From: an uncultured Bacteroidales bacterium
GTDB lineage: Bacteria; Bacteroidota; Bacteroidia; Bacteroidales; UBA932
NCBI GenBank assembly: GCA_944326235.1
Contig: CALVDH010000014.1
Span: 1 to 64,000, forward strand
Direction of reading: 5' to 3'
Length of the DNA: 64,000 bases
This document shows positions 1-64,000 of this stretch, piece by piece. The position numbers and the translations under genes are program-made. Under the pieces are notes generated by a model that saw only the letters and a program-made list of their open reading frames with translations, ran no database searches and was not told the origin of the DNA. Position 1 is the stretch's first letter; every line of letters begins with the position of its first letter.

Positions 1-311
1 AAAGCAGCAATCGTTCAAATACACACCTTCCGAAGGTGATACGAAAACGCGGGGAATCTACTCACCTTCCGAAGGTGGAATGAGGGTCAGGCAAGGGAAA
101 GCAGGGCCACAGACGCTGTAGGGCAATTCAGGCAAATGCACACCTTCGGAAGGTGGGATGAAAACGCGGGGAATCTACTCACCTTCCGAAGGTGGGATGA
201 GGATCAGGCAAGGGAAAGCAGGGCCACAGACGCTGTAGGGCAATCCAGGCAAATGCACACCTTCCGAAGGTGATACGAAAACGCGGGGAATCTACTCACC
301 TTCCGAAGGTG
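1..311. repeat. Palindrome array A: 117-bp tandem repeat carrying six 15-bp palindromes on a 39-bp lattice
   Basis: The near-perfect palindrome CACCTTC-S-GAAGGTG (one central base) occurs at 24-38, 63-77, 141-155, 180-194, 258-272 and 297-311. All starts fall on 24+39k; the slots at 102 and 219 lack a palindrome. The larger unit is a 117-bp tandem repeat (24 to 141 to 258; 63 to 180 to 297). It contains two palindromes with a 24-nt linker, then a 63-nt segment with the conserved piece CCACAGACGCTGTAGGG. The third copy has a central G, the others C. No gene is supported in 1-411; the SEGE-type reading frames hit stop codons between repeats. The remainder (312-411) holds a small duplication and a weak promoter-like box. 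The family is not one I recognise by name. Confidence 0.9.
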
Positions 312-361
312 ATGGGAAGCTAGGGGAAACAGCAGCCCCTCCTGAGCCGAAACAGAAAAGT

Positions 362-389
362 GCATCGCCGGAAAAGCATCGCCGGAAAA
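362..389. repeat. 14-bp direct tandem duplication
   Basis: Two exact adjacent copies of GCATCGCCGGAAAA (362-375 and 376-389) end 22 bp before the antiporter start codon. The duplication is seen directly; any regulatory role is unknown. Confidence 0.8.
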
Positions 390-399
390 GATTTTTTCT

Positions 400-407
400 T
401 AAATTCG
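400..407 (+). promoter_or_regulatory. Weak -7-like box before the antiporter gene
   Basis: TAAATTCG differs at one position from the Bacteroidota -7 consensus TAnnTTTG and ends 4 bases before the ATG. There is no TTG at the expected -33 distance. If used, the transcript would be almost leaderless. Confidence 0.25.
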
Positions 408-411
408 CAGA

Positions 412-2445
412 ATGAACTGGAGTGAACTGAGCCTGCCCATAACCGATCCCACGTGGATATTCCTGATCGTACTGCTGATCATCCTGTTCGCCCCGCTGCT
501 GTTCAACCGGCTGCGGATACCGAACATCATCGGGATGATCCTGGCCGGCGTGCTCATCGGCGAGCACGGACTCAACCTGCTGGCCCGCGACAGCAGTTTC
601 GAACTTTTCGGCAACGTCGGCCTGTACTACATCATGCTCCTGGCCGGCCTGGACATCAACATGGAGGACTTCAAGCACAACCGCAAGAAGGCCGCCGTTC
701 TGGGCCTGCTCACCTTTTCCATACCGATTATACTCGGGCTCATAGTCAACACGTCCCTGCTCAAGTACAGCCTCGCCACCTCCATCCTTCTGGCCAGCAT
801 GTACGCCTCCTACACCCTGATTTCCTACCCGATAGTCCTCCGCCTCGGAGTCTCCCGCGAGAGGAGCGTGAGCATAGCCGTAGGAGCCACAGCAGTCACC
901 GACACCATGACCCTGCTGGTGCTGGCCGTCATGAGCGGCATATTCGAGGGCGGAACAGGCGAGTCGTTCTGGATAGTGATGGCGTTCAAGGTAATAATGA
1001 TAGGTGCCGTCATCATCTACTCATTCCCGAGAATAGCGCGATGGTTCTTCCGCAAGTACGACGACACCGTCATGCAGTTCATCTTCGTGATGGTACTCCT
1101 CTTCGCAGCAGCCGGGCTGATGGAAGTGGCCGGACTGGAGGGCATCCTCGGAGCCTTCCTCACCGGCATCCTGCTCAACCGCCTGATTCCGTCCATTTCC
1201 CCCCTCAAGAGCCATCTCGAGTTCGTGGGCAACGCCCTCTTCATCCCGTTCTTCCTCATCGGAGTGGGCATGCTCATCAACCTCAACGTGATATTCGGGC
1301 ACTGGGGCGCGATCAAGGTAGCACTGGTCATGACCGCCACCGCCCTGACCGGCAAATGGATTGCCAGCCTCCTGACCCAGAAGGTCTTCCGCATGGCCGC
1401 CACCGAGCGCCGCCTGATGTTCGGCCTCACCACCTCCCAGGCAGCCGCCACCCTCGCAGCAGCCCTCATCGGCTACGAGATCATCCTCCCCGACGGGAGC
1501 CGCCTCCTGAACGAGGACATCCTCAACGGCACCATTCTCCTGATTCTATTCACCTGCATCGTCAGTTCCCTGACCACCGACCGCACCGCCCGCAAGATAG
1601 CCATGGAGGAGCCCGTCATCGACCGCGACCCCGACAGCCGGCCCGAGAAGATTCTCATTCCGCTGGCCAACCCCGACACCGTCAAGGACTTAGTCTGCCT
1701 TTCGATGGCCGTGCGCGACCCCATGCTCAACGACAACCTCTACGCCCTGAGCATCCTCTACGACACCGACAACTCCAAGGCCGTGAGCACCGCCTCCCGC
1801 AACCTCGACAACGCCGCCAGGATAGCCGCCTCCGCCCACGTGGACCTGAAGAAACTCAGCCGCTACGACCTCAACATCGCCTCGGGCATCATCCACACCG
1901 TCAAGGAACAGGAGATCACCAGCCTCCTCATCGGCCTGAGAAGGGACGCCGACAGCCCGATTCTCGGCAACCTGGCCGTCAACCTCCTCAAGAGCCTTTC
2001 CTGCGAAGTACTCCTATCCCGCCTCATGGTCCCCATCAACACCCTGAGCCAGATAGTGGTGGCAGTCCCGCCCAAAGCCGAGTACGAAGCCGGATTCAGC
2101 CGCTGGGTGGAGCACCTCTGCCGCCTGAGTACCTCCCTGGAGCGTCCCCTGCATTTCCACGCCCCCCAGGAGACCATTGTCATACTGCAGAAACTCCTCG
2201 AGGAGAACAGCCACCGCCTGGAAGCCCTCTACGTTCCCATGGAGGACTACAGCGACCTGACCTCCCTCGCCTCCGAACTCGACGACGACAGCCTCCTGGC
2301 CGTAGTCAGCTCCCGCCCCGGCTCCATCTCCCACGACAGCTCCTTTGAGAAGCTGCCCCGCCTCCTCGGCCGCGAGTTCACCTCCTGCAGCCTCATCCTC
2401 CTCTACCCCGAGAAATACGATGACTCCGGCCAGGCCCTCAGTTGA
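412..2445 (+). CDS. Cation:proton antiporter (CPA2 family) with C-terminal universal-stress-like domain
   Basis: Predicted inner-membrane Na+(K+)/H+ exchanger of 677 aa. Residues about 10-395 are a run of hydrophobic helices with the CPA2 look (RIPNIIGMILAGVLIGEHG near residue 35, the AGLDIN segment near 80, GATAVTDTM near 162). Residues about 405-677 are soluble and resemble a universal stress protein tail (EKILIPLANPDTVKDL), as in many Bacteroidota antiporters of this length. The ATG at 412 is the first in frame and starts directly before a hydrophobic helix. The transported ion cannot be told from sequence. The next gene follows after 29 bp, so they may be co-transcribed. Upstream lies the palindrome array. 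Confidence 0.9.
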   Translation: MNWSELSLPITDPTWIFLIVLLIILFAPLLFNRLRIPNIIGMILAGVLIGEHGLNLLARDSSFELFGNVGLYYIMLLAGLDINMEDFKHNRKKAAVLGLLTFSIPIILGLIVNTSLLKYSLATSILLASMYASYTLISYPIVLRLGVSRERSVSIAVGATAVTDTMTLLVLAVMSGIFEGGTGESFWIVMAFKVIMIGAVIIYSFPRIARWFFRKYDDTVMQFIFVMVLLFAAAGLMEVAGLEGILGAFLTGILLNRLIPSISPLKSHLEFVGNALFIPFFLIGVGMLINLNVIFGHWGAIKVALVMTATALTGKWIASLLTQKVFRMAATERRLMFGLTTSQAAATLAAALIGYEIILPDGSRLLNEDILNGTILLILFTCIVSSLTTDRTARKIAMEEPVIDRDPDSRPEKILIPLANPDTVKDLVCLSMAVRDPMLNDNLYALSILYDTDNSKAVSTASRNLDNAARIAASAHVDLKKLSRYDLNIASGIIHTVKEQEITSLLIGLRRDADSPILGNLAVNLLKSLSCEVLLSRLMVPINTLSQIVVAVPPKAEYEAGFSRWVEHLCRLSTSLERPLHFHAPQETIVILQKLLEENSHRLEALYVPMEDYSDLTSLASELDDDSLLAVVSSRPGSISHDSSFEKLPRLLGREFTSCSLILLYPEKYDDSGQALS

Positions 2446-2474
2446 CAGCCCGAGTCCAAAACACATTGTACGAT

Positions 2475-3773
2475 ATGAAATTATCCGGAACATACCATCT
2501 TTCCACCACAGCCGCGGCCGTCCTCATTCTGACCGCCCTTACCCTCATCCCCGCCACCGGCACCGCCCAGACCGTCCTCACCGGCATCGACGTCCTCGAG
2601 GCCAACGGCTTTGAGCAGCTGCAGGGCAAGCGCATCGGGCTGGTGACCAATCCCACGGGCGTGGACCGCTACCTCAACTCCACCATCGACGTCCTGCACA
2701 GCGCCCCGGGAGTGGAGCTGGTCGCCCTCTTCGGCCCTGAGCACGGGGTCCGTGGCAATGCCCACGCCGGCGAGCACGTCGAGGGACAGGCCGTCGACCC
2801 CCGCACCGGCGTTCCCATTTTCTCCCTCTACGGCAAGACCCGCCTCCCCTCCGCGGAGCAGTTCGAGGGCCTCGACGCCATCGTCTACGACATCCAGGAC
2901 ATCGGCTGCCGCTCCTACACCTACATCAGCACCATGGGCAATGTGATGAAGGTGGCGGCAATGGAAGGGGTGGAGATGATCATCCTCGACCGTCCGAACC
3001 CGCTCGGAGGCCTGAAGGTCGAGGGACCGGGAGTGGAGGACTCGCTCATTTCATTTGTAGGACAATACAATATCCCCTACGTCTACGGCCTCACCCCCGG
3101 CGAGCTGGCGACTCTGCTCAACGAGGAGGGGATGCTCAGGGTGGAGGGCTCCGACGGCCGGGACTCTACGGTAAAATGCCGGCTCACGGTCGTGAAGATG
3201 GAAGGATGGAGGCGCGGCATGAACTTCGACGCGACGGGACTGCTCTGGGTGCCCTCCTCCCCCCACATTCCCACGGTGGAGGCGGCATACCTCTACCCGG
3301 CGACCGGCATCCTCGGAGAGCTCGGGGTCCTCTCCATCGGGGTGGGCTACACCCTGCCCTTCGGCATGATCGCCTGTCCGGGGATGGACGCGGACCTGCT
3401 GGCCTCGCGGATGAATGCCCTCTACCTGCCGGGGGTGCTGTTCCGGCCCGTCTACGCCACACCGTTCTACGGCTCGCTCAAGGGAAAGGAGATCGGAGGG
3501 GTGCAGATCTACATCACGGACTTCGGGGCGGCACGGCTCTCGGAGATTCAGTTCTATGCGGTGCAGGTCATTGCGGACATGCAGCCGGACTTCGACCCGT
3601 TCGGGGCTGCAGATGCCTCACGGCTGGAAATGTTCGACAAGGTGACCGGCTCCGAGGAGGTGCGGAAGGCCTTCGGAGAGCGGTACAGATATGAGGACAT
3701 CTTCAATATCTGGAATGATTTTGCAGAAAAATTCCGTAAAGTCTCGGAAAAATATTATCTTTACGCACTATGA
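2475..3773 (+). CDS. namZ: Exo-beta-N-acetylmuramidase NamZ-like (DUF1343, GH171)
   Basis: A 432-aa exported protein of the DUF1343/NamZ family, which removes terminal MurNAc from peptidoglycan fragments. Family landmarks are GKRIGLVTNPTGVDR near residue 43, FGPEHGVRG (probable active-site Glu) near 81, DIQDIGCRSYTYISTMG near 138 and LDRPNPLGG near 170. The start is placed at ATG 2475, which opens a clean signal peptide (MKLSGTYHL, hydrophobic core, ATGTAQ). An in-frame TTG at 2442 would overlap the previous stop but puts 11 extra residues before the signal sequence. The stop overlaps the next start (ATGA). The role in cell-wall recycling or peptidoglycan scavenging follows from the family. 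Confidence 0.88.
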   Translation: MKLSGTYHLSTTAAAVLILTALTLIPATGTAQTVLTGIDVLEANGFEQLQGKRIGLVTNPTGVDRYLNSTIDVLHSAPGVELVALFGPEHGVRGNAHAGEHVEGQAVDPRTGVPIFSLYGKTRLPSAEQFEGLDAIVYDIQDIGCRSYTYISTMGNVMKVAAMEGVEMIILDRPNPLGGLKVEGPGVEDSLISFVGQYNIPYVYGLTPGELATLLNEEGMLRVEGSDGRDSTVKCRLTVVKMEGWRRGMNFDATGLLWVPSSPHIPTVEAAYLYPATGILGELGVLSIGVGYTLPFGMIACPGMDADLLASRMNALYLPGVLFRPVYATPFYGSLKGKEIGGVQIYITDFGAARLSEIQFYAVQVIADMQPDFDPFGAADASRLEMFDKVTGSEEVRKAFGERYRYEDIFNIWNDFAEKFRKVSEKYYLYAL

Positions 3774-4879
3774 AAAATCATCTGCCCCTATACCTGATAC
3801 TTCTGCTGTCCATGACCGCCCTCGCCTCGTGCAACATCGACGGTGAGAGTTATGACTATTACACAGAGGCTTTCGAGATATACGGCGAATATAACGGAGC
3901 CATAGGCGTACAGGGAGAGCACAACTATTACATCTACCTGACCAACTCCCCCGAAGGGAATGAATATCCCGGTCCAGGCACCGCATACTACTTCTTCGAC
4001 ATTTTTTCCACACCCGGAGTACCAGACAGGTACGGAGAGATTCCCCTTCCCTCCGGGACATACACACTGGGAGCCCGCGGAGCCACGGCGATAGGCACAT
4101 TCACTCAGGACTACTCCTACTACATCGGAAGCGACCGCTATGGAGACCCCATCGAGATGAGATTCAGCAACGGTATCCTCAGAATCGACGATGATGACTT
4201 CGGTTACTACGAGATAGAGGCCGAGCTCACCGACATGGCCGGCATGACGCATTATGTCCACTATGTAGGACGTGTCGATATCATAGACCGCTCGCAGGGC
4301 GTCGTCGGCGGATACCAGCAGCTGGCCCAGGACCTCAACATCCAGGCTCATGCAGCCAACGCCACTCTGTACGATGACATGGAGGGCCTCCCCGGCGGCA
4401 TTTCCAACGTAATACTGTCCTTTACCGACATGGCCCTGGACGCCGAAGGCTATGCCATACCTCCCGGCAGCATCCTCAACATCGACTGCTACATGAAGCT
4501 CACAGATGAAGGCCGCATCCCGGCAGGCACGTACGACATCTCCCCCGAGTGGGGACAGCAGGATTTCACCCTCAGCCCCGGCGAAGTCATCAACGACATG
4601 ATTGTAGGCACTGTCGTCGAGAACTATGACAGCGACGAGAACGCCTTCATGGGCTTCATCACCGAAGGCAGCCTGTATATCATGAACTCCACCGGTCTGG
4701 AGTACAACATCATGTACGTATTCCACACCGACCGCGGCTACGAAATCACCGGCAAATACAACGGTCCGCTGGACCTGAACCGGGCCTCAATGACCGCAGT
4801 CCGGGCAGACAGCCACGGCCTCCACCGCCCCGTACCGTCCCCCCTGGCCCGCCCGCACTACAAGGTCAGAAGCCGCTGA
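3770..4879 (+). CDS. Surface/periplasmic lipoprotein of unknown function
   Basis: A 369-aa lipoprotein with a clear lipobox (MTALASC, Cys about residue 21) after a short hydrophobic signal. The mature part is rich in Tyr, Gly and Asp and looks all-beta. Similar short segments recur (GTYTLGARG, GTYDISPEWG; LTDMAGMTHYVHYVG), suggesting repeated beta-sandwich units. It overlaps the NamZ gene by 4 bp, so it is probably translationally coupled to it and may bind glycan or peptidoglycan fragments at the envelope. I do not recognise the family. The C-terminal 30 residues are basic and Pro-rich, unlike the rest. Confidence 0.75.
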   Translation: MKNHLPLYLILLLSMTALASCNIDGESYDYYTEAFEIYGEYNGAIGVQGEHNYYIYLTNSPEGNEYPGPGTAYYFFDIFSTPGVPDRYGEIPLPSGTYTLGARGATAIGTFTQDYSYYIGSDRYGDPIEMRFSNGILRIDDDDFGYYEIEAELTDMAGMTHYVHYVGRVDIIDRSQGVVGGYQQLAQDLNIQAHAANATLYDDMEGLPGGISNVILSFTDMALDAEGYAIPPGSILNIDCYMKLTDEGRIPAGTYDISPEWGQQDFTLSPGEVINDMIVGTVVENYDSDENAFMGFITEGSLYIMNSTGLEYNIMYVFHTDRGYEITGKYNGPLDLNRASMTAVRADSHGLHRPVPSPLARPHYKVRSR

Positions 4880-4943
4880 ACCCTTCATCCTTCCGAGGCA
4901 AAATCATGGTTTTCCGTGATATGAAAAGTCTCAAATAATTCCG

Positions 4944-4950
4944 TACTTTG
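4944..4950 (+). promoter_or_regulatory. Bacteroidota -7-type box before the BACON lipoprotein
   Basis: GTACTTTGCA is close to the TAnnTTTG element and lies 23 bp before the ATG at 4974. A clear -33 TTG is not present. Confidence 0.4.
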
Positions 4951-4973
4951 CATTTTTAGCAAAATACGATATT

Positions 4974-6356
4974 ATGCACACTATTTCTAGATTTTCCCGT
5001 ATCGCCGGCCTCACCCTGGCCAGCGTCTTCACGGCCGCACTCCTTCTCAGCTGCGAGGAGAAAGAGCCCGTTCCCGTCAGCATCGACTCCCAGCCCTCGC
5101 AGATCGCAGCAGAGGGAGGCAGCACCTCATTCACCGTCACAGCCCCCGGCTCCTGGACTGCCGCCGTGCAGCCCGCCTCCGACGGCACCGCCGCCGCATG
5201 GCTCACCATTGACCCTGCCTCCGGTGAGGCCGGAGAGCACACCGTCACCCTCACAGCAGAGGCCAACACCGCCGAGGAAGAGCGCACCGCCACCGTCATT
5301 GTCACCAGCGGCAGCTCCTCCGCCACCGTCTCCGTCTCTCAGGCCGGAGCCACCGCACAGGATGAGCCGGAAGAGCCGGAGGAGCCGGATACTCCGGACC
5401 ATACAGGGCTGGTCAAGTCCGTGGAATTTTCTCACAGCAAAGGTGAGTCCAGTTGGACCTATTTATTCAACTTCGAATACGATAACCTCAACAAGGTCTC
5501 AATAGTACAGGTCAGGCAAATTGAAGGTGGAGAGTATGTGGATGAAGGAGGCTATTCCAACAAGTTTACTTACAATGAGGACGGAACAGCAATACTTGAG
5601 CGCGATCTGTATGAGGAGGAAGGGCTTGAAATCTTAAACATTGTTTTCGACTCCGAGGGGAAAGCCACTGAAATGTTCTCGGCAGAAACCTCTACGTATC
5701 CGGATAAAACGTCATATGACATGTCATATAATGATCAAGGACAGCTCATTGCCATTAAGGATAATATTTATCAATCTTCCGAAATGTCTGAAATTTTTGA
5801 GTGGAGTAATGGTGACAACGTAAAGTTGATCGGGAGCGACGACGATGTGATTAACGTCCCGTTCTCTGCGTACGATAACAATCCTAAAACCAATATAGAC
5901 ATCAACTGGCTTTCAAGCATAAAAGGCGTACAATACATCCATCAGCCCCATCAGATTTTGGGAGCTGTCGGTATGCTGGGGAAAAGGGACGCCCATTATG
6001 CTCTTCCGTATGACGGTATAAACAGCTACAATTCACCTGATGAAATTACTCTGCCTGAACAAATTTACTATGATGGAAGCCCGGCGCCAGGTGACGATGG
6101 CTATGTCATCTACACACATACAGTCGAATATTATTTGCCCGATGAATGCATCACGACATTTGACATAGACAGCGACGGACTGCTGCACAGCATCAAGTAT
6201 GAAATGCCTCTCCACGAAATGGCTATCACTTGCAAATGCAGAATAGAGACGGAAGAAGGGTTAGGTCAAGTCCTGATACCCGAAAATGAGCTTGGGCGCA
6301 AGGATACTGTGACCGGCAACTCTGCTATCTCATCTGTCACCGTCACCTACTACTAG
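4974..6356 (+). CDS. BACON-domain lipoprotein with AT-richer C-terminal domain
   Basis: A 460-aa lipoprotein: signal peptide, then lipobox LLLSC (Cys about 27). Residues about 35-125 form a BACON domain (PSQIAAEGGSTSFTVTAPGSW, AWLTIDPASGEAGEHTVTL, ATVIVTSGSSSATVSVSQAG), a module common in Bacteroidota surface glycan-binding proteins. A short acidic Pro/Glu linker (about 128-142) joins it to a 315-residue C-terminal domain containing FEYDNLNKV- and YNDQGQLIAI-type segments. Those are reminiscent of Bacteroidota DUF4595 lipoproteins, but this is a tentative match. Base composition changes visibly at the linker: the N-terminal part is very GC- and Ala/Thr-rich, the C-terminal part clearly AT-richer. 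A terminator hairpin follows. Confidence 0.8.
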   Translation: MHTISRFSRIAGLTLASVFTAALLLSCEEKEPVPVSIDSQPSQIAAEGGSTSFTVTAPGSWTAAVQPASDGTAAAWLTIDPASGEAGEHTVTLTAEANTAEEERTATVIVTSGSSSATVSVSQAGATAQDEPEEPEEPDTPDHTGLVKSVEFSHSKGESSWTYLFNFEYDNLNKVSIVQVRQIEGGEYVDEGGYSNKFTYNEDGTAILERDLYEEEGLEILNIVFDSEGKATEMFSAETSTYPDKTSYDMSYNDQGQLIAIKDNIYQSSEMSEIFEWSNGDNVKLIGSDDDVINVPFSAYDNNPKTNIDINWLSSIKGVQYIHQPHQILGAVGMLGKRDAHYALPYDGINSYNSPDEITLPEQIYYDGSPAPGDDGYVIYTHTVEYYLPDECITTFDIDSDGLLHSIKYEMPLHEMAITCKCRIETEEGLGQVLIPENELGRKDTVTGNSAISSVTVTYY

Positions 6357-6383
6357 CAGCCCGTCCTGACCTGACAGCACAAC

Positions 6384-6433
6384 AAAAGGCGTATGCCCCG
6401 GCCACCGCAGCCGCGCATGCGCCTTTTATTTTT
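6384..6433 (+). terminator. Rho-independent terminator after the BACON lipoprotein
   Basis: The arms AAAAGGCGTATGC (6384-6396) and GCATGCGCCTTTT (6415-6427) pair at 12 of 13 positions and run into ATTTTT. This closes the 412-6356 plus-strand block. Confidence 0.85.
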
Positions 6434-6489
6434 ACTCCTTCGGAAGGAGTAGGAAAATGGCGGGAAAGCACGACTCCTTCGGAAGGAGT
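6434..6489. repeat. Palindrome array C: two copies with altered arms, 39 bp apart
   Basis: ACTCCTTC-G-GAAGGAGT occurs at 6434-6450 and 6473-6489, exactly 39 bp apart. The core CTTC-S-GAAG matches arrays A and B, but the outer arms are CTC/GAG here instead of CAC/GTG, changed on both sides so the palindrome is kept. The array lies between the convergent terminators of the BACON gene and the Sus-like operon. Confidence 0.85.
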
Positions 6490-6508
6490 GGTGAAGTGAT
6501 CTCGAGAA

Positions 6509-6573
6509 AAGGCATATAAAAAGGAACGGGAGAGAGAGCCGTCCCTTGCAGGTTTACGGTTCTCTTTCCCGTT
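6509..6573 (-). terminator. Terminator of the Sus-like operon
   Basis: The arms AACGGGAGAGAGAGCCGT (6525-6542) and ACGGTTCTCTTTCCCGTT (6556-6573) pair at 16 of 18 positions around a 13-nt loop. Read on the minus strand, the stem is followed by CCTTTTTATA. It lies 20 bp past the stop of the last gene of the operon. Confidence 0.8.
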
Positions 6574-6593
6574 GTCGATGAAGCAGTCCGGGG

Positions 6594-8543
6594 TTAGAAC
6601 TGGAGGACGAGGGAGGTCATGCCGGGCACGTCTAAGGGCTCGGTGCTGCGGGAGACGGTCGCTCCGGTGAGGATGTCGGTGGCAGTGAAGCTGTCGGTGC
6701 CGAGGGCTGCGGCTGCAGCATCGAATATCTCGGCGTAGTGGGCCCAGTCGAGGGAGATGGACTCGGTGCCGTTGTTGATCACTACCATCACGAAGTCCTT
6801 GAAGTCAGGGGTGTAGCGGAAATATACGTAGGCGTTAACCAGGTCGCCGAAAGGCATGAAGTGCATCAGCTTGCCCTTGGTCACGGCCTCGGAAGTCTTC
6901 CTCCACTGCATCAGGGTGCGGGTGTGGTCGAACATCTCGTTCTGCAGGTCTGTTCTGCCGGCGGAAGTGAAGGCATTGACCTTGTCACCGGGCCAGCCGC
7001 CGGGGAAGTCGGTCCTCCACCAGGCATCGCCCTTGCCCACCATTTCCTCGGGTCCGTGCATCAGAATCTCATCTCCGTAGTACCACTGGGGCACTCCGCG
7101 CATGGTCAGCAGCAGGGTCGTGGCATTCTTCATCCTCGCCAGCACGGTCTCGTCGGAATCCTTGTAGGTACCGAAGCGGATGGCCGGGCGCTCCATGTCA
7201 TGGTTGGTAATGAAGGTCAGCAGGTTGTAGGGGTTGTAGTAGGCAAAGTCGAGGGACACGGAGCCGTAGACGCGCTTGATGCCGTCGTCGTAGCCCAGGT
7301 TCTCATTCTGCACAAATGCCTCGGAGATAGCGTCAGTCAAGGCGAAGTCCATCACCATGGGCAGGTGCGAGGTATAGCCGTCGGCATTGGTCTTAAAGCC
7401 ACCGTCAGCTGTCCTGCAGCCCTCCCAGTAGGCTATCTGCTGGGTGTTGTGGAACCAGCACTCGCCCACGAGGGTAAAGTTGGGGAACTCATTCAGGATA
7501 CCGGCAGTCCAGGCTGAGATGTCCTCCTTGCGGGTGTAAGGATAGGTGTCCACGCGGATACCGTCCAGATCGGCGTACTCTATCCACCACACTGCCAGCT
7601 GGATGTAGTACTGGAGGCAATAGGGATTGCTCAGGTTCATGTCGGGCATCGAGGTATCGAACCAGCCGGTCACGCAGGCGTCGATGTCGGTCTGGGCAGC
7701 GTGGGGATCGGAGTGTCCGGACATGGCGTAGTTGGAGCGGGTAAATGTCGGATGCTGGTGGATCCAGTCCTGGAAAGGCAGGTCGTTGAACCACCAGTGG
7801 GCGGTGCCGCTGTGGTTGGGCACGATGTCCTGGATGAACTTGATGCCCTTCTCATGGGCGGCTGCCACGAGGGAGCGGTAAAGCTCGTTGGAGCCGTAAC
7901 GGGGGTCTATCTGATAATAGTCCGCGCAGGCGTAGCCGTGGTAGGAATAGGTCGGTTCGTTGTCGAGGGTGATGGGCGTAGGCCAGATGGCGGTGATGCC
8001 GAGGTCGGCCAGATAGTCCAGATGGTCCATGATACCCTGGAGGTCACCGCCGTGACGTCCGCCGGGGAGCTTGCGGTTGCCCTTCTCGGCGGTCAGGGGG
8101 GAGGAGTCGTTCTTCTTGTCACCGTTGGCGAAACGGTCGGGCATCAGCAGGTACACCACGTCGGAGGAGCCGAAGCCTACCCTATCCCGTGACCCCTCGC
8201 GACGCTCGCCTATGCTGTAGGCAAATGTCTCGGTCTTCCCGTCGGGGTAGTTGATGGTAAATGTGTACTCGCCCGGAGCCAGGTTATCGGCAATCTCGAG
8301 ATCCACGAACACGTAGTTCGGGCTCTCGGCATAATGCACGGCTTTCACCGTAATCCCGTCAGAGTCCACGGACACACCCGCACCCGAAAGTCCGGGAGCG
8401 TGCAGCATCAGCGTCAGCGGGGTCTCCATCCCGGTCCACCAGCAGGGCGGCTCCACGCGCAGTCCCTCCTGGCCCACAGCTGCGGAAGCCATGGACGACA
8501 GCCCCATCGCAGCTAAAATCGTAGTCAGTAAATTTTTCTTCAT
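6594..8543 (-). CDS. susA: SusA-like GH13 neopullulanase/cyclomaltodextrinase
   Basis: A 649-aa exported alpha-glucan hydrolase. The signal peptide ends near AAVGQ with no lipobox, so the enzyme is probably periplasmic. Residues about 27-112 form the N-terminal Ig-like domain typical of cyclomaltodextrinases (RVEPPCWWTGM). The GH13 barrel follows: DIVPNHSG (about 239), nucleophile D332 in GIRVDTYPY, acid/base E361 in LVGECW and the third acid D449 in FITNHDMERP. Length and architecture match SusA of Bacteroides thetaiotaomicron (about 617 aa), which cuts imported maltooligosaccharides. It is the last gene of the operon, separated from its neighbour by a 239-bp gap holding palindrome array B. 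Confidence 0.92.
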   Translation of the reverse strand: MKKNLLTTILAAMGLSSMASAAVGQEGLRVEPPCWWTGMETPLTLMLHAPGLSGAGVSVDSDGITVKAVHYAESPNYVFVDLEIADNLAPGEYTFTINYPDGKTETFAYSIGERREGSRDRVGFGSSDVVYLLMPDRFANGDKKNDSSPLTAEKGNRKLPGGRHGGDLQGIMDHLDYLADLGITAIWPTPITLDNEPTYSYHGYACADYYQIDPRYGSNELYRSLVAAAHEKGIKFIQDIVPNHSGTAHWWFNDLPFQDWIHQHPTFTRSNYAMSGHSDPHAAQTDIDACVTGWFDTSMPDMNLSNPYCLQYYIQLAVWWIEYADLDGIRVDTYPYTRKEDISAWTAGILNEFPNFTLVGECWFHNTQQIAYWEGCRTADGGFKTNADGYTSHLPMVMDFALTDAISEAFVQNENLGYDDGIKRVYGSVSLDFAYYNPYNLLTFITNHDMERPAIRFGTYKDSDETVLARMKNATTLLLTMRGVPQWYYGDEILMHGPEEMVGKGDAWWRTDFPGGWPGDKVNAFTSAGRTDLQNEMFDHTRTLMQWRKTSEAVTKGKLMHFMPFGDLVNAYVYFRYTPDFKDFVMVVINNGTESISLDWAHYAEIFDAAAAALGTDSFTATDILTGATVSRSTEPLDVPGMTSLVLQF

Positions 8544-8584
8544 AAATTATTGCTATTTGGTTTTATATATCGTTACACTTTATC

Positions 8585-8755
8585 CACCTTCCAAAGGCGG
8601 AATGTTTTCGGTCTCTCTCCGCCCACCTTCCGAAGGTGGGAAAATGCGGAAACCGCTCCACAACGGCTGTAGGGCATTTCCGGTCCTCCAGCGTCCTCTC
8701 CCACCTTCCGAAGGTGGGACGTTTCCGGCCGTTTTCTGCGCACCTTCCGAAGGTG
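8585..8755. repeat. Palindrome array B inside the Sus-like operon
   Basis: CACCTTC-C-GAAGGTG occurs at 8624-8638, 8702-8716 and 8741-8755, with a decayed copy at 8585-8599 (right arm AAAGGCG). Starts lie on the same 39-bp lattice as array A (8585+39k; slot 8663 empty), and the outer perfect copies are again 117 bp apart. The 63-nt gap contains CCACAACGGCTGTAGGGCA, matching CCACAGACGCTGTAGGGCA in array A. The 239-bp gap 8544-8782 contains nothing else I can support. A 67-codon minus-strand frame here with PPSEGG repeats is a by-product of the palindromes. Confidence 0.9.
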
Positions 8756-8782
8756 GGAAAATGCGGAAAACGCAGAGCGGCA

Positions 8783-10111
8783 TCAGAACACGAACTTATA
8801 TCCGTGAGCGGGAAGGGTGTAGCTCTGCCCGGCGATGGAGCCCTCGGAGACGGTCACGGTCACTTCCTCGGCGGAGAAATTGAACACTGCGGCGAATCCG
8901 TCGCTGCCGTCAGAGAGCCTGCGCTCGAAGGCAAACACCTGTTCGGGCCTGTCGCACGCCAGTATCACCATAGGAGCACCCTCGCGGGGAGCATACATCG
9001 ACGGATGGGCATCCCTCATGGCAATCAGCTCCTGGTAGAACTGGGTGAAGCCTCCGCGGTCCTCCCACACGATGGGATCGCGCATGAAGAACTCCAGTGA
9101 GTTGTCGTTGCCCACCTCCTGACCGCTGTAGATCAGAGGCATGCCCGGCTCGGCGAAAGTCAGGGCAGCGAACTGGCGGGCAGCATCCCCCATCCTCTCG
9201 AACTCGGTGCCGTTCCATGAGTTCTCGTCGTGGTTGGAAGTAAAGTTCATCTCGATGCTCTCCACGGGCAACTTACCCTCGTGCTCCACACGGTAGACGG
9301 CGTACTCGGCGGCAGTGGCCTTACCCTGAGCGAGCCTGTTCATAAACGCATGGTTGGACCAGCCGTAGTAGGCGTCGAAGGCGTCGGTCATCAGAGCGGG
9401 CTCCTCGGACTCGGCCAGCATGAACAGGTCGGGACGGATCTCCCGGAGTGCCGCCACGGCGTCATTCCAGAAGTCCACCGGCACCTCGTGGGCCACGTCG
9501 CAGCGGAAGCCGTCGACACCTACCTCGGACACCCAGTAGGTCATGGCGTCGAGCATGGCGGCACGCATATCGGCATTGTCGTAGTTCAGCTCGGCCACAT
9601 CGGTCCAGTCGAAGGGAGCCACCGGAGTACCTGTGCTGTCATCCATCACGTACCACTCGGGATGCTCGGCGATCCAGCCGTGGTCGCGGGAGGTATGGTT
9701 GGCCACCCAGTCGAGTATCACCTTGAAGCCCAGCTCGTGGGCCTTATCCACCACGGACTGGAAGTCCTCGATGTCTCCGAACTCGGGATTGATGGCCTTG
9801 TAGTCGCGGATAGAGTAGTAGCTGCCCAACTCACCCTTGCGCTCCACCTCTCCGATGGGATACACGGGCATGAACCAAAGGATGTCCACCCCGAGTTCCT
9901 TGAGCCGGGGCAGATGCTTTTCGAAGGCCTTGAAGGTGCCCTCCTTGGTGTACTGACGGACATTGACCTCATAGAGGACTGCGGAGGCCGTCCAGTCGGG
10001 ATGGCTCACGTTGCTCACAGGAGACTGCACCTCCTGCCCTGATTTGCCGGCGCATCCTGCAAGCAGAAGCAGGGCTACGGCCGCAAAAACGATTGTCTTA
10101 ATCATCTTCAT
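8783..10111 (-). CDS. GH13 alpha-amylase lipoprotein
   Basis: A 442-aa lipoprotein (lipobox LLAGC, Cys20) made almost entirely of a GH13 catalytic barrel. Key sites are DWVANHTSRDHGW (about 134), nucleophile D205 in GFRCDVAHE, acid/base E234 in LAESEEP and D295 in TSNHDENSW. It is shorter than SusA and SusG and lacks an N-terminal Ig domain or inserted CBM. The WVANHTSRDH context and short size resemble small Bacteroidota periplasmic or surface alpha-amylases acting on maltooligosaccharides. An internal promoter box lies 23 bp upstream, so its level may be set separately from the upstream genes. Confidence 0.9.
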   Translation of the reverse strand: MKMIKTIVFAAVALLLLAGCAGKSGQEVQSPVSNVSHPDWTASAVLYEVNVRQYTKEGTFKAFEKHLPRLKELGVDILWFMPVYPIGEVERKGELGSYYSIRDYKAINPEFGDIEDFQSVVDKAHELGFKVILDWVANHTSRDHGWIAEHPEWYVMDDSTGTPVAPFDWTDVAELNYDNADMRAAMLDAMTYWVSEVGVDGFRCDVAHEVPVDFWNDAVAALREIRPDLFMLAESEEPALMTDAFDAYYGWSNHAFMNRLAQGKATAAEYAVYRVEHEGKLPVESIEMNFTSNHDENSWNGTEFERMGDAARQFAALTFAEPGMPLIYSGQEVGNDNSLEFFMRDPIVWEDRGGFTQFYQELIAMRDAHPSMYAPREGAPMVILACDRPEQVFAFERRLSDGSDGFAAVFNFSAEEVTVTVSEGSIAGQSYTLPAHGYKFVF

Positions 10112-10134
10112 AATACAATGATATTTTAGGAAAA

Positions 10135-10142
10135 CAAAATTA
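10135..10142 (-). promoter_or_regulatory. Internal -7 box (TAATTTTG) before the GH13 lipoprotein gene
   Basis: On the minus strand TAATTTTG matches TAnnTTTG fully, 23 bp before the ATG at 10111. The -33 TTG is not evident. It suggests an extra start for the last two enzymes of the operon. Confidence 0.45.
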
Positions 10143-10173
10143 CTTTCTTCTCACAGTCCCGCTGCTTCGGCTG

Positions 10174-10217
10174 CGCTCCACAACGGCAGCGATTTCCGCG
10201 ATTCGATGCCGTTGCGG
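10174..10217. repeat. Inverted repeat sharing a 14-nt element with palindrome array B
   Basis: CGCTCCACAACGGC (10174-10187) is identical to 8654-8667 inside array B. CCACAACGGCA (10178-10188) pairs with TGCCGTTGCGG (10207-10217) at 10 of 11 positions, giving a hairpin with an 18-nt loop. It lies in the gap between the GH97 and GH13 lipoprotein genes; no 15-bp palindrome is present here. Confidence 0.6.
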
Positions 10218-10269
10218 AAGTCAGTGCAAAGCCATGCGCAAAGCCAGTGGTATGTTCGCGGACGTTCAT

Positions 10270-12405
10270 TTACTTCTCAACGGGCCGGATCACTACTGCC
10301 GCACCGCCGCCCGGCGCTAAGGGGATACGGAGGGTCGCGGAGGGCTTCACCTTCCTGGTATAGATCCGGTAGCTCTGAGGATTGGACTCCCAGTCGGCGT
10401 CCTCTCCGTCGGCGTAGACCGTGGCCTCGTATTTCTGGCCGGAGCCTGAGGGGAGGAACGAGAGAGGGATGACAGCCTCGCGGGCATTCTCGTCGGTGAC
10501 TGCGCCCACGAACCATTCATCGGCACCGCGGGCCTTGCGGGCCACAGTGATGTAGTCCCCGGGCTCGGCCTCGAGATACCAGGAGTCGTCCCAGTTGAGG
10601 GCCACGTCCTTGATGAACTGGAATGCGTCCATAAACCGCTCGTAGTTCTCGGGCAGGTCGCAGGCCATCTGCAGGGGCGAGGGCATGGTCACATAGAGGG
10701 CCAGCTGCCGCGCCAGTGTGGTACCGGCCTGCTCCCCGGGCTTGCTGCCGCCCTCGTAGTAGTCCAGTTTGGTCTGGAAGAGGCCGGGAGTGTAGTCCAT
10801 CGGACCTCCCTTGAGACGGGTGAAGGGCAGGATGCAGGTGTGGTCAGGGTCGTTGCCGCCCATCGACTCGAACTCTCCGCCGCGGGCCGACTCCTGAGCC
10901 ACCCAGTTGGGCCAGGTACGCATCAGTCCGGTCGGACGTACGGCCTCGTGGCTGTCTACCATGATCTCATATTCGGCGGCAGTACGCGCCACGTGGATGT
11001 AGTGGTCGTTCATCCACTGCGAGGAGTGATACTCGCTGCGGGGGATGATGTAGCCCACATATCCGGTCTTGACGGAGTGGTAGCCGTGGTCGACCATGTA
11101 CTGGAAAGCGTCCTCGAGCTGGCGCTCATAGTCTGCCGCGTTGGAGGCCGTCTCGTGGTGCATGATCATGCTGACCCCTTTCGAGCGGGCGTATGAGGAC
11201 ACCTCGTCTATGTCGAAATCGGGATAGGGCTTGGTAAAGAGGAAATGCCTGTCCTTGCGGTATGAGGCCCAGTCCTCCCAGCCTTCGTTCCAGCCCTCGA
11301 CGAGCACCGCGTCGATACCGTGCTCAGCGGCGAAGTCGATATAGCGCTTCACATTCTCGGTATTGGCCGCATGCCGTCCGTTGGGTTCCAGAGCGGAGTA
11401 GTCGGTAACCCCCGGACGGGCCTTCCAATAGTCGCTGTAAGCCCAGGTGGCTCCCGCTCCGGTGAACATCTCCCACCACACGCCCACGAACTTCTGGGGC
11501 TTGATCCACGACACGTCTTCTATAGCGCAGGGCTCATTCAGGTTATATATCAGCTGCGAGGCGAGGATGTCGCGGGCGTCGTCACTTACGATGACCGTCC
11601 TCCAGGGTGAATGGAAGGGAGCCTGCAGGTATCCCCTCACCCCGTTCTTGTCCGGCACCAGATGGGCCTTCAGCCGGAAGCTGACATCATCCACATCCAG
11701 GAGCATGGCGGCATAGTGCACCAGCGCGGCCTCATGGATGTTGATGTACAGCCCGTCATCGGAGCGCAGCATCAGCGGAGTCTGCACGGACAGCCCGCCC
11801 TCGGCCCTGGTCTCGTAGGTCTTCAGGTACAGTCTGCTCTCTATCTCATCCTCCAGACCGGATATCCGGGCAGTGGAATAGGCAAACTCGTTGGAGTCGT
11901 AATCTCCGGGAATGCAGTAGGCCAGATGGTCGCCGGAGAGGTTGAACTCGGTCTGCTCACCGCGCAGGGTCAGATAGTTCAGATGCTCCTGCTCGGGAAC
12001 CTCATAGCGGAAGCCCAGTCCGTCGTCGAAGAGGCGGAAGCGCACGGTCACCACACGGCCGGTCTCCTCCTGCTCCAGAGTCAGGGCCATCTCATGAAAA
12101 TGGTCCCTCACCTCGGCATACTCACCCCACACCGGACTCCAGCTCCTGTCTACGGTATCCCGGCTCACGGCCACTACCGAGAAGCCGCCGGTCAGGTCCG
12201 CCTCGTCGCTCACCAGTCCCAGGCGGCTGGGGGTAATGACGGGCAGTCCCTTGTAGGTCAATTCATAAGTCACCGTCCCTCCGGTGCACCCGACATTGAG
12301 GGACAATTCCCCGGAGGGAGAGCTCATCTGCTGCGCTCCCGCCCCCGAAGGCAGGACGGCCGTCAGGAGGAGAAGGGCAGCGGCAGTTATCAGATTCTTC
12401 TTCAT
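10270..12405 (-). CDS. susB: GH97 alpha-glucosidase, SusB type (inverting)
   Basis: A 711-aa exported enzyme with a cleavable signal (ends near GAGAQ), probably periplasmic. It has the GH97 layout: N-terminal beta-sandwich (to about 290), TIM barrel (about 300-600), C-terminal beta domain. Residues E173 (SNEFAY), E418 (MHHETA), E487 (DSHEAVRPTG) and E511 (ARGGEF) have exactly the spacing of SusB Glu194, 439, 508 and 532, the Ca-binding and catalytic Glu set of the inverting branch. Retaining GH97 members carry an Asp nucleophile instead. The expected role is release of glucose from maltooligosaccharides. The neighbour 12426-13073 starts the same transcription unit upstream. Confidence 0.93.
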   Translation of the reverse strand: MKKNLITAAALLLLTAVLPSGAGAQQMSSPSGELSLNVGCTGGTVTYELTYKGLPVITPSRLGLVSDEADLTGGFSVVAVSRDTVDRSWSPVWGEYAEVRDHFHEMALTLEQEETGRVVTVRFRLFDDGLGFRYEVPEQEHLNYLTLRGEQTEFNLSGDHLAYCIPGDYDSNEFAYSTARISGLEDEIESRLYLKTYETRAEGGLSVQTPLMLRSDDGLYINIHEAALVHYAAMLLDVDDVSFRLKAHLVPDKNGVRGYLQAPFHSPWRTVIVSDDARDILASQLIYNLNEPCAIEDVSWIKPQKFVGVWWEMFTGAGATWAYSDYWKARPGVTDYSALEPNGRHAANTENVKRYIDFAAEHGIDAVLVEGWNEGWEDWASYRKDRHFLFTKPYPDFDIDEVSSYARSKGVSMIMHHETASNAADYERQLEDAFQYMVDHGYHSVKTGYVGYIIPRSEYHSSQWMNDHYIHVARTAAEYEIMVDSHEAVRPTGLMRTWPNWVAQESARGGEFESMGGNDPDHTCILPFTRLKGGPMDYTPGLFQTKLDYYEGGSKPGEQAGTTLARQLALYVTMPSPLQMACDLPENYERFMDAFQFIKDVALNWDDSWYLEAEPGDYITVARKARGADEWFVGAVTDENAREAVIPLSFLPSGSGQKYEATVYADGEDADWESNPQSYRIYTRKVKPSATLRIPLAPGGGAAVVIRPVEK

Positions 12406-12425
12406 ACAGTTTGTTTTATCATTTT

Positions 12426-13073
12426 TCAGGACAATTCAGTAGCATCGGAGAGCGTCACCCGTCCCCTTCGCACCGGCACCGTGATATCGCTGCCGGCTCC
12501 CGCCGCATTGTGCGAGTAAATGCGGATGCAGGAATGGTCCATCTCCTCCGCATTGTCGGGGATGTGGACGGTGAAGACTCCGGCCTTATGGTAGGAAAGG
12601 CATTTGTGCCCCAGCAGGGTATTCTGCCACAACACCAGGTAGCTGGCAGGGGTATTGTCCACCTTGACGGTGAACTCCCGGCCGCCCATGTCGGTACCCA
12701 CCACGGTTACCGAAGGTACGGTCTGCGCCTTGGGGGGCTCCCGCTTGAGCACGATCACCCCGCTCTCCTCCCCTGTGGTCACTCTGACCGTAGAGATGTT
12801 GCGGGAGGCCGGCCCGGCAACCACCAGCACCGTATCCATGCTGTCCGGGGAGAGCGGCACCACCGTATAGTCGTTACAGGTCAGCCCGTCCACCCGGCCG
12901 ATTCCGGGGAAGTAATCCCGGACCACCAGCAGGGTCGTATCGGACATAAGCACGCAGGGTCTTGCCGGTGCGGACTTCTCGTCGAAGAAGGGGTTGCGCT
13001 CCACCCTGTACGAACAGGACGCAGCCATAAACAGTATGACTGCCGCTGCTGTCATCAATCTGAATGTTTTCAT
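12426..13073 (-). CDS. Small lipoprotein of the Sus-like operon, unknown family
   Basis: A 215-aa lipoprotein (lipobox MAASC, Cys20) placed between the SusG-like amylase (1 bp gap) and susB (20 bp gap), so it is certainly co-transcribed with them. The mature protein appears to hold two small beta-sandwich units: about 40-105 (VLMSDTTLLVVRDYFPGIG onward) and about 115-205 (PSVTVVGTDMGGREFTVKVD, then SYLVLWQNTLLGHKC). The second looks like an Ig- or cadherin-like fold with surface Trp and Tyr. It matches none of SusA-G. Position suggests a starch-binding or enzyme-accessory surface protein, but no family is recognised. Confidence 0.78.
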   Translation of the reverse strand: MKTFRLMTAAAVILFMAASCSYRVERNPFFDEKSAPARPCVLMSDTTLLVVRDYFPGIGRVDGLTCNDYTVVPLSPDSMDTVLVVAGPASRNISTVRVTTGEESGVIVLKREPPKAQTVPSVTVVGTDMGGREFTVKVDNTPASYLVLWQNTLLGHKCLSYHKAGVFTVHIPDNAEEMDHSCIRIYSHNAAGAGSDITVPVRRGRVTLSDATELS

Positions 13074-13074
13074 T

Positions 13075-15111
13075 TCAAATATTGAATACTACAGAAGAAT
13101 ACGCGCCCATGGTCAGACGGGGAGTGTCCCCGCTGCGGTCCATGGACACCTCGCCCTGAACGGCTACCGTACCGGTGACGGTGTCATGCAGGAGGAAGTT
13201 GATCTCGCTTCCGCTGAAGTTGTGCAGTACCAGCACACGGTCCTCCTCACTCTCCATGATCCAGGCGCATAGCGCGGGAAGGGCGGTCAGGGTCTCGTTG
13301 TAGAGGTCATGGCGCACCATCCGGCCGTGAGCCAGGGCAGGGCAGGCGTGACGGGCCCGGGCAAAATCCTTGTACACCCGGAAGACGGACGAGGCATCGG
13401 CGGCCTGTTCGGAGACAGAGGCTGTCGGGAGGGTTACCTCCGCCTTATCGGTGTACGCGGCCAGCTTGGTGTTGTAGTTGTCGCCCCAGTTCATGGGGAT
13501 ACGCACATACTCGTCGCCGTTGTCCTTGACTCCGGTATAGCCGAGTTCCTCACCATAGTAGATGTAGGGCTCGCCGCCGGCGGTCAGAAGCACGGCTCCG
13601 GCCAGGCGCATCTTGGCGGTGGACTCACCCAGGTCGCTGCCGGCTCGGTTCTCGTCGTGGTTGGAGAGCTTGGTGGCCTCGATATAGTCGGGACGCACGG
13701 CGGCATACTCCTGCTGATAGGACAGGATGTCCTTCACGAAGGTGTTGCCGGTGCCGGAATTGATGCCGGAAGAGAGCCTCCACCAGAAGGAGAATTCAAA
13801 GGCCGCGGGCAGACCGGCGTAGTAGGGCGCCACCTCATTGTGCTCCGAGAACACCTCTCCGACCATATAGAAGGGATCCTCCCCGGTGAAGCCCTCGCTC
13901 ATGGCATCGTAGAACTTGCCCAGGAAGGTCGGGTTCTCGCTGGAATTAGCATTGTGATAAATGTGCTTCACGGCGTCCAGGCGCATGCCGTCGATGCCGT
14001 AGTCGGTCACCCACTGACGGCCGATGCGCACCAGTTCCTGGAAGGCCGGGGATTTCTCGGCCTCGTCAGCGGCCCAATAGTTGAGATCCGCGAACCAGGA
14101 GGTCCACATGTGGGAATGGTAGTAGAGGGTACCGGGCATCAGGAGGTCGGCCACGGCGTTGTTGTCCTGAGAGGTGAAGAGTACCTTGGGGACACCGTAC
14201 TCTATCATGGCCTCCGAAGCGCTCTGTGCCCCGTATTTGGAACCGGCCGGCCACTCATCGGAATTCATCGGGCGGATAAGGAATCCCCAGGGAGAATCGA
14301 AATCCACCGTCAGCGAGTACATCCCGCCCCCGTCATCGTAGAACTTCACGTGACGGCCGGGGTCACCCAGGTAGAGATACTTGTCGCTGTCCGTATCGGG
14401 AGCTGTATTCTCCGGGTCTGCCGGCGCGTCCGTACGGGTCACGGTAACGGTCGGAGCATCGGGGTCGGTCCAGTCCAGGACGAACTCCATGGTACCGACA
14501 GCGGCATTGCCGGCCACATACCACTGGGAGGCGTCATAGCCGTTGGCGCCCTCGGTATTGATCATGGGGATGCGTCCGGCCTCGATGTCAGCCCGGGGAT
14601 TGTCCGAGAAGATATAGAAGTCGCGGTAAGGGCTGTCCTCATTCTCCTTGGCGTCCAGGAACCAGGGATGGTCCTTGCTGCTGTGGTTGAGCACGTAGTC
14701 GATATATATCTTGATGTCCCTCTCGTGGGCCGCGGCCACCAGGGCCCTGAAGTCCTCGAGGGTACCGTAATCCGGATTCACAGCAGCATAGTCCTTCACG
14801 TCATAACCGTGATAGGAGGCCGCAGGATGTATGGGCGAGAGCCACAGAGCCGTCGCTCCGAGCGAGTCCAGGTAGTCGAGTTTGTCTATGATGCCCTGGA
14901 AATCGCCTATGCCGTCTCCGTCCGAGTCGGCAAAGGAATACACCAGCAGCTGGTAGGTAATCTCCGCATTCTTCGTCCCGTCCCACTCGATAGGGTCCGC
15001 CGTCAGCAGACCGCCCGTTTCTTCCTCCTCTCCTGCCGGTCTCTCTGGATTGCAGGCGCACAGCGCCGCTCCCAGCAGCAGGGTCAATGTCAGATAAAGT
15101 GTCTTCTTCAT
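13075..15111 (-). CDS. susG: SusG-like GH13 alpha-amylase lipoprotein with inserted CBM58-like domain
   Basis: A 678-aa lipoprotein (CAC at residues 18-20, then an acidic stretch PAGEEEETGG typical of surface export). Its GH13 barrel is interrupted at about 207-328 by a beta-rich insert (TMEFVLDWTD to DNNAVADLLMPG). SusG of B. thetaiotaomicron carries its CBM58 in the same place within domain B. Catalytic residues are D379 (GMRLDAVKH), E419 (VGEVFSE) and D486 (LSNHDENR). The total length matches SusG (692 aa). The expected role is cutting starch at the cell surface for SusCD import. A terminator-like hairpin precedes the gene. Confidence 0.92.
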   Translation of the reverse strand: MKKTLYLTLTLLLGAALCACNPERPAGEEEETGGLLTADPIEWDGTKNAEITYQLLVYSFADSDGDGIGDFQGIIDKLDYLDSLGATALWLSPIHPAASYHGYDVKDYAAVNPDYGTLEDFRALVAAAHERDIKIYIDYVLNHSSKDHPWFLDAKENEDSPYRDFYIFSDNPRADIEAGRIPMINTEGANGYDASQWYVAGNAAVGTMEFVLDWTDPDAPTVTVTRTDAPADPENTAPDTDSDKYLYLGDPGRHVKFYDDGGGMYSLTVDFDSPWGFLIRPMNSDEWPAGSKYGAQSASEAMIEYGVPKVLFTSQDNNAVADLLMPGTLYYHSHMWTSWFADLNYWAADEAEKSPAFQELVRIGRQWVTDYGIDGMRLDAVKHIYHNANSSENPTFLGKFYDAMSEGFTGEDPFYMVGEVFSEHNEVAPYYAGLPAAFEFSFWWRLSSGINSGTGNTFVKDILSYQQEYAAVRPDYIEATKLSNHDENRAGSDLGESTAKMRLAGAVLLTAGGEPYIYYGEELGYTGVKDNGDEYVRIPMNWGDNYNTKLAAYTDKAEVTLPTASVSEQAADASSVFRVYKDFARARHACPALAHGRMVRHDLYNETLTALPALCAWIMESEEDRVLVLHNFSGSEINFLLHDTVTGTVAVQGEVSMDRSGDTPRLTMGAYSSVVFNI

Positions 15112-15131
15112 AATGGGTACTGTACAATATT

Positions 15132-15162
15132 AAAAAGGGCGGGTACAATATCTGTCCCGCCC
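15132..15162 (-). terminator. Attenuator-like hairpin between the binding proteins and the enzymes
   Basis: GGGCGGG (15137-15143) pairs perfectly with CCCGCCC (15156-15162) around a 12-nt loop. Read on the minus strand, the stem is followed by TTTTT. It sits 18 bp past the SusE/F stop and about 20 bp before the SusG-like start, with no promoter visible after it, so partial termination is likely. Confidence 0.75.
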
Positions 15163-15179
15163 TCCATTAAAATCTTCTG

Positions 15180-17036
15180 TTACTCGGCTGCCGTGAGAGT
15201 CAGGGTCTCGTTGGCTACGTCGTAAACCATGTTGTAGGTTCCGACACTCTCGCCGGGGTTGATATCTCCACCGCCCTGCTTGAGGCTTATGGGAGTTCCC
15301 ACAGCGAAGGATGCACCGTCTGCCAGACCTCGGTCAGGAATCGTGACTGAAGAATCTGACCATTGACCGGCCCATCTGAGCTTGAAGGCGCCTTCAACCG
15401 ACAGTCCTGAAACTGACCAGGTATTGGCCTCGGGATCAAAGATCATCGGGAAGTCATGTCCCCAGCTGTCACCGGAGATTGCTCCGATAACGCTCCATCC
15501 GAGGAGATAGAGCTGGTTGTTCTCTGCATCGTAAACCACGACCCTCTTGCCAACCTGCTCTTTAGCGACGCCTACGTTCTGAGCGACATTGTTGCCGAAA
15601 CCGGCGACAGTCGGAATACCTGTCCTAAGAGTGTCGCCTGCTGCTACTGCTCCGGCCTGAGTATTCCAGTCGTTGTTGAAACGGAGCTTGAACTGAGTAG
15701 TATCGGCAAACTCCAGTACAGGGCTGAACCAGAGACCGCTGCCGGCAGGGAACTCGGTCATGTAGATATCTGTAGACCAATTGCTCCCGGCAAATGTACC
15801 GATAACTCCCCACAGATTCTCCTGCAGTTCGGGCTGATCGGGATCTTCAGGGTTCTCAGGGTCTTCAGGATCCTCGGGCTCATCAGGAGTATCGGAGCCG
15901 CCGCCGTCAACAGGTGTGCCGTAGTCGTCTTCGCTGAGGCTACAGGTAGGATTATCCCAGTCATTGAGGTCGAGGTAGAAGCGGTACTGTCCGGGCTCAA
16001 GGGCCATATTACCACCTCCAACATCTTCAGTACCTTTTATCTCACCTGCACCGAGCCAAGTGCTGCCGTCGATGACGAACTTGAAGCCGTCAGCTGCGCC
16101 TGCCTCATCCACGACTAAGTCTACATAGAACTTACCGTTGCTGCTTACCCATTGCATGGGAGTGGCATCGGTAGACCAGCCGTTGAATGCACCGGCTACA
16201 GTCACGAGGTCGAAGCCCTTTATCATCTTGAATATCAGATCGGACTTGGTAAAGCAGAAGTTATAATACCTATGTGACCGGTAGTTGATAATATTGCCGC
16301 CACCAGTCTCCACCAATGTCATTGATGGCGCATCCGCTGCTGTAGAAGTGGTGTTTCCGTCTGAATTAGGATCCGCATACTCGGCATCCCAGTTCGGATT
16401 AGGGCAAAGTTTGAATCCGCTGTTGGCATAATCTGCACCGAAGTCAAGTACACCTTCAAAGGTATTGCCATCTTCGTTGTAACAGAAGAGCATAGATGTT
16501 TGACTCCAATCGTTCCATGTTCCGGCAACATATATCATCTGATATACCTTCTCGGCATCATAAGGCTTCACGACAGCCGATACCGTGTTGGAGACGAGAG
16601 TCTCAACCGCACCCACGGGAGAGGACTCGCCCATCATCTGGGTCTCGATGCGGAAGTACACCTTGACATCGACGCTGTCAAGACAGCCGAGGGTTATCAG
16701 GGCGTTGTTCAGGGTTGAGGCAGAAATGGCGATGCCGGCTGTATCGGTAGTCACATTGCCAAGTGCCTGCTTGGAGGAGAAATCCTCCTTGATATCGGCG
16801 TATGCCGTGTACCTTGCGGCCGTGGCAATACCGAAGTCCGCAGCGGAGAACTGCAGGGTTGCGAAAATCACTCCGTCTCCGTCGGAGAGCTGCAGGCCTT
16901 CCTCTACTGACAGTTCCTGAAGGGCGGGTATTACGACTTCATCAGGATAGTAGGTGACTATCTCCTTCTCGGCGCAGGATGTCAGCACGGCCGCGGACAT
17001 CAGAGCGGCAGCTAATATGTTGAATATCTTTTTCAT
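15180..17036 (-). CDS. susE: SusE/SusF-like starch-binding surface lipoprotein (fused, four binding modules)
   Basis: A 618-aa lipoprotein (TSC lipobox, Cys21). The start is ATG 17036, which opens MKKIFNIL; an in-frame ATG at 17057 adds only seven polar residues. Residues about 25-160 form the SusE N-terminal domain. Four related beta-sandwich modules follow, marked by AGTWNDWSQ (about 171), AGAFNGWSTD (281), FAGSNWSTD (415) and AISGDSWGHD (519). A Pro/Glu/Asp-rich linker at about 377-405 divides them two plus two. In B. thetaiotaomicron SusE and SusF are separate proteins with two and three starch-binding modules; here one protein appears to cover both. It follows susD after 27 bp. Confidence 0.88.
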   Translation of the reverse strand: MKKIFNILAAALMSAAVLTSCAEKEIVTYYPDEVVIPALQELSVEEGLQLSDGDGVIFATLQFSAADFGIATAARYTAYADIKEDFSSKQALGNVTTDTAGIAISASTLNNALITLGCLDSVDVKVYFRIETQMMGESSPVGAVETLVSNTVSAVVKPYDAEKVYQMIYVAGTWNDWSQTSMLFCYNEDGNTFEGVLDFGADYANSGFKLCPNPNWDAEYADPNSDGNTTSTAADAPSMTLVETGGGNIINYRSHRYYNFCFTKSDLIFKMIKGFDLVTVAGAFNGWSTDATPMQWVSSNGKFYVDLVVDEAGAADGFKFVIDGSTWLGAGEIKGTEDVGGGNMALEPGQYRFYLDLNDWDNPTCSLSEDDYGTPVDGGGSDTPDEPEDPEDPENPEDPDQPELQENLWGVIGTFAGSNWSTDIYMTEFPAGSGLWFSPVLEFADTTQFKLRFNNDWNTQAGAVAAGDTLRTGIPTVAGFGNNVAQNVGVAKEQVGKRVVVYDAENNQLYLLGWSVIGAISGDSWGHDFPMIFDPEANTWSVSGLSVEGAFKLRWAGQWSDSSVTIPDRGLADGASFAVGTPISLKQGGGDINPGESVGTYNMVYDVANETLTLTAAE

Positions 17037-17063
17037 ATCGTTTCTATCATTTAGCATTGTCTA

Positions 17064-18671
17064 TTAATAACCGGGGTTCTGCTCCAGTTTGTTGTTGGAG
17101 TTGATCTCGGTGGTGGGGATAGGATAGAGATTGTAGCGGTCGTCTACGCTGTTGCCTTCGTAAGAGCCGCCCTTCCAGTCCCAAAGATACTCGGAAGTGG
17201 TGAGCAGACCGAAACGGACGAGGTCCTGACGGCGCATGTTCTCCCAGTAGAGCTCGCGGCCGCGCTCGTCGATGATGTCATCAAGGTCTACAGAGGAGAC
17301 TGCGTTGAGGCCGGCCCTGGTACGTACTGCATTGTATGCATCGAGACCGTCTGACTGGATACCGCCGTTGCGGAGCTGGGCCTCTGCCAGCATCAGGTAA
17401 GCGTCAGCAGCCCTGAAGATGGGATAGTCGGTATCGGGATATGAGGAAGTGCTGTTGTCGGCGGGAGAACCGTCGTGCTTGAGGTTGGTGAACTTCATCT
17501 GACACCAGCCGTTGGCGAAGTTGGCGTTGTCCAGTATCTCGCGGGTGTGAGCCTGCTCGCCGAACTCAGCGCCGTCTGTGAAGAGGAATCTCTGGTCAGC
17601 AGCCTCATCGAAGAGATCGAGGAACTGAGGGGTCACTACGAGACCGCCCCATCCGTCGTTGGTGCCGAGAGCAGCCTGCCATGTAGGGTTACCGGAAACG
17701 ATGGAACCCTTGATTACGAAGTTGGTGCTTCCGTAGGTCTGGATGTTGGTACCGTCGCTCTGCACGGCGAAGATAATCTCGGGGCAGAGGTTGTTGTCTG
17801 CGGAGAAGTTCCACTGATACTCGGGGAGGGTTGTGTAAGCCTCCACGATCTTCTTGCTCTCAGCAGCGCACTCGGCCCATGCGGAGATGACGGGACGGCC
17901 CTGAGGATCGTCAGCGGTAAAGACCTCGGCGTTGAGGTAGAGCTTGGCCAGCAGCATGGTGGCGAAGTCCTGGCTGGTGCGGCCGTACTCGGTGGAGGCG
18001 GCGGGACGCAGGGCGTCGCGGAAGTTGTTCTCACCGGTGATCTCATTTACCAGCCATTCATAGAGGTCGTAGCGGAGGATCTGGTCGGGACCGGTAGCTC
18101 CCACACTGTTCTCCTCGGTGGCGAAAGGCACGTTGCCGAAGAGGTCGATGGCGTGGTAGTAGCTCAGTGCCCTCAGGGCCCTGGCCTGGGCTATCATGTA
18201 GTCCATTTCCTCGCCCTGGAACTCGGCAGGAGCGGCATTGGCACGGCGAATGAACTCGTTGCAGAGACCGATCTGGAAGTAGATACGGGAGAACATGGCT
18301 GTCACGAATACGTCGGAAGTAGTCCAGCTCAGTCCGTGGAGGGACTTGATGGTCTGGTCATTCCAGCAGGTGCTGGCCTCATCAGTAGAGAGTTCCTGCA
18401 GATGGAAGAGGGCACGCATGTACTGGCCGTAACCGCCGTCGATACCGTCGATGTCGGGAGAGGAGTCAGGACCTTCGGAGGCGCTGACTGACAGACCGCC
18501 GTAGCACTTGGCCAGCAGCTGCTGGTAGGCCTCGATGCTGTTGAGTACATGCTCAGGCGTCTGGATATTGGGATCGATAGGAGTCACGTCCAGGTCCTGC
18601 ACGCAGGAGGTGGTGAAGAGAGCCGCTACCGATACCGCTATGGCTGTGAATATTGTTGTAATTCTTTTCAT
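17064..18671 (-). CDS. susD: SusD/RagB-family starch-binding lipoprotein
   Basis: A 535-aa outer-membrane lipoprotein (lipobox TTSC, Cys23) that forms the lid of the SusC transporter. It has the family features: helical TPR-like N-terminal half (QLLAKCYGGLSVSASEG, MDYMIAQARALRALSYYHAIDLFGNVPF) and the conserved C-terminal part (RAADAYLMLAEAQLRNGG, DERGRELYWENMRRQDLVRFG, ending YPIPTTEINSNNKLEQNPGY). It is 19 bp downstream of susC, the universal order of these pairs. Confidence 0.97.
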   Translation of the reverse strand: MKRITTIFTAIAVSVAALFTTSCVQDLDVTPIDPNIQTPEHVLNSIEAYQQLLAKCYGGLSVSASEGPDSSPDIDGIDGGYGQYMRALFHLQELSTDEASTCWNDQTIKSLHGLSWTTSDVFVTAMFSRIYFQIGLCNEFIRRANAAPAEFQGEEMDYMIAQARALRALSYYHAIDLFGNVPFATEENSVGATGPDQILRYDLYEWLVNEITGENNFRDALRPAASTEYGRTSQDFATMLLAKLYLNAEVFTADDPQGRPVISAWAECAAESKKIVEAYTTLPEYQWNFSADNNLCPEIIFAVQSDGTNIQTYGSTNFVIKGSIVSGNPTWQAALGTNDGWGGLVVTPQFLDLFDEAADQRFLFTDGAEFGEQAHTREILDNANFANGWCQMKFTNLKHDGSPADNSTSSYPDTDYPIFRAADAYLMLAEAQLRNGGIQSDGLDAYNAVRTRAGLNAVSSVDLDDIIDERGRELYWENMRRQDLVRFGLLTTSEYLWDWKGGSYEGNSVDDRYNLYPIPTTEINSNNKLEQNPGY

Positions 18672-18690
18672 GATTTCAGTTCTCCTTTAT

Positions 18691-21672
18691 TTAGAAGTTG
18701 TACTTAAGACCGATGATGTAGGTACGGGGACGGGGGTACATGTTGTTGTCGATACCTCCGAATACCTCAGGGTCGATACCCGAATAGTTGGTGAAGGTGG
18801 CCACATTCTGGACTGTGCCGAACAGGTTGAGGCTACCGCCCTTGCCCAGGTCGAAGAGATAGCTCAGGGTGATGCGGTCGATCTTGAAGAAGGAGCCGTC
18901 CTCTACCCAGTAGTCAGACAGGTAGGCCGCGTTGGTGAAGCCCCATCCGGGAGCTGCTGTCATGCAGTTGCGGACGAAGGAGTTGGTCCACAGGTCGGAG
19001 AGCAGGGACAGACGGGAGGCGTTGTTGTTGTAGACCATGTTGCCGAGGTTGCCGTGACCGGCGATGGCCAGGGTCAGGTTCTTCCAGGACACGGAGGTGT
19101 TGAAGCCGATGGTCCATACAGGGCTGGCCTGTCCGAGATAGTAGAGGTCGTCGGCATCGATGACACCGTCTCCATTCTGGTCCACGTATGCACCGGGTAT
19201 GGGAGCACCCTGCTCGTCATATACCTGCTGATATACATAGAAAGTGTTGGCAGGATAACCTACCATGTGTCTCTGAATGGTGTTGCCGACACCGCCGCTG
19301 ATGCCGCCGGTGGCTACTCCGGTATAGCCGTCACCGTCGTTGGTGGTCAGCTTGGTGATGCGGTTGTGGTTGTAGGCGAAGTTGGCGCCGATGGTCCAGT
19401 TCCAGTTCTGGGTCTGGACGGGGATACCGGTAATCTCGAACTCGACTCCCTTGTTGACCAAGGAACCGATGTTGGCGAAGAGGTAGTTGGTCAGGTTGGC
19501 ACCGGCTGCTACGGGAGTGTAGTTGAGCAGGTCGGTGGTCTCCCTGTAGTAAACGTCCAAGGTACCGAACAGTCTGTCATTCAGGAAACCGTAGTCGAGA
19601 CCGATGTTATATGTGGTGGTGGTCTCCCACTTCAGGTCGGCGTTGTAGCCGTTGGGAGTGATGGGCACGATCACCTGGCCGTCGAACATGTAGTAGCTGC
19701 CGATCAGGTTGTTCTGATATGTAGCTATGGACTGATATACGTCACCGATGTCCTGCTGACCGGTCTGGCCCCAGCTCAGACGGAGTTTCAGGTCGGATAC
19801 GGCCTTGGAGTCCTTCAGGAAGCTCTCGCCCTTGATGTTCCATCCGAGGGCGACGGAGGGGAAGAAGCCCCACTTGTTGTTGGTGAAGCGGGAGGTACCG
19901 TCCCAGCGGACTGTGGCTGTCACCATGTAGCGGTTGTCGTAGTTGTAGTTGGCGCGGCCGAAGAAGGAGACGAGGAAGTACTCGCTCTTGTTGTGGAACT
20001 CTGAGAGAGTGGCCTGACTGCCTGCTACAGGATCCGGCTGGGTAAGAGACTGGCTGTTGCTCTCAGTGTAGAAGTGCTGCCAGGAATAACCGGCCATGAC
20101 ACCGAAGCTGTGCTTGTTTATCTCCTTGGTATAGTCGGCGTAGGCCTCGAGGGTCATGTCGCGCTTGGTCTGGTCGTAGGGGTTGTAGAGACCGCGGCCG
20201 GCCTGGGTCTGGTTGTGATAGGACTGCTCGGCGCCGTAGGGCACGGTCACAGTACCGTTGGAGTGGGAGTAGTCCATACCGAGGTTGAGGTTCAGCCTCA
20301 GGTCCTCGAAACCGTGGATCTTATAGTCGAACTGGGCGTTGCCGATGAAACGGGAAGCCTTGGACACGTCATTGCGCTGCATGAGAGCGGCCAGAGGGTT
20401 GATGGTGGCCTGGGTGTTCGGCTCGAAGGTGCCGTCAGGCATCACATTGCCCCACATCCAGTATCCGTCCAGACCGTGATCCTCGCTGTATACAGGCTGG
20501 GTAGGGTCGTACTCGATGGCTGCGGAGATGGCTCCGGTGTTGGCGAAACGGTTGTTCTGGAACATTCCCTTACCGTTGAGGGAGATGGTCAGATGGTCGT
20601 CGAACAAGGTCGGAGTCAGGTTCAGGGCGATGGTACCTCTCTCCATGCTGGAGGTCTTCAGGGTACCTTTCTCGTTGAGATAGCCTCCGGATACACGGTA
20701 GGGCATGTATCCGGCATTGCCGAACTTGAAGTTGCCCTGCAGGCTGACGTTGGCCTCATGGCTCATGCCGAGCTGGTAGATCTGCTTCTGCCAGTCAGTG
20801 TTGGCATCGCCGAGAGCGAGGTAGCCCTCGGAGGTCTCACTGCCGGTATATGCCAGCATGGCGGCTCTCATCTCGTCACCGGTCATCACGTCCAGATACT
20901 TGGAGTTCTGGGAGATGGAAAGGGTGTAGTCAGCACTTACGGAAGGTATTGCGGAGTCATACTTGCTGCCCTTCTTGGTGGTGATGATGATCACACCGTT
21001 GGATGCACGCGAACCGTAGATGGCGGTCGCAGAAGCGTCCTTGAGGACAGTGAAAGTCTCGATATCGCTCGGGTTGATGGAGGAGAGCTGGTCAGCGACT
21101 CCGCTGATACCCTCGTTGGTGATAGGCAGACCGTCGATCACGATCAGAGGAGAGTTCTGGGCGTTGAGGGACGAACCGCCGCGGATACGGATAGTGGAAC
21201 CGGAACCGGGCGCACCGTCGCCTTCTGTAATAACGACACCGGCCGACTTACCTTTCAGCATCTCGGTAGGTGAGGTAACCGCACCCTTGTTGAGCTGGTC
21301 AGCGCGGACTGTGGCCACCGATCCGGTAAGGTCTTCCTTCTTGACTGTACCGTAACCGATTACCACCACTTCCTCGAGCATCTCTGTGTCATCCTCGAGA
21401 GTGATGATGGGAGGCATCTGGTCGGCCTGGAATACGAGTGTCTTGTAACCGATGAGCGAGATTTCGATCATCGAGGAAGCAGAGGAAACGGTAAGAGTAA
21501 AGTTACCGTCCATGTCTGATTCCGTACCATTGAGAGTCCCCTGTTCGAGGACTGCAGCTCCGATTACGGGTCCTACCGCATCGACGATCTGGCCTTTCAC
21601 AGTATACTGTGCCCAGGCGCTCGTCAGCGAGAGGAGTGTAATCGAGATCAACGCTGTCATCAATCTTTTCAT
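18691..21672 (-). CDS. susC: SusC-family TonB-dependent outer-membrane transporter
   Basis: A 993-aa outer-membrane protein: signal peptide to about residue 22, carboxypeptidase-regulatory-like domain (VKGQIVDAVGPVIGAAVLEQ), TonB box region (EEVVVIGYGTVKKEDLTGSV), plug domain (IRIRGGSSLNAQNSPLIVIDG), then a 22-strand barrel ending in the aromatic terminus IIGLKYNF. It lacks an N-terminal anti-sigma-interacting (STN) domain, so it is not a transducing receptor. It imports the oligosaccharides bound by SusD. The operon context indicates starch or maltodextrin. Confidence 0.97.
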   Translation of the reverse strand: MKRLMTALISITLLSLTSAWAQYTVKGQIVDAVGPVIGAAVLEQGTLNGTESDMDGNFTLTVSSASSMIEISLIGYKTLVFQADQMPPIITLEDDTEMLEEVVVIGYGTVKKEDLTGSVATVRADQLNKGAVTSPTEMLKGKSAGVVITEGDGAPGSGSTIRIRGGSSLNAQNSPLIVIDGLPITNEGISGVADQLSSINPSDIETFTVLKDASATAIYGSRASNGVIIITTKKGSKYDSAIPSVSADYTLSISQNSKYLDVMTGDEMRAAMLAYTGSETSEGYLALGDANTDWQKQIYQLGMSHEANVSLQGNFKFGNAGYMPYRVSGGYLNEKGTLKTSSMERGTIALNLTPTLFDDHLTISLNGKGMFQNNRFANTGAISAAIEYDPTQPVYSEDHGLDGYWMWGNVMPDGTFEPNTQATINPLAALMQRNDVSKASRFIGNAQFDYKIHGFEDLRLNLNLGMDYSHSNGTVTVPYGAEQSYHNQTQAGRGLYNPYDQTKRDMTLEAYADYTKEINKHSFGVMAGYSWQHFYTESNSQSLTQPDPVAGSQATLSEFHNKSEYFLVSFFGRANYNYDNRYMVTATVRWDGTSRFTNNKWGFFPSVALGWNIKGESFLKDSKAVSDLKLRLSWGQTGQQDIGDVYQSIATYQNNLIGSYYMFDGQVIVPITPNGYNADLKWETTTTYNIGLDYGFLNDRLFGTLDVYYRETTDLLNYTPVAAGANLTNYLFANIGSLVNKGVEFEITGIPVQTQNWNWTIGANFAYNHNRITKLTTNDGDGYTGVATGGISGGVGNTIQRHMVGYPANTFYVYQQVYDEQGAPIPGAYVDQNGDGVIDADDLYYLGQASPVWTIGFNTSVSWKNLTLAIAGHGNLGNMVYNNNASRLSLLSDLWTNSFVRNCMTAAPGWGFTNAAYLSDYWVEDGSFFKIDRITLSYLFDLGKGGSLNLFGTVQNVATFTNYSGIDPEVFGGIDNNMYPRPRTYIIGLKYNF

Positions 21673-21714
21673 ACGTTAAATATTAATTGATAGTACTTAA
21701 AAAATAGTTAGTTG

Positions 21715-23046
21715 TTATTTCTTACGGAAAAGCCGCAGCTGCACCGGGTCGTCCTTGTCCTCCACGAAGATGACGGAGACTGCCGCTATCAGGAGGCACA
21801 GGCCCGAGAACACCATGGCGTAGATAGTGTGACCGCCGTACACATGGTTGACCATGAAGCCTCCGAGGAGGCCGTTGCATACCTGCGGTATAGTGATGAA
21901 GAAGTTGAAGATACCCATGAAGACTCCCATCTTGGCGGGAGGCAGCGAGCCGGCGAGGATAGAGTAAGGCATGGCCAGGATGCTGCCCCAGGCGATGCCG
22001 ACTCCTATCATGGATATGATCAGGAGGTTCGGGTTCTTGAAGATGAAGAAGGAGGCGAAACCGAGGGCTCCCATCAGCAGAGAGACGGAATGGGTGGCCT
22101 TGCGGCCTATCCTGGAGGCTATCCAGGGCAGGAGGAAGGCGTAGACTGCGGCCACACCATTATATATACCCTGCAGGACGCCGACCCAGTCACCGGCATT
22201 GCCGAATTCCACTGAGGCCCGGTCGACGGTGTTGTAGCAGTGCTCGGCCACAGCGGGGGTCATGTACACCCACATGGAGAAGAGGGCGAACCAGGAGAAG
22301 AACTGGACCACACCCAGCTGCAGCATCGTCTTGGGCATGCGGCCGAAGTCCTTGAAAATCTCCAGGAAGCCTCCGTCTTTCTCTTTCTTCTTACCGGGTT
22401 CGGGAGGATACTCGGAGGTACTGATGACCGTCCACAGCACGCAGAGCAGCAGGACTGCGGAGCCGATGTAGAAGGCCGTGCGCACGTTCGGAGCCACGCC
22501 GCCCGCTTCCGCAGGAGTGTTGGACATTCCGAACCAGTTGGTCAGCACATAAGGAAGGACGGCACCGACAACAGCGCCGATACCGATAAGGGATGTCTGC
22601 ATCGAAAAGCCGAGCGTCCTCTGCTCCGAAGGCAGCTTGTCGGCGACCAGTGCCCGGAAAGGCTCCATGGCCACATTGATCGAGGCATCCATAATCATGA
22701 GAATACCGGCGCCTATCAGCAGAGGAGACAGGAAACCGGCAAGGGAAGGGGAGTTGGGCATAAGGAACAGCATCAGGGAGGCCAGTATGGCTCCGATCAG
22801 GAAGTAGGGACGTCTCCTGCCGAGGCGGCACCATGTGCGGTCGCTGTAGTGCCCTATGATGGGCTGGACGATCATGCCCGTGATGGGAGCCGCCAGCCAG
22901 AAATAAGACAGATGGGCCACATCAGCTCCGAATGACTGCAGGATCCTGCTGACATTGGCATTCTGCAATGCCAGGCCGAACTGAATCCCGAGAAACCCGA
23001 AACTCATGTTGAAAATCTGCATGAATGTCATTCTCTTCTTTTCCAT
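21715..23046 (-). CDS. MFS sugar transporter (SLC45/GPH-like, probable maltose/maltooligosaccharide importer)
   Basis: A 443-aa inner-membrane protein with about 12 transmembrane helices. The first loop carries GHYSDRTWCRLGRRRPYFLIGA, an MFS motif A of the SLC45/sucrose-maltose transporter type. In Bacteroidota such genes accompany starch loci and move maltose or short maltooligosaccharides to the cytosol. It is the first gene of the Sus-like operon, 42 bp before susC, and diverges from the LytTR regulator with 160 bp between them. This 5-prime placement is unlike the B. thetaiotaomicron sus locus, which has no transporter inside it. Confidence 0.88.
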   Translation of the reverse strand: MEKKRMTFMQIFNMSFGFLGIQFGLALQNANVSRILQSFGADVAHLSYFWLAAPITGMIVQPIIGHYSDRTWCRLGRRRPYFLIGAILASLMLFLMPNSPSLAGFLSPLLIGAGILMIMDASINVAMEPFRALVADKLPSEQRTLGFSMQTSLIGIGAVVGAVLPYVLTNWFGMSNTPAEAGGVAPNVRTAFYIGSAVLLLCVLWTVISTSEYPPEPGKKKEKDGGFLEIFKDFGRMPKTMLQLGVVQFFSWFALFSMWVYMTPAVAEHCYNTVDRASVEFGNAGDWVGVLQGIYNGVAAVYAFLLPWIASRIGRKATHSVSLLMGALGFASFFIFKNPNLLIISMIGVGIAWGSILAMPYSILAGSLPPAKMGVFMGIFNFFITIPQVCNGLLGGFMVNHVYGGHTIYAMVFSGLCLLIAAVSVIFVEDKDDPVQLRLFRKK

Positions 23047-23078
23047 AGAGAGTCTGTATGCGGTTTAATAAGCAGGGT

Positions 23079-23086
23079 CAAAATTA
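23079..23086 (-). promoter_or_regulatory. -7 box (TAATTTTG) of the Sus-like operon
   Basis: On the minus strand TAATTTTG fits TAnnTTTG, 32 bp upstream of the MFS start codon. No TTG is found at the expected -33 spacing, which would fit an activator-dependent promoter. Confidence 0.55.
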
Positions 23087-23126
23087 GACTTTCCACACCT
23101 TTTAAACATTATAGTTTCCGACGGAC

Positions 23127-23141
23127 CGTGGGAAATCCACG
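23127..23141. promoter_or_regulatory. Inverted repeat CGTGG-N5-CCACG, possible operator
   Basis: A perfect 5-bp inverted repeat with a 5-nt spacer lies between the divergent promoters of the Sus-like operon and the LytTR regulator. A binding role is inference from position only. Confidence 0.3.
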
Positions 23142-23167
23142 ACGAATTGTAACATTTTTTTAACAAA

Positions 23168-23198
23168 TTGGAAATATCCGTCATCTTTCTTAACTTTG
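23168..23198 (+). promoter_or_regulatory. Promoter of the LytTR regulator
   Basis: TTG at 23168-23170, a 20-bp spacer, and TAACTTTG at 23191-23198 make a full Bacteroidota promoter. Only 8 bases separate the box from the ATG at 23207, so the mRNA leader must be very short. The TTG also shows that the longer reading frame starting at 23168 is not the protein. Confidence 0.8.
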
Positions 23199-23206
23199 CA
23201 TCCGCT

Positions 23207-23956
23207 ATGAAAGTCCTGATAATAGAAGACGAGATACCCGCCCAGCAGATACTTCTCAGACTCCTGGGACGATACTTCCCCGACTTCACCATCATGGGGA
23301 TACTTGACTCCGTGGACACGGCTGTCAACTTTCTCAAGCATCAGACTCCGGACCTTATATTCATGGACGTGGAACTCTCCGACGGCAGCAGTTTCGAGAT
23401 ATTCCGGCAGGTGGACATCACCTGTCCGGTCATAATCACCACAGCCTACCCGGACTACGCCCTGGACGCATTCAGGAACAAGTGCATAGACTATCTGATG
23501 AAGCCGATAGAGGACGAAGCTTTCAGGGAATCCGTCAACAGATGCATGCAGTTATGCGGGGCAACTGCCGCGCAGAAAACGGCGCCCGATGTAACCGCCT
23601 ACGCAAAGCCCGTCCATAAGCATCACTTTACCATCAAGTTAGGGAGCCAGATATTAGTTATTGACGTAAACGACATAGCCTACTTCTATTCCAACGAGAA
23701 GTCCACATGGCTGGTAACCCGTGACGGCAAGCAGTACATGACCGACGATTCGCTGACTGCCATAGAGAACGAGGTGGACCCGGCCAAATTCTACAAGATA
23801 TCCAGAAAATGCCTGGTGGGGCTCTCCTCCATCTACACTATCTCGAAATATTTCAATTCCAGGCTGAAAGTCACCCTATCCCCCAAGAACATCGAGCCCG
23901 TAATCGTCCCCCGCGACCGCGTCCAGTCCTTCATGGAATGGCTGGAGGGCGCATAG
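23207..23956 (+). CDS. LytTR-family response regulator
   Basis: A 249-aa cytosolic DNA-binding regulator. The receiver domain (1-115) has the acidic pair E7/D8, phosphoacceptor D54 (LIFMDVELSDGSS), T79 and K99 (CIDYLMKPIED). The LytTR domain spans about 135-245 (HHFTIKLGSQILVIDVNDIAYF, FYKISRKCLVGLSSI). The start is set by the promoter and by MKVLIIEDE. It faces the MFS-susCD operon head to head, which makes that operon its likely target in place of the absent SusR. Its probable kinase is the neighbour on the opposite strand, whose stop codon lies 6 bp away. Confidence 0.93.
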   Translation: MKVLIIEDEIPAQQILLRLLGRYFPDFTIMGILDSVDTAVNFLKHQTPDLIFMDVELSDGSSFEIFRQVDITCPVIITTAYPDYALDAFRNKCIDYLMKPIEDEAFRESVNRCMQLCGATAAQKTAPDVTAYAKPVHKHHFTIKLGSQILVIDVNDIAYFYSNEKSTWLVTRDGKQYMTDDSLTAIENEVDPAKFYKISRKCLVGLSSIYTISKYFNSRLKVTLSPKNIEPVIVPRDRVQSFMEWLEGA

Positions 23957-23962
23957 GCCGGG

Positions 23963-25027
23963 CTACTGGATAAGAGGAATGCGCACGATGAATTCCGAGT
24001 CCGTCTTTTCGGTCACCACCCTGCGGTTGAAGAGTATCTCGTACTGACGGCTGATGTTCTGCAGGCCGGTGCCGGTGGAGACGCCCGGCTCAGTCTTCTT
24101 GGGATTGAGGTTGTTGCGGACGACGATATGACGCATCCCGACGCCTATGGAGATGTGCAGGGCGCTGGAAGAGTTGACCACGTTGTGCTTGACGGCATTC
24201 TCCACCATCACCTGCAGGGTGCAGGGAATGATCCTGGCGCCGTGATACTTGTCCGGAATGTCTATCTCAGTGACGAAACTCTCCCCGAACCTCTCCCGCA
24301 GCAGGTCGCAGTACTTGCTCACGAACTCCAGCTCCTCCTCCAGCATCACCAGAGTATGCTTCTCCAACTTCAGGAAATAGCGGTACACTCCCGCCAGCTT
24401 CCCCGCATAATCACTGGCCCTGTCGGCATCCTCATGTATCAGGTACTGCAGGACTGTCAGGCAGTTGAAGAGAAAATGGGGGTTGGTCTCACTCTTGAGC
24501 AGCTGGTACTGGTAGTTGGCCCTGGCCCGCTGCTCGGCCTCCGCGGCGACGGCCTTGCGGTTCGTCCAGCGGTAATAGAAAATAAGGTCGGTGATGAGTA
24601 TCGCGACGGCGTTGAACACCAGGTTGCTCACGTATGTGAAGAGAAAGAGCCGGCTGAAGAACTTACTTCCGTCCACTACCTGCGGATACTGCCATATCCG
24701 GATCAGCAGGGAGGTCAGGAAGGCCATCAGGGCGATGGCGCCCACCTCCACCAGCGACCGGACTATGGTCCTGCCGCTTCCGTACGGGAAGAAGCGCACC
24801 AGCAGCACGACGATGAGGATGTCTCCAAGAATGGCCCCGAAGGTCAGGGAATAGTTGGACAGCGTCTGAAAGAGGAAATCTCCGAAATACAGGCCGAAAC
24901 TCTCGTAGAACAGAGGCATGGCCCTCTCGATCAGTATCCTTGCGAACAGGACAATGATGATGATGACCATCAGGTCGACGGTCGAGACCTGGCTGCGCCC
25001 TCCCCTATTGCTGCTTTCCTCCGACAT
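23963..25027 (-). CDS. LytS/YpdA-type sensor histidine kinase
   Basis: A 354-aa inner-membrane kinase. About four hydrophobic segments (19-35, 62-80, 93-110, 127-152) are followed by the His_kinase domain: phospho-His H184 in NPHFLFNCL, N-box VENAVKHN (about 274) and G-box STGTGLQNI (about 319). No extracytoplasmic sensor domain is visible, so it may sense through its membrane part or through the small membrane protein encoded just upstream. It overlaps that gene by 23 bp. It is convergent with its presumed regulator rather than in one operon with it. Confidence 0.92.
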   Translation of the reverse strand: MSEESSNRGGRSQVSTVDLMVIIIIVLFARILIERAMPLFYESFGLYFGDFLFQTLSNYSLTFGAILGDILIVVLLVRFFPYGSGRTIVRSLVEVGAIALMAFLTSLLIRIWQYPQVVDGSKFFSRLFLFTYVSNLVFNAVAILITDLIFYYRWTNRKAVAAEAEQRARANYQYQLLKSETNPHFLFNCLTVLQYLIHEDADRASDYAGKLAGVYRYFLKLEKHTLVMLEEELEFVSKYCDLLRERFGESFVTEIDIPDKYHGARIIPCTLQVMVENAVKHNVVNSSSALHISIGVGMRHIVVRNNLNPKKTEPGVSTGTGLQNISRQYEILFNRRVVTEKTDSEFIVRIPLIQ

Positions 25028-25406
25028 GCCAGTCCCTGCGTACTAAGAGGACGATCACCAGTCCGAGGAATCCGGTGGTGACCATCGTGACTATGGCATT
25101 GATCCACACTCCCCAGGAAGGCACCAGCTTCTCCAGCAGCCCGGCGCCCTCGGTCCCGATGTAGAAACCGGCGAAGCACGAGAGAAAGGCCAGTCCCAGG
25201 AAGACGTCGAAAGAAGCCCTGTAGAACTTGATAAGGGCGAAGACCATGCCTATGGTCAGGCAGGTGAGGAAGATGCCGTCACCTATCTTGGTGTCGTGAA
25301 GTGCCAGACAGACGACCGCGTGGGCGAGGACGAAAACCAGAACTATGATATTGGCCCTGAGCACGTCGCTCCTCGCATCGCCCGTTCTTGAGAAAAACCG
25401 CTTCAT
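25005..25406 (-). CDS. Small four-helix membrane protein upstream of the sensor kinase
   Basis: A 133-aa protein with four predicted transmembrane helices (about 19-36, 45-61, 67-82, 97-119) and basic ends (MKRFFSRTG; RRDWHVGGKQQ). The ATG at 25406 is preferred to an in-frame start at 25445, which adds residues lying in the malQ promoter region. Its 3-prime end overlaps the kinase start by 23 bp, implying coupled translation. No family is recognised; an accessory role to the kinase is inferred from the overlap. Confidence 0.7.
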   Translation of the reverse strand: MKRFFSRTGDARSDVLRANIIVLVFVLAHAVVCLALHDTKIGDGIFLTCLTIGMVFALIKFYRASFDVFLGLAFLSCFAGFYIGTEGAGLLEKLVPSWGVWINAIVTMVTTGFLGLVIVLLVRRDWHVGGKQQ

Positions 25407-25444
25407 AGTCACATGATATTTCTGTAAAATTAACGATTTTTCCA

Positions 25445-25452
25445 TACATTTG
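25445..25452 (+). promoter_or_regulatory. -7 box (TACATTTG) of malQ
   Basis: TACATTTG fits TAnnTTTG and ends 15 bp before the malQ ATG. CTG lies 20 bp upstream where TTG is expected. Confidence 0.6.
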
Positions 25453-25467
25453 CAAAAATTCTGAACG

Positions 25468-28134
25468 ATGATTATTCATTTTTCCATCAACTTCCGCACC
25501 GCCTGGGGGCAGAACCTCTATATCTCGGGGTCCGTGCCCGAGCTCGGAGGCGGTGACCCGGCCAAGGCCGTCCCCATGAACTGGACTCCAGGTGATTTCT
25601 GGAAAACCGACATCAAGATAACAGCCCTTGAGGAAAGAGTACTGTCCTACAAATACTTCGTCAAGTCAGAGGACGGTTCCACCTTCTATGAGGCAGGCGC
25701 TGAGAGAATCCTGGGACTGAACAGCGCGTCCCGGGAGCTCTTCCTCAACGACGAGTGGCAGGGCAATTCGGCGGACGCCCCCTTTCTCACCGCCCCCTTC
25801 TCCGAAATATTCTTCTCCCACGCGCACCGCGAGTCCACCCAGACCCACCTCCACTCCCGCGAGGTCATCATCAGGGTGACGGCTCCGGCAGTAGAGCAGG
25901 ACTGCGTCCTGGCCATCTGCGGAGACTCCCCCGTACTGGGAGGATGGGATCCGGCCGGAGCAATGGAGATGACCCCGGTGCACGGCTCCCGCTGGACAGT
26001 CCACCTGCCTGCGGAGAAACTGGGCCGGAGGCTGGAATTCAAGTTCATCAAGCGCAATACCACTGACGGCAGCACCGTCTGGGAGGACAGGGACAACCGC
26101 GTCCTGGAGCTGCCCGGCGACATCATCCCCCATCAGACCTGGTCCGTGGAATACTCCCAGGCGTCCTTCCACCTGGGAAGGCCCCGCTTCTCCGGCACCG
26201 CCGTACCGGTATTTGCCCTCAGGACGCAGAACAGCTGCGGCATCGGCGATTTCACCGACCTCAGGATATTCGGAGACTGGATCCGCTCCATAGGCCAGAA
26301 CGTCATCCAGATACTGCCTGTCAACGACACCACCTCCACCGGCACCTGGACCGACTCCTACCCCTACGGAGGCATCACCGTCATGGCCCTGCATCCGATA
26401 TTCATCAACATCACGGCCATCGGTCCTCTCAGGAACCCCGGACAGCGCTCCGCCTACAGCCGCGAGCGGAAAGCCCTGGACGCCCTGCCAGCCATCGACT
26501 ACGAGAAGGTGCTGGCCATGAAGAACAAATACCTCAGGATACAGTTCGAGACCTACAGGGAGGACACCTTCGCCGAGCCGAAGTTCCTCTCATTCTACCG
26601 CAGCAACAAGTCCTGGCTCCTGCCCTACTGCGCCTTCTGCGCCCTGAGGGACAGCCACGGCACCGCCGATTTCTCCCGCTGGGGAGAGGACTCCCGCTGC
26701 ACCCCGGAACTGCTCGCGCGCGTCAATTCGGAGGACAGTCCCCTCTATCCCGAGATATCCTTCCACATCTTCACCCAGTACCACCTGCACAGGCAGCTGC
26801 TGGACGCGGTGCAGTACCTCCATTCGCTGGGCATTGCCCTGAAGGGAGACATTCCCATAGGCATCACCCGCAACAGCGCGGACGCATGGGCTTCCCCGGA
26901 GCTCTTCCACATGGATTCCCAGGCCGGAGCCCCGCCCGACGACTTTGCGGCAGAGGGTCAGAACTGGGGATTCCCCACATACGACTGGGACAGAATGGCC
27001 GAAGACGGCTACCGCTGGTGGAAAGAGCGTTTCCGCCACATGTCCGAATATTTCGACGCCTACAGGATAGACCACGTACTGGGATTCTTCCGGATATGGG
27101 AGATACCGCAGGAGCAGACCAAGGGCCTGATGGGACATTTCTCCCCCGCCCTGCCGATGAGCTGCGGGGAGATCCGCTCGTTCGGATTCGGGTTTGACTT
27201 CGCCCGCCACGCCACACCTTATATAAGATACTGGCAGCTGCGGGACATGTTCGGGGACCGCACCGATGAAGTCATGAGCAAGTATCTGAACAGCAACGAG
27301 TACGAGGTCTTCACCCTCAAGGAGGAACTAAACACCCAGAGAAAGATAGAGGAGCATTTCGGACCGGAACAGAACGATATCAAGGACGGACTGCAGGCCC
27401 TCGCCGGCGAGGTGCTTTTCCTCGAGGACAGCAGCCGCCCCGGACTCTTCCATCCCAGGATATCGGCCCAGTTCACATACTCCTACCGCGACCTGCCGGA
27501 AGACCAGAAAGCGGCCTTCAACCGGATATACGACCATTTCTTCTACAAGAGGCACAATGAGTTCTGGAGGGAGTCCGCCCTGCGCAAGCTCCCCGAGGTG
27601 ACGGCCGCCACCGACATGCTCACCTGCGCCGAGGACCTGGGCATGATACCGGACTGCGTGCCGGAAGTCATCCGGGACCTGAAGATACTGTCGCTGGAGA
27701 TATTCCGCATGTCCAAGGATCCCCGCGAGCCCTTCGGAGATCCCGCCCGCTATCCCTACATGAGCGTATGTACCACCGGCACCCACGACACCAGCACTCT
27801 CAGACAGTGGTGGGAAGAAGACCGGGGAATATCATCGGAGTACTGGCACAGGATGCTCCACGAGGGAGGCGACGCACCCTACTTCTGCGAGCCCTGGCTC
27901 TGCGAGAAGATCATACGCATGCACACCGCATCCCCGGCCATGCTGACCATACTGCCCCTGCAGGACTGGCTCTCCGTGGACGGGGACGTCAGGGCCCAGG
28001 ATCCGGCTTCCGAGCGCATCAACGTGCCCTCTGTCCCCAAATACTACTGGAGATACCGCATGCACCTGTCCGTAGAGGACCTTATCAACAACCCGAAACT
28101 TAATACCAAACTCAAAGAACTGTCAAGAAGATGA
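25468..28134 (+). CDS. malQ: 4-alpha-glucanotransferase (amylomaltase, GH77) with two CBM20 domains
   Basis: An 888-aa cytosolic enzyme without a signal peptide. Residues 1-105 and about 130-230 are two CBM20 starch-binding domains (INFRTAWGQNLYISGSVPELG; CVLAICGDSPVLGGWDPAGAM). The GH77 domain follows: nucleophile D535 in YRIDHVLGFFRIWE, acid/base Glu in CAEDLGMIPDCVPEV and the third acid in GTHDTSTLRQWWEED. This is the DPE2-like architecture usual in Bacteroidota. It transfers glucan units between maltooligosaccharides to give glucose and longer chains, completing starch use in the cytosol. The stop overlaps the symporter start (ATGA). Confidence 0.95.
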   Translation: MIIHFSINFRTAWGQNLYISGSVPELGGGDPAKAVPMNWTPGDFWKTDIKITALEERVLSYKYFVKSEDGSTFYEAGAERILGLNSASRELFLNDEWQGNSADAPFLTAPFSEIFFSHAHRESTQTHLHSREVIIRVTAPAVEQDCVLAICGDSPVLGGWDPAGAMEMTPVHGSRWTVHLPAEKLGRRLEFKFIKRNTTDGSTVWEDRDNRVLELPGDIIPHQTWSVEYSQASFHLGRPRFSGTAVPVFALRTQNSCGIGDFTDLRIFGDWIRSIGQNVIQILPVNDTTSTGTWTDSYPYGGITVMALHPIFINITAIGPLRNPGQRSAYSRERKALDALPAIDYEKVLAMKNKYLRIQFETYREDTFAEPKFLSFYRSNKSWLLPYCAFCALRDSHGTADFSRWGEDSRCTPELLARVNSEDSPLYPEISFHIFTQYHLHRQLLDAVQYLHSLGIALKGDIPIGITRNSADAWASPELFHMDSQAGAPPDDFAAEGQNWGFPTYDWDRMAEDGYRWWKERFRHMSEYFDAYRIDHVLGFFRIWEIPQEQTKGLMGHFSPALPMSCGEIRSFGFGFDFARHATPYIRYWQLRDMFGDRTDEVMSKYLNSNEYEVFTLKEELNTQRKIEEHFGPEQNDIKDGLQALAGEVLFLEDSSRPGLFHPRISAQFTYSYRDLPEDQKAAFNRIYDHFFYKRHNEFWRESALRKLPEVTAATDMLTCAEDLGMIPDCVPEVIRDLKILSLEIFRMSKDPREPFGDPARYPYMSVCTTGTHDTSTLRQWWEEDRGISSEYWHRMLHEGGDAPYFCEPWLCEKIIRMHTASPAMLTILPLQDWLSVDGDVRAQDPASERINVPSVPKYYWRYRMHLSVEDLINNPKLNTKLKELSRR

Positions 28135-29402
28135 ACCCCAATGAAGGAACCTCAGGTTCAGAAACAGCCCCGCGCAGACGAAGGGGCATCCGCCTCGCCC
28201 TACACTGGCAGATACTCATAGGCATCGCCCTCGGCGCCGTCTACGGGATATTCCTGCCGCACTGCACCCAGTACATCGAATGGCTCGGTGACCTCTTCCT
28301 CAACGCCCTCAACATGATAGTCATCCCGCTGATAGCCTCGTCCATCTTCATAGGAGTGGCCGGCATGGCGGGCGGCAATCTCGGAAGGGTGCTGGGCAAG
28401 ACCCTCACCTACTACCTGCTGACCACCCTGACGGCTGTCGTCATCGGCCTGGCCCTGGTCACTTTCATCAAGCCGGGCGTAGGACGCGACGTGGTGCTCA
28501 CCGGCGACGTCGGGGACATCGCCACCCAGGAAGTGCACATGATAGACCAGCTCACCGGTATAGTGCCCTCCAACGTCTTCGCCGCCATGGCCGACGGCAA
28601 CATCCTGCCCATCATCTTCTTCATGGTCCTGCTGGGCATCTTCTCCACCAAGCTCGAGAAGAAGCACTACACAGTCCTGCTGGACTTCTTCACAGCAGTC
28701 TACGAGCTCATCATGAAGGTCACCCTGGCCATCATCAAGCTCACCCCCATAGGCATCTTCTCCGTGATGGCCTGCATGATAGGCCAGCAGGCCGGAGACC
28801 CCGACGCCCTGATCGGGATAGTCAAGGGACTGGGGCTGTTCGTACTCACGGTATGGGCCGGCTGCCTGATACACGGCGGTCTGGTGCTGCCCGGCACCGT
28901 CTGGGCCCTGGCCCGCATCAATCCCTACCGCCACATGCGCCGGGTATCCACCCCCCTTCTGACGGCCTTCACCACCTGCTCCTCCAACGCCACCCTGCCC
29001 CTGTCCATCCGCTACACCCAGGCCTGCGGCGTGTCTGAAAAACTGGCAGGACTGACACTCTCACTCGGCAGCACCGTCAACATGAACGGCACTGCCCTGT
29101 TCGAGTGCGTATCGGCCCTGTTCATAGCCCAGCTCTACGGCATAGACTTGACTATAGGCCAGCAGATTACAGTGGTGCTGACCTCCCTGATGGCAGCCGT
29201 GGGCTCGGCCGGCATACCCATGGCCGGCATAGTGATGATGGCGATAGTCTTCAACGCGGTCGGACTGCCGATGGAGGGAGTGGGTATAATTCTTGCTGTA
29301 CAGCAGATATGCGAAATGCCCCGCACCTGCCTCAACGTGTACGGAGACCTCTGCGGAGCAGTCATCGTAGCCCGCTCGGAAGGTGACAGAATCACTGTCT
29401 GA
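28131..29402 (+). CDS. Dicarboxylate/amino acid:cation symporter (DAACS family)
   Basis: A 423-aa inner-membrane transporter of the GltP/DctA type. It has eight helices and two hairpin loops; family marks are SSNATLPLSI (about 283), LGSTVNMNGTALFE (about 305) and the C-terminal CEMPRTCLNVYGD. It moves glutamate, aspartate or C4-dicarboxylates with H+ or Na+; the substrate cannot be fixed here. It overlaps malQ by 4 bp, so the two are co-expressed although their functions are not obviously linked. Confidence 0.92.
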   Translation: MNPNEGTSGSETAPRRRRGIRLALHWQILIGIALGAVYGIFLPHCTQYIEWLGDLFLNALNMIVIPLIASSIFIGVAGMAGGNLGRVLGKTLTYYLLTTLTAVVIGLALVTFIKPGVGRDVVLTGDVGDIATQEVHMIDQLTGIVPSNVFAAMADGNILPIIFFMVLLGIFSTKLEKKHYTVLLDFFTAVYELIMKVTLAIIKLTPIGIFSVMACMIGQQAGDPDALIGIVKGLGLFVLTVWAGCLIHGGLVLPGTVWALARINPYRHMRRVSTPLLTAFTTCSSNATLPLSIRYTQACGVSEKLAGLTLSLGSTVNMNGTALFECVSALFIAQLYGIDLTIGQQITVVLTSLMAAVGSAGIPMAGIVMMAIVFNAVGLPMEGVGIILAVQQICEMPRTCLNVYGDLCGAVIVARSEGDRITV

Positions 29403-29430
29403 GCACATTGACTTAAAAAACATAACAGAT

Positions 29431-30420
29431 ATGACAGCACACATCAAAGCACTCCCGCTCATCCTGCTTCCGGCAGCGATCCTCATGCCGCTGCTGACGG
29501 GATGTCAGTCCGCCCCCGCCTCCGCTCTCGAGGGGCATTACACCCTCCAGGCCCAGAGTGTGCAGGTCAACGGAACCATCATCAACATCGGAGACTGGCC
29601 CGGAAGTTCCGTCACCGTCTCCGCTGTCGACGACGAGGCTGTGACAGTCTGCATAGACAGCCTGCTCCCCGGCTTCGACACCCTCACCTTTTCCGCCACA
29701 GCGGCCGGAGACGGAAAGGACAGATACACCTTCACCGGCTCGTACAGCGGCCAGGACCGGGACATCTCAGTCGCCGGGACCGTAAAGGGCTCTGCCCTGT
29801 CGCTGAGCATCACCGATACCTGCACATCCCCAGTCACCGGAAGATGGGCAGTCGCCTCCGGTGAGGACGGTCTGGCGGATATCACCGTAGCATACAGCTC
29901 TCCCGCGGTGACGGAAATCACCGTAGGCGGCATCACACTTCCTGCGGACATGGCCGTACAGATACTCCAGAGCCTTATCCGCGAGAAGATTACACCAGTC
30001 CTTGAGAACCTGCAGTACATCGAGTTGGACCGCACCGGCTACGTCAATCTCTCGTGGAGAGGAGACATCAGCCCTGAACTGGAGCCCCTGCTTTCAGGAG
30101 TAGTCCAGTACTGGCCCGACCCCGGGAACTCCTGGGTACACATCTACCTGCGCCGTACCATTACTGACGGCCTGGGACTGCCTGTCTCCCCCATTGATTT
30201 CGCCCTGGCCTACTCCACCGACGGAGACGGGACGCTGACACTGGAGATAGACCAGGATACATTTGCCCCCTGGACAGGACTCCTGCTGCTCGCAGTACAG
30301 GGCGGTCTGGGAGGGGACATCACCGCCGCCGGTATCCCGCTGGAAGAGATAGCGGCGTCGCTCGCCATGCCGGAGACCAGCTACTCCGTGAGCGCGGCAC
30401 TCACCTCCAACCTACAGTAA
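29431..30420 (+). CDS. Lipoprotein, paralogue 1 of a tandem pair, unknown function
   Basis: A 329-aa lipoprotein (lipobox LLTGC). The start is ATG 29431, giving MTAHIKALPLILL; an earlier in-frame codon at 29383 lies inside the symporter gene. The sequence is beta-rich. It shares an ordered set of segments with the next protein: SGQDRDISVAGTVKGSALSL, VHIYLRRTITDGL and YSTDGDGTLTLEIDQD. It resembles uncharacterised Bacteroidota lipoproteins of the DUF4925 kind, but I cannot confirm that. It follows the symporter after 28 bp and precedes its paralogue by 1 bp. Confidence 0.72.
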   Translation: MTAHIKALPLILLPAAILMPLLTGCQSAPASALEGHYTLQAQSVQVNGTIINIGDWPGSSVTVSAVDDEAVTVCIDSLLPGFDTLTFSATAAGDGKDRYTFTGSYSGQDRDISVAGTVKGSALSLSITDTCTSPVTGRWAVASGEDGLADITVAYSSPAVTEITVGGITLPADMAVQILQSLIREKITPVLENLQYIELDRTGYVNLSWRGDISPELEPLLSGVVQYWPDPGNSWVHIYLRRTITDGLGLPVSPIDFALAYSTDGDGTLTLEIDQDTFAPWTGLLLLAVQGGLGGDITAAGIPLEEIAASLAMPETSYSVSAALTSNLQ

Positions 30421-30421
30421 C

Positions 30422-31537
30422 ATGTACCGCAGACTTGCCATCTACGTGTGCGCGGCGTCCTTCATGCTGCTCACCGGTTCGTGCATGAAGGAGATCGACT
30501 ACTCCGTCTACAACGGAGACTATCCCCTCAGCACAGGCACCAGCGTCACCAAGAACGGGCACGACATCACCCTGTCCGACTACAGTGACGCCGGCATCAG
30601 CATAGCCCTGGCCTCCAAGGGCGGCAGATGTGAGATTACCCTCAACAACCTCATCTCCGGCCAGGACCGGATAACATTTCCCGCCAGTATTACCGCCACC
30701 TCCAGGTCCAAAGGCCGCTCGGGAGGACATTTTTCCGGCACTGTCAGCAGCGGTGACCGGAACATCACCGTAGAAGGGCACACCCGCGACGGAGCCCTCT
30801 CGTCCCTCAACATCAAGGAAGACATCACCATAGAAGGCATCGCCGGCTATTGGTGCGTTCACACCATGCAGGTCACATTCTCCCATCCGGAGTTCAAGAC
30901 AGTGGACCTGAGCGGAGTCTTTCCCACCTCAGCCATGAGCTGTCCGGAGGCCATCCCGGTGAGCGACATCGTGGATACCTTCAACGACATCCTGCGCATA
31001 ATCACCTCCGACCCCGGTTTCCGCCATATTCCGCTGGAGTTTACCCCTGACGGCTACATCGGCCGGGACAATCCGGCCTGCTACTTCGTAGAAGACGGGC
31101 ACCTGAACATCTACCTGAGACCGTCGGTAGTGGACTCGGTACTGGCAGACGGGAAGATCGCAGGACTGCTGGACAGGCTCTATCTCACCGCCGTTGCCGG
31201 TACGGCCGAGACGGCTGTCATCCCGCTGGAGTACACCCTGAGCGGGGACGGAGACACCCTCTTCCTGATAGCCGACGAACACATCCCCGACAACTTCCTG
31301 CCCCTGATTCAGGAGCCTATGGACAATCTTAAGAAATCCCTCTACGGGAGCTTTACAGTGGAGCGGGCCAGGAGGTTCCTGATCATGCTGCCCGGCGGAC
31401 AGGCAGCCGCACAATATGTCAATGAGAACAACTACACCAGGATAGTCGACGTCATCTGCCAGTTCATAGACGCCCTCACCGACGGACGTGCGGAGCACTC
31501 GATAATACTGGGACTATATCAACATCCGGAATATTGA
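30422..31537 (+). CDS. Lipoprotein, paralogue 2 of a tandem pair, unknown function
   Basis: A 371-aa lipoprotein (LLTGSC, Cys about 21). It aligns by eye with the previous gene: SSGDRNITVEGHTRDGALSS, LNIYLRPSVVDSVL and YTLSGDGDTLFLIADEH occur in the same order, preceded in both by an I-x-L-E/D-x-T-x-x-GY segment. Divergence is high, so the duplication is old. It ends 4 bp before radA. Function is unknown; cell-surface or periplasmic location follows from the lipobox. Confidence 0.72.
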   Translation: MYRRLAIYVCAASFMLLTGSCMKEIDYSVYNGDYPLSTGTSVTKNGHDITLSDYSDAGISIALASKGGRCEITLNNLISGQDRITFPASITATSRSKGRSGGHFSGTVSSGDRNITVEGHTRDGALSSLNIKEDITIEGIAGYWCVHTMQVTFSHPEFKTVDLSGVFPTSAMSCPEAIPVSDIVDTFNDILRIITSDPGFRHIPLEFTPDGYIGRDNPACYFVEDGHLNIYLRPSVVDSVLADGKIAGLLDRLYLTAVAGTAETAVIPLEYTLSGDGDTLFLIADEHIPDNFLPLIQEPMDNLKKSLYGSFTVERARRFLIMLPGGQAAAQYVNENNYTRIVDVICQFIDALTDGRAEHSIILGLYQHPEY

Positions 31538-31541
31538 CACT

Positions 31542-32963
31542 ATGGCATCATCCAGCAAGATAAAGACAGTATGGTACTGCACCTCCTGCGGCAACGAGAC
31601 CTCCAAATGGATGGGCCGCTGCCCCGCCTGCGGGGAGTGGAACACCATGAAGGAAGGCCTCCCCAGGGACAGCCGCACCTCATCCGCCGCACCCTCGCGG
31701 GACCGCTCGCTCATCGGCCTCTCGGAAGCCAGGCCGACGGCCCTCAAGGACATCTCGGTAGACCAGGACAGCCGCATACTCATCGGCAACAAGGAGGTGG
31801 AGAGGATCCTGGGCGGAGGCATCGTCCCCGGCTCAATGATACTCCTGGGCGGCGAGCCCGGCATAGGCAAGTCCACCCTGGCCCTGCAGCTGCCCCTCAG
31901 GAGCAAGGGCCTGCGCACCCTCTATGTCTCGGGAGAGGAGTCCCCGCGGCAGATAAAGCTCCGCGCCATGAGGCTCCTGCGGCCCGGAGAAGGGGACAAT
32001 GAGGACAACTGCACCATCCTCGGGGAGACCCAGGTGGACAATATCATACGCTGCGCCCTTGAGCTGCGTCCCGACCTGCTGGTGGTGGACTCGATACAGA
32101 CCATCTACTCGGAAAATATAGACTCGGCCGCTTCCTCCGTCACCCAGGTGCGGGAGTGCGCCGCCGCCCTGCTCCGCATGGCCAAGGAGAGCGGCATCCC
32201 CGTCATCCTCATCGGGCACATCACCAAGGACGGGGCCATCGCCGGGCCAAAGGTACTGGAGCACATCGTGGACGTGGTCCTGCAGTTCGAGGGCGACACC
32301 CGCCACTCGCACCGCATCCTGCGCAGCATCAAGAACCGTTTCGGATCGACGGCCGAGATCGCCATCTTCGAGATGACCGGCACCGGCCTCAGGGAGGTGG
32401 AGAATCCCTCGGAGATCCTCACCCCCATGCATCAGGAGAATCTCAGCGGTGTGGCCGTCGGCAGCATGGTGGACGGCTCCAGACCCTTCCTCATCGAGAT
32501 TCAGGCCCTGGTGTCCACGGCGGCCTACGGCATGCCCCAGCGCTCGGCCACCGGCTACGACGCCCGGCGCCTCAACATGCTCCTGGCAGTGCTGGAGAAG
32601 AGGGCCGGCTTCAAGCTCTCGGCCAAGGACGTGTTCCTCAACGTGGCCGGAGGCATGCGTGTCGGCGATACAGCCTGCGACCTGGCCGTAGTGGTGGCCG
32701 TACTGTCCTCCACCTTCGACCTGGCCGTCAGTCCCGGCATCTGCTTCGCGGCCGAAGTGGGCCTGAGCGGGGAGATCCGCCCAGTTGGCCGCATCGAGGC
32801 CCGTATCTCCGAGGCCGCCCGCCTGGGCTACCGCGAGATCTACATCTCCTCCTACAACCTCTCCGAAGACCTGCGCCGCAGCATCCCCTCCACCGGCATC
32901 CGCGTAGTGGAGGTATCCGATATCGCCGCCCTCTGCCGCAGCCTGTTCAAGAACGCACAATAA
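31542..32963 (+). CDS. radA: DNA repair protein RadA
   Basis: A 473-aa cytosolic ATPase that helps branch migration during recombinational repair. It has the N-terminal four-Cys zinc finger (CTSCG and CPACGEW, residues 10-30), Walker A GGEPGIGKSTL (about 103), the RadA-specific KNRFG motif (about 264) and a C-terminal Lon-like domain (KLSAKDVFLNVAGGMRV, SGEIRPVGRIEARI). Length is normal for the family. It is embedded in the malQ-symporter-lipoprotein transcription unit without a visible promoter of its own. Confidence 0.97.
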   Translation: MASSSKIKTVWYCTSCGNETSKWMGRCPACGEWNTMKEGLPRDSRTSSAAPSRDRSLIGLSEARPTALKDISVDQDSRILIGNKEVERILGGGIVPGSMILLGGEPGIGKSTLALQLPLRSKGLRTLYVSGEESPRQIKLRAMRLLRPGEGDNEDNCTILGETQVDNIIRCALELRPDLLVVDSIQTIYSENIDSAASSVTQVRECAAALLRMAKESGIPVILIGHITKDGAIAGPKVLEHIVDVVLQFEGDTRHSHRILRSIKNRFGSTAEIAIFEMTGTGLREVENPSEILTPMHQENLSGVAVGSMVDGSRPFLIEIQALVSTAAYGMPQRSATGYDARRLNMLLAVLEKRAGFKLSAKDVFLNVAGGMRVGDTACDLAVVVAVLSSTFDLAVSPGICFAAEVGLSGEIRPVGRIEARISEAARLGYREIYISSYNLSEDLRRSIPSTGIRVVEVSDIAALCRSLFKNAQ

Positions 32964-32977
32964 CACCCTGCACAGCC

Positions 32978-34690
32978 ATGAAAAACCGCCGTATCCTTCT
33001 CATATCCTTCCTCCTGACCTTCCTCTCAGCATCCGCTCCAGGCCTCCGGGCCCAGGAGAGCGGCGGCAGGGACATCCCGGCCAGTATAGCCGCCTACGCC
33101 GGACAGGTAAGGGAACAATGGAAGATCCCCGGTCTCTCCCTGGCCGTCATCCACGGGGACTCGACGGTATTCTCCGGAGGGTTCGGGGTGAGGGAAAAGG
33201 GACGGAGCGTCGCGAAGGACGGTCCCGGCGTGGCCGTCACCGACTCGACCCTCTTCCACATAGGCTCGATGACCAAGGCCTTTACCGCCACCGTCATAGC
33301 CTCCCTGGTGGATGAGGAACTGCTGAGCTGGGAGGACACCGTCAAGAACATTCTGCCCGACTTCGACTGGTACGACGACAGCGTGGAGGCCGTCATGCAG
33401 GTGCGCGACCTGCTCACCCACTCCACCGGACTGGTGGCCCAGGCCGGCACCTACATCCCCAACCTGGGCTATGACCGGGACGACATCTACCGGATGTTCC
33501 GATACATCGAGCCGGTGTATCCGTTCAGGGAGAAATTTGCCTACAACAACATCACCTTCATCATCGCCGCCCGCATCATCGAGACCGTAACCGGCCGCAG
33601 CTGGGAGGACAACATCCGGGAGAGGATATTCTTCCCCCTGGGCATGACCTCGTCCGTCCCGGGCAGCGAGGGGTATCTGGAGGCAGGGAAGGAGGCCTCC
33701 GTCGCCCATTATTTCGGATATTCCAGACCTAAGAACGGCGGACGCGGCTCCATCTACGTCACCCCGCTCTACGGGGAGGAGAGGGCCCTGCACTGGGTGG
33801 ACGTGATAGGGCCGGCCGGCAGCATCAGTTCCACGGCGGAGGACATGGCCCGCTGGGTAAGGTTTCATCTGAACAACGGTGCCGTGGTACGCACCGTCAG
33901 CCCTGACAGCTCAGAATACGGTTCCTCCTTCCCCCTGGACTCCACCGCCCTGTCGGATTATTTTCCCGAGATAAGTCCGGCCATGACGGGAGGATTCCGG
34001 ATATACCCCTACACCGACACTCTGCGGGTCATCTCCCGGGAGCAGATGGACTTCCTGCATACTGGAGCGGTCAAGGTGCGTCAGGACAGCACCTCGCGCA
34101 GGGACTACGCCTACTGCTGGTATGTCGAGCAGAACGACAGGTACCGGGTCATCTACCACACGGGAACGACCTGGGGCTTCACCGGGGTCTGCGGTTTCGT
34201 ACCGGACCTGGACCTGGGCATAGCGATACTTTGCAACTCGGAGGTCTCCGAATACGCCCGCCTGGGGCTCATGCGGCGGATTATTGACCTGTACCTGCCG
34301 GGCGATACCCTCAGGGACTGGAGCACCGAGGGGCTGGAGCAGTGGCTGGAGGACAAAAAAAGACCCGGACGCCGCGCCGTACCCTGCATCATAGAACGCA
34401 GCAGCGTGACTCCGGATTTCGAAAGACTGACGGGACACTATACCAAGCCGGCTCCCTTCGGAGACGCGGAGGTGACCTTGAAGAACGGCAGGCTGTACCT
34501 GACCATCGGGCCGCTCGGATGGACACACCGGCTGGACCACCACAGGGGCAATGAGTTCTGGCTCAGGTCAGACGGCCATACCTACCCCGTCTTCTTCCAC
34601 CACTACACGGAGGACTCCGCGGAGCCGGTGGACTTCGAGATAGACTTCAACTACAACGAGAATTTCGGTCCCTGGATCAAGACTCCCTGA
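32978..34690 (+). CDS. Exported serine hydrolase of the class C beta-lactamase/PBP4* family
   Basis: A 570-aa exported protein (signal ends near GLRAQ). The active-site motifs are S97-x-x-K100 (SMTK), Y189-N190-N191 (AYNN) and HTGTTWG at about 394 replacing KTG, as in many esterase and D-aminopeptidase-like relatives. After the catalytic domain (to about 440) comes a beta-rich C-terminal domain (LTGHYTKPAPFGDAEVTL, GPLGWTHRL) like DUF3471. It is more likely a peptidase or esterase acting on cell-wall peptides than a drug-resistance enzyme. The 3-prime end overlaps the converging Lrp gene by 14 bp. Confidence 0.88.
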   Translation: MKNRRILLISFLLTFLSASAPGLRAQESGGRDIPASIAAYAGQVREQWKIPGLSLAVIHGDSTVFSGGFGVREKGRSVAKDGPGVAVTDSTLFHIGSMTKAFTATVIASLVDEELLSWEDTVKNILPDFDWYDDSVEAVMQVRDLLTHSTGLVAQAGTYIPNLGYDRDDIYRMFRYIEPVYPFREKFAYNNITFIIAARIIETVTGRSWEDNIRERIFFPLGMTSSVPGSEGYLEAGKEASVAHYFGYSRPKNGGRGSIYVTPLYGEERALHWVDVIGPAGSISSTAEDMARWVRFHLNNGAVVRTVSPDSSEYGSSFPLDSTALSDYFPEISPAMTGGFRIYPYTDTLRVISREQMDFLHTGAVKVRQDSTSRRDYAYCWYVEQNDRYRVIYHTGTTWGFTGVCGFVPDLDLGIAILCNSEVSEYARLGLMRRIIDLYLPGDTLRDWSTEGLEQWLEDKKRPGRRAVPCIIERSSVTPDFERLTGHYTKPAPFGDAEVTLKNGRLYLTIGPLGWTHRLDHHRGNEFWLRSDGHTYPVFFHHYTEDSAEPVDFEIDFNYNENFGPWIKTP

Positions 34691-35168
34691 CAGGCACGTC
34701 ATCCACCCATACCTGACGCTCGATAGCCTGGTCGAGGGATATCATCGTGTCGGTGCTGGAGATGTAGGGGATGTTCTGGATAGTGTGCACCAGTATCCGC
34801 ATGAGATGATCGTGGTCCGTGCAGTAGATCTTGACCAGCAGGGCGTGCTTGCCGGTGACGAAGTGGCACTCCACCACCTCTGGAATCTTCCGGAGATTCT
34901 GAATCACCTCATTGTACTTGCTGGTTTCGGAGAGGGAGACTCCCACGAAAGCGCAGACATTCAGGCCCAGAGCCTGGGGCTTTACGAGAAGACGGGAACC
35001 GGTGATGATGCCCATATTCTCCATCTTCTTGACTCTCTGGTGGATGGCCGCTCCCGAGACTCCGCACTCACGGGCTATCTCGAGGAAGGGCATCCTGGCG
35101 TTTTTGACTAGGAAGGACAGTATCCGCTGATCTATCCTGTCGAGTTGGTACTTCGTATTCATATTCAT
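34677..35168 (-). CDS. Lrp/AsnC-family transcriptional regulator
   Basis: A 163-aa cytosolic DNA-binding protein: HTH about 8-60 (LDRIDQRILSFLVKNARMP, GVSGAAIHQRVKKME) and a RAM ligand-binding domain about 70-150 (VCAFVGVSLSETSKY, VVECHFVTGKHALLVKIYC). Such proteins sense amino acids as dimers or octamers. The ATG at 35168 overlaps the topA stop (TAATG), implying coupled translation; an ATG six bases later is equally possible. A longer upstream frame lies inside topA and is rejected. Confidence 0.9.
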   Translation of the reverse strand: MNMNTKYQLDRIDQRILSFLVKNARMPFLEIARECGVSGAAIHQRVKKMENMGIITGSRLLVKPQALGLNVCAFVGVSLSETSKYNEVIQNLRKIPEVVECHFVTGKHALLVKIYCTDHDHLMRILVHTIQNIPYISSTDTMISLDQAIERQVWVDDVPVRES

Positions 35169-37489
35169 TACTTTCTGGACGCGCCTCTGCGGGGCGAGGG
35201 CTTTTTCTCTCCGGCAGAGTCTATGATGGAACGGCACTGCTCCTCGGTAAGCGAGGCCGGGTCAGTACCGCGGGGTATCTTGTAGTTGGTCCCGGCATGC
35301 TTGATATACGGGCCGAAACGGCCGTTGAGCACATATATGTCCGCCTCCGGGAAGGCCTTGATATCCTTGTTCTTCTGCTGGGCCTCGTGCTCCTCGATAA
35401 GCTTGACGGCCGTCTCCAGGGTGATGGTGTAGGGGTCCTGGCCGCGCTTGAGCGAGACGTAGGCGGAGCCGTACTTGACGTACGGGCCGTACTTGCCCTT
35501 GGAACAGGTGATGGTCTGGCCGTTGTACTCGCCCAGAGTCCTGGGCAGCGCGAAGAGCCTGAGGGCATCCTCCAGCGACACCGACTCTATCAGCTGTCCC
35601 TTCTCCAGCCCGGTAATCCGCTTGTCCGGGTCATCGTCCTCACCTATCTGCACCACCGAGCCGTAACGGCCCATGCGGGCTATCACTGTCTTGCCGGTAG
35701 CGGGGTCCGTACCGAGGACCTTGCGGGACTTCATGGGGGCGCTCTCCTTCATGGTCTCCTCCACGCGGGCGTGGAAAGGCTTGTAGAAGTCGGCTACAGT
35801 CTTGTTCCACACCAGTTTGCCTGCCGCCACCCGGTCGAAGGCGGTCTCCACCTTGGCCGTGAAGCCGTAATCCATGATAGCGGGGAAGGTCTGCTCCAGG
35901 AAGTCCGTCACCAGGACTCCGATATCCTCGGGACAGAGGCGGCCCTTCTCCGAGCCGGTGGTCTCCTTTTTGGAAGTGGATGCGATGCTGTCTCCCTTGA
36001 GGGTAAGGACAGTCACCGACCGCTCCTCTCCCTTGCGGTCCTGCCGGATGATGTAGCCCCTCTGATGAAGGGTGGAGATGGTGGGAGCGTAGGTGGAGGG
36101 ACGTCCTATGCCCAGTTCCTCCATCTTCCTGACCAGCGAGGCCTCCGAATAGCGGGGAGGATGCACGGTGTATTTCTCCGAGGCGGTGATGCTGTCGCGG
36201 GACATTCCGTCTCCCACTGACAGGGGCGGGAGGATCTTCTCCTCGTCTCCCGCAGGCGCATCATCGTCGGTGGACTCTATATATACTTTAAGGAATCCGT
36301 CGAAAAGCACGGTGGAGCCGGTCACGTCGAAACGCTCCTGCATCCCGTCACCGGCTATGGTTATGTCCGTCTTCTCCAGACGGGCGTCAGCCATCTGGGA
36401 GGCAACGGTCCGCTTCCATATCAGGCTGTAGAGCTTCTTCTCGGCTGCCGTACCGGGTATGTCCGTGCTTGCAATATAGGTCGGACGGATGGCCTCGTGG
36501 GCCTCCTGAGCGCCTTTCACTCCGGTCTTGTACTGCCGGGCCTTGTGGTACTCCGCCCCGAAATTCTCCGTAATCCAGCCCTTGGCGGCGCCTATGGCCA
36601 GTTTCGAGAGTGTGGTGGAGTCGGTACGCATATAGGTGATGAATCCGGACTCGTACAGATGCTGCGCGATGGACATCGTCTGGCTCACCGAGAATCCGCA
36701 CTTGCGGGCGGCCTCCTGCTGGAGGGACGAGGTGGTGAAGGGGGGCGCCGGACATCTGGATATCTCCTTCTTATCCACCGAGGCCACGGTGAAACGGCTG
36801 CCGCGGCACCTTTCCAGGAATGCCTCGGCCTCCTCCCGGGTGTCGAAACGGCGGTCGAGTACTCCGAGGACCTTGGTCTTCTTTCCATTTTCAGGGACAA
36901 ATATGCCTTCTACGCGGAAATACGGCCTGGACTGGAACTCGGCGATCTCCCTCTCCCGCTCCACCACCAGGCGGAGGGCCACCGACTGCACGCGGCCGGC
37001 CGAGAGCGAGGGCTTTATCTTCTTCCACAGTATGGGCGAGAGCTCGAAGCCCACGATGCGGTCCAGCACCCTGCGGGCCTGCTGGGCCATGACCAGATTC
37101 ATGTCTACGTCGCGGGGCGTCTCTATGGCATGCAGTATCGCGTCCTTGGTAATCTCGTGGAACACTATGCGGCGGGTCTTTTCCGGCTGCAGGTCCAGGG
37201 TCTCCCTCAGATGCCAGGCTATCGCCTCTCCCTCGCGGTCCTCATCGGATGCGAGCCAGACTACGGAAGCCTTGTCCGAAGCGGCCTTCAGCTCGGACAC
37301 CACTTTCTTCTTGTCAGGGGACACCTCGTACTGCGGAATGAAGCCGTGCTCAATGTCTATACCCAGATTTTTCTTGGCCAGATCACGGATGTGACCGTAG
37401 CTCGAACGCACTGTATATTCCTTTCCCAATATCTTTTCGATGGTCTTCGCCTTAGCCGGCGACTCTACGATTACTAAATTCTCTACCAT
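35168..37489 (-). CDS. topA: DNA topoisomerase I
   Basis: A 773-aa type IA topoisomerase that relaxes negative supercoils. The TOPRIM domain opens the protein (VIVESPAKAKTIEKILG, ASDEDREGEAIAWHL), the catalytic Tyr is in GFITYMRTDSTTLS, and the C-terminal part consists of glycine-rich repeats (SKGKYGPYVKYG, NGRFGPYIKHAGTNYKIPRG) in place of Cys4 zinc fingers, as usual in Bacteroidota. It diverges from the PBP1A gene with 67 bp between them and is followed by the Lrp regulator in the same unit. Confidence 0.97.
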   Translation of the reverse strand: MVENLVIVESPAKAKTIEKILGKEYTVRSSYGHIRDLAKKNLGIDIEHGFIPQYEVSPDKKKVVSELKAASDKASVVWLASDEDREGEAIAWHLRETLDLQPEKTRRIVFHEITKDAILHAIETPRDVDMNLVMAQQARRVLDRIVGFELSPILWKKIKPSLSAGRVQSVALRLVVEREREIAEFQSRPYFRVEGIFVPENGKKTKVLGVLDRRFDTREEAEAFLERCRGSRFTVASVDKKEISRCPAPPFTTSSLQQEAARKCGFSVSQTMSIAQHLYESGFITYMRTDSTTLSKLAIGAAKGWITENFGAEYHKARQYKTGVKGAQEAHEAIRPTYIASTDIPGTAAEKKLYSLIWKRTVASQMADARLEKTDITIAGDGMQERFDVTGSTVLFDGFLKVYIESTDDDAPAGDEEKILPPLSVGDGMSRDSITASEKYTVHPPRYSEASLVRKMEELGIGRPSTYAPTISTLHQRGYIIRQDRKGEERSVTVLTLKGDSIASTSKKETTGSEKGRLCPEDIGVLVTDFLEQTFPAIMDYGFTAKVETAFDRVAAGKLVWNKTVADFYKPFHARVEETMKESAPMKSRKVLGTDPATGKTVIARMGRYGSVVQIGEDDDPDKRITGLEKGQLIESVSLEDALRLFALPRTLGEYNGQTITCSKGKYGPYVKYGSAYVSLKRGQDPYTITLETAVKLIEEHEAQQKNKDIKAFPEADIYVLNGRFGPYIKHAGTNYKIPRGTDPASLTEEQCRSIIDSAGEKKPSPRRGASRK

Positions 37490-37506
37490 ATCTCCGTTGA
37501 ATGAAG

Positions 37507-37536
37507 TTGCAAAGTAAAGGATATTTTCTAACTTCG
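37507..37536 (+). promoter_or_regulatory. Promoter of the PBP1A gene (divergent with topA)
   Basis: TTG 37507-37509, a 19-bp spacer and TAACTTCG 37529-37536 (one mismatch to TAnnTTTG) precede the ATG at 37557. On the minus strand TTACTTTG (37510-37517) is a one-mismatch -7 candidate for topA, so the two promoters overlap. Confidence 0.5.
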
Positions 37537-37556
37537 CATGAATTTATTTTGCAAAA

Positions 37557-39917
37557 ATGAAAGAGAAAACGAAGAGAAAATTAATAATCGCTATCTGGTG
37601 CGTAGTGTTCATTCCCGTCGGAGCACTTCTGCTTTTTGTCACCGGAGTGGGTCTGTTCGCGGAGATTCCGTCCTTCGAGGAGCTGGAGAATCCGAAGACT
37701 TACCTGGCCACCGAGCTCATCTCCGAAGACGGGAAACTGATAGGAACCTACCATATAGAGAACCGCACGCACGTAGGATACAACGAGCTGTCCCCCTATA
37801 TCGTATCCGCCGCCATAGCCACCGAGGACGTCCGCTTCTACAATCACTGCGGCATCGACTTCCGCAGCCTGGCCAGGGTCGGGGTCAAGACCATCCTCCT
37901 GGGCAATGCCCGCTCCGGCGGAGGCGGCAGCACCATCACCCAGCAGCTGGCCAAGACCCTCTTCCCCAGGGAGGAGGCCACCGGCAAATTCCCCGGCGAA
38001 GCAGCGTTCAAGCTGGTGGTCAGCAAGTTCAAGGAATGGATAACGGCCGTCAAGCTCGAGCGCAACTACACCAAGGACGAGATCATGGCCATGTACATGA
38101 ACGCCATCTTCTTCGGCAGCAACTCCTACGGCATCAAGGCAGCGGCCAATACCTTCTTTAATAAGGAGCCCTCGGAGCTCAACCTCCAGGAGAGCGCGGT
38201 CCTGGTCGGAGCAGTAAACAAGCCTACCCGCTTCAACCCCGTGCTCAACTACGACCGCTCCATCGCCCGCCGCAACCACGTCATCAGCCAGATGAGCAAG
38301 TACGGCTTCATCGCCCAGGCCGACGCGGACTCCCTGATGGCCCTGCCCATAGTGCTGGATTACAACCAGCAGGACCACAACACCAGCCTGGCTCCCTACT
38401 TCCGCGACATGCTCCGCAAGTACATGAGCGCGTCTGAGCCCGTAAGGAAGAACTACTACTTCGTGGAGGACTACAACGCGGACCTGGACCTGTGGGAGAA
38501 CGACCCCCTCTACGGCTGGCTCAACAAGAACTTCAAGCCCGACGGCAGCTGCTACAGCCTGGACAAGGACGGACTCACCATCTACACCACCATCAACTCC
38601 ACCATGCAGCGCTACGCCGAGGAAGCCGTGAGACAGCACCTGAGCACCGACCTGCAGCCGGCATTTTTCGAAGACCTGGCGGACAACCCCAACCCTCCTT
38701 TCGCCAAGGAAGTGCCCCTCGATCTGACCGAGACCGTCATGGCCCAGGCCCGCCGATGGAGCGACCGGTACAGGGAGATGCGTGCCGACGGAGCCTCCGA
38801 GAAGGAGATAGACCGCGTCTTCCGCGAGGAGAAAACCGAGATGAGGGTCTTCTCGTGGAGAGAACCCGGATACATCGACACCGTCATGACACCGGACGAC
38901 TCCATCCGCTACTACAAGTCCATCCTGAGAGCCTCGCTGATAGCCATGGAACCCTCCACCGGCCACATCAAGGCCTATATCGGAGGCCCCGAGTACCGCT
39001 ATTTCAAATACGACAACGCCCGCCAGGGCAAGCGTCAGGTCGGCTCGACCATCAAGCCATTCCTCTATACCCTGGCCATGCAGGAGGGCTACTACCCCTG
39101 CGACAAGGTGCTGAACGTGCCCCAGACCTTCGTACTTGCCGACACCACCTGGACCCCCGAGAGCGAGGACCGCATAGAATTCATCGGCAAGGAGGTAACC
39201 CTCAAGTGGGGACTCACGCGGAGCAGCAACAACATCTCCGCCTACCTCATGCGCCAGTTCGGCCCCACCGCCATGGTCGAGATGTGCCGTAAGCTGGGCA
39301 TCACCTCCTATCTTGCCCCCTACCCCTCGCTGTGTCTCGGACCGGCCGACATCACCCTGCTGGAGATGGTGGGCGCATACAACACCTATCCAGGCCGCGG
39401 AGTACACGTGGACCCCGCATTCGTGACCCGCATAGAGGACAGCGAGGGCAATGTGCTGGGCACATTCAGTCCCCGCAAGCGGGAAGCCATAAGCGAGGCG
39501 ACCGCCTACCTGATGGTCAATCTCATGGAAGGTGTCGTCAATGAGGGCTCCGGAGCCCGTCTGCGCTGGCGTTACGGCCTCGAAGGGCCCGTGGCCGGCA
39601 AGACAGGCACCACCAACGACAAGTCTGACGGATGGTTCATCGGCTATACCCCCAACCTGACCGCAGGTGTCTGGGTAGGAGCCGAGGACCGCCAGGTACA
39701 CTTCGAAAGTATGTCCCTGGGACAGGGTGCCAACACCGCCCTGCCCATCTGGGGACTGTTCATGCAGAAGGTCCTTTCCGACGGCACTCTGGGAGTTACG
39801 TCGGCGGACCGCTTCATAGCTCCTCCCGGAGTGCATTTCAACACCGACTGCGACGGAAGTGACGGGGACACGGTGGAGGACACGCACCAGGATGAGAATT
39901 CTTTCTTCAATATGTAA
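37557..39917 (+). CDS. mrcA: Penicillin-binding protein 1A (bifunctional transglycosylase/transpeptidase)
   Basis: A 786-aa inner-membrane protein that polymerises and crosslinks peptidoglycan in the periplasm. It has one N-terminal membrane anchor (about 8-30). The GT51 domain carries the catalytic Glu in ATEDVRFYNHCGID and the GGGGSTITQQLAKTLF motif. The transpeptidase domain has SxxK as GSTIKPF, SxN as SSNN and KTG as AGKTGTTND. The tail (DGDTVEDTHQDENSFFNM) is acidic. Length is usual. It heads a block with ddl and prmC. Confidence 0.96.
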   Translation: MKEKTKRKLIIAIWCVVFIPVGALLLFVTGVGLFAEIPSFEELENPKTYLATELISEDGKLIGTYHIENRTHVGYNELSPYIVSAAIATEDVRFYNHCGIDFRSLARVGVKTILLGNARSGGGGSTITQQLAKTLFPREEATGKFPGEAAFKLVVSKFKEWITAVKLERNYTKDEIMAMYMNAIFFGSNSYGIKAAANTFFNKEPSELNLQESAVLVGAVNKPTRFNPVLNYDRSIARRNHVISQMSKYGFIAQADADSLMALPIVLDYNQQDHNTSLAPYFRDMLRKYMSASEPVRKNYYFVEDYNADLDLWENDPLYGWLNKNFKPDGSCYSLDKDGLTIYTTINSTMQRYAEEAVRQHLSTDLQPAFFEDLADNPNPPFAKEVPLDLTETVMAQARRWSDRYREMRADGASEKEIDRVFREEKTEMRVFSWREPGYIDTVMTPDDSIRYYKSILRASLIAMEPSTGHIKAYIGGPEYRYFKYDNARQGKRQVGSTIKPFLYTLAMQEGYYPCDKVLNVPQTFVLADTTWTPESEDRIEFIGKEVTLKWGLTRSSNNISAYLMRQFGPTAMVEMCRKLGITSYLAPYPSLCLGPADITLLEMVGAYNTYPGRGVHVDPAFVTRIEDSEGNVLGTFSPRKREAISEATAYLMVNLMEGVVNEGSGARLRWRYGLEGPVAGKTGTTNDKSDGWFIGYTPNLTAGVWVGAEDRQVHFESMSLGQGANTALPIWGLFMQKVLSDGTLGVTSADRFIAPPGVHFNTDCDGSDGDTVEDTHQDENSFFNM

Positions 39918-39939
39918 CCATTAACCTTCACACCGCACT

Positions 39940-40950
39940 ATGAGACCTGTTAAGGAACAGATTCTGGCTGTAGTATACGGAGGCTACTCCTCTGAATTCG
40001 AAATCTCCGTAAAGAGCGGCAGGAGCGTGGCCCGATGGCTCCGCAACGCCGGCCGCAATGTCCATGAGGTAATCATTTCCCGCGAGGGATGGTGGGCTCT
40101 GACCCTGTCCCCGGAGGGAAAGGAACGGCAATGGCCGATTGACCGCAACGACTTCTCCTTCACCCCCGGAGACGGGAAGAAGGTAACATTCGACAAAGTA
40201 TTCATCGCCGTCCACGGGGATCCGGGCGAGAACGGCCGCCTGCAGGCCTATTTCGAGATGCTCGGCATCACTTTCTCCGGATGCTCCTCCCTGTGCGCCG
40301 CCATCGCGTTCGACAAGTACGCATGCAAGTCCTATCTCAGGGACAGCAGGGCGAACCTGGGCAGGGACATCCTGCTGCGCCGCGGAGACCCGTACAGCCC
40401 CGCCGAGATCAAGGCCAGGACCGGACTGCCGGCCTTCGTCAAGCCCTGCGGAGGAGGCTCCAGTTTCGGAGTCAGCAAGATACACCGCATCGAAGAACTG
40501 GATGCGGCACTCCGCACTGCCTTCGCCGAGAGCGACACCGTCATAGTGGAGCAGTGCCTGTACGGCAGGGAGATAGACTGCGCCGTGTTCGAGGACGTCT
40601 ACGGACCGCGTGCCCTTCCCCTGATAGAGATCATACCCCGCCGGGAATTCTTCGACTACGACGCCAAGTACAACGGTGCCAGCAGCGAGATCTGCCCCGC
40701 CCCTCTGCCTGAGGAGGACAGGGTCAGAATCCAGAACGAGGCCGTCATGATATACCACCGCCTGGGCTGCTCGGGACTGGTGAGGATGGATTTCATCTAC
40801 GGACCGGACAACAGGCCCTACTTCCTGGAAGTCAACCCCAATCCAGGCATGACCGAGTCCAGCCTGGTGCCTCAGATGGTCAGGGCGGCCGGCATGACCA
40901 TGGAAGAGTTCCTTGCCCGGCTTATGGACCTCGCCGGGGAGAAGAAATAG
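39940..40950 (+). CDS. ddl: D-alanine--D-alanine ligase
   Basis: A 336-aa cytosolic ATP-grasp enzyme joining two D-Ala for peptidoglycan precursors. It shows VVYGGYSSEFEISVKSG at the N terminus, the second-domain FVKPCGGGSSFGVSKI (about 165) and the Mg-binding end DFIYGPDNRPYFLEVNPNPG with EVNPNPGMTESS (about 287). It follows the PBP1A gene by 22 bp and precedes prmC by 3 bp. Confidence 0.96.
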   Translation: MRPVKEQILAVVYGGYSSEFEISVKSGRSVARWLRNAGRNVHEVIISREGWWALTLSPEGKERQWPIDRNDFSFTPGDGKKVTFDKVFIAVHGDPGENGRLQAYFEMLGITFSGCSSLCAAIAFDKYACKSYLRDSRANLGRDILLRRGDPYSPAEIKARTGLPAFVKPCGGGSSFGVSKIHRIEELDAALRTAFAESDTVIVEQCLYGREIDCAVFEDVYGPRALPLIEIIPRREFFDYDAKYNGASSEICPAPLPEEDRVRIQNEAVMIYHRLGCSGLVRMDFIYGPDNRPYFLEVNPNPGMTESSLVPQMVRAAGMTMEEFLARLMDLAGEKK

Positions 40951-40953
40951 CCC

Positions 40954-41865
40954 ATGACCCGGAAAGAATTTGTCACCAGAGCCACTGAAAGCCTCTCCGG
41001 ACAGTATTCCCCCGGTGAGGCCAAGGCCATATCCATACGCATACTCTCCCATTTCCTGGGACTCTCCGAATACGAATACTCCGTAGAGCCCAACGTGATA
41101 ATCCCCAGACCGGACCTGGTCCGTATACAGGAAGCCCTGGACGAGCTGGCGGCCGACAGGCCGGTGCAGTATGTCATCGGAGAGGAGAGTTTCGAGGGAC
41201 ATGTCTTCAAGGTCAATGAGTCGGTACTCATTCCCCGCCCCGAGACAGCCCAGCTCTGCCGCCTCGCCGCTGCCGCCCTCCGCAGTTCCGGGGAGGTGCG
41301 GGAGCCCCGCATACTGGATGCGGGAACCGGCTCGGGCTGTATCGCATGGACCCTCGCGGCAGCCTTCCCCAAGGCAACCGTCCTGGCCTTCGACTTGAGC
41401 GTGGCCGCCCTGGAGACAGCCCGCAACCAGAAAGTCTGGCTGGACGAGGCCGGACGTCAGCCGGTGCCGGAGCCCCCGGTATTTTTCCGTGCCGACATCC
41501 TCGAGGGGCCTCCGGGAGAGAAAGACGGCGCGGACCTGCCCAATCTCGAGGAACTGGACCTGCTGATATCCAATCCCCCCTACGTCTGCGAGTCCGAGAA
41601 AGACTTCATGGCCCCCAACGTGCTGGATTACGAGCCGGATGAGGCGCTGTTCGTTCCGGACAGCGATCCCCTGCGCTTCTACAGGGCCCTGGCGGGATGG
41701 GCCGAGGCCCTGGTCCGGATGGGAGGGCAGTGTTTCTTCGAGATCAACGAGGCCTTCGGACCCCAGGTCAGGGAACTCTTCGAGAGCCGCGGTTTCAGCG
41801 ACGTGGAGATACTTCAGGACTTCCACGGCAAAGACAGGTTTGTTACTTTCACAAAATGGTTTTAA
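40954..41865 (+). CDS. prmC: Peptide chain release factor N5-glutamine methyltransferase
   Basis: A 303-aa cytosolic SAM-dependent enzyme that methylates the GGQ glutamine of release factors. It has the PrmC helical N-terminal domain with YVIGEESFEGHVF, then SVLIPRPETAQL, the SAM motif ILDAGTGSGCIAWTLA (about 113) and the catalytic NPPY in LLISNPPYVCESE. Its last codons overlap the promoter of the signalling cassette that follows. Confidence 0.95.
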   Translation: MTRKEFVTRATESLSGQYSPGEAKAISIRILSHFLGLSEYEYSVEPNVIIPRPDLVRIQEALDELAADRPVQYVIGEESFEGHVFKVNESVLIPRPETAQLCRLAAAALRSSGEVREPRILDAGTGSGCIAWTLAAAFPKATVLAFDLSVAALETARNQKVWLDEAGRQPVPEPPVFFRADILEGPPGEKDGADLPNLEELDLLISNPPYVCESEKDFMAPNVLDYEPDEALFVPDSDPLRFYRALAGWAEALVRMGGQCFFEINEAFGPQVRELFESRGFSDVEILQDFHGKDRFVTFTKWF

Positions 41866-41870
41866 CTTTG
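41840..41870 (+). promoter_or_regulatory. Promoter of the partner-switching cassette, nearly leaderless
   Basis: TTG 41840-41842, exactly 20 bp, then TAACTTTG 41863-41870. The ATG at 41876 is only 5 bases past the box. The promoter lies mostly within the end of prmC and marks a transcription unit of three genes. Confidence 0.8.
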
Positions 41871-41875
41871 TGGGG

Positions 41876-42844
41876 ATGGGAAAACTCCGTTTCATATCGG
41901 CCGCAGCCCTGCTGCTGGTGTGCATGTCCTTCCGTCCTGCCTCGGCGCAGCAGAAGGACACCGTCACCGTCATGCTCCAGTGGCTGCCCCAGTGCCAGTT
42001 CGCCGGCATGATCATGGCCTACTGGAACGGCTTCTACGAGGAGGCGGGACTTGAGGTGGAGCTCTATTACGGCACTGAGTCCTATTCCAGCACCGACGCT
42101 CTCAAGGACGGCTCCGCCGACATCATCACGACCATGCTCGTGGATGCCCTGATAGTCCGCGACATGGGCACCCCCATAGTCAATATACTCCAGACCTCGG
42201 AGACCAACTCCACCATGATCATATCCCACACCCCCGTCAGACAGGCCAAGGATCTCAACGGCATGCGTATCGGACGGTGGACCAGCGGGTTCTTCGACAC
42301 CGCCCTGTGCTACACCTACTACAACTCCCTGAATGTGGAGTGGATTCCATTCCTATCCAACATCTATCCTTTCGCCGCAGGGGCGGTGGACGCCATGGTA
42401 GCCACCGAATACAACGAGTACTACCAGATCCTGATGGCCGGCATAGATGTCAGTGAGAACAATATCATCTACCTCCGGGACGAGGGATTCGACATCCAGG
42501 AGGACGGGGTCTACACCACCGAGGAGTACTACAGTTCCCACAGGGACATAGTGGAGCGCTTCGTCGGGGCCACCCGCCGGGGATGGGACTGGGTCCGCAG
42601 GCCCGAGAACTTCCTCGAGACCGTAAACACCATAGTGGACATCATGAGGAATGACAACATCCCTTCCAGTGTAACCAACCAGACATACATGCTCCGGACC
42701 GTCCTGAAACTCCAGCAGGGCAGGGACGGCAAGGAGGTCCCGTTCCACCTGGACAAGTCCCGCTTCGACTCCGCGGTCAGGATGCTGCTGGAGAACAATC
42801 TCATTCTCTCACCCGTTGAATATTCCGATTTCGTAAGGCCATGA
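41876..42844 (+). CDS. Orphan periplasmic substrate-binding protein (NMT1/THI5-like)
   Basis: A 322-aa exported protein (signal ends near FRPASAQ, no lipobox) of the SsuA/THI5 type II binding-protein fold: VTVMLQWLPQCQFAGMIMAY at the start, GSADIITTMLVDALIVRD (about 80), LNGMRIGRW (about 125) and GAVDAMVATEYNEYYQ (about 170). Relatives bind thiamine precursors or aromatic and sulfonate compounds for ABC importers, but no permease or ATPase is nearby. The stop overlaps the start of the sensor-phosphatase (ATGA), so it probably presents a ligand to that sensor. The start is set by the promoter. Confidence 0.88.
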   Translation: MGKLRFISAAALLLVCMSFRPASAQQKDTVTVMLQWLPQCQFAGMIMAYWNGFYEEAGLEVELYYGTESYSSTDALKDGSADIITTMLVDALIVRDMGTPIVNILQTSETNSTMIISHTPVRQAKDLNGMRIGRWTSGFFDTALCYTYYNSLNVEWIPFLSNIYPFAAGAVDAMVATEYNEYYQILMAGIDVSENNIIYLRDEGFDIQEDGVYTTEEYYSSHRDIVERFVGATRRGWDWVRRPENFLETVNTIVDIMRNDNIPSSVTNQTYMLRTVLKLQQGRDGKEVPFHLDKSRFDSAVRMLLENNLILSPVEYSDFVRP

Positions 42845-45183
42845 GAGTATTCCGCAGATTCTCCACACGCATCAGCCTGTATGTCATCCTGCTGACGGCA
42901 GTCCTCTTCCTGACGGCCTCGGTAACGGTGTACAAGATCAACTACGACTCCGTGCGCAAGGAGGCCGTCACCAATGCCTTCAGCCAGCTCCGGGCGCTCA
43001 ACCTCGAGATGGAAAATGTACTCAGCTCAGTCGCATCGGCCATAAACAACATGGTGCCCAGGGCCGAGATAATGGCCGTGGAGAGCAGGGACACCTCCGA
43101 ATTCCTCCTCCTCCTGAAAGACATTCTTAAGAATACCCCGCAGCTCAAGGACATAGCCATAGCCCTGGAGCCCTACTACTACCGCCATCAGAAGCAGTTC
43201 GCCGCCTACTCCATCAACGAAGGCGACACCATAAAGTCGATGATGCTCACCGATCCGCTCTACACATATCCCTACTACGACTGGTATGTCATTCCCAGGT
43301 GCACTGACAGCACTTACTGGACCGACCCCTACATAGACCGGGTCTGGGGCCATCTGTCCATGTGCTCCTACACGGCGCCCCTGCATGACGGGGACGGGAA
43401 GTTCATAGGAGTCATCTGCGCCAGCATCGAGACGCAGTGGCTGACAAGCAAGATCGACAATATCCGGCTCTACGACCATTCCTACAACTTCATCATCGGC
43501 AAGGCCGCCGGATACATCGTACATCCCGACAACAGCCTTATCATCAACGAGACAATTTTCTCCTACGCCCTCCAGACCGGCAACACAGCCCTCACCGAGG
43601 CCGGCAGGAGAATGATCGCCGGCGAGACAGGCATGAGCGAGCTCAGCATCAACGGCAGCCCGGGCATCATCTTCTTCACCTCCGTACCGTCGAACAACTG
43701 GAGCATCGCCGCCATCTGCCCCGAAAGCGACATCTTCGCAGGGGCCTACCGGACACTTATCATCATGCTCGTAATAGCCCTTCTCTCCATCTTCATCATG
43801 GCCGTTACCGTGAGCCTTACGGTCCGCAAGGCCACCGCTCCCCTTGCCACTCTTGCAGCTTCCGCCGACAGGATAGCGGAGGGGGACTTCAATTCCGCCA
43901 TGCCCCGTTTCCATGGTGAGGACGAGATAGGACGCCTGTGCCGCTCCTTCTCTTCCATGCAGCAGTCCCTGTCCTCCTACATGGACAGGCTGCAGCGCAC
44001 CACCGCCGCCAAGCAGAGGATAGAGAGCGAGCTGAGCATCGCCCGCGAGATACAGATGGGAATGGTGCCCAAGACCTTCCCTCCCTACCCGGAGAGGGAC
44101 GACATCGACATCTACGCCGTCCTCTATCCGGCCAAGGAGATAGGCGGCGACCTGTACGACTTCTTCATCAAGGACGGCCACCTGTTCTTCGCCATAGGCG
44201 ACGTGTCGGGAAAGGGCGTGCCGGCGTCCCTGCTCATGGCCGTGACCAGAAGCCATTTCCGCTCGGTGGCCTCCGCCCTGAAGGACCCTGTCAGGATCAT
44301 CGAGTCCATGAACCGGGCCCTGGCCGACACCAACGAGGCGAACATGTTCGTGACCATCTTCTGCGGCATATTCGACCTGGACACCGGAGAGATGACCTAC
44401 TCCAACGCCGGCCACAACCCTCCCCTGCTCCTGTCTTCCCAGGGAGAGGTGACCATGATGACTCCCGACCCCAACCTGCCCATAGGCCTGTTCAAGGACT
44501 TCGGATATACCGGCGGGAAGATTACCGTCCAGGCCGGCACCACCCTCCTGCTCTACACAGACGGTCTCACCGAAGCCGAGAATCCGGACAGTCAGCTCTA
44601 CGGTGAGCAGCGCCTGACAAAGAGCCTTGAGGCCCAGAAAGGCAAGTCCGCCCAGGACATCATACTCGGAGTCTACGCTGACGCCCAGGCCCATGTACAG
44701 AACGCCGTGCAGAGCGACGACATGACCATCATGGCCATCCAGTACAAGGGCAAGGACACCGCCTCCGGTCCCGACAGGCGCATCCTGAACCTGAGCAACA
44801 AGGTGTCCGAGCTCGAGAAACTCACCCTGTTCATCGACGACGTATGCGAAAGCGCCGGAGTGAACAGCGCCACGGCCATGAGCATCAACCTGGCCATGGA
44901 GGAAGCCGTATCCAACATCATCTTCTACGCCTACCCCGGCGGAGAGACAGACCACACCATAACAGTGAGGTACACCAGGAAGGACCATGAGCTCCACTTC
45001 GACATCTACGACCGCGGAATACCCTTCGACCCCACTGCCAGGGCCGAAGCCGACGTAAGCCTCAGCGCAGAGGAACGCAAGATCGGAGGCCTGGGCATCT
45101 TCCTGGTAAAACAGATCATGGACCGCGTGGAATACGAGCGGAGGGGAGATGAGAATATATTGAAATTAACTAAAATAATCTGA
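42841..45183 (+). CDS. dCache-HAMP-SpoIIE phosphatase fused to an RsbW-like kinase domain
   Basis: A 780-aa inner-membrane signalling protein. TM1 is about 11-30; a large periplasmic region (about 31-304) looks like a double-Cache sensor (LKDIAIALEPYYY, PYYDWYVIPRCTDSTYW); TM2 is about 305-327, followed by HAMP (about 328-382). The PP2C/SpoIIE domain spans about 397-630 with EIQMGMVP, GGDLYDFF, GDVSGKGVPASLLM and SDDMTIMAI. The C-terminal HATPase domain (about 645-780) has the N-box NLAMEEAVSN and GGLGIFLVKQIMD. Phosphatase and anti-sigma-type kinase activities thus share one chain. The partner is the STAS protein 2 bp downstream. Confidence 0.93.
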   Translation: MRVFRRFSTRISLYVILLTAVLFLTASVTVYKINYDSVRKEAVTNAFSQLRALNLEMENVLSSVASAINNMVPRAEIMAVESRDTSEFLLLLKDILKNTPQLKDIAIALEPYYYRHQKQFAAYSINEGDTIKSMMLTDPLYTYPYYDWYVIPRCTDSTYWTDPYIDRVWGHLSMCSYTAPLHDGDGKFIGVICASIETQWLTSKIDNIRLYDHSYNFIIGKAAGYIVHPDNSLIINETIFSYALQTGNTALTEAGRRMIAGETGMSELSINGSPGIIFFTSVPSNNWSIAAICPESDIFAGAYRTLIIMLVIALLSIFIMAVTVSLTVRKATAPLATLAASADRIAEGDFNSAMPRFHGEDEIGRLCRSFSSMQQSLSSYMDRLQRTTAAKQRIESELSIAREIQMGMVPKTFPPYPERDDIDIYAVLYPAKEIGGDLYDFFIKDGHLFFAIGDVSGKGVPASLLMAVTRSHFRSVASALKDPVRIIESMNRALADTNEANMFVTIFCGIFDLDTGEMTYSNAGHNPPLLLSSQGEVTMMTPDPNLPIGLFKDFGYTGGKITVQAGTTLLLYTDGLTEAENPDSQLYGEQRLTKSLEAQKGKSAQDIILGVYADAQAHVQNAVQSDDMTIMAIQYKGKDTASGPDRRILNLSNKVSELEKLTLFIDDVCESAGVNSATAMSINLAMEEAVSNIIFYAYPGGETDHTITVRYTRKDHELHFDIYDRGIPFDPTARAEADVSLSAEERKIGGLGIFLVKQIMDRVEYERRGDENILKLTKII

Positions 45184-45185
45184 AT

Positions 45186-45488
45186 ATGGACCTGATAATC
45201 ACAACTGAAAGCGGCAAGACACTGGCCAAGGTGACAGGCAGGCTGGACACCACCAACTCGGATGAGTTCGAGAAAAAGATGGCGCCCCTGCTCCAGGGAG
45301 GCAATCCCGACATCGAGCTCGACTGCTCCGGGCTCGCCTACATCAGCAGCTCCGGCCTCCGCCTCTTCCTGACACTCCAGAAAAGCGTCAACGCCAGGGG
45401 AGGCAAACTGGTGATCAAGAACATGAACAGCCAGATCAAGGAGATATTCAACATGACCGGATTCTCCAGGATCATGACCATCATCTAG
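45186..45488 (+). CDS. STAS-domain protein (anti-sigma factor antagonist type)
   Basis: A 100-aa cytosolic protein made of a single STAS domain: GRLDTTNSDEFEKKM, IELDCSGLAYISSSGLRLF, LVIKNMNSQIKEIFNMTGF. The serines at 54-56 correspond to the phosphorylated site of SpoIIAA and RsbV. It is expected to be phosphorylated by the HATPase domain and dephosphorylated by the PP2C domain of the protein encoded just upstream. Its downstream target is not in the window. The gene ends 1 bp from the converging ispD. Confidence 0.93.
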   Translation: MDLIITTESGKTLAKVTGRLDTTNSDEFEKKMAPLLQGGNPDIELDCSGLAYISSSGLRLFLTLQKSVNARGGKLVIKNMNSQIKEIFNMTGFSRIMTII

Positions 45489-45489
45489 T

Positions 45490-46173
45490 CTACTTCAAAA
45501 TTCCGGAGCTGACAACGGCCCGCGCAAGGTCCATGTCCTCCGGTGTGGTCAGCTTTAGATTGAGGCGGCTGCCCGTGCAGAAATGCAGGGGTACGCCGTT
45601 TTTTTCGACTACAGAGGCGTCGTCCGTAAACTCGGGGGAATAGGCGGCAGTATATGCCTTTTTCAGCACCTCAGTATGGAAAATCTGAGGCGTCTGTACC
45701 AGTCTGAAAGCGCTCCTGTCCACAATAACGGAGCTTCCGTCCTCCCCTGCCTTCCGCATGGAGTCCGCTACCGGGATCACAGGGACCACTGCAGGATACT
45801 GCTCCGCCTCCTCGAAAAGAGCAGCCACGTCCTCCTTCCTCAGCAGCGGACGGACACCGTCGTGCACCGCCGCCAGCGCCCCGTCAGGCAGGTACTTCAT
45901 GGCCTTGCGCACCGAATGGAAGCGGGTGATGCCTCCGGTTATCAGGACACTTGGGAAAACAAAATCGTTTTTACGGCAGTACTCCAGCCACAGTTCCTTT
46001 ATCGAGTCATTGATCGAGACTATCACTCTCACCTCGAAAGGCTGGTCCAGAAAAAGTTCCACGGTCCGGCGCAGGACCGGTTTGCCGCAGAGGTCCAGCA
46101 TCTGTTTAGGCAGCTCAGAGCCCATTCTGGAGCCGGTTCCGCCGGCCGGGATGATGACATATCTTTCGCGCAT
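45490..46173 (-). CDS. ispD: 2-C-methyl-D-erythritol 4-phosphate cytidylyltransferase
   Basis: A 227-aa cytosolic enzyme of the MEP isoprenoid pathway. It has the CTP-binding PAGGTGSRMGSELPKQML at the N terminus, AVHDGVRPLL (about 105) and LKLTTPEDMDLA at the C terminus. The ATG at 46173 is chosen over a TTG at 46200, which overlaps the -7 box of its own promoter. Length is normal. Confidence 0.95.
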   Translation of the reverse strand: MRERYVIIPAGGTGSRMGSELPKQMLDLCGKPVLRRTVELFLDQPFEVRVIVSINDSIKELWLEYCRKNDFVFPSVLITGGITRFHSVRKAMKYLPDGALAAVHDGVRPLLRKEDVAALFEEAEQYPAVVPVIPVADSMRKAGEDGSSVIVDRSAFRLVQTPQIFHTEVLKKAYTAAYSPEFTDDASVVEKNGVPLHFCTGSRLNLKLTTPEDMDLARAVVSSGILK

Positions 46174-46197
46174 GGGGATATTTTGAAATAATTTTCC

Positions 46198-46205
46198 CAA
46201 ATGTA
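46198..46205 (-). promoter_or_regulatory. -7 box (TACATTTG) of ispD
   Basis: On the minus strand TACATTTG fits TAnnTTTG, 24 bp before the ispD ATG. It is back to back with the purH promoter. Confidence 0.6.
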
Positions 46206-46227
46206 CTACTTATATGGCATTAATTAC

Positions 46228-46235
46228 TATTTTTG
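46228..46235 (+). promoter_or_regulatory. -7 box (TATTTTTG) of purH
   Basis: TATTTTTG fits TAnnTTTG; the purH ATG follows 49 bp later. No TTG at -33. Confidence 0.55.
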
Positions 46236-46284
46236 TGACTTGATAAAGCAAAAACGAATATAACAAATCAGTTATCCACCCTAT

Positions 46285-47811
46285 ATGAACAGCGACAGAA
46301 CGATTCGTAGAGCACTTATCTCCGTGTACGATAAGAATCTCATCCTAGACATTGCTAATGAGCTGGTTAACCTGGGTGTGGAGATACTCTCCACAGGGGG
46401 CACGCAGCACTACCTCACAGACCATAACATTCCTGTTACAGCAGTCGAGGACGTAACAGGATATCCCTCCATCTTCGGAGGACGCGTCAAGACCCTCCAT
46501 CCGAAGGTAATGGGAGGAATCCTCTACCGCAGGGAGGAGGCCGGAGACCTCGAGGAGAGGGAAAAATATGAGATTCCAGGCATTGACCTGGTCATCGTGG
46601 ACCTCTACCCCTTCGAGGAATATGTCGTCAAGGGCGCATCGGAGGAGGAGATCATCGAGAAGATAGACATCGGAGGCATCACCCTCATCCGCGCCGCCGC
46701 AAAGAACTTCCGCGACGTGATCATTGTCCCCGGCAAGGATTCCTACGCTGACCTGCTGGAGCTGCTGCGCACGAAGAAGGGAGTGTCCTCCATTGAGGAC
46801 CGCCGCCGCTTCGCCGCCAGGGCCTTCCTCAAGAGCTCCGGATACGACACACATATCTTCCAGTATTTCAACCGCAGGGAGGAGATACCCGCCTTCACCG
46901 CCAGCGAGACCCGTCCCACCCACCTGCGCTACGGGGAGAACCCCCACCAGAAAGCCATGTTCTACGGCTCCGAGGACGCCCTCCCCGAGCAGCTGCACGG
47001 CAAGGAGATATCCTACAACAACATGCTGGACATCGAAGCCGCCCTCGAGCTCATCTCGGACTTCGACCGCACCGCAGTAGCCGTCATCAAGCACAACAAC
47101 GCCTGCGGCTGTGCCGAGGGTGACACCGTCCTGGACGCCTGGAACGCAGCCCTGGCCGCCGACCCCGTATCCGCATTCGGAGGCATCATCGTCTCGAACC
47201 GCCCGATAGACAAGGCCACGGCCGAGGAGATGCACAAGATATTCTTCGAGGTGGTCATCGCCCCGGACTATTCGCCCGAGGCCCTGGACATCCTCGAGGG
47301 CAAGAAGAACCGCATCATCCTGCGCAGCGCCTCCGCCCTTCCCTCAGCGGTGAAGTTCCGCTCGATGCTGGGCGGCGTACTCGTTCAGGACAGGGACACC
47401 TTCAGGGAGTCACCCGCCGACCTGAGGACAGTAACCAAGGTTGAGCCCACCCGTGAGCAGATAGACGACATGCTCTTCGCCAACATCATAGTCAAGCACT
47501 CCAAGTCCAACGCCATCGTACTGGCCAAGGACCACCGCCTGATAGCCAGCGGCATAGGCCAGACCTCCAGGGTGGACGCCCTCAAGCAGGCCATAGAGAA
47601 GGCACGCAGCTTCGGATTCTCCCTCGAGGGAGCCGTAATGGCCTCGGATGCCTTCTTCCCCTTCGCCGACTGCGTGGAGATAGCCGACAAGGCCGGCATC
47701 AAGGCAGTCATCCATCCGGGCGGTTCCATCCGCGACAACGAGAGCGTGGAGTACTGCGACGCCCACGGCCTGGCCATGGTGATGACAGGACACAGACATT
47801 TCAAGCACTAG
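46285..47811 (+). CDS. purH: Bifunctional AICAR transformylase/IMP cyclohydrolase
   Basis: A 508-aa cytosolic enzyme for the last two steps of IMP synthesis. The N-terminal MGS-like cyclohydrolase domain has RRALISVYDK, GGRVKTLHPKVMGGILY and IDIGGITLIRAAAKN. The transformylase domain has LRYGENPHQKA, the catalytic KHNNACGCA (about 271) and HPGGSIRDNESV near the end. It stands directly upstream of mreB, the order usual in Bacteroidales. Confidence 0.97.
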   Translation: MNSDRTIRRALISVYDKNLILDIANELVNLGVEILSTGGTQHYLTDHNIPVTAVEDVTGYPSIFGGRVKTLHPKVMGGILYRREEAGDLEEREKYEIPGIDLVIVDLYPFEEYVVKGASEEEIIEKIDIGGITLIRAAAKNFRDVIIVPGKDSYADLLELLRTKKGVSSIEDRRRFAARAFLKSSGYDTHIFQYFNRREEIPAFTASETRPTHLRYGENPHQKAMFYGSEDALPEQLHGKEISYNNMLDIEAALELISDFDRTAVAVIKHNNACGCAEGDTVLDAWNAALAADPVSAFGGIIVSNRPIDKATAEEMHKIFFEVVIAPDYSPEALDILEGKKNRIILRSASALPSAVKFRSMLGGVLVQDRDTFRESPADLRTVTKVEPTREQIDDMLFANIIVKHSKSNAIVLAKDHRLIASGIGQTSRVDALKQAIEKARSFGFSLEGAVMASDAFFPFADCVEIADKAGIKAVIHPGGSIRDNESVEYCDAHGLAMVMTGHRHFKH

Positions 47812-47840
47812 AATCTATAACCGGTATAAATTTTCAGAAT

Positions 47841-48860
47841 ATGGGATTTTCTTTCCTCACCCAAGAACTGGCAATGGACCTCGGTACCGCCAACACTGTC
47901 ATCCTCCAGGACGGCAAGATAGTGGTGGACGAGCCCTCCGTGATAGCATTTGACCAGACCACCGGAAAGGCCATAGCCGTAGGGCAGAAGGCCAAGCTGA
48001 TGTACGAGAAGACCAACCCCAACATCAAGACCATCCGTCCCCTCCGCGACGGAGTCATAGCCGACTTCAACGCCGCAGAGCAGATGATCAGGGGGTTCGT
48101 CAAGATGATCAACTACCGCCGCACATTCTTCACTCCGAACCTCAAGATGGTGATCTGCATCCCCAAGGGCAGCACCGAGGTGGAGATCAGGGCCGTGCGT
48201 GACTCGGCCGAGCATGCCGGCGCCAGGGAGATATACATGATCTTCGAGCCTATGGCCGCAGCCATGGGTATCGGTCTGGACGTCAACGCGCCCATGGGCA
48301 ACATGGTGGTGGACATCGGAGGCGGTACCTCAGAGATAGCCGTCATCTCCCTCGGCGGCATCGTGACCAGCCAGTCGATAAGGGTGGCCGGTGACGTGTT
48401 CACCTCCGACATCCAGCAGTACATGCGCCAGCAGCACAATATCAAGGTGGGAGAGATTACCTCCGAGGAGATCAAGATCCGTATCGGAGCCGCCATTCCC
48501 GACCTGGAGGACACTCCGGAGCCCTTCATCGTCCGCGGTCCGAACCTGATGACCGCCCACCCCGTGGAGATAGCCGTCACCAGCCAGGAGGTAGCCCATT
48601 GTCTGGACAAGTCCGTAGCCAAGATCGAGGCCGCGGTCCTGCAGGTGCTGGAGCAGACTCCTCCCGAGCTGTATCAGGACATCGTGCAGAAGGGTATCTT
48701 CCTCACCGGAGGCGGCGCCCTGCTCAGAGGTCTGGACAAGAGACTCTACGACAAGATCAACATACCTTTCCACATAGGCGAGGATCCTCTGAGAGCGGTG
48801 GCCCGCGGAACCAGCATTGCCCTGCGCAACCCCTCCCAGTATCCTTTCCTGATGCGGTAG
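47841..48860 (+). CDS. mreB: Rod-shape-determining protein MreB
   Basis: A 339-aa bacterial actin that directs lateral wall synthesis under the inner membrane. Actin-fold motifs are DLGTANTVILQDGKIVVDEP (phosphate 1), VVDIGGGTSEIAVIS (phosphate 2) and FLTGGGALLRGLDKRL (adenosine). It begins with the short hydrophobic MGFSFL. First gene of the mreBCD-PBP2-rodA operon, so the organism is probably rod-shaped. Confidence 0.97.
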   Translation: MGFSFLTQELAMDLGTANTVILQDGKIVVDEPSVIAFDQTTGKAIAVGQKAKLMYEKTNPNIKTIRPLRDGVIADFNAAEQMIRGFVKMINYRRTFFTPNLKMVICIPKGSTEVEIRAVRDSAEHAGAREIYMIFEPMAAAMGIGLDVNAPMGNMVVDIGGGTSEIAVISLGGIVTSQSIRVAGDVFTSDIQQYMRQQHNIKVGEITSEEIKIRIGAAIPDLEDTPEPFIVRGPNLMTAHPVEIAVTSQEVAHCLDKSVAKIEAAVLQVLEQTPPELYQDIVQKGIFLTGGGALLRGLDKRLYDKINIPFHIGEDPLRAVARGTSIALRNPSQYPFLMR

Positions 48861-48881
48861 GACAGTCTCCGCAGAGAGCAG

Positions 48882-49724
48882 ATGAAAGGCCGGAACCAGT
48901 ACATACTCCACCTCATCAACCTTCTCGTCTTCATCCTCCTGGAGGCGGCCGCCCTCTGGCTCATTGCCAGGAACAGCGTGATTCAGCGTTCGGACATTCT
49001 CAAGTCCGTCTCGGCTGTAACCAACGCCTTCTCTTCCGGAGCCGGAAACATCGGCCGCTACTTCAGCCTCGGCAGGATCAACAGGAGGCTCTCCGAGGAG
49101 AATGTGGCCCTGCGCCGCGAGAACGACAGGCTCCAGGCCGCCCTGAGCGACCTGGCCGTGCCCGACTCGCTCCTTACGGCGGAAAGCCCTCTTTTCGACT
49201 ACATACCGGCACTGGTCGTGTCCAACAGCACGGACCGCCTTCACAACATCCTCATCATCAACAAGGGAGAGCGCGACGGCATCACTGAGGACATGGGCGT
49301 GGTGACAGACAGGGGAATCGTCGGCTACATTCTCAGCACGGGCGAGAGATACTCGAAGGTATCCTCCATACTGGACATTGACAATATGGCCAGCGCGACC
49401 CTTACCGGCAGCAATACCTTCGGAGTCATCCAATGGGACGGCAAGACGGCAAGGAGGACCGTCATGCACGACATTCCGGTCCACACCGTATTCGACGACG
49501 GGGACACAGTCGTCTCCAGCGGCTACTCGCTCATCTACCCTCCCGGCATCCCGATAGGGACAGTAGGCGGACACAGGCTGCGGGACGGAGTCAACTACGA
49601 CCTGACCATAGACCTCTTCGAGGAGTTTTCCAGGCTCAGACACGTGTACGTGGTCTCACGCAGGGATATCGAGGAACTTAATGCCCTGACGGACAGCGAC
49701 GGGGAAGAAGGAGGCGAGTCATGA
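48882..49724 (+). CDS. mreC: Rod-shape-determining protein MreC
   Basis: A 280-aa inner-membrane protein linking MreB to periplasmic wall enzymes. It has one N-terminal helix (LHLINLLVFILLEAAALWL), a coiled coil (about 65-95, RLSEENVALRRENDRLQAAL) and the MreC beta domain (INKGERDGITEDMGVVTDRG, VSSGYSLIYPPGIPIGTV). It overlaps mreD by 4 bp. Confidence 0.93.
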   Translation: MKGRNQYILHLINLLVFILLEAAALWLIARNSVIQRSDILKSVSAVTNAFSSGAGNIGRYFSLGRINRRLSEENVALRRENDRLQAALSDLAVPDSLLTAESPLFDYIPALVVSNSTDRLHNILIINKGERDGITEDMGVVTDRGIVGYILSTGERYSKVSSILDIDNMASATLTGSNTFGVIQWDGKTARRTVMHDIPVHTVFDDGDTVVSSGYSLIYPPGIPIGTVGGHRLRDGVNYDLTIDLFEEFSRLRHVYVVSRRDIEELNALTDSDGEEGGES

Positions 49725-50230
49725 GCGCGGCACGCTGCACCGTACTTGTCCTGCTTCTGGTCCTGGCGCAGGGGGCACTGGACAACTACATCAACCTCAC
49801 AGTATATCTGGACATAATCCTGTGCCTCTTCCTGGTGCTCATCCTGCCTCCCAAATGGGGAGCCGTTCCGTCCATGCTGGCAGGTTTCCTGCTGGGTCTG
49901 GCCGTGGACATACTGGGCAACGGCATCACCGGCATGTCCGCAGCAGCCCTGACCGCCGCCGGACTCTGCCGCAAAAGCATCTACGGCGTGACAGCGCCCA
50001 GGGAGAAAGAGAAGCGCCAGTCGATAGAGACCATGGGACCGAGGAACTTCTTCCTCTACTCCATGCCCCTGACGCTCATCAGCCTGGCAGTCTATATCTT
50101 CCTGGACAGTTCCGGTTTCCGGCCCCTGGGCCAGTGCCTGCTCAGGCTGTGCATCTCCTTCGCAGTCAATATACTGCTGATGATATTCCTCTATGTCGTC
50201 AGCATAGACCATCACAACCGGAGGAGGTAG
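49721..50230 (+). CDS. mreD: Rod-shape-determining protein MreD
   Basis: A 169-aa integral membrane protein with five or six hydrophobic helices and little else conserved (LTVYLDIILCLFLVLILP, GLAVDILGNGITGMSAAAL). Identification rests on size, topology, the AVDILG segment and the position between mreC (4-bp overlap) and the PBP2 gene. Confidence 0.88.
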   Translation: MSAARCTVLVLLLVLAQGALDNYINLTVYLDIILCLFLVLILPPKWGAVPSMLAGFLLGLAVDILGNGITGMSAAALTAAGLCRKSIYGVTAPREKEKRQSIETMGPRNFFLYSMPLTLISLAVYIFLDSSGFRPLGQCLLRLCISFAVNILLMIFLYVVSIDHHNRRR

Positions 50231-50236
50231 GGCGGC

Positions 50237-52111
50237 ATGAATGACGGCAAGCACAGATACCAGTACCTTATAATCGGACTCGCGGTAGCCTTCCTGCTCC
50301 TGGCTGCACAGCTTTTCCGTCTGCAGCTGCTGGACAACAGCTTCAAGATCAGCGCGGAAAACAACGCCCTCCTGTACCAGACCCGCCACCCGGCCAGAGG
50401 CCTCATCCTGGACCGCAACGGGAAGATACTGGTAGGCAACAAGAACACCTACGACATCCTGGTGACACCGCGCTACGTGAAGCCGTTCGACACCCTGGAA
50501 CTGTGCCGCATACTGGACCTGGACCCTCAGTACGTCAGGGACAAGTTCAGCGAATACCGGATGTACAGGACCAGAATCGGATACCGGACCGTGACATTCG
50601 TAAGCCAGATATCCCAGGAGCAGTACAGCCGTTTCATAGAAGTGGCCCACAAGTTCCCCGAATTCCGGGGTGTGCCCCGCACCACCCGCATGTATCCCTA
50701 CAATGCCGGAGGCAACCTTCTCGGCTATGTCACCGAAGTAGACCGGGACTTCCTGGACAGACACCCTGACTACGCGGCCGGAGACTACACCGGTCGGACA
50801 GGACTGGAGGAGACCTGCGAGCCTATGCTGCGCGGAGAGAAAGGCTACAGCATCTACCTCCGCGACGCCAGCAACCGGATACAGTCCTCCTACCGCAACG
50901 GAGAATTCGACAAGCCGGCCGTACCCGGGCAGGACGTAGTCTCCACCATCGACGCGGAACTGCAGAACTACGGAGAGGAGCTCATGCGCAACAAGGTAGG
51001 CTCCGTCATCGCCATAGAACCGTCCACCGGGGAGATCCTGTCCATGATATCCTCCCCCGGAATAGACGTATCCGTGCTGGGAGAGATCAACAAATACTAT
51101 AAGGAAATAGCCGCCGACCCGTTCACACCCATGTTCAACCGGGCAGTGATGTCCCCTCAGCCTCCAGGCTCCGTGTTCAAGCTGGTCAACGGTCTGATAG
51201 GGCTGCAGGAGGGAGTGGTGAGTACGGACACCCGGTTCCCGTGCAGGGACGGCTTCCACGCCAGGGGCATCAGCGTGGGCTGCCACAGCCACAAGTCTCC
51301 GGTGGACTTCACCGAGGCCATCATGGTATCGTGCAACTCCTACTTCTGCTACCTCTTCCGGGATATTCTGGAAAATCCCGTCTACGGCTCGGAGGCGGCC
51401 GCCATGGACCGCTGGGCAGAATATGTCAGGAGTTTCGGCTTCGGCACCAGACTGGGATCAGACTTCCCTTCGGAGATAGCCGGATTCGTTCCCACCTCGG
51501 CCACATACGACCGGGTCTACGGCAAGGGAGGATGGAAGGCGCTCTCGGTCATCTCCCTGTCCATAGGCCAGGGAGAGCTCGGATGCACGCCCCTGCACCT
51601 GGCCAACCTGGCCGCCACCATAGCCAACCGGGGATGGTACCGCATCCCCCACATCGTACGCGGACACGGCAGCGACACCCTGGACAGACGGTTCTCGGAA
51701 AAACACTATACACTGGTGGACACAGCCCACTTCGAGAAAGTCATAGAGGGCATGTACATGGCTGTCAATGCTCCTGCCGGAGAGGGCGCCACCGCACGTG
51801 TGGCCGCGGTCAAGGGCCTGGACATCTGCGGCAAGACCGGCACGGCCGAGAATCCCCACGGGGACGAGCACGCTGTCTTCGTCTGCTTCGCCCCGAGGGA
51901 GAACCCCAGGATAGCCATTGCCGTATACATCGAGAATGCCGGATTCGGCGCCACCTGGGCCGCACCGGTAGCCTCCCTGATGGTGGAGAAATACCTCAAC
52001 GGAGAGATAGCCTCCAACCGCCGCTGGCTGGAACAGCGGATGCTGGACGCCAACCTCCTGCACAAAGTCCCCGCCAGCCCCGATTATGTACCTCCTAAAA
52101 AAGATGACTGA
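50237..52111 (+). CDS. mrdA: Penicillin-binding protein 2
   Basis: A 624-aa inner-membrane transpeptidase of the elongation complex. It has one anchor (about 12-30), a pedestal domain (HPARGLILDRNGKILVGN onward) and a transpeptidase domain with SxxK as PPGSVFKLVNG (about 310), SxN as VSCNSYF and KTG as CGKTGTAENPHG. It overlaps rodA by one base (TGATG). Confidence 0.96.
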   Translation: MNDGKHRYQYLIIGLAVAFLLLAAQLFRLQLLDNSFKISAENNALLYQTRHPARGLILDRNGKILVGNKNTYDILVTPRYVKPFDTLELCRILDLDPQYVRDKFSEYRMYRTRIGYRTVTFVSQISQEQYSRFIEVAHKFPEFRGVPRTTRMYPYNAGGNLLGYVTEVDRDFLDRHPDYAAGDYTGRTGLEETCEPMLRGEKGYSIYLRDASNRIQSSYRNGEFDKPAVPGQDVVSTIDAELQNYGEELMRNKVGSVIAIEPSTGEILSMISSPGIDVSVLGEINKYYKEIAADPFTPMFNRAVMSPQPPGSVFKLVNGLIGLQEGVVSTDTRFPCRDGFHARGISVGCHSHKSPVDFTEAIMVSCNSYFCYLFRDILENPVYGSEAAAMDRWAEYVRSFGFGTRLGSDFPSEIAGFVPTSATYDRVYGKGGWKALSVISLSIGQGELGCTPLHLANLAATIANRGWYRIPHIVRGHGSDTLDRRFSEKHYTLVDTAHFEKVIEGMYMAVNAPAGEGATARVAAVKGLDICGKTGTAENPHGDEHAVFVCFAPRENPRIAIAVYIENAGFGATWAAPVASLMVEKYLNGEIASNRRWLEQRMLDANLLHKVPASPDYVPPKKDD

Positions 52112-53541
52112 TGAGTCCCGCCGGAAAGACATATAAGAAACTGGACTGGATCCTGATCGGCTGCTACGTCCTGCTGGCCGTCTTCGGCTGGCTGAACATC
52201 TATGCCTCGACCTGGAGCGAGGAGGCCGAGGGAATATTCTCCCTGGCCTCGCGCAGCGGCAACCAGCTGCTGTGGATAGGTGCGGCGGCGGTGGTGGCCG
52301 TCATTGTCCTGTTCCTCAACACCCGGTTCTACAAGACAGTATCCTGGCCCCTGTACATCCTGTCGGCGGTACTCCTGGTAGCCGTACTGATCTTCGGGCA
52401 CGAGGTAAACGGTTCCAAGTCCTGGCTGGGCCTGCCCGGAGGGATTGCCGTCCAGCCCTCCGAGTTCTCCAAGATAGCCACCGCCCTCTGCCTTTCCCGG
52501 GTCATGGGCACCTACGGCTTCAACCTTACCCGGACCGCCGACTTCCTGAAGGTGGCCGCCATCATCATTGTCCCCGTGGGACTGATAGCGCTTGAGCCGG
52601 ACATAGGAACGATACTGGTGTACTGCTCCCTCGCCTTCATGCTGTACCGGGAGGGACTGCCAGGCCGGATTCTGGGATTCACCGGATATGCCGTCCTGCT
52701 GTTCCTGGTGACGCTCAAATTCTCCCCCTTCGTCTCCATCCTCATGACTGTCGGCACCATCGGAATCATCCGGACCCTGACCTCGCGCACACCCGTGCGG
52801 GTCTTCCTCATATATGCCGCCTTCATCGCGGCCGCGGCCTTCATTCCCAGGCTGCTGTCGGTCGAGGCGGTCGCCCGTGTCACCGGCATGGCGGCGGAGT
52901 ACTGGCTGCTGATCATCATTGCCCCCTTCCTCATCTGGTTCATTGTCCACAATGTCCGCAACAAGATGAAGGGCTGGGGCATCTACGTCCTGTCCCTGGT
53001 TCTGTCCCTGGTCCTGGTATTCTCGGTGGACTTCATATTCCACAATGTGCTTCAGCCGCACCACCGCGACAGGATAGAGAACCTGCTCGGCATATCCCAG
53101 GACCTGATGGGCGCAGGGTACAATGTCAATCAGTCCAAGATAGCCATCGGGTCCGGCGGACTGACCGGCAAGGGATTCCTGGAGGGGACCCAGACCAAGT
53201 TCAACTTCGTCCCGGAACAGAGCACAGACTTCATCTTCTGCACCATCGGAGAGGAATGGGGCTTCATCGGCAGCATCACCGTACTGGCCCTGTACCTCAT
53301 CATCATAATGCGCATCGTCACGTCGGCCGAGAAACAGAAGGACAAGGGTGCGCGGGTGTACAGCTACTGCGTGGCCTCAATCATCTTCATGCACGTGTTC
53401 GTCAATGTGGGCATGACCATAGGCATCATGCCGGTGGTGGGCATACCGCTGCCGCTGATAAGCTATGGAGGCTCGTCCTTCCTGACTTTCACGATACTGC
53501 TTTTCATCCATCTGAGATTTGACCTGGAAAGATGGAAATAG
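52111..53541 (+). CDS. rodA: Rod shape-determining protein RodA (SEDS glycosyltransferase)
   Basis: A 476-aa polytopic SEDS protein that polymerises glycan strands together with PBP2. It shows HEVNGSKSWLGLPGGIAVQP, LIALEPDIGTILVY and the C-terminal signature GIPLPLISYGGSSFLT. It is longer than the E. coli protein because of extra hydrophobic segments at about 195-315, as usual in Bacteroidota. Last gene of the rod-shape operon. Confidence 0.95.
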   Translation: MSPAGKTYKKLDWILIGCYVLLAVFGWLNIYASTWSEEAEGIFSLASRSGNQLLWIGAAAVVAVIVLFLNTRFYKTVSWPLYILSAVLLVAVLIFGHEVNGSKSWLGLPGGIAVQPSEFSKIATALCLSRVMGTYGFNLTRTADFLKVAAIIIVPVGLIALEPDIGTILVYCSLAFMLYREGLPGRILGFTGYAVLLFLVTLKFSPFVSILMTVGTIGIIRTLTSRTPVRVFLIYAAFIAAAAFIPRLLSVEAVARVTGMAAEYWLLIIIAPFLIWFIVHNVRNKMKGWGIYVLSLVLSLVLVFSVDFIFHNVLQPHHRDRIENLLGISQDLMGAGYNVNQSKIAIGSGGLTGKGFLEGTQTKFNFVPEQSTDFIFCTIGEEWGFIGSITVLALYLIIIMRIVTSAEKQKDKGARVYSYCVASIIFMHVFVNVGMTIGIMPVVGIPLPLISYGGSSFLTFTILLFIHLRFDLERWK

Positions 53542-53566
53542 GTGCAGTATGAGTTGAAAAAATTAC

Positions 53567-53574
53567 TACATTTG
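53567..53574 (+). promoter_or_regulatory. -7 box (TACATTTG) of gcvP
   Basis: TACATTTG fits TAnnTTTG, 44 bp before the ATG. A TTG exists at 53554 but is too close to act as -33. The 77-bp gap is too short to hold a glycine riboswitch. Confidence 0.5.
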
Positions 53575-53618
53575 AGGTTTGTTAGAAAATCCTTTAAAAT
53601 TCATAAAAAACACTGACT

Positions 53619-56441
53619 ATGCCACTCAATTTTGTAGACAGACACAACGGTCCGAGACAGTCTCAGATCAAGCACATGCTGGATGTCATCGGCGTGGGCT
53701 CCGTAGACGAGCTCATCAAGCAGACTATTCCCTCCGACATCCTGCTCAGCGAGCCCCTCAAGCTGGATGAGCACGTGTCCGAGCATGCCTATCTGGCACG
53801 TCTCAAGGAGGTTGCCTCCAAGAATAAACATTTCCGCTCGATGATCGGCCTGGGCTTCTACGGCACCGCCTCGCTGCCCGTAATCTCCCGCAACATCTTC
53901 GAGAACCCCTCGTGGTACACCTCCTACACTCCCTATCAGGCCGAGATATCCCAGGGCCGCCTGGAGGCTCTCATCAACTTCCAGACCATGATCTCCTCCC
54001 TGACCGGCTTCCCCATGTCGAACTGCTCCATGCTGGACGACGCCACCGCCGCCGGTGAGGCCATGAGGATGATCCACGAGCTCCGTCCCCGCGACGCCGT
54101 GAAGGCCGGAAAGAACACCTTCTTCGTGGACCGGAACATCTTCCCTCAGGTACTCTCGGTCATCGAGACCAGGGCCAAGGGTCTGGGCATAAAGGTAACC
54201 GTAGGCGACTGGAAGGAAGTCCTCGCAGCCGGTTTCGACCCCGAGTGCTACGGAGCGCTGCTCCAGTATCCCGCAGCTGACGGTGAGGTCCGCGACTACA
54301 CCGCATTCTGCGACGCAGCCCACAAGGCCGGTATGCTCGTGGCCGCCCACTGCGACATCCTCGCACTGGCAGTCATGAAGGAGCCCGCCGCATGGGGAGC
54401 TGACGTAGCTGTCGGAACTGCCCAGAGATTCGGACTCGGCATGGGTTACGGCGGTCCTACAGCAGGCTGGATGGCTACCCGCGACCAGTACAAGAGAAAT
54501 ATTCCCGGCCGTATCATCGGCGTATCCGTTGACCGTCTCGGCAAGAATGCCCTCCGTCTGGCCCTCCAGACCCGCGAGCAGCACATCAAGAGAGAGAAGG
54601 CCACCTCGAATATCTGCACCGCCACAGCCCTGATGGCAGTGATGTCCGGCATGTACGCTGCATATCACGGACCCGAGGGCATCCGCGAGATAGCCATGAA
54701 CGCCTTCAACTACGCCCATGCTATGGCAGCCCTGCTCCGCAAGGGTGGATATAAGCTCGCCAACGAGGACTTCTTCGACACCATCCGCGTACTCGGAGTC
54801 AATGCCGGCGAGATCCGCGAGAAGGCCGAGGCCGCAGGCTTCAACTTCTACTATCCCGATGACCAGACCGTACAGATCTCCTTCGACGAGCTGTCCGACT
54901 GCGCCGAGGCCGTGAAGATCGCTGAGATCTTCGGAGTCAAGGCTGAGTGCGCCCGCGGCACCGAGTATCCCGTGCCCATGAAGAGGGAGAGCGCCATCCT
55001 CACCGAGAGCATCTTCAACAAGTACCACTCGGAGACCGAGATGATGCGCTACATCAAGAAACTCGAGCGCAAGGACATCTCCCTGACCCACTCCATGATA
55101 CCTCTGGGCTCCTGCACCATGAAGCTCAACGCCGCAGCGGAGATGCTGCCCCTGAGCTGGAGCGAGCTCACCGACGTGCATCCCTTCGCTCCCACATGGC
55201 AGACCGAGGGCTACAACCAGATACTCTCCGAGCTGGAGCATGACCTCTGCGTCATTACCGGATTTGACCGCTGCTCCCTGCAGCCCAACTCCGGCGCCGC
55301 AGGCGAGTACGCCGGCCTGATGACCATCCGCCGCTATCTCGAGGCTCAGGGCCAGGGCTCGCGCAACACCGTCGTCATCCCTACCTCCGCTCACGGAACC
55401 AACCCCGCCAGCGCCGCCATGGCCGGATTCAACATCGTCCTGGTCGGCTGCGACGAGCACGGCAACATCAACGTGGACGAGCTGCGCCAGAAGGCCGAGG
55501 CCAACAAGGACAGCCTGGCCGGCATCATGATCACCTATCCCTCGACCCACGGAGTATTCGAGGTCAAGATCCGCGAGATCTGCAACATCATCCACGAGAA
55601 CGGCGGTCAGGTCTACATGGACGGAGCCAACATGAACGGCCAGGTCGGCATCACCAACCCCGGCTTCATCGGCGCCGACGTATGCCACCTCAACCTGCAC
55701 AAGACCTTCGCAATGCCTCACGGCGGCGGCGGTCCCGGAGTAGGCGCCATCTGCGTGGCTGCCCACCTCTCGCCCTACGTTCCCGGACATCCCGTAATGC
55801 CTCAGTGCGGCGGTCATGACGTGACTGCAGTGGCATCGGCTCCCTACGGCAGCCCCCTGCTCGCTCCCATCACCCACGCCTACATCAAGCTGCTCGGTCC
55901 TGACGGACTGCGCAAGGCTACCGAGATGGCCATCGTCAATGCCAACTATCTGGCTTCCCGCCTGTCCAAGGAGTTCAACATCTACTACACCGGAGTCACC
56001 GGACGTGTGGCCCACGAGTGCATCGTAGACCTGCAGAACTTCAAGGCTGACTACGGAGTGGACGCCACCGACATAGCCAAGCGTCTGATGGACTACGGAT
56101 TCCACGCTCCCACCCTCTCCTTCCCCGTACACGAGACCCTGATGGTGGAGCCCACCGAGAGCGAGTCCCTCGAGGAGCTCGACCGCTTCGTGGACGCCAT
56201 GATCAGCATCAAGAGAGAGTGCGAGGCCATCAAGGAAGGCAAGGCCGACAAGAACGACAACGTCGTGAAGATGGCGCCCCACACCGCCGAGGAGGTATGC
56301 TCCGACTCCTGGAGCCATCCCTACTCCCGCGAGGAGGCCGCCTATCCCCTCGAGTGGATCCGCGACAACAAGTTCTGGCCTGCATGCGCCAGGGTGGACA
56401 ACGGCTACGGTGACCGCAACCTCGTTCCTGTAGTGAAGTAA
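53619..56441 (+). CDS. gcvP: Glycine dehydrogenase (decarboxylating), single-chain P protein
   Basis: A 940-aa PLP enzyme of the glycine cleavage system. Both halves of the P protein are in one chain: DRHNGPRQSQIKHMLDVIG and YTPYQAEISQGRLEALINFQ in the first, IPLGSCTMKLNAAAEMLPL and the PLP-lysine site LNLHKTFAMPHGGGGPG in the second. Length is usual. The T and H proteins are not adjacent. Codon usage is strongly biased, with frequent CTC, ATC and CGC, as expected of a highly expressed gene. A terminator follows. Confidence 0.97.
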   Translation: MPLNFVDRHNGPRQSQIKHMLDVIGVGSVDELIKQTIPSDILLSEPLKLDEHVSEHAYLARLKEVASKNKHFRSMIGLGFYGTASLPVISRNIFENPSWYTSYTPYQAEISQGRLEALINFQTMISSLTGFPMSNCSMLDDATAAGEAMRMIHELRPRDAVKAGKNTFFVDRNIFPQVLSVIETRAKGLGIKVTVGDWKEVLAAGFDPECYGALLQYPAADGEVRDYTAFCDAAHKAGMLVAAHCDILALAVMKEPAAWGADVAVGTAQRFGLGMGYGGPTAGWMATRDQYKRNIPGRIIGVSVDRLGKNALRLALQTREQHIKREKATSNICTATALMAVMSGMYAAYHGPEGIREIAMNAFNYAHAMAALLRKGGYKLANEDFFDTIRVLGVNAGEIREKAEAAGFNFYYPDDQTVQISFDELSDCAEAVKIAEIFGVKAECARGTEYPVPMKRESAILTESIFNKYHSETEMMRYIKKLERKDISLTHSMIPLGSCTMKLNAAAEMLPLSWSELTDVHPFAPTWQTEGYNQILSELEHDLCVITGFDRCSLQPNSGAAGEYAGLMTIRRYLEAQGQGSRNTVVIPTSAHGTNPASAAMAGFNIVLVGCDEHGNINVDELRQKAEANKDSLAGIMITYPSTHGVFEVKIREICNIIHENGGQVYMDGANMNGQVGITNPGFIGADVCHLNLHKTFAMPHGGGGPGVGAICVAAHLSPYVPGHPVMPQCGGHDVTAVASAPYGSPLLAPITHAYIKLLGPDGLRKATEMAIVNANYLASRLSKEFNIYYTGVTGRVAHECIVDLQNFKADYGVDATDIAKRLMDYGFHAPTLSFPVHETLMVEPTESESLEELDRFVDAMISIKRECEAIKEGKADKNDNVVKMAPHTAEEVCSDSWSHPYSREEAAYPLEWIRDNKFWPACARVDNGYGDRNLVPVVK

Positions 56442-56466
56442 CGGGCACACCTGAGATTTACCCGAT

Positions 56467-56507
56467 GAGGCTGTGGCTGGAATGCGTTTCGGACACAGCC
56501 TCTTTTT
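56467..56507 (+). terminator. Rho-independent terminator of gcvP
   Basis: GAGGCTGTG (56467-56475) pairs perfectly with CACAGCCTC (56494-56502), followed by TTTTT. Confidence 0.9.
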
Positions 56508-56540
56508 CAATTTACTCAAACACATCTTATTCCTATTCCT

Positions 56541-59459
56541 ATGAATGACATCCTTCTATCCGGACTCCTCAACCTCTTCGCCCTCTTCGGCGCAGTGAAC
56601 CGGACCGACAAGAGCCGGTCCCTGCAGATGCTCTCCAACTACCTGACCAAGCACTTCGGCGTCAGGATGCTGGACGACTACCTGCCGCTGTACTCCGACC
56701 TGAGGGATTTCTACGACATATCGCCGGAGCTGGACAAGGACGCCATCATAGAAGGTATATGCAGCAACATCAAGCACAGGATATCCCGCGAGGACCAGAC
56801 CCTGATGCTGCTGCGTCTGATGGAATTCTGCGATCCCACTCCGGGCTCCGATAAAGGAGAGAGTATCGCGGAGGAGAACATGCAGATATTCCGCAAGGTG
56901 GCCGAGCTCTTCGAAGTGGACGGAGACATCTTTGCGGACTTCGTATGCTATGTTTCCGGAGAGACCAACGCACATGTGCTCACCCTCACCCGCGATGGGA
57001 TGAACGGCGAGCTGCGCCTAATCAACCTTGAGAGATACAACAAGATTCTCTTCAGTTACAATGGCCCCGACACAGTGCTGATGAACGACATTCCCGTCCT
57101 TCCGGGCACATTCCTCGTATGGCAGCAGAGCGGCGTGCTCAAAAGCAGGCACATGCTCCCGCTCTACTACAGCAACATCTCCGCCCTGTACGACTCCGGA
57201 TGCCGGAAACACGAGATAGTCCTCTCCGGCAGAGACATCAACTTCCGTTTTCCGGGAAGCGACAACGGCATGCACGACCTCACATTCGACCTACGCAGCG
57301 GACAGCTGGTAGCCGTCATGGGAGGCAGCGGAACCGGCAAGTCCACCCTGCTGTCCCTACTAAACGGCACCATACCGCCCGACAGCGGCTCCATAACCCT
57401 CAACGGCCGGGACATCTCCGACCCCAAGGTCAAGGACCTGATCGGTTTCGTACCGCAGGACGACCTGCTGATCGAGGAACTGACAGTCTACGAGAACCTG
57501 ATGTTCACCGCCCGCCTCTGCTTCGCCGACCTGAGCATGGAGGAGATATCCGCCAGGGTTGACACCATACTCCGGGAACTCGGCCTTGAGAGCACCAAGC
57601 ATCTGAAAGTCGGCTCACCTATCCACAAATACATCTCCGGAGGCCAGCGCAAACGGCTCAACATCGCCCTCGAGCTCATCCGCGAACCTGCAGTACTGTT
57701 TCTGGACGAGCCCACTTCCGGCCTATCCTCATCCGATTCCGAGAAGGTAATCAACCTGCTCAAGGAACAGACCTATAAGGGAAAGCTCATAGTGGTCAAT
57801 ATCCACCAGCCTTCCTCCGACATATTCAAGCTCTTCGACCGGCTGTGGCTGCTCGACAGAGGCGGCTATCCGGTTTACGACGGCAATCCGATCGAGGCCG
57901 TCACCTACTTCAAGCGGGCTGCCAACTACGCCGACGCAGAAATAAGCACCTGCTCCCTCTGCGGCAATGTCAATCCGGAAATCATCCTCAACATCATAGA
58001 CGAAAAAGCGCTGGATGACAGAGGCCAGATCACCGGCAAGCGGAAAGTATCACCGCAGGAATGGCACAGAATGTACCTGAAGAGGACGGACAGAAGCGCC
58101 CCAGTGGAACGAAGGGACATTCCGGAGACGGAACAGACGCGGCCGTCGAAACTGAAACAGCTGCTGATTTTCCTGCAGAGAAACCTGCGGACCAAGCTTC
58201 CCGACACCCAATACCTGCTCATCACCCTTGCCGAAACCCCGCTGCTTGCCCTGATTGTAGCCCTGCTCACCCGCTACGCCCCCGAGAGCGGATACACCGT
58301 CATTGACAACAAGAACCTGGTATCCTATCTCTTCATGGCCGTCATCGTAGCCATTTTCGCCGGGATGAGCGTCAGTGCCGAGGAAATTTTCAGGGACAGG
58401 GCCCTGCTCAAGCGGGAGAAGTTCCTGCGGCTGTCCCGTTCCTCCTACCTGTGGTCCAAGATAATCTACCTCGGCGGAGTGTCACTTATCCAGACCCTGC
58501 TCTTCATCCTGGTCGGAAACACCGTCATGGGCATCGGATTCGGATTCTGGTTCTGGTGGCTCATTCTCTTCCTCTCGGCCGTACTGGCCAACCTGACCGG
58601 CCTCATCCTCTCCCAGTCCCTGAGTTCGATAGTCTCGATATACATCACCATTCCCCTGCTGCTCATTCCCCAGATCCTGCTCTGCGGCCTGGTGGTCAAG
58701 TTCGAGGACCTCACACCGCGCTCAACCACAGGGAACGTACCGGTAATCGGGGACGTGATTCCCTCACGGTGGGCCTTCGAAGCCCTGGCTGTCAGCTCAT
58801 TTGCCTACAATGATTTCGAGAGGGACATCTTCGGATACGACAAGGTCAAGTACCAGACCCAGTACTACCGCACCGCATACATCAGCGAACTGGACTCGAG
58901 GCTGGAGAATGCCGACAGCACGGACCTGGAGACAGTTCGCCGCGGAATACCGGTACTCTGGGAGCGGTTCGACATCAGGCCATATGAAGGCCGGCTGGAA
59001 AATATCCGCTACGGAACATTCGACACGACTCTACGGGCAGACATCAGGGAATGGCTGACTTACGCAGAAGACACTCTGGGGACAATAGGCACCGGAGCCA
59101 CCCTCGCAGCCGACCGGATTCTTACGGACTACCGGAACAAATACGGACGGGAAGCGCTGCTGGAGCTGCGCAGGGACAACTGGAACAATTTTCTGGAGTC
59201 TCTGGTCATCAATTCTGCCTCGGACGAGCTGTACACCGTTATCGACGGGACCATTGTGCCCAGGGTCGGGCAAGTATGGCTCGACCCTCCCTCCCATAAC
59301 GGCAGGGCCCCGTTCTACAGTTCGACCAAAATTGTAGGAAATCTGAAAATCAGCACCCTGGCATACAATACAGGGATTCTTGTCCTTATGTGCCTGAGTG
59401 CCGGATTACTGCTCTTCCTGGATATTCCCGGGAGGTTCCTGAGAAAACGTGGAAATTAG
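56541..59459 (+). CDS. ABC half-transporter (ABCG/ABC-2 type) with N-terminal helical TerB-like domain
   Basis: A 972-aa fusion. Residues 1-130 are helical and acidic (LFALFGAVNRTDKSRSLQML, LMLLRLMEFCD) and resemble TerB-like modules; this is tentative. Residues 130-230 are a beta-rich linker domain. The ATPase has Walker A GGSGTGKSTLLSLLNG (about 261), signature YISGGQRKRLN (about 365) and Walker B VLFLDEPTSGLSS (about 385). The ABC-2 membrane domain begins at about 560; between its last two helices lies an unusually large soluble region (about 755-935) that should be extracytoplasmic. The substrate is unknown; an export or envelope role is likely. Confidence 0.88.
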   Translation: MNDILLSGLLNLFALFGAVNRTDKSRSLQMLSNYLTKHFGVRMLDDYLPLYSDLRDFYDISPELDKDAIIEGICSNIKHRISREDQTLMLLRLMEFCDPTPGSDKGESIAEENMQIFRKVAELFEVDGDIFADFVCYVSGETNAHVLTLTRDGMNGELRLINLERYNKILFSYNGPDTVLMNDIPVLPGTFLVWQQSGVLKSRHMLPLYYSNISALYDSGCRKHEIVLSGRDINFRFPGSDNGMHDLTFDLRSGQLVAVMGGSGTGKSTLLSLLNGTIPPDSGSITLNGRDISDPKVKDLIGFVPQDDLLIEELTVYENLMFTARLCFADLSMEEISARVDTILRELGLESTKHLKVGSPIHKYISGGQRKRLNIALELIREPAVLFLDEPTSGLSSSDSEKVINLLKEQTYKGKLIVVNIHQPSSDIFKLFDRLWLLDRGGYPVYDGNPIEAVTYFKRAANYADAEISTCSLCGNVNPEIILNIIDEKALDDRGQITGKRKVSPQEWHRMYLKRTDRSAPVERRDIPETEQTRPSKLKQLLIFLQRNLRTKLPDTQYLLITLAETPLLALIVALLTRYAPESGYTVIDNKNLVSYLFMAVIVAIFAGMSVSAEEIFRDRALLKREKFLRLSRSSYLWSKIIYLGGVSLIQTLLFILVGNTVMGIGFGFWFWWLILFLSAVLANLTGLILSQSLSSIVSIYITIPLLLIPQILLCGLVVKFEDLTPRSTTGNVPVIGDVIPSRWAFEALAVSSFAYNDFERDIFGYDKVKYQTQYYRTAYISELDSRLENADSTDLETVRRGIPVLWERFDIRPYEGRLENIRYGTFDTTLRADIREWLTYAEDTLGTIGTGATLAADRILTDYRNKYGREALLELRRDNWNNFLESLVINSASDELYTVIDGTIVPRVGQVWLDPPSHNGRAPFYSSTKIVGNLKISTLAYNTGILVLMCLSAGLLLFLDIPGRFLRKRGN

Positions 59460-59490
59460 TTGCTATTTTTTACAAAACATCCTATCTTTG
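59460..59490 (+). promoter_or_regulatory. Promoter of the 59513 lipoprotein gene
   Basis: TTG 59460-59462, 20 bp, TATCTTTG 59483-59490: a textbook Bacteroidota promoter, 22 bp before the ATG. Confidence 0.85.
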
Positions 59491-59512
59491 TCCAAAATAA
59501 TATCTAACCGCG

Positions 59513-60307
59513 ATGAAAAAAATCACACTTCTTTTAGCTGCCGCCATGATGGTGCTCGTGTGCGCCTGCGGCAACAATCAAGGCAACAAGAAAAAATCCG
59601 AGACTAAAACCAACGTAGAAGAGCAGTACATCAAGGCTGATCTCAAAATCAAGCTCGACTCCCTCGTTAAGGAAATGGGACGTCTCTCTACTCCTGTCAT
59701 CGTCGATATCCAGAACGGAGAACTTACTCTTACAGACAAGGAGAAGAGAAACAAACCCGCATACCTTCTCCCTGCATCCAAGGCTGACGAGGCCGTTACC
59801 CTCAACGAGAAATACAGAGCAGTGGTCATGCTGGGCTGCGACATGACAGTCGCCCAACTCTACGGCATGCCTGTTGACAGCTACAAGCAGGCTATCGCCA
59901 AACTGCAGGCCGACATCAATAATCCCGCCTTCGGCAACGCCCAGTCAGAGGAGTCTCTCGAGTCCAGAATAGAGAAATTCTACAACGAGTCCGTAAAGGC
60001 CGGTACAGTCAACCTTTTCTGGGAGGCCGTAGTTGCCGGTACCGTAGAGCAGCTATTCATCATCACTCAGAACATCGACAAGTTCCTGCCCTGCTTCGAT
60101 GACAAGGCCGCTTCAGAGGTTTCCTATCGTTTCATCCTCGTGCACGAGGGTATCAAGTCCCTGATTCCCTACCATCCCGAGCTTGAACAGCTCCAGACCA
60201 TTCTGAAGCCTCTCGAGGTAATCAACGCCACCAACACAGCCGAGCTCCGTGACCAACTCCTCGAGCTCAAGGGCGCTATCGAGAATGCACGCGGCCAGCT
60301 CCTCTAG
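59513..60307 (+). CDS. Lipoprotein of unknown function
   Basis: A 264-aa lipoprotein (lipobox VCAC, Cys19) followed by a Lys/Asn-rich spacer. The mature part is mostly helical with an amphipathic start (KLDSLVKEMGRLSTPVIVDI) and long helices to the end (LEQLQTILKPLEVINA). It has its own strong promoter and its own terminator, so it is a single-gene unit. Its codon use is less GC-biased than its neighbours, as in highly expressed small lipoproteins. No family is recognised. Confidence 0.8.
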   Translation: MKKITLLLAAAMMVLVCACGNNQGNKKKSETKTNVEEQYIKADLKIKLDSLVKEMGRLSTPVIVDIQNGELTLTDKEKRNKPAYLLPASKADEAVTLNEKYRAVVMLGCDMTVAQLYGMPVDSYKQAIAKLQADINNPAFGNAQSEESLESRIEKFYNESVKAGTVNLFWEAVVAGTVEQLFIITQNIDKFLPCFDDKAASEVSYRFILVHEGIKSLIPYHPELEQLQTILKPLEVINATNTAELRDQLLELKGAIENARGQLL

Positions 60308-60331
60308 TCCACGGACATAACACACCATAGC

Positions 60332-60362
60332 AAAAAGCGGCGGGGAAAAACCCCGCCGCTTT
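60332..60362. terminator. Bidirectional terminator between the lipoprotein gene and cydB
   Basis: AAAAGCGGCGGGG (60332-60344) and CCCCGCCGCTTTT (60350-60362) pair perfectly around AAAAA; both directions end in a U run. Confidence 0.93.
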
Positions 60363-60385
60363 TCGTCATAATAGACAACAGCACT

Positions 60386-61486
60386 CTACCGCATCTTGCG
60401 CCATGCCCATACGATATAGGCTATGACAAAGGGAATCGCTATGGACACCCAGGCCATCACCTTGAGGGTGAAGAGGCTCGAAGAGCTGTTGTAGAGAGTC
60501 AGGGAGCTCTGCAGGTCCACGGTCGATACGTAGTAGGCGGTGTCATTAAAACCGGCGCAGAGCAGGATGGCCCAGACAGCCAGCAAGGCTCCGCCGCCTA
60601 CGATGTAGAAGTTCTGTCTGACTCCCTTGCCGAGGAAATGCCTTGCAAGTCCGGCGAGTACGAGCACCACTCCTGACAGGAACACTACGGCTATCCACCA
60701 GGTGTGCAGCATATTGTGCAGATACTTGAAAGGCTCGGCAGATATTGTGCCTGTAGCGGGATCCACCGCATATCCGGTCTTGAGGAACATCCACAGCACG
60801 AAAGCCACGAAAGTCAGGACAAATGCAGGAGCCGTGATCATTAGCCTCTTACGGCATTTCTCCGCAAATGCACCTACATCCGGTTTCATCAGAAGGTAGA
60901 GCAGTCCAAGGGTCCTGGCAGCCAGGAATACCACTACTCCAAGAAGCAGGTTCATCGGATTTGCCAGAGCATCCAGTCCGTGCCAGCCGTTTGCCCAGCG
61001 GGAAATGGCCGGAGACGCAGCATCCGTTATGGACACCTTGTCCACCGTAAAGGCCCCGCCGGTGAAGAAAGTACCGACAGCCACCCCGAGCAGGAATGTT
61101 CCGAGAGCACCGTTGAGAAAGAGGAATATCTCAAATGTACGGGCGCCGAAGAGGTTGCCTGCAGCCTTGCGGTATTCGAAGGAGAATGACTGAATTACGA
61201 AAAGCAGCAGGATGCAGATCCACAGCCAGTAGGCTCCGCCGAAACTGGTTGAATAGAACAGGGGGAAGGATGCGAAGGCGGCACCTCCGAAAGTCACGAG
61301 GGTCGTGAAGGTTATTTCCCATTTATGCCCTGCATATTTTACTACAAAGTCCTTTTCCTCCTCTGAGGAAGCAGTGCGGAGCAGCAGACCCTGCGCTCCC
61401 TGTACGAAGAGCAGGAACACTAAAATGGCTCCGAGAAGGGCAACCAGGGCCCACCAGTAATGTTGCAGAAAATACAGTGTATCCAT
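60386..61486 (-). CDS. cydB: Cytochrome bd ubiquinol oxidase subunit II
   Basis: A 366-aa inner-membrane subunit with about eight helices, of the CydB family (YFLQHYWWALVALLGAILVFL, the GHKWEITFTTLVTFGGAAFASFPLFYS region, and a basic C terminus WAWRKMR). With CydA it reduces oxygen using quinol at low oxygen. It follows cydA by 2 bp. Confidence 0.94.
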   Translation of the reverse strand: MDTLYFLQHYWWALVALLGAILVFLLFVQGAQGLLLRTASSEEEKDFVVKYAGHKWEITFTTLVTFGGAAFASFPLFYSTSFGGAYWLWICILLLFVIQSFSFEYRKAAGNLFGARTFEIFLFLNGALGTFLLGVAVGTFFTGGAFTVDKVSITDAASPAISRWANGWHGLDALANPMNLLLGVVVFLAARTLGLLYLLMKPDVGAFAEKCRKRLMITAPAFVLTFVAFVLWMFLKTGYAVDPATGTISAEPFKYLHNMLHTWWIAVVFLSGVVLVLAGLARHFLGKGVRQNFYIVGGGALLAVWAILLCAGFNDTAYYVSTVDLQSSLTLYNSSSSLFTLKVMAWVSIAIPFVIAYIVWAWRKMR

Positions 61487-61488
61487 AA

Positions 61489-63051
61489 TTATTCTCCTCC
61501 TTTCTTAATCTGTTTGAGCATGATGCTGATCTCCACGCACAGCATGGCGGTGAACAGGACTGCGAAAATGATCAGGGTCGTGAGAACGTTGCCGGACTCG
61601 ACTCCCGATACGGCCGCATTCACGGGAAGCAGGTTCTGGATCGTCCAGGGCTGACGGCCTACCTCGGCTACTATCCAGCCCGACTGCGAGCAGATGTACA
61701 CCAGAGGCACGCTGATGATGCCGAGCCACAGGAGCCATTTGTGTTTATCCTTGACGATGAGGTTCTTCCACTCGAAGATGATGTAGAGGATAAAGAGCAG
61801 GATGAAGAACATGCCGAGGGCCACCATGATATGGAAGGCGTAGAATACCAGGGGAACATTGGGTACGAGGTCCTCGGGCTCCTCCACATAGTGATAGCCG
61901 AAATAGTCGAAATTCTGCTCCAGCACTGCCTCAGCCTGAGCCATTGCCTGGGTGTCTCCGGACTCCTTGGCTGTCTGATAGTCGGCCAGGGCAGTGACTG
62001 CCGCCGTACCCATTGCCTTTTTCTCGGCAAACGAGGGCTCGATGTAGGTGTTGCCCTCCCTGTCGGTGAACTCGTAGCCACCTTTGATAATGTCATTGAT
62101 ACCTGGCACAAAACCGTCTGCCTGACGGGTCGCAAGGAATGAGAGCATGTTGGGGAAGGATATTTCGAAAAGGTAAGGATCCTCGTCTGCACCCTCCCCG
62201 CCTATGATGTCCTTGTCGGGATTAAGAATACCTACGGCTACTAAAGGCGCTTTCTCCGAGCCGTCGTACAGTCCCTCCATGGCGGCCAGCTTCATCGGCT
62301 GCACCTTTGCCACATTGTAGGCGGAGCCGTCACCGGTCCCTATAAGCACTGCAAGGGATATTATACCGAATACCGAGGCTATGCGGATGGACTTGCGGGC
62401 CAGTGTCTGCTCCCGCTTGCGCAGCAGGAACCAGGACGATACGGCAATCACGAATATAGATGCCAGCACATAACCGTTGGTCACCGAATGCAGGAACTTG
62501 TTGATGGCCACCGGTGAGAACACCACTTGCCAGAAGTCGGTCATCTCGCTGCGGGCTGTATCCGGATTGAACTCCATTCCTATAGGATACTGCATCCAGG
62601 AATTGGCTATGAGAATCCATATTGCAGAAAGGTTGGTTCCTATGGCCGTAAGCCATGTAGATACCAGATGGGCCTTCTTGCTGACCTTGTTCCAGCCGAA
62701 ATACATCACTGCGAAGAAGGTACTCTCCATGAAAAATGCGAAAATACCCTCTATGGCCAGCGGGGCACCGAATATGTCACCCACGAACCATGAATAGTTG
62801 CTCCAGTTGGTACCGAACTCGAACTCCAGGATGATACCTGTCGCCACTCCCATCGCGAAGTTGACGGCGAAAAGCTTCATCCAGAACTTCGTGGTCCTCT
62901 TCCAGAACTCATCTCCGGTCATCACGTACCGGGTCTCCATAAAGGCTATAAGAAAGCCCAGACCGAGAGTCAGGGGCACAAACAGCCAATGATACATTGC
63001 AGTCAGAGCGAACTGCCACCTTGAAAGGTCTACCAGCGTCGTTAAAAGCAT
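61489..63051 (-). CDS. cydA: Cytochrome bd ubiquinol oxidase subunit I
   Basis: A 520-aa inner-membrane subunit carrying the three hemes. The heme ligand His is in TAMYHWLFVPLTLG near the N terminus, GRQPWTIQNLLP lies near the C terminus, and the quinol-binding loop starts with QPMKLAAMEGLYDG. The loop region (about 250-380) is long, as in the E. coli-type L subfamily. Starts 24 bp after DUF4492. Confidence 0.95.
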   Translation of the reverse strand: MLLTTLVDLSRWQFALTAMYHWLFVPLTLGLGFLIAFMETRYVMTGDEFWKRTTKFWMKLFAVNFAMGVATGIILEFEFGTNWSNYSWFVGDIFGAPLAIEGIFAFFMESTFFAVMYFGWNKVSKKAHLVSTWLTAIGTNLSAIWILIANSWMQYPIGMEFNPDTARSEMTDFWQVVFSPVAINKFLHSVTNGYVLASIFVIAVSSWFLLRKREQTLARKSIRIASVFGIISLAVLIGTGDGSAYNVAKVQPMKLAAMEGLYDGSEKAPLVAVGILNPDKDIIGGEGADEDPYLFEISFPNMLSFLATRQADGFVPGINDIIKGGYEFTDREGNTYIEPSFAEKKAMGTAAVTALADYQTAKESGDTQAMAQAEAVLEQNFDYFGYHYVEEPEDLVPNVPLVFYAFHIMVALGMFFILLFILYIIFEWKNLIVKDKHKWLLWLGIISVPLVYICSQSGWIVAEVGRQPWTIQNLLPVNAAVSGVESGNVLTTLIIFAVLFTAMLCVEISIMLKQIKKGGE

Positions 63052-63075
63052 TTGTTTATGGTTTTAGCATTAATA

Positions 63076-63282
63076 TTACTTGGTAAGATTCTCTATAACC
63101 ACCCGGCTCTTCTCCGCGTCCGACTCACAGTCTGCAAGAGCCGGACGGAAGAAGAACACTCTCAGGATGGCGAACATGATAAACAGCTTCAGGAGAATTA
63201 CGATCCACAAAGTCCTGCCGAGGGATGACATGCCCCTGAAGCCTTCGTAATAGAAGAGCCAGATTCTGCGCAGGCGTTCCAT
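63076..63282 (-). CDS. DUF4492 small membrane protein linked to cytochrome bd
   Basis: A 68-aa protein with one hydrophobic helix (about 25-46, TLWIVILLKLFIMFAILRVFFF) between a basic amphipathic start (MERLRRIWLFYYEGFRGM) and an acidic tail. The size, the YYEGF motif and the position just before cydA match DUF4492. The ATG at 63282 is used; a longer frame in the same phase overlaps pepC. It may be a bd-oxidase accessory subunit, by analogy with CydX; this is inference. Confidence 0.85.
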   Translation of the reverse strand: MERLRRIWLFYYEGFRGMSSLGRTLWIVILLKLFIMFAILRVFFFRPALADCESDAEKSRVVIENLTK

Positions 63283-63293
63283 TACCGTCTGAG

Positions 63294-64000
63294 TTAAAGT
63301 TCCTCCGCAAACATGGGATCCCAGGGCGGAAGCATGATAGGAGCGGTGTCCAGGAGTTTGAGAATGTTCTCGGGCACGTACTTCTTCTCCACTACCAGAC
63401 GGAACATATATTCCTCGAACCATTCGTCGGTCATCACCAGATGACCTTTGTGGCCTGTCATGCCCCAGGAATTCTCGACTTTCCATTTTCTGGCGTTGCC
63501 GTTCTCATCCAGGTCCACAGCCATAAGGGTCATGGCGTGGGACGAGCCGCTGGAGCCGGTGAGGATTCGCTCGCGCTTGTCCATGCCGAAGGTTGTTCCC
63601 ATGAGTGAACCGTAATCGTAGTAATTCACATCCAGCACACCGTTCTTGCGGTCGAGGAACTTGCCCACGTCGCAGGAGAAGTACATCATGGTACCGTCCT
63701 TGATAGATGCGATGGCCATTGCCTCGATCTCCTCGATAGGAAGATTGATGTACAGCCAGTTCTTGCCGTCATACTGATGGCGGTCGTACTCTATCTCATA
63801 GACCTTGTAGAACTCGCGGGTAGGGTCGTTCATCAGCATCACATAGTTGTTCTTCAGGTCCACGCCCACGTACTCGTCATAGAATGACTTCGGGGTGTAG
63901 GTCTTTGTGCTGACAGGCTTGCCCTCGGCGTCATACATGGTCCAAGTGAACTCCATGGGAGGCTCACCGAGATTGAGCACGAGGAAACGGTAGACGAAGG
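63294..64000 (-). CDS. pepC: C1-family aminopeptidase (bleomycin hydrolase/PepC-like), 5-prime part outside window
   Basis: The C-terminal 235 or so residues of a papain-like aminopeptidase. The catalytic His is in GSSGSSHAMTLMAVD and the catalytic Asn in WKVENSWGMTGHKG; the family segment LNLGEPPMEFTW appears near the cut. The open frame continues to the window edge (FVYRFLVLNLGEPP), so the GTG at 63980 is internal and the catalytic Cys lies outside. It is 11 bp upstream of DUF4492 and probably co-transcribed with cydAB. Confidence 0.92.
   Translation of the reverse strand, partial: FVYRFLVLNLGEPPMEFTWTMYDAEGKPVSTKTYTPKSFYDEYVGVDLKNNYVMLMNDPTREFYKVYEIEYDRHQYDGKNWLYINLPIEEIEAMAIASIKDGTMMYFSCDVGKFLDRKNGVLDVNYYDYGSLMGTTFGMDKRERILTGSSGSSHAMTLMAVDLDENGNARKWKVENSWGMTGHKGHLVMTDEWFEEYMFRLVVEKKYVPENILKLLDTAPIMLPPWDPMFAEEL

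Follow-up and report, generated by a model that had tools for sequence, protein, structure and literature searches.

REPs stabilise mRNA, and those of E. coli bind several proteins. In the accessible text of the reports that bear on this, mRNA stabilisation is listed as a hypothesis (PMC3733652) and protein binding is stated in general terms (PMC2817692). The available sections of PMC2817692 and PMC3116915 describe co-evolution of RAYTs with REPs, REP doublets and tandem REPIN clusters beside RAYTs in Proteobacteria. These proteobacterial REP/RAYT systems (REPtrons), as far as the accessible portions of PMC2817692, PMC3686654 and PMC8266576 set them out, resemble the elements reported here in that a HuH–Tyr Y1 transposase gene lies beside its own palindromic repeat, of which there are numerous copies outside genes; RAYT and REP diversify together, copy number tracks RAYT presence, and syntenic RAYTs are found with different REPs (orthogroups). 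The recognition of REPs by TnpAREP is treated in PMC8266576, according to whose available text the E. coli enzyme needs a GT[AG]G foot. A syntenic RAYT with a changed REP class has been termed an ‘orthoswitch’ in PMC3686654, where the molecular mechanism is, in the part available, only speculated about. REP systems of Bacteroidetes are described as ‘atypical’ in the accessible part of PMC6006769. No paper on the repeats described below was found in the literature searched, which covered only a minority of subscription journals and no bioRxiv preprints.

Here we analyse two repeat elements in the starch operon of a 64,000-nucleotide stretch of DNA from an uncultured Bacteroidales bacterium (the window). 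These elements, a palindrome array between two GH13 genes (array B) and a hairpin at position 10174, are very probably REPIN-like copies of two REP-like families, dispersed by RAYT/TnpAREP single-strand-DNA transposases that are coded elsewhere in the genome.

Results

The window carries a minus-strand sus operon in the order MFS, SusC, SusD, SusE, SusG, GH97, GH13 and SusA-like GH13. As the original prediction had stated, array B (8585–8755, minus strand) lies in the 239-bp gap (8544–8782) before the SusA-like gene, which is of the cyclomaltodextrinase type (6594–8543, minus strand); the other GH13 gene (8783–10111, minus strand) is upstream of the array. One degenerate and three exact palindromes start at 8585 (degenerate), 8624, 8702 and 8741, a spacing of 39/78/39, and form two doublets. 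The first (8585–8638) joins the degenerate palindrome at 8585–8599 to an exact one at 8624–8638, the second (8702–8755) joins the palindromes at 8702–8716 and 8741–8755, and a 24-nt spacer separates the arms in each. Between the doublets lies a 63-nt linker (8639–8701), with the conserved core CCACA-N5-TGTAGGGCA at 8658–8676 (minus-strand reading TGCCCTACAGCCGTTGTGG); judged by this linker, the array has the same orientation as the operon. A further array of the same family, array A (24–311, plus strand), stands at the contig end upstream of a Na+/H+ exchanger gene and has six exact palindromes at spacings of 39/78. A doublet of a CTCC...GGAG variant of the family, with the compensated palindrome CTCCTTCGGAAGGAG, lies in the gap where a BACON-domain gene and the SusA gene converge (6435–6488, no strand assigned); this CTCC-type doublet is a third repeat insertion around the starch operon.

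The palindrome of this first family (REP1), CACCTTCSGAAGGTG, matches the window 17 times at up to three mismatches, against 1.69 matches expected and with none of 100 shuffles reaching 17. At up to one mismatch it occurs at 159 places in the 2.47-Mb genome to which the window belongs (G000), many more than the window holds, and the reversed control occurs once; chance is therefore excluded. Exact copies in G000 number 114. The family-1 unit measures 117/118 nt and consists of a 15-nt arm, a 24-nt spacer, a second 15-nt arm and the 63-nt linker, with the arms 39 nt apart. The arms are self-complementary, so that pairing is possible either within an arm or between arms. In the CTCC variant, both arms are altered in step (CTCCTTCSGAAGGAG) at unchanged spacing; G000 has 37 copies of this variant, and G017 has the most, with 50. 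Several contigs of G000 (such as C14, C25, C36 and C46) terminate in these arrays, and the repeats therefore probably break assemblies, which makes the copy numbers minima.

The prediction that conservation in the family extends to a second part outside the palindrome was borne out. An iterative profile, which oriented the linkers and was built from the 57 that are exactly 63 nt long among 108 distinct linkers of 61–65 nt, revealed an ACAG-type core with the consensus gtACAGgCGCTacAGaG that is common to all 57 and sits at one position, approximately 31–46. CCACA-N5-TGTAGGGCA is the form that this core takes in arrays A and B, and its claimed conservation in array A holds, with exact matches at 107 and 224 alongside that at 8658. 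With up to three mismatches allowed, the window contains six matches and 54 of 100 shuffles also reach six, which is no excess over chance; the weight of this element therefore rests on the three exact matches and on its fixed position in the unit. The linker of array B shows a compensated change between genomes, reading CCG..CGG in G000 and CTG..CAG in G007.

The hairpin in the next gap upstream belongs to a second family (REP2). Between the GH13 gene and the GH97 (SusB-like) gene upstream of it (10270–12405, minus strand), a solo element at 10178–10217 (minus strand) reads CCGCAACGGCA-18 nt-TGCCGTTGTGG and forms a 40-nt inverted pair with a 12-bp stem. It is one copy of a family of the form CCRCAACGGCA-16/18 nt-TGCCGTTGTGG with a period of 105 nt, of which G000 has 106 copies and the control none. 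A 14-nt element of array B had been reported to recur in this hairpin. The match is exact (CGCTCCACAACGGC at 8654 and 10174) and the stem is real, but arms, period and adjoining RAYT clade differ, which places the 10174 hairpin in the second family despite the common 14-mer; a single family comprising both elements was thus rejected. The sharing could reflect either chance or a local exchange of sequence between the two adjacent repeats. In both elements, the 14-mer copies (8654–8667 and 10174–10187) lie around GTTGTGGAGC.

As in the REPINs described in the accessible text of PMC3116915, inverted doublets stand at a fixed distance and build tandem clusters of doublet plus flank, also beside RAYTs, and the doublet is able to form one hairpin, in family 2 through its 12-bp stem. 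Unlike in those REPINs, each family-1 arm is itself palindromic, the spacer is 24 nt long, and the 117-nt tandem unit carries an ACAG-type linker core, with as many as 11 CACC palindromes in an array. A difference from the proteobacterial systems, as the available portions of PMC2817692, PMC3686654 and PMC8266576 present them, is the absence of GT[AG]G at the arm foot. By direct reading, neither GTAG nor GTGG is found in any of the 4-nt stretches before the palindromes of arrays A and B on either strand, and GT[AG]G is also absent directly 5′ of the foot of the 10178–10217 hairpin. Target choice must therefore differ from that of E. coli TnpAREP. Instead, CTGTAG occurs within the linkers (48 of 72 distinct family-1 and 21 of 58 distinct family-2 linkers), some 20–40 nt from the arms, and is possibly a displaced GTAG guide. 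A canonical GTAG guide in the linker as a general rule was dropped, as CTGTAG is absent from all four linkers of the AGGTGCCG family.

The family-1 palindrome is present in 13 of the 19 genus genomes, with 0–114 exact copies per genome. Arm pairs were found in 13 of 199 genomes searched across the taxonomic family, and all 13 belong to the window genome's own genus, one of 25 genera. Nearly all of the 77 named stretches in GTDB contigs come from Candidatus Coprenecus or uncultured Bacteroidales; the former is assigned to the Rikenellaceae (Bacteroidales), and we infer that it is the genus of the window genome. The record L134, whose title names Candidatus Cryptobacteroides merdigallinarum, also has a family-1 doublet. 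Within genomes, 40% and 23% of array bases fall inside called ORFs (the calls are crude and some ORFs cross arrays) versus 88–89% of all bases. Counting only clusters of more than one palindrome with both flanking ORFs within 800 nt, arrays occupy 7 convergent, 3 divergent and 5 tandem gaps in stretches of the window's own genome (n=15), and 13 convergent, 18 divergent and 22 tandem gaps at named loci (n=53).

The GH13 gene was found in 14 of the 19 genus genomes. In seven of these, the GH13–SusA gap is 160–249 nt long and holds 1–4 exact family-1 palindromes; in five relatives, whose GH13 is 84–91% identical, it measures 4–26 nt and has no array, and in two more distant relatives it measures 0 nt. 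The number of palindromes differs among relatives with 95–98% identical GH13. Family-2 elements occupy the GH97–GH13 gap of G000 (one), G007 (three), G003 (one) and G017 (one). The same gap is 21–23 nt long with no family-2 element in G008, G002 and G001, and GH97 adjoins GH13 with no element in G011; GH97 was not found in the examined stretch of the other six GH13-bearing genomes. Because several relatives have no such elements in the corresponding gaps of the operon, the elements are insertions, and the patterns in the two gaps indicate that gain and loss of the two families were independent and that unit number varies. Within the operon, the insertion boundaries are too indistinct for a target site or exact ends to be read.

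Six Y1_Tnp matches were found in G000. For the six full proteins (285–318 aa), the best match is the NCBIfam REP-associated tyrosine transposase (E 4e-12 to 3e-5), with scores of 24–46 bits that are all under the curated cut-off of 80; with Pfam, one of the six full-length proteins scores above the curated cut-off of 23 bits. The AlphaFold model of P0001, the RAYT that is flanked by arrays, has a mean pLDDT of 88.3, and its best Foldseek match is 4ER8 (TnpAREP bound to a REP hairpin; E 2.1e-6). VIA-align also placed 4ER8 best (Z 14.2, 150 residues aligned, 2.8 Å), followed by the IS608 transposase at 9.2, with Thg1-type chains at a Z of about 7 and further rows lower, near the stated background of the method. 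A phmmer search of P0001 against PDB sequences returned nothing, and a profile search against the same sequences returned only 4er8 (E 0.0034) and one unrelated chain (E 0.18). No variation was seen at the HuH and Tyr residues H51, H53 and Y108 among the 40 RAYTs aligned (40 of 85 ORFs). On this model, the array-flanked protein is a predicted Y1 HuH transposase of the TnpAREP fold. Residues ~160–312 of P0001 are mostly predicted with confidence, helical and outside most fold matches, which are concentrated in the N-terminal part, and could form a possible specificity or partner domain.

RAYT relatives occur in 17 of the 19 genus genomes. From the 85 ORFs extracted, 81 entered the tree, with start codons set by rule and four ORFs below 220 aa left out. 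These RAYTs are 278–335 aa long, with a long C-terminal extension, HuH–Y distances of mostly 51–57 and a Tyr motif of the YVLRNP type, and none of the 40 aligned has a W in the guide-contact region; the missing W, the length and the extension set them apart from the proteobacterial RAYTs of PMC2817692, PMC3686654 and PMC8266576, as these appear in the accessible text. TnpAREP subclass 2.6, according to the available part of PMC6006769, is likewise found in Bacteroidetes, has atypical flanking structures without GT[AG]G and with copies elsewhere in the genome, and has an NHVH-type HuH motif in many members; the motif NH[LIV]H is present in many of the RAYTs here. In that same text, the subclass has a median length of 179 aa, WQ and YIH[QN]NP motifs and a median HuH–Y distance of 82, and a comparison by these published motifs shows that the RAYTs of the genus differ in W, Tyr motif, distance and length. 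A separate clade, L212 (G000:C19, gene at 1716–2654, minus strand) and 10 clade mates, is found in 11 of the 19 genus genomes on very short branches. An inverted arm pair within 450 nt of the gene was not found in 9 of the 11, and the clade has the appearance of a RAYT that was domesticated and is inherited vertically.

The RAYT of family 1 lies at a syntenic locus beside cutC (CutC identity is 94–96% across the five further loci that were compared). In G000, G013 and G008, the first CACC palindrome starts at base 36 after the RAYT stop (35 nt away), in G007 CTCC palindromes run from base 33, and G002 retains one degenerate palindrome after the RAYT; on the 3′ side, the repeat thus adjoins four of the five full-length genes of the clade, the fifth being that of G002. 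On the 5′ side, the nearest array lies beyond cutC, another feature unlike the REP/RAYT systems in the available portions of PMC2817692, PMC3686654 and PMC8266576. The cutC gene also adjoins a RAYT remnant in G017, as read from the sequence. The remnant is of the CTCC type, and G017 has eight CACC copies. All six genomes with the family-1 RAYT clade contain at least 47 exact palindromes (G000 114, G002 98, G008 98, G001 69, G007 60 and G013 47), and an intact copy occurs in none of the 13 genomes with at most 18 (0–18). The RAYT of G001 was counted from a contig-end fragment that is identical over 38 of 38 aa. The co-occurrence is significant (Fisher 3.7e-5, or 5e-4 minus the G001 fragment), with values that are uncorrected for, and confounded by, genome relatedness.

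Other clades adjoin arms of other sequence. The AGAGTGTAC family is present in all four genomes with its RAYT clade (2–5 copies) and in one of the 15 others (one copy), and at least five copies of the AGGTGCCG family are found in the four genomes with an intact RAYT of its clade and in G017. Family 2 stands on both sides of a sister RAYT clade; this cognate RAYT was found in four of the nine genomes with at least 13 copies, and in none of the other five, which include G000 (106 copies); contig breaks or loss may be the cause in these five. Pairing of all six Y1 proteins of G000 with CACC arrays was rejected, since only one has arrays adjacent. With two families that extend genome-wide, each apparently matched to its own transposase, the operon repeats look mobile and not like a purpose-built switch.

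The RAYT gene of G007 is a mosaic. Compared with G000, 243 of 258 nt are identical in codons 1–86 (94%) versus 366 of 660 thereafter (about 54–55%), and at fourfold sites the identities are 28 of 34 and 13 of 43, respectively. The best breakpoint is at nt 272, in-frame at codon ~90, with a log-likelihood gain of 83. The other three clade members compared are 92–96% identical to G000 throughout, and in its upstream DNA and CutC, G007 is about as similar to G000 as other relatives are. The replaced part is closest to the G017 remnant (84% over 147 aa). Local palindromes go with the 3′ part of the RAYT allele: 41 of 42 are CACC at the five loci with a G000-type RAYT, the odd one being a hybrid, and nine of nine are CTCC at the two loci with the other type. 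Many copies of the CTCC variant occur in genomes that lack an intact RAYT of the CTCC type. G000 holds its 37 CTCC copies with no CTCC-type RAYT and G007 still holds 60 CACC copies, both of which would be explained by old copies left behind.

Discussion

In the mechanism that we propose, the family-1 RAYT would recognise the hairpin arms when they are single-stranded during replication or transcription, and its HuH–Tyr centre would cut and rejoin the unit, thereby putting doublets into intergenic gaps. Arrays would then lengthen or shorten as units of ~117 nt (family 1) or ~105 nt (family 2) are gained or lost in tandem. The starch operon copies are insertions into gaps that measure 4–26 bp in relatives without the array. 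Observed here are the copy number and unit anatomy of the repeats, the predicted fold of the RAYT and its catalytic residues, its adjacency to and co-occurrence with the repeats, element-free sites and a joint switch of RAYT and palindromes at one locus; that the RAYT moves the repeats, via a single-strand intermediate, and that they have no primary regulatory role is what we infer.

The position of array B inside a tandem operon, at the same place in seven genomes, could instead reflect evolved mRNA stem-loops whose role would be to protect the operon mRNA or to process it, and to set the enzyme ratio, and the insertion does separate genes that are only 4–26 nt apart in relatives. The predicted ability to form stem-loops as RNA is supported computationally, the array B transcript folding with a z of −5.0 relative to shuffles, none of which (0 of 200) folded equally well. 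We nevertheless consider this explanation unlikely, because the same elements also occur in divergent and convergent gaps, relatives lack them in the GH13–SusA gap, palindrome number varies at 95–98% GH13 identity, and linker orientation in tandem gaps is the same as transcription in nine cases and opposite in three (p 0.15). The occurrence in all gap types, the absence from relatives and the variable unit number are equally at odds with the original view of the elements as part of operon regulation, and a special link to the starch operon is contradicted by the genome-wide scatter of both families. An mRNA-stability role of the inserted array B is possible and is not needed to explain the elements; as the array is in place among seven relatives, selection could hold it.

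Palindromic duplex DNA at fixed spacing would also suit binding sites for a chromosomal protein (a nucleoid protein, gyrase or a factor of replication or repair), sites that could have spread passively or under selection. This is improbable for repeats that are restricted to one genus at 0–114 exact copies per genome, co-vary with one transposase allele and differ in arm sequence with the RAYT clade, which is the pattern of a transposase-dependent repeat and not of a conserved cellular site. GC-rich intergenic hairpins might likewise be read as Rho-independent terminators or attenuators, which is highly improbable here: no intrinsic terminator was found in the GH13–SusA gap, the sole match in 8300–10500 is intragenic and on the plus strand (9895), and the terminator-like count for that region is below the shuffle mean of 1.7. 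The chance that the regular repeats and spacers represent a CRISPR-like array or other adaptive repeat is negligible, given linkers that are mutually homologous with a conserved core, repeats that are dispersed singly and in short arrays, and a search of 8300–10500 in which no Rfam family reached its gathering score (the single match, E 0.58, was far below).

Dispersal of REPIN-like copies by RAYTs accounts for the two puzzling operon features as mobile-repeat insertions. Whether these Bacteroidales RAYTs also form a new subclass, in which hairpin specificity lies after codon ~90 and an in-frame swap changes the repeat family in one step, with the adjoining array switching too, is in our judgement evenly balanced. 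The G007 locus resembles the REP ‘orthoswitch’, as described in the accessible text of PMC3686654, in that a syntenic RAYT has a different REP class in a relative and the old class persists in the genome, and it differs in the mosaic structure of the allele, whose breakpoint falls in-frame at codon ~90, and in the accompanying change of the adjoining palindromes. The recombinant RAYT suggests a mechanism for this published orthoswitch.

Conclusion

Several natural RAYT–repeat pairs are found within one Bacteroidales genus, and relatives with and without array B offer a natural experiment on the effect of an insertion in the sus operon. The recombinant RAYT makes the mechanism of a specificity switch directly testable; if the reading of it given above is true, the swap at codon ~90 would supply the molecular mechanism that the RAYT/REP orthoswitch has lacked.
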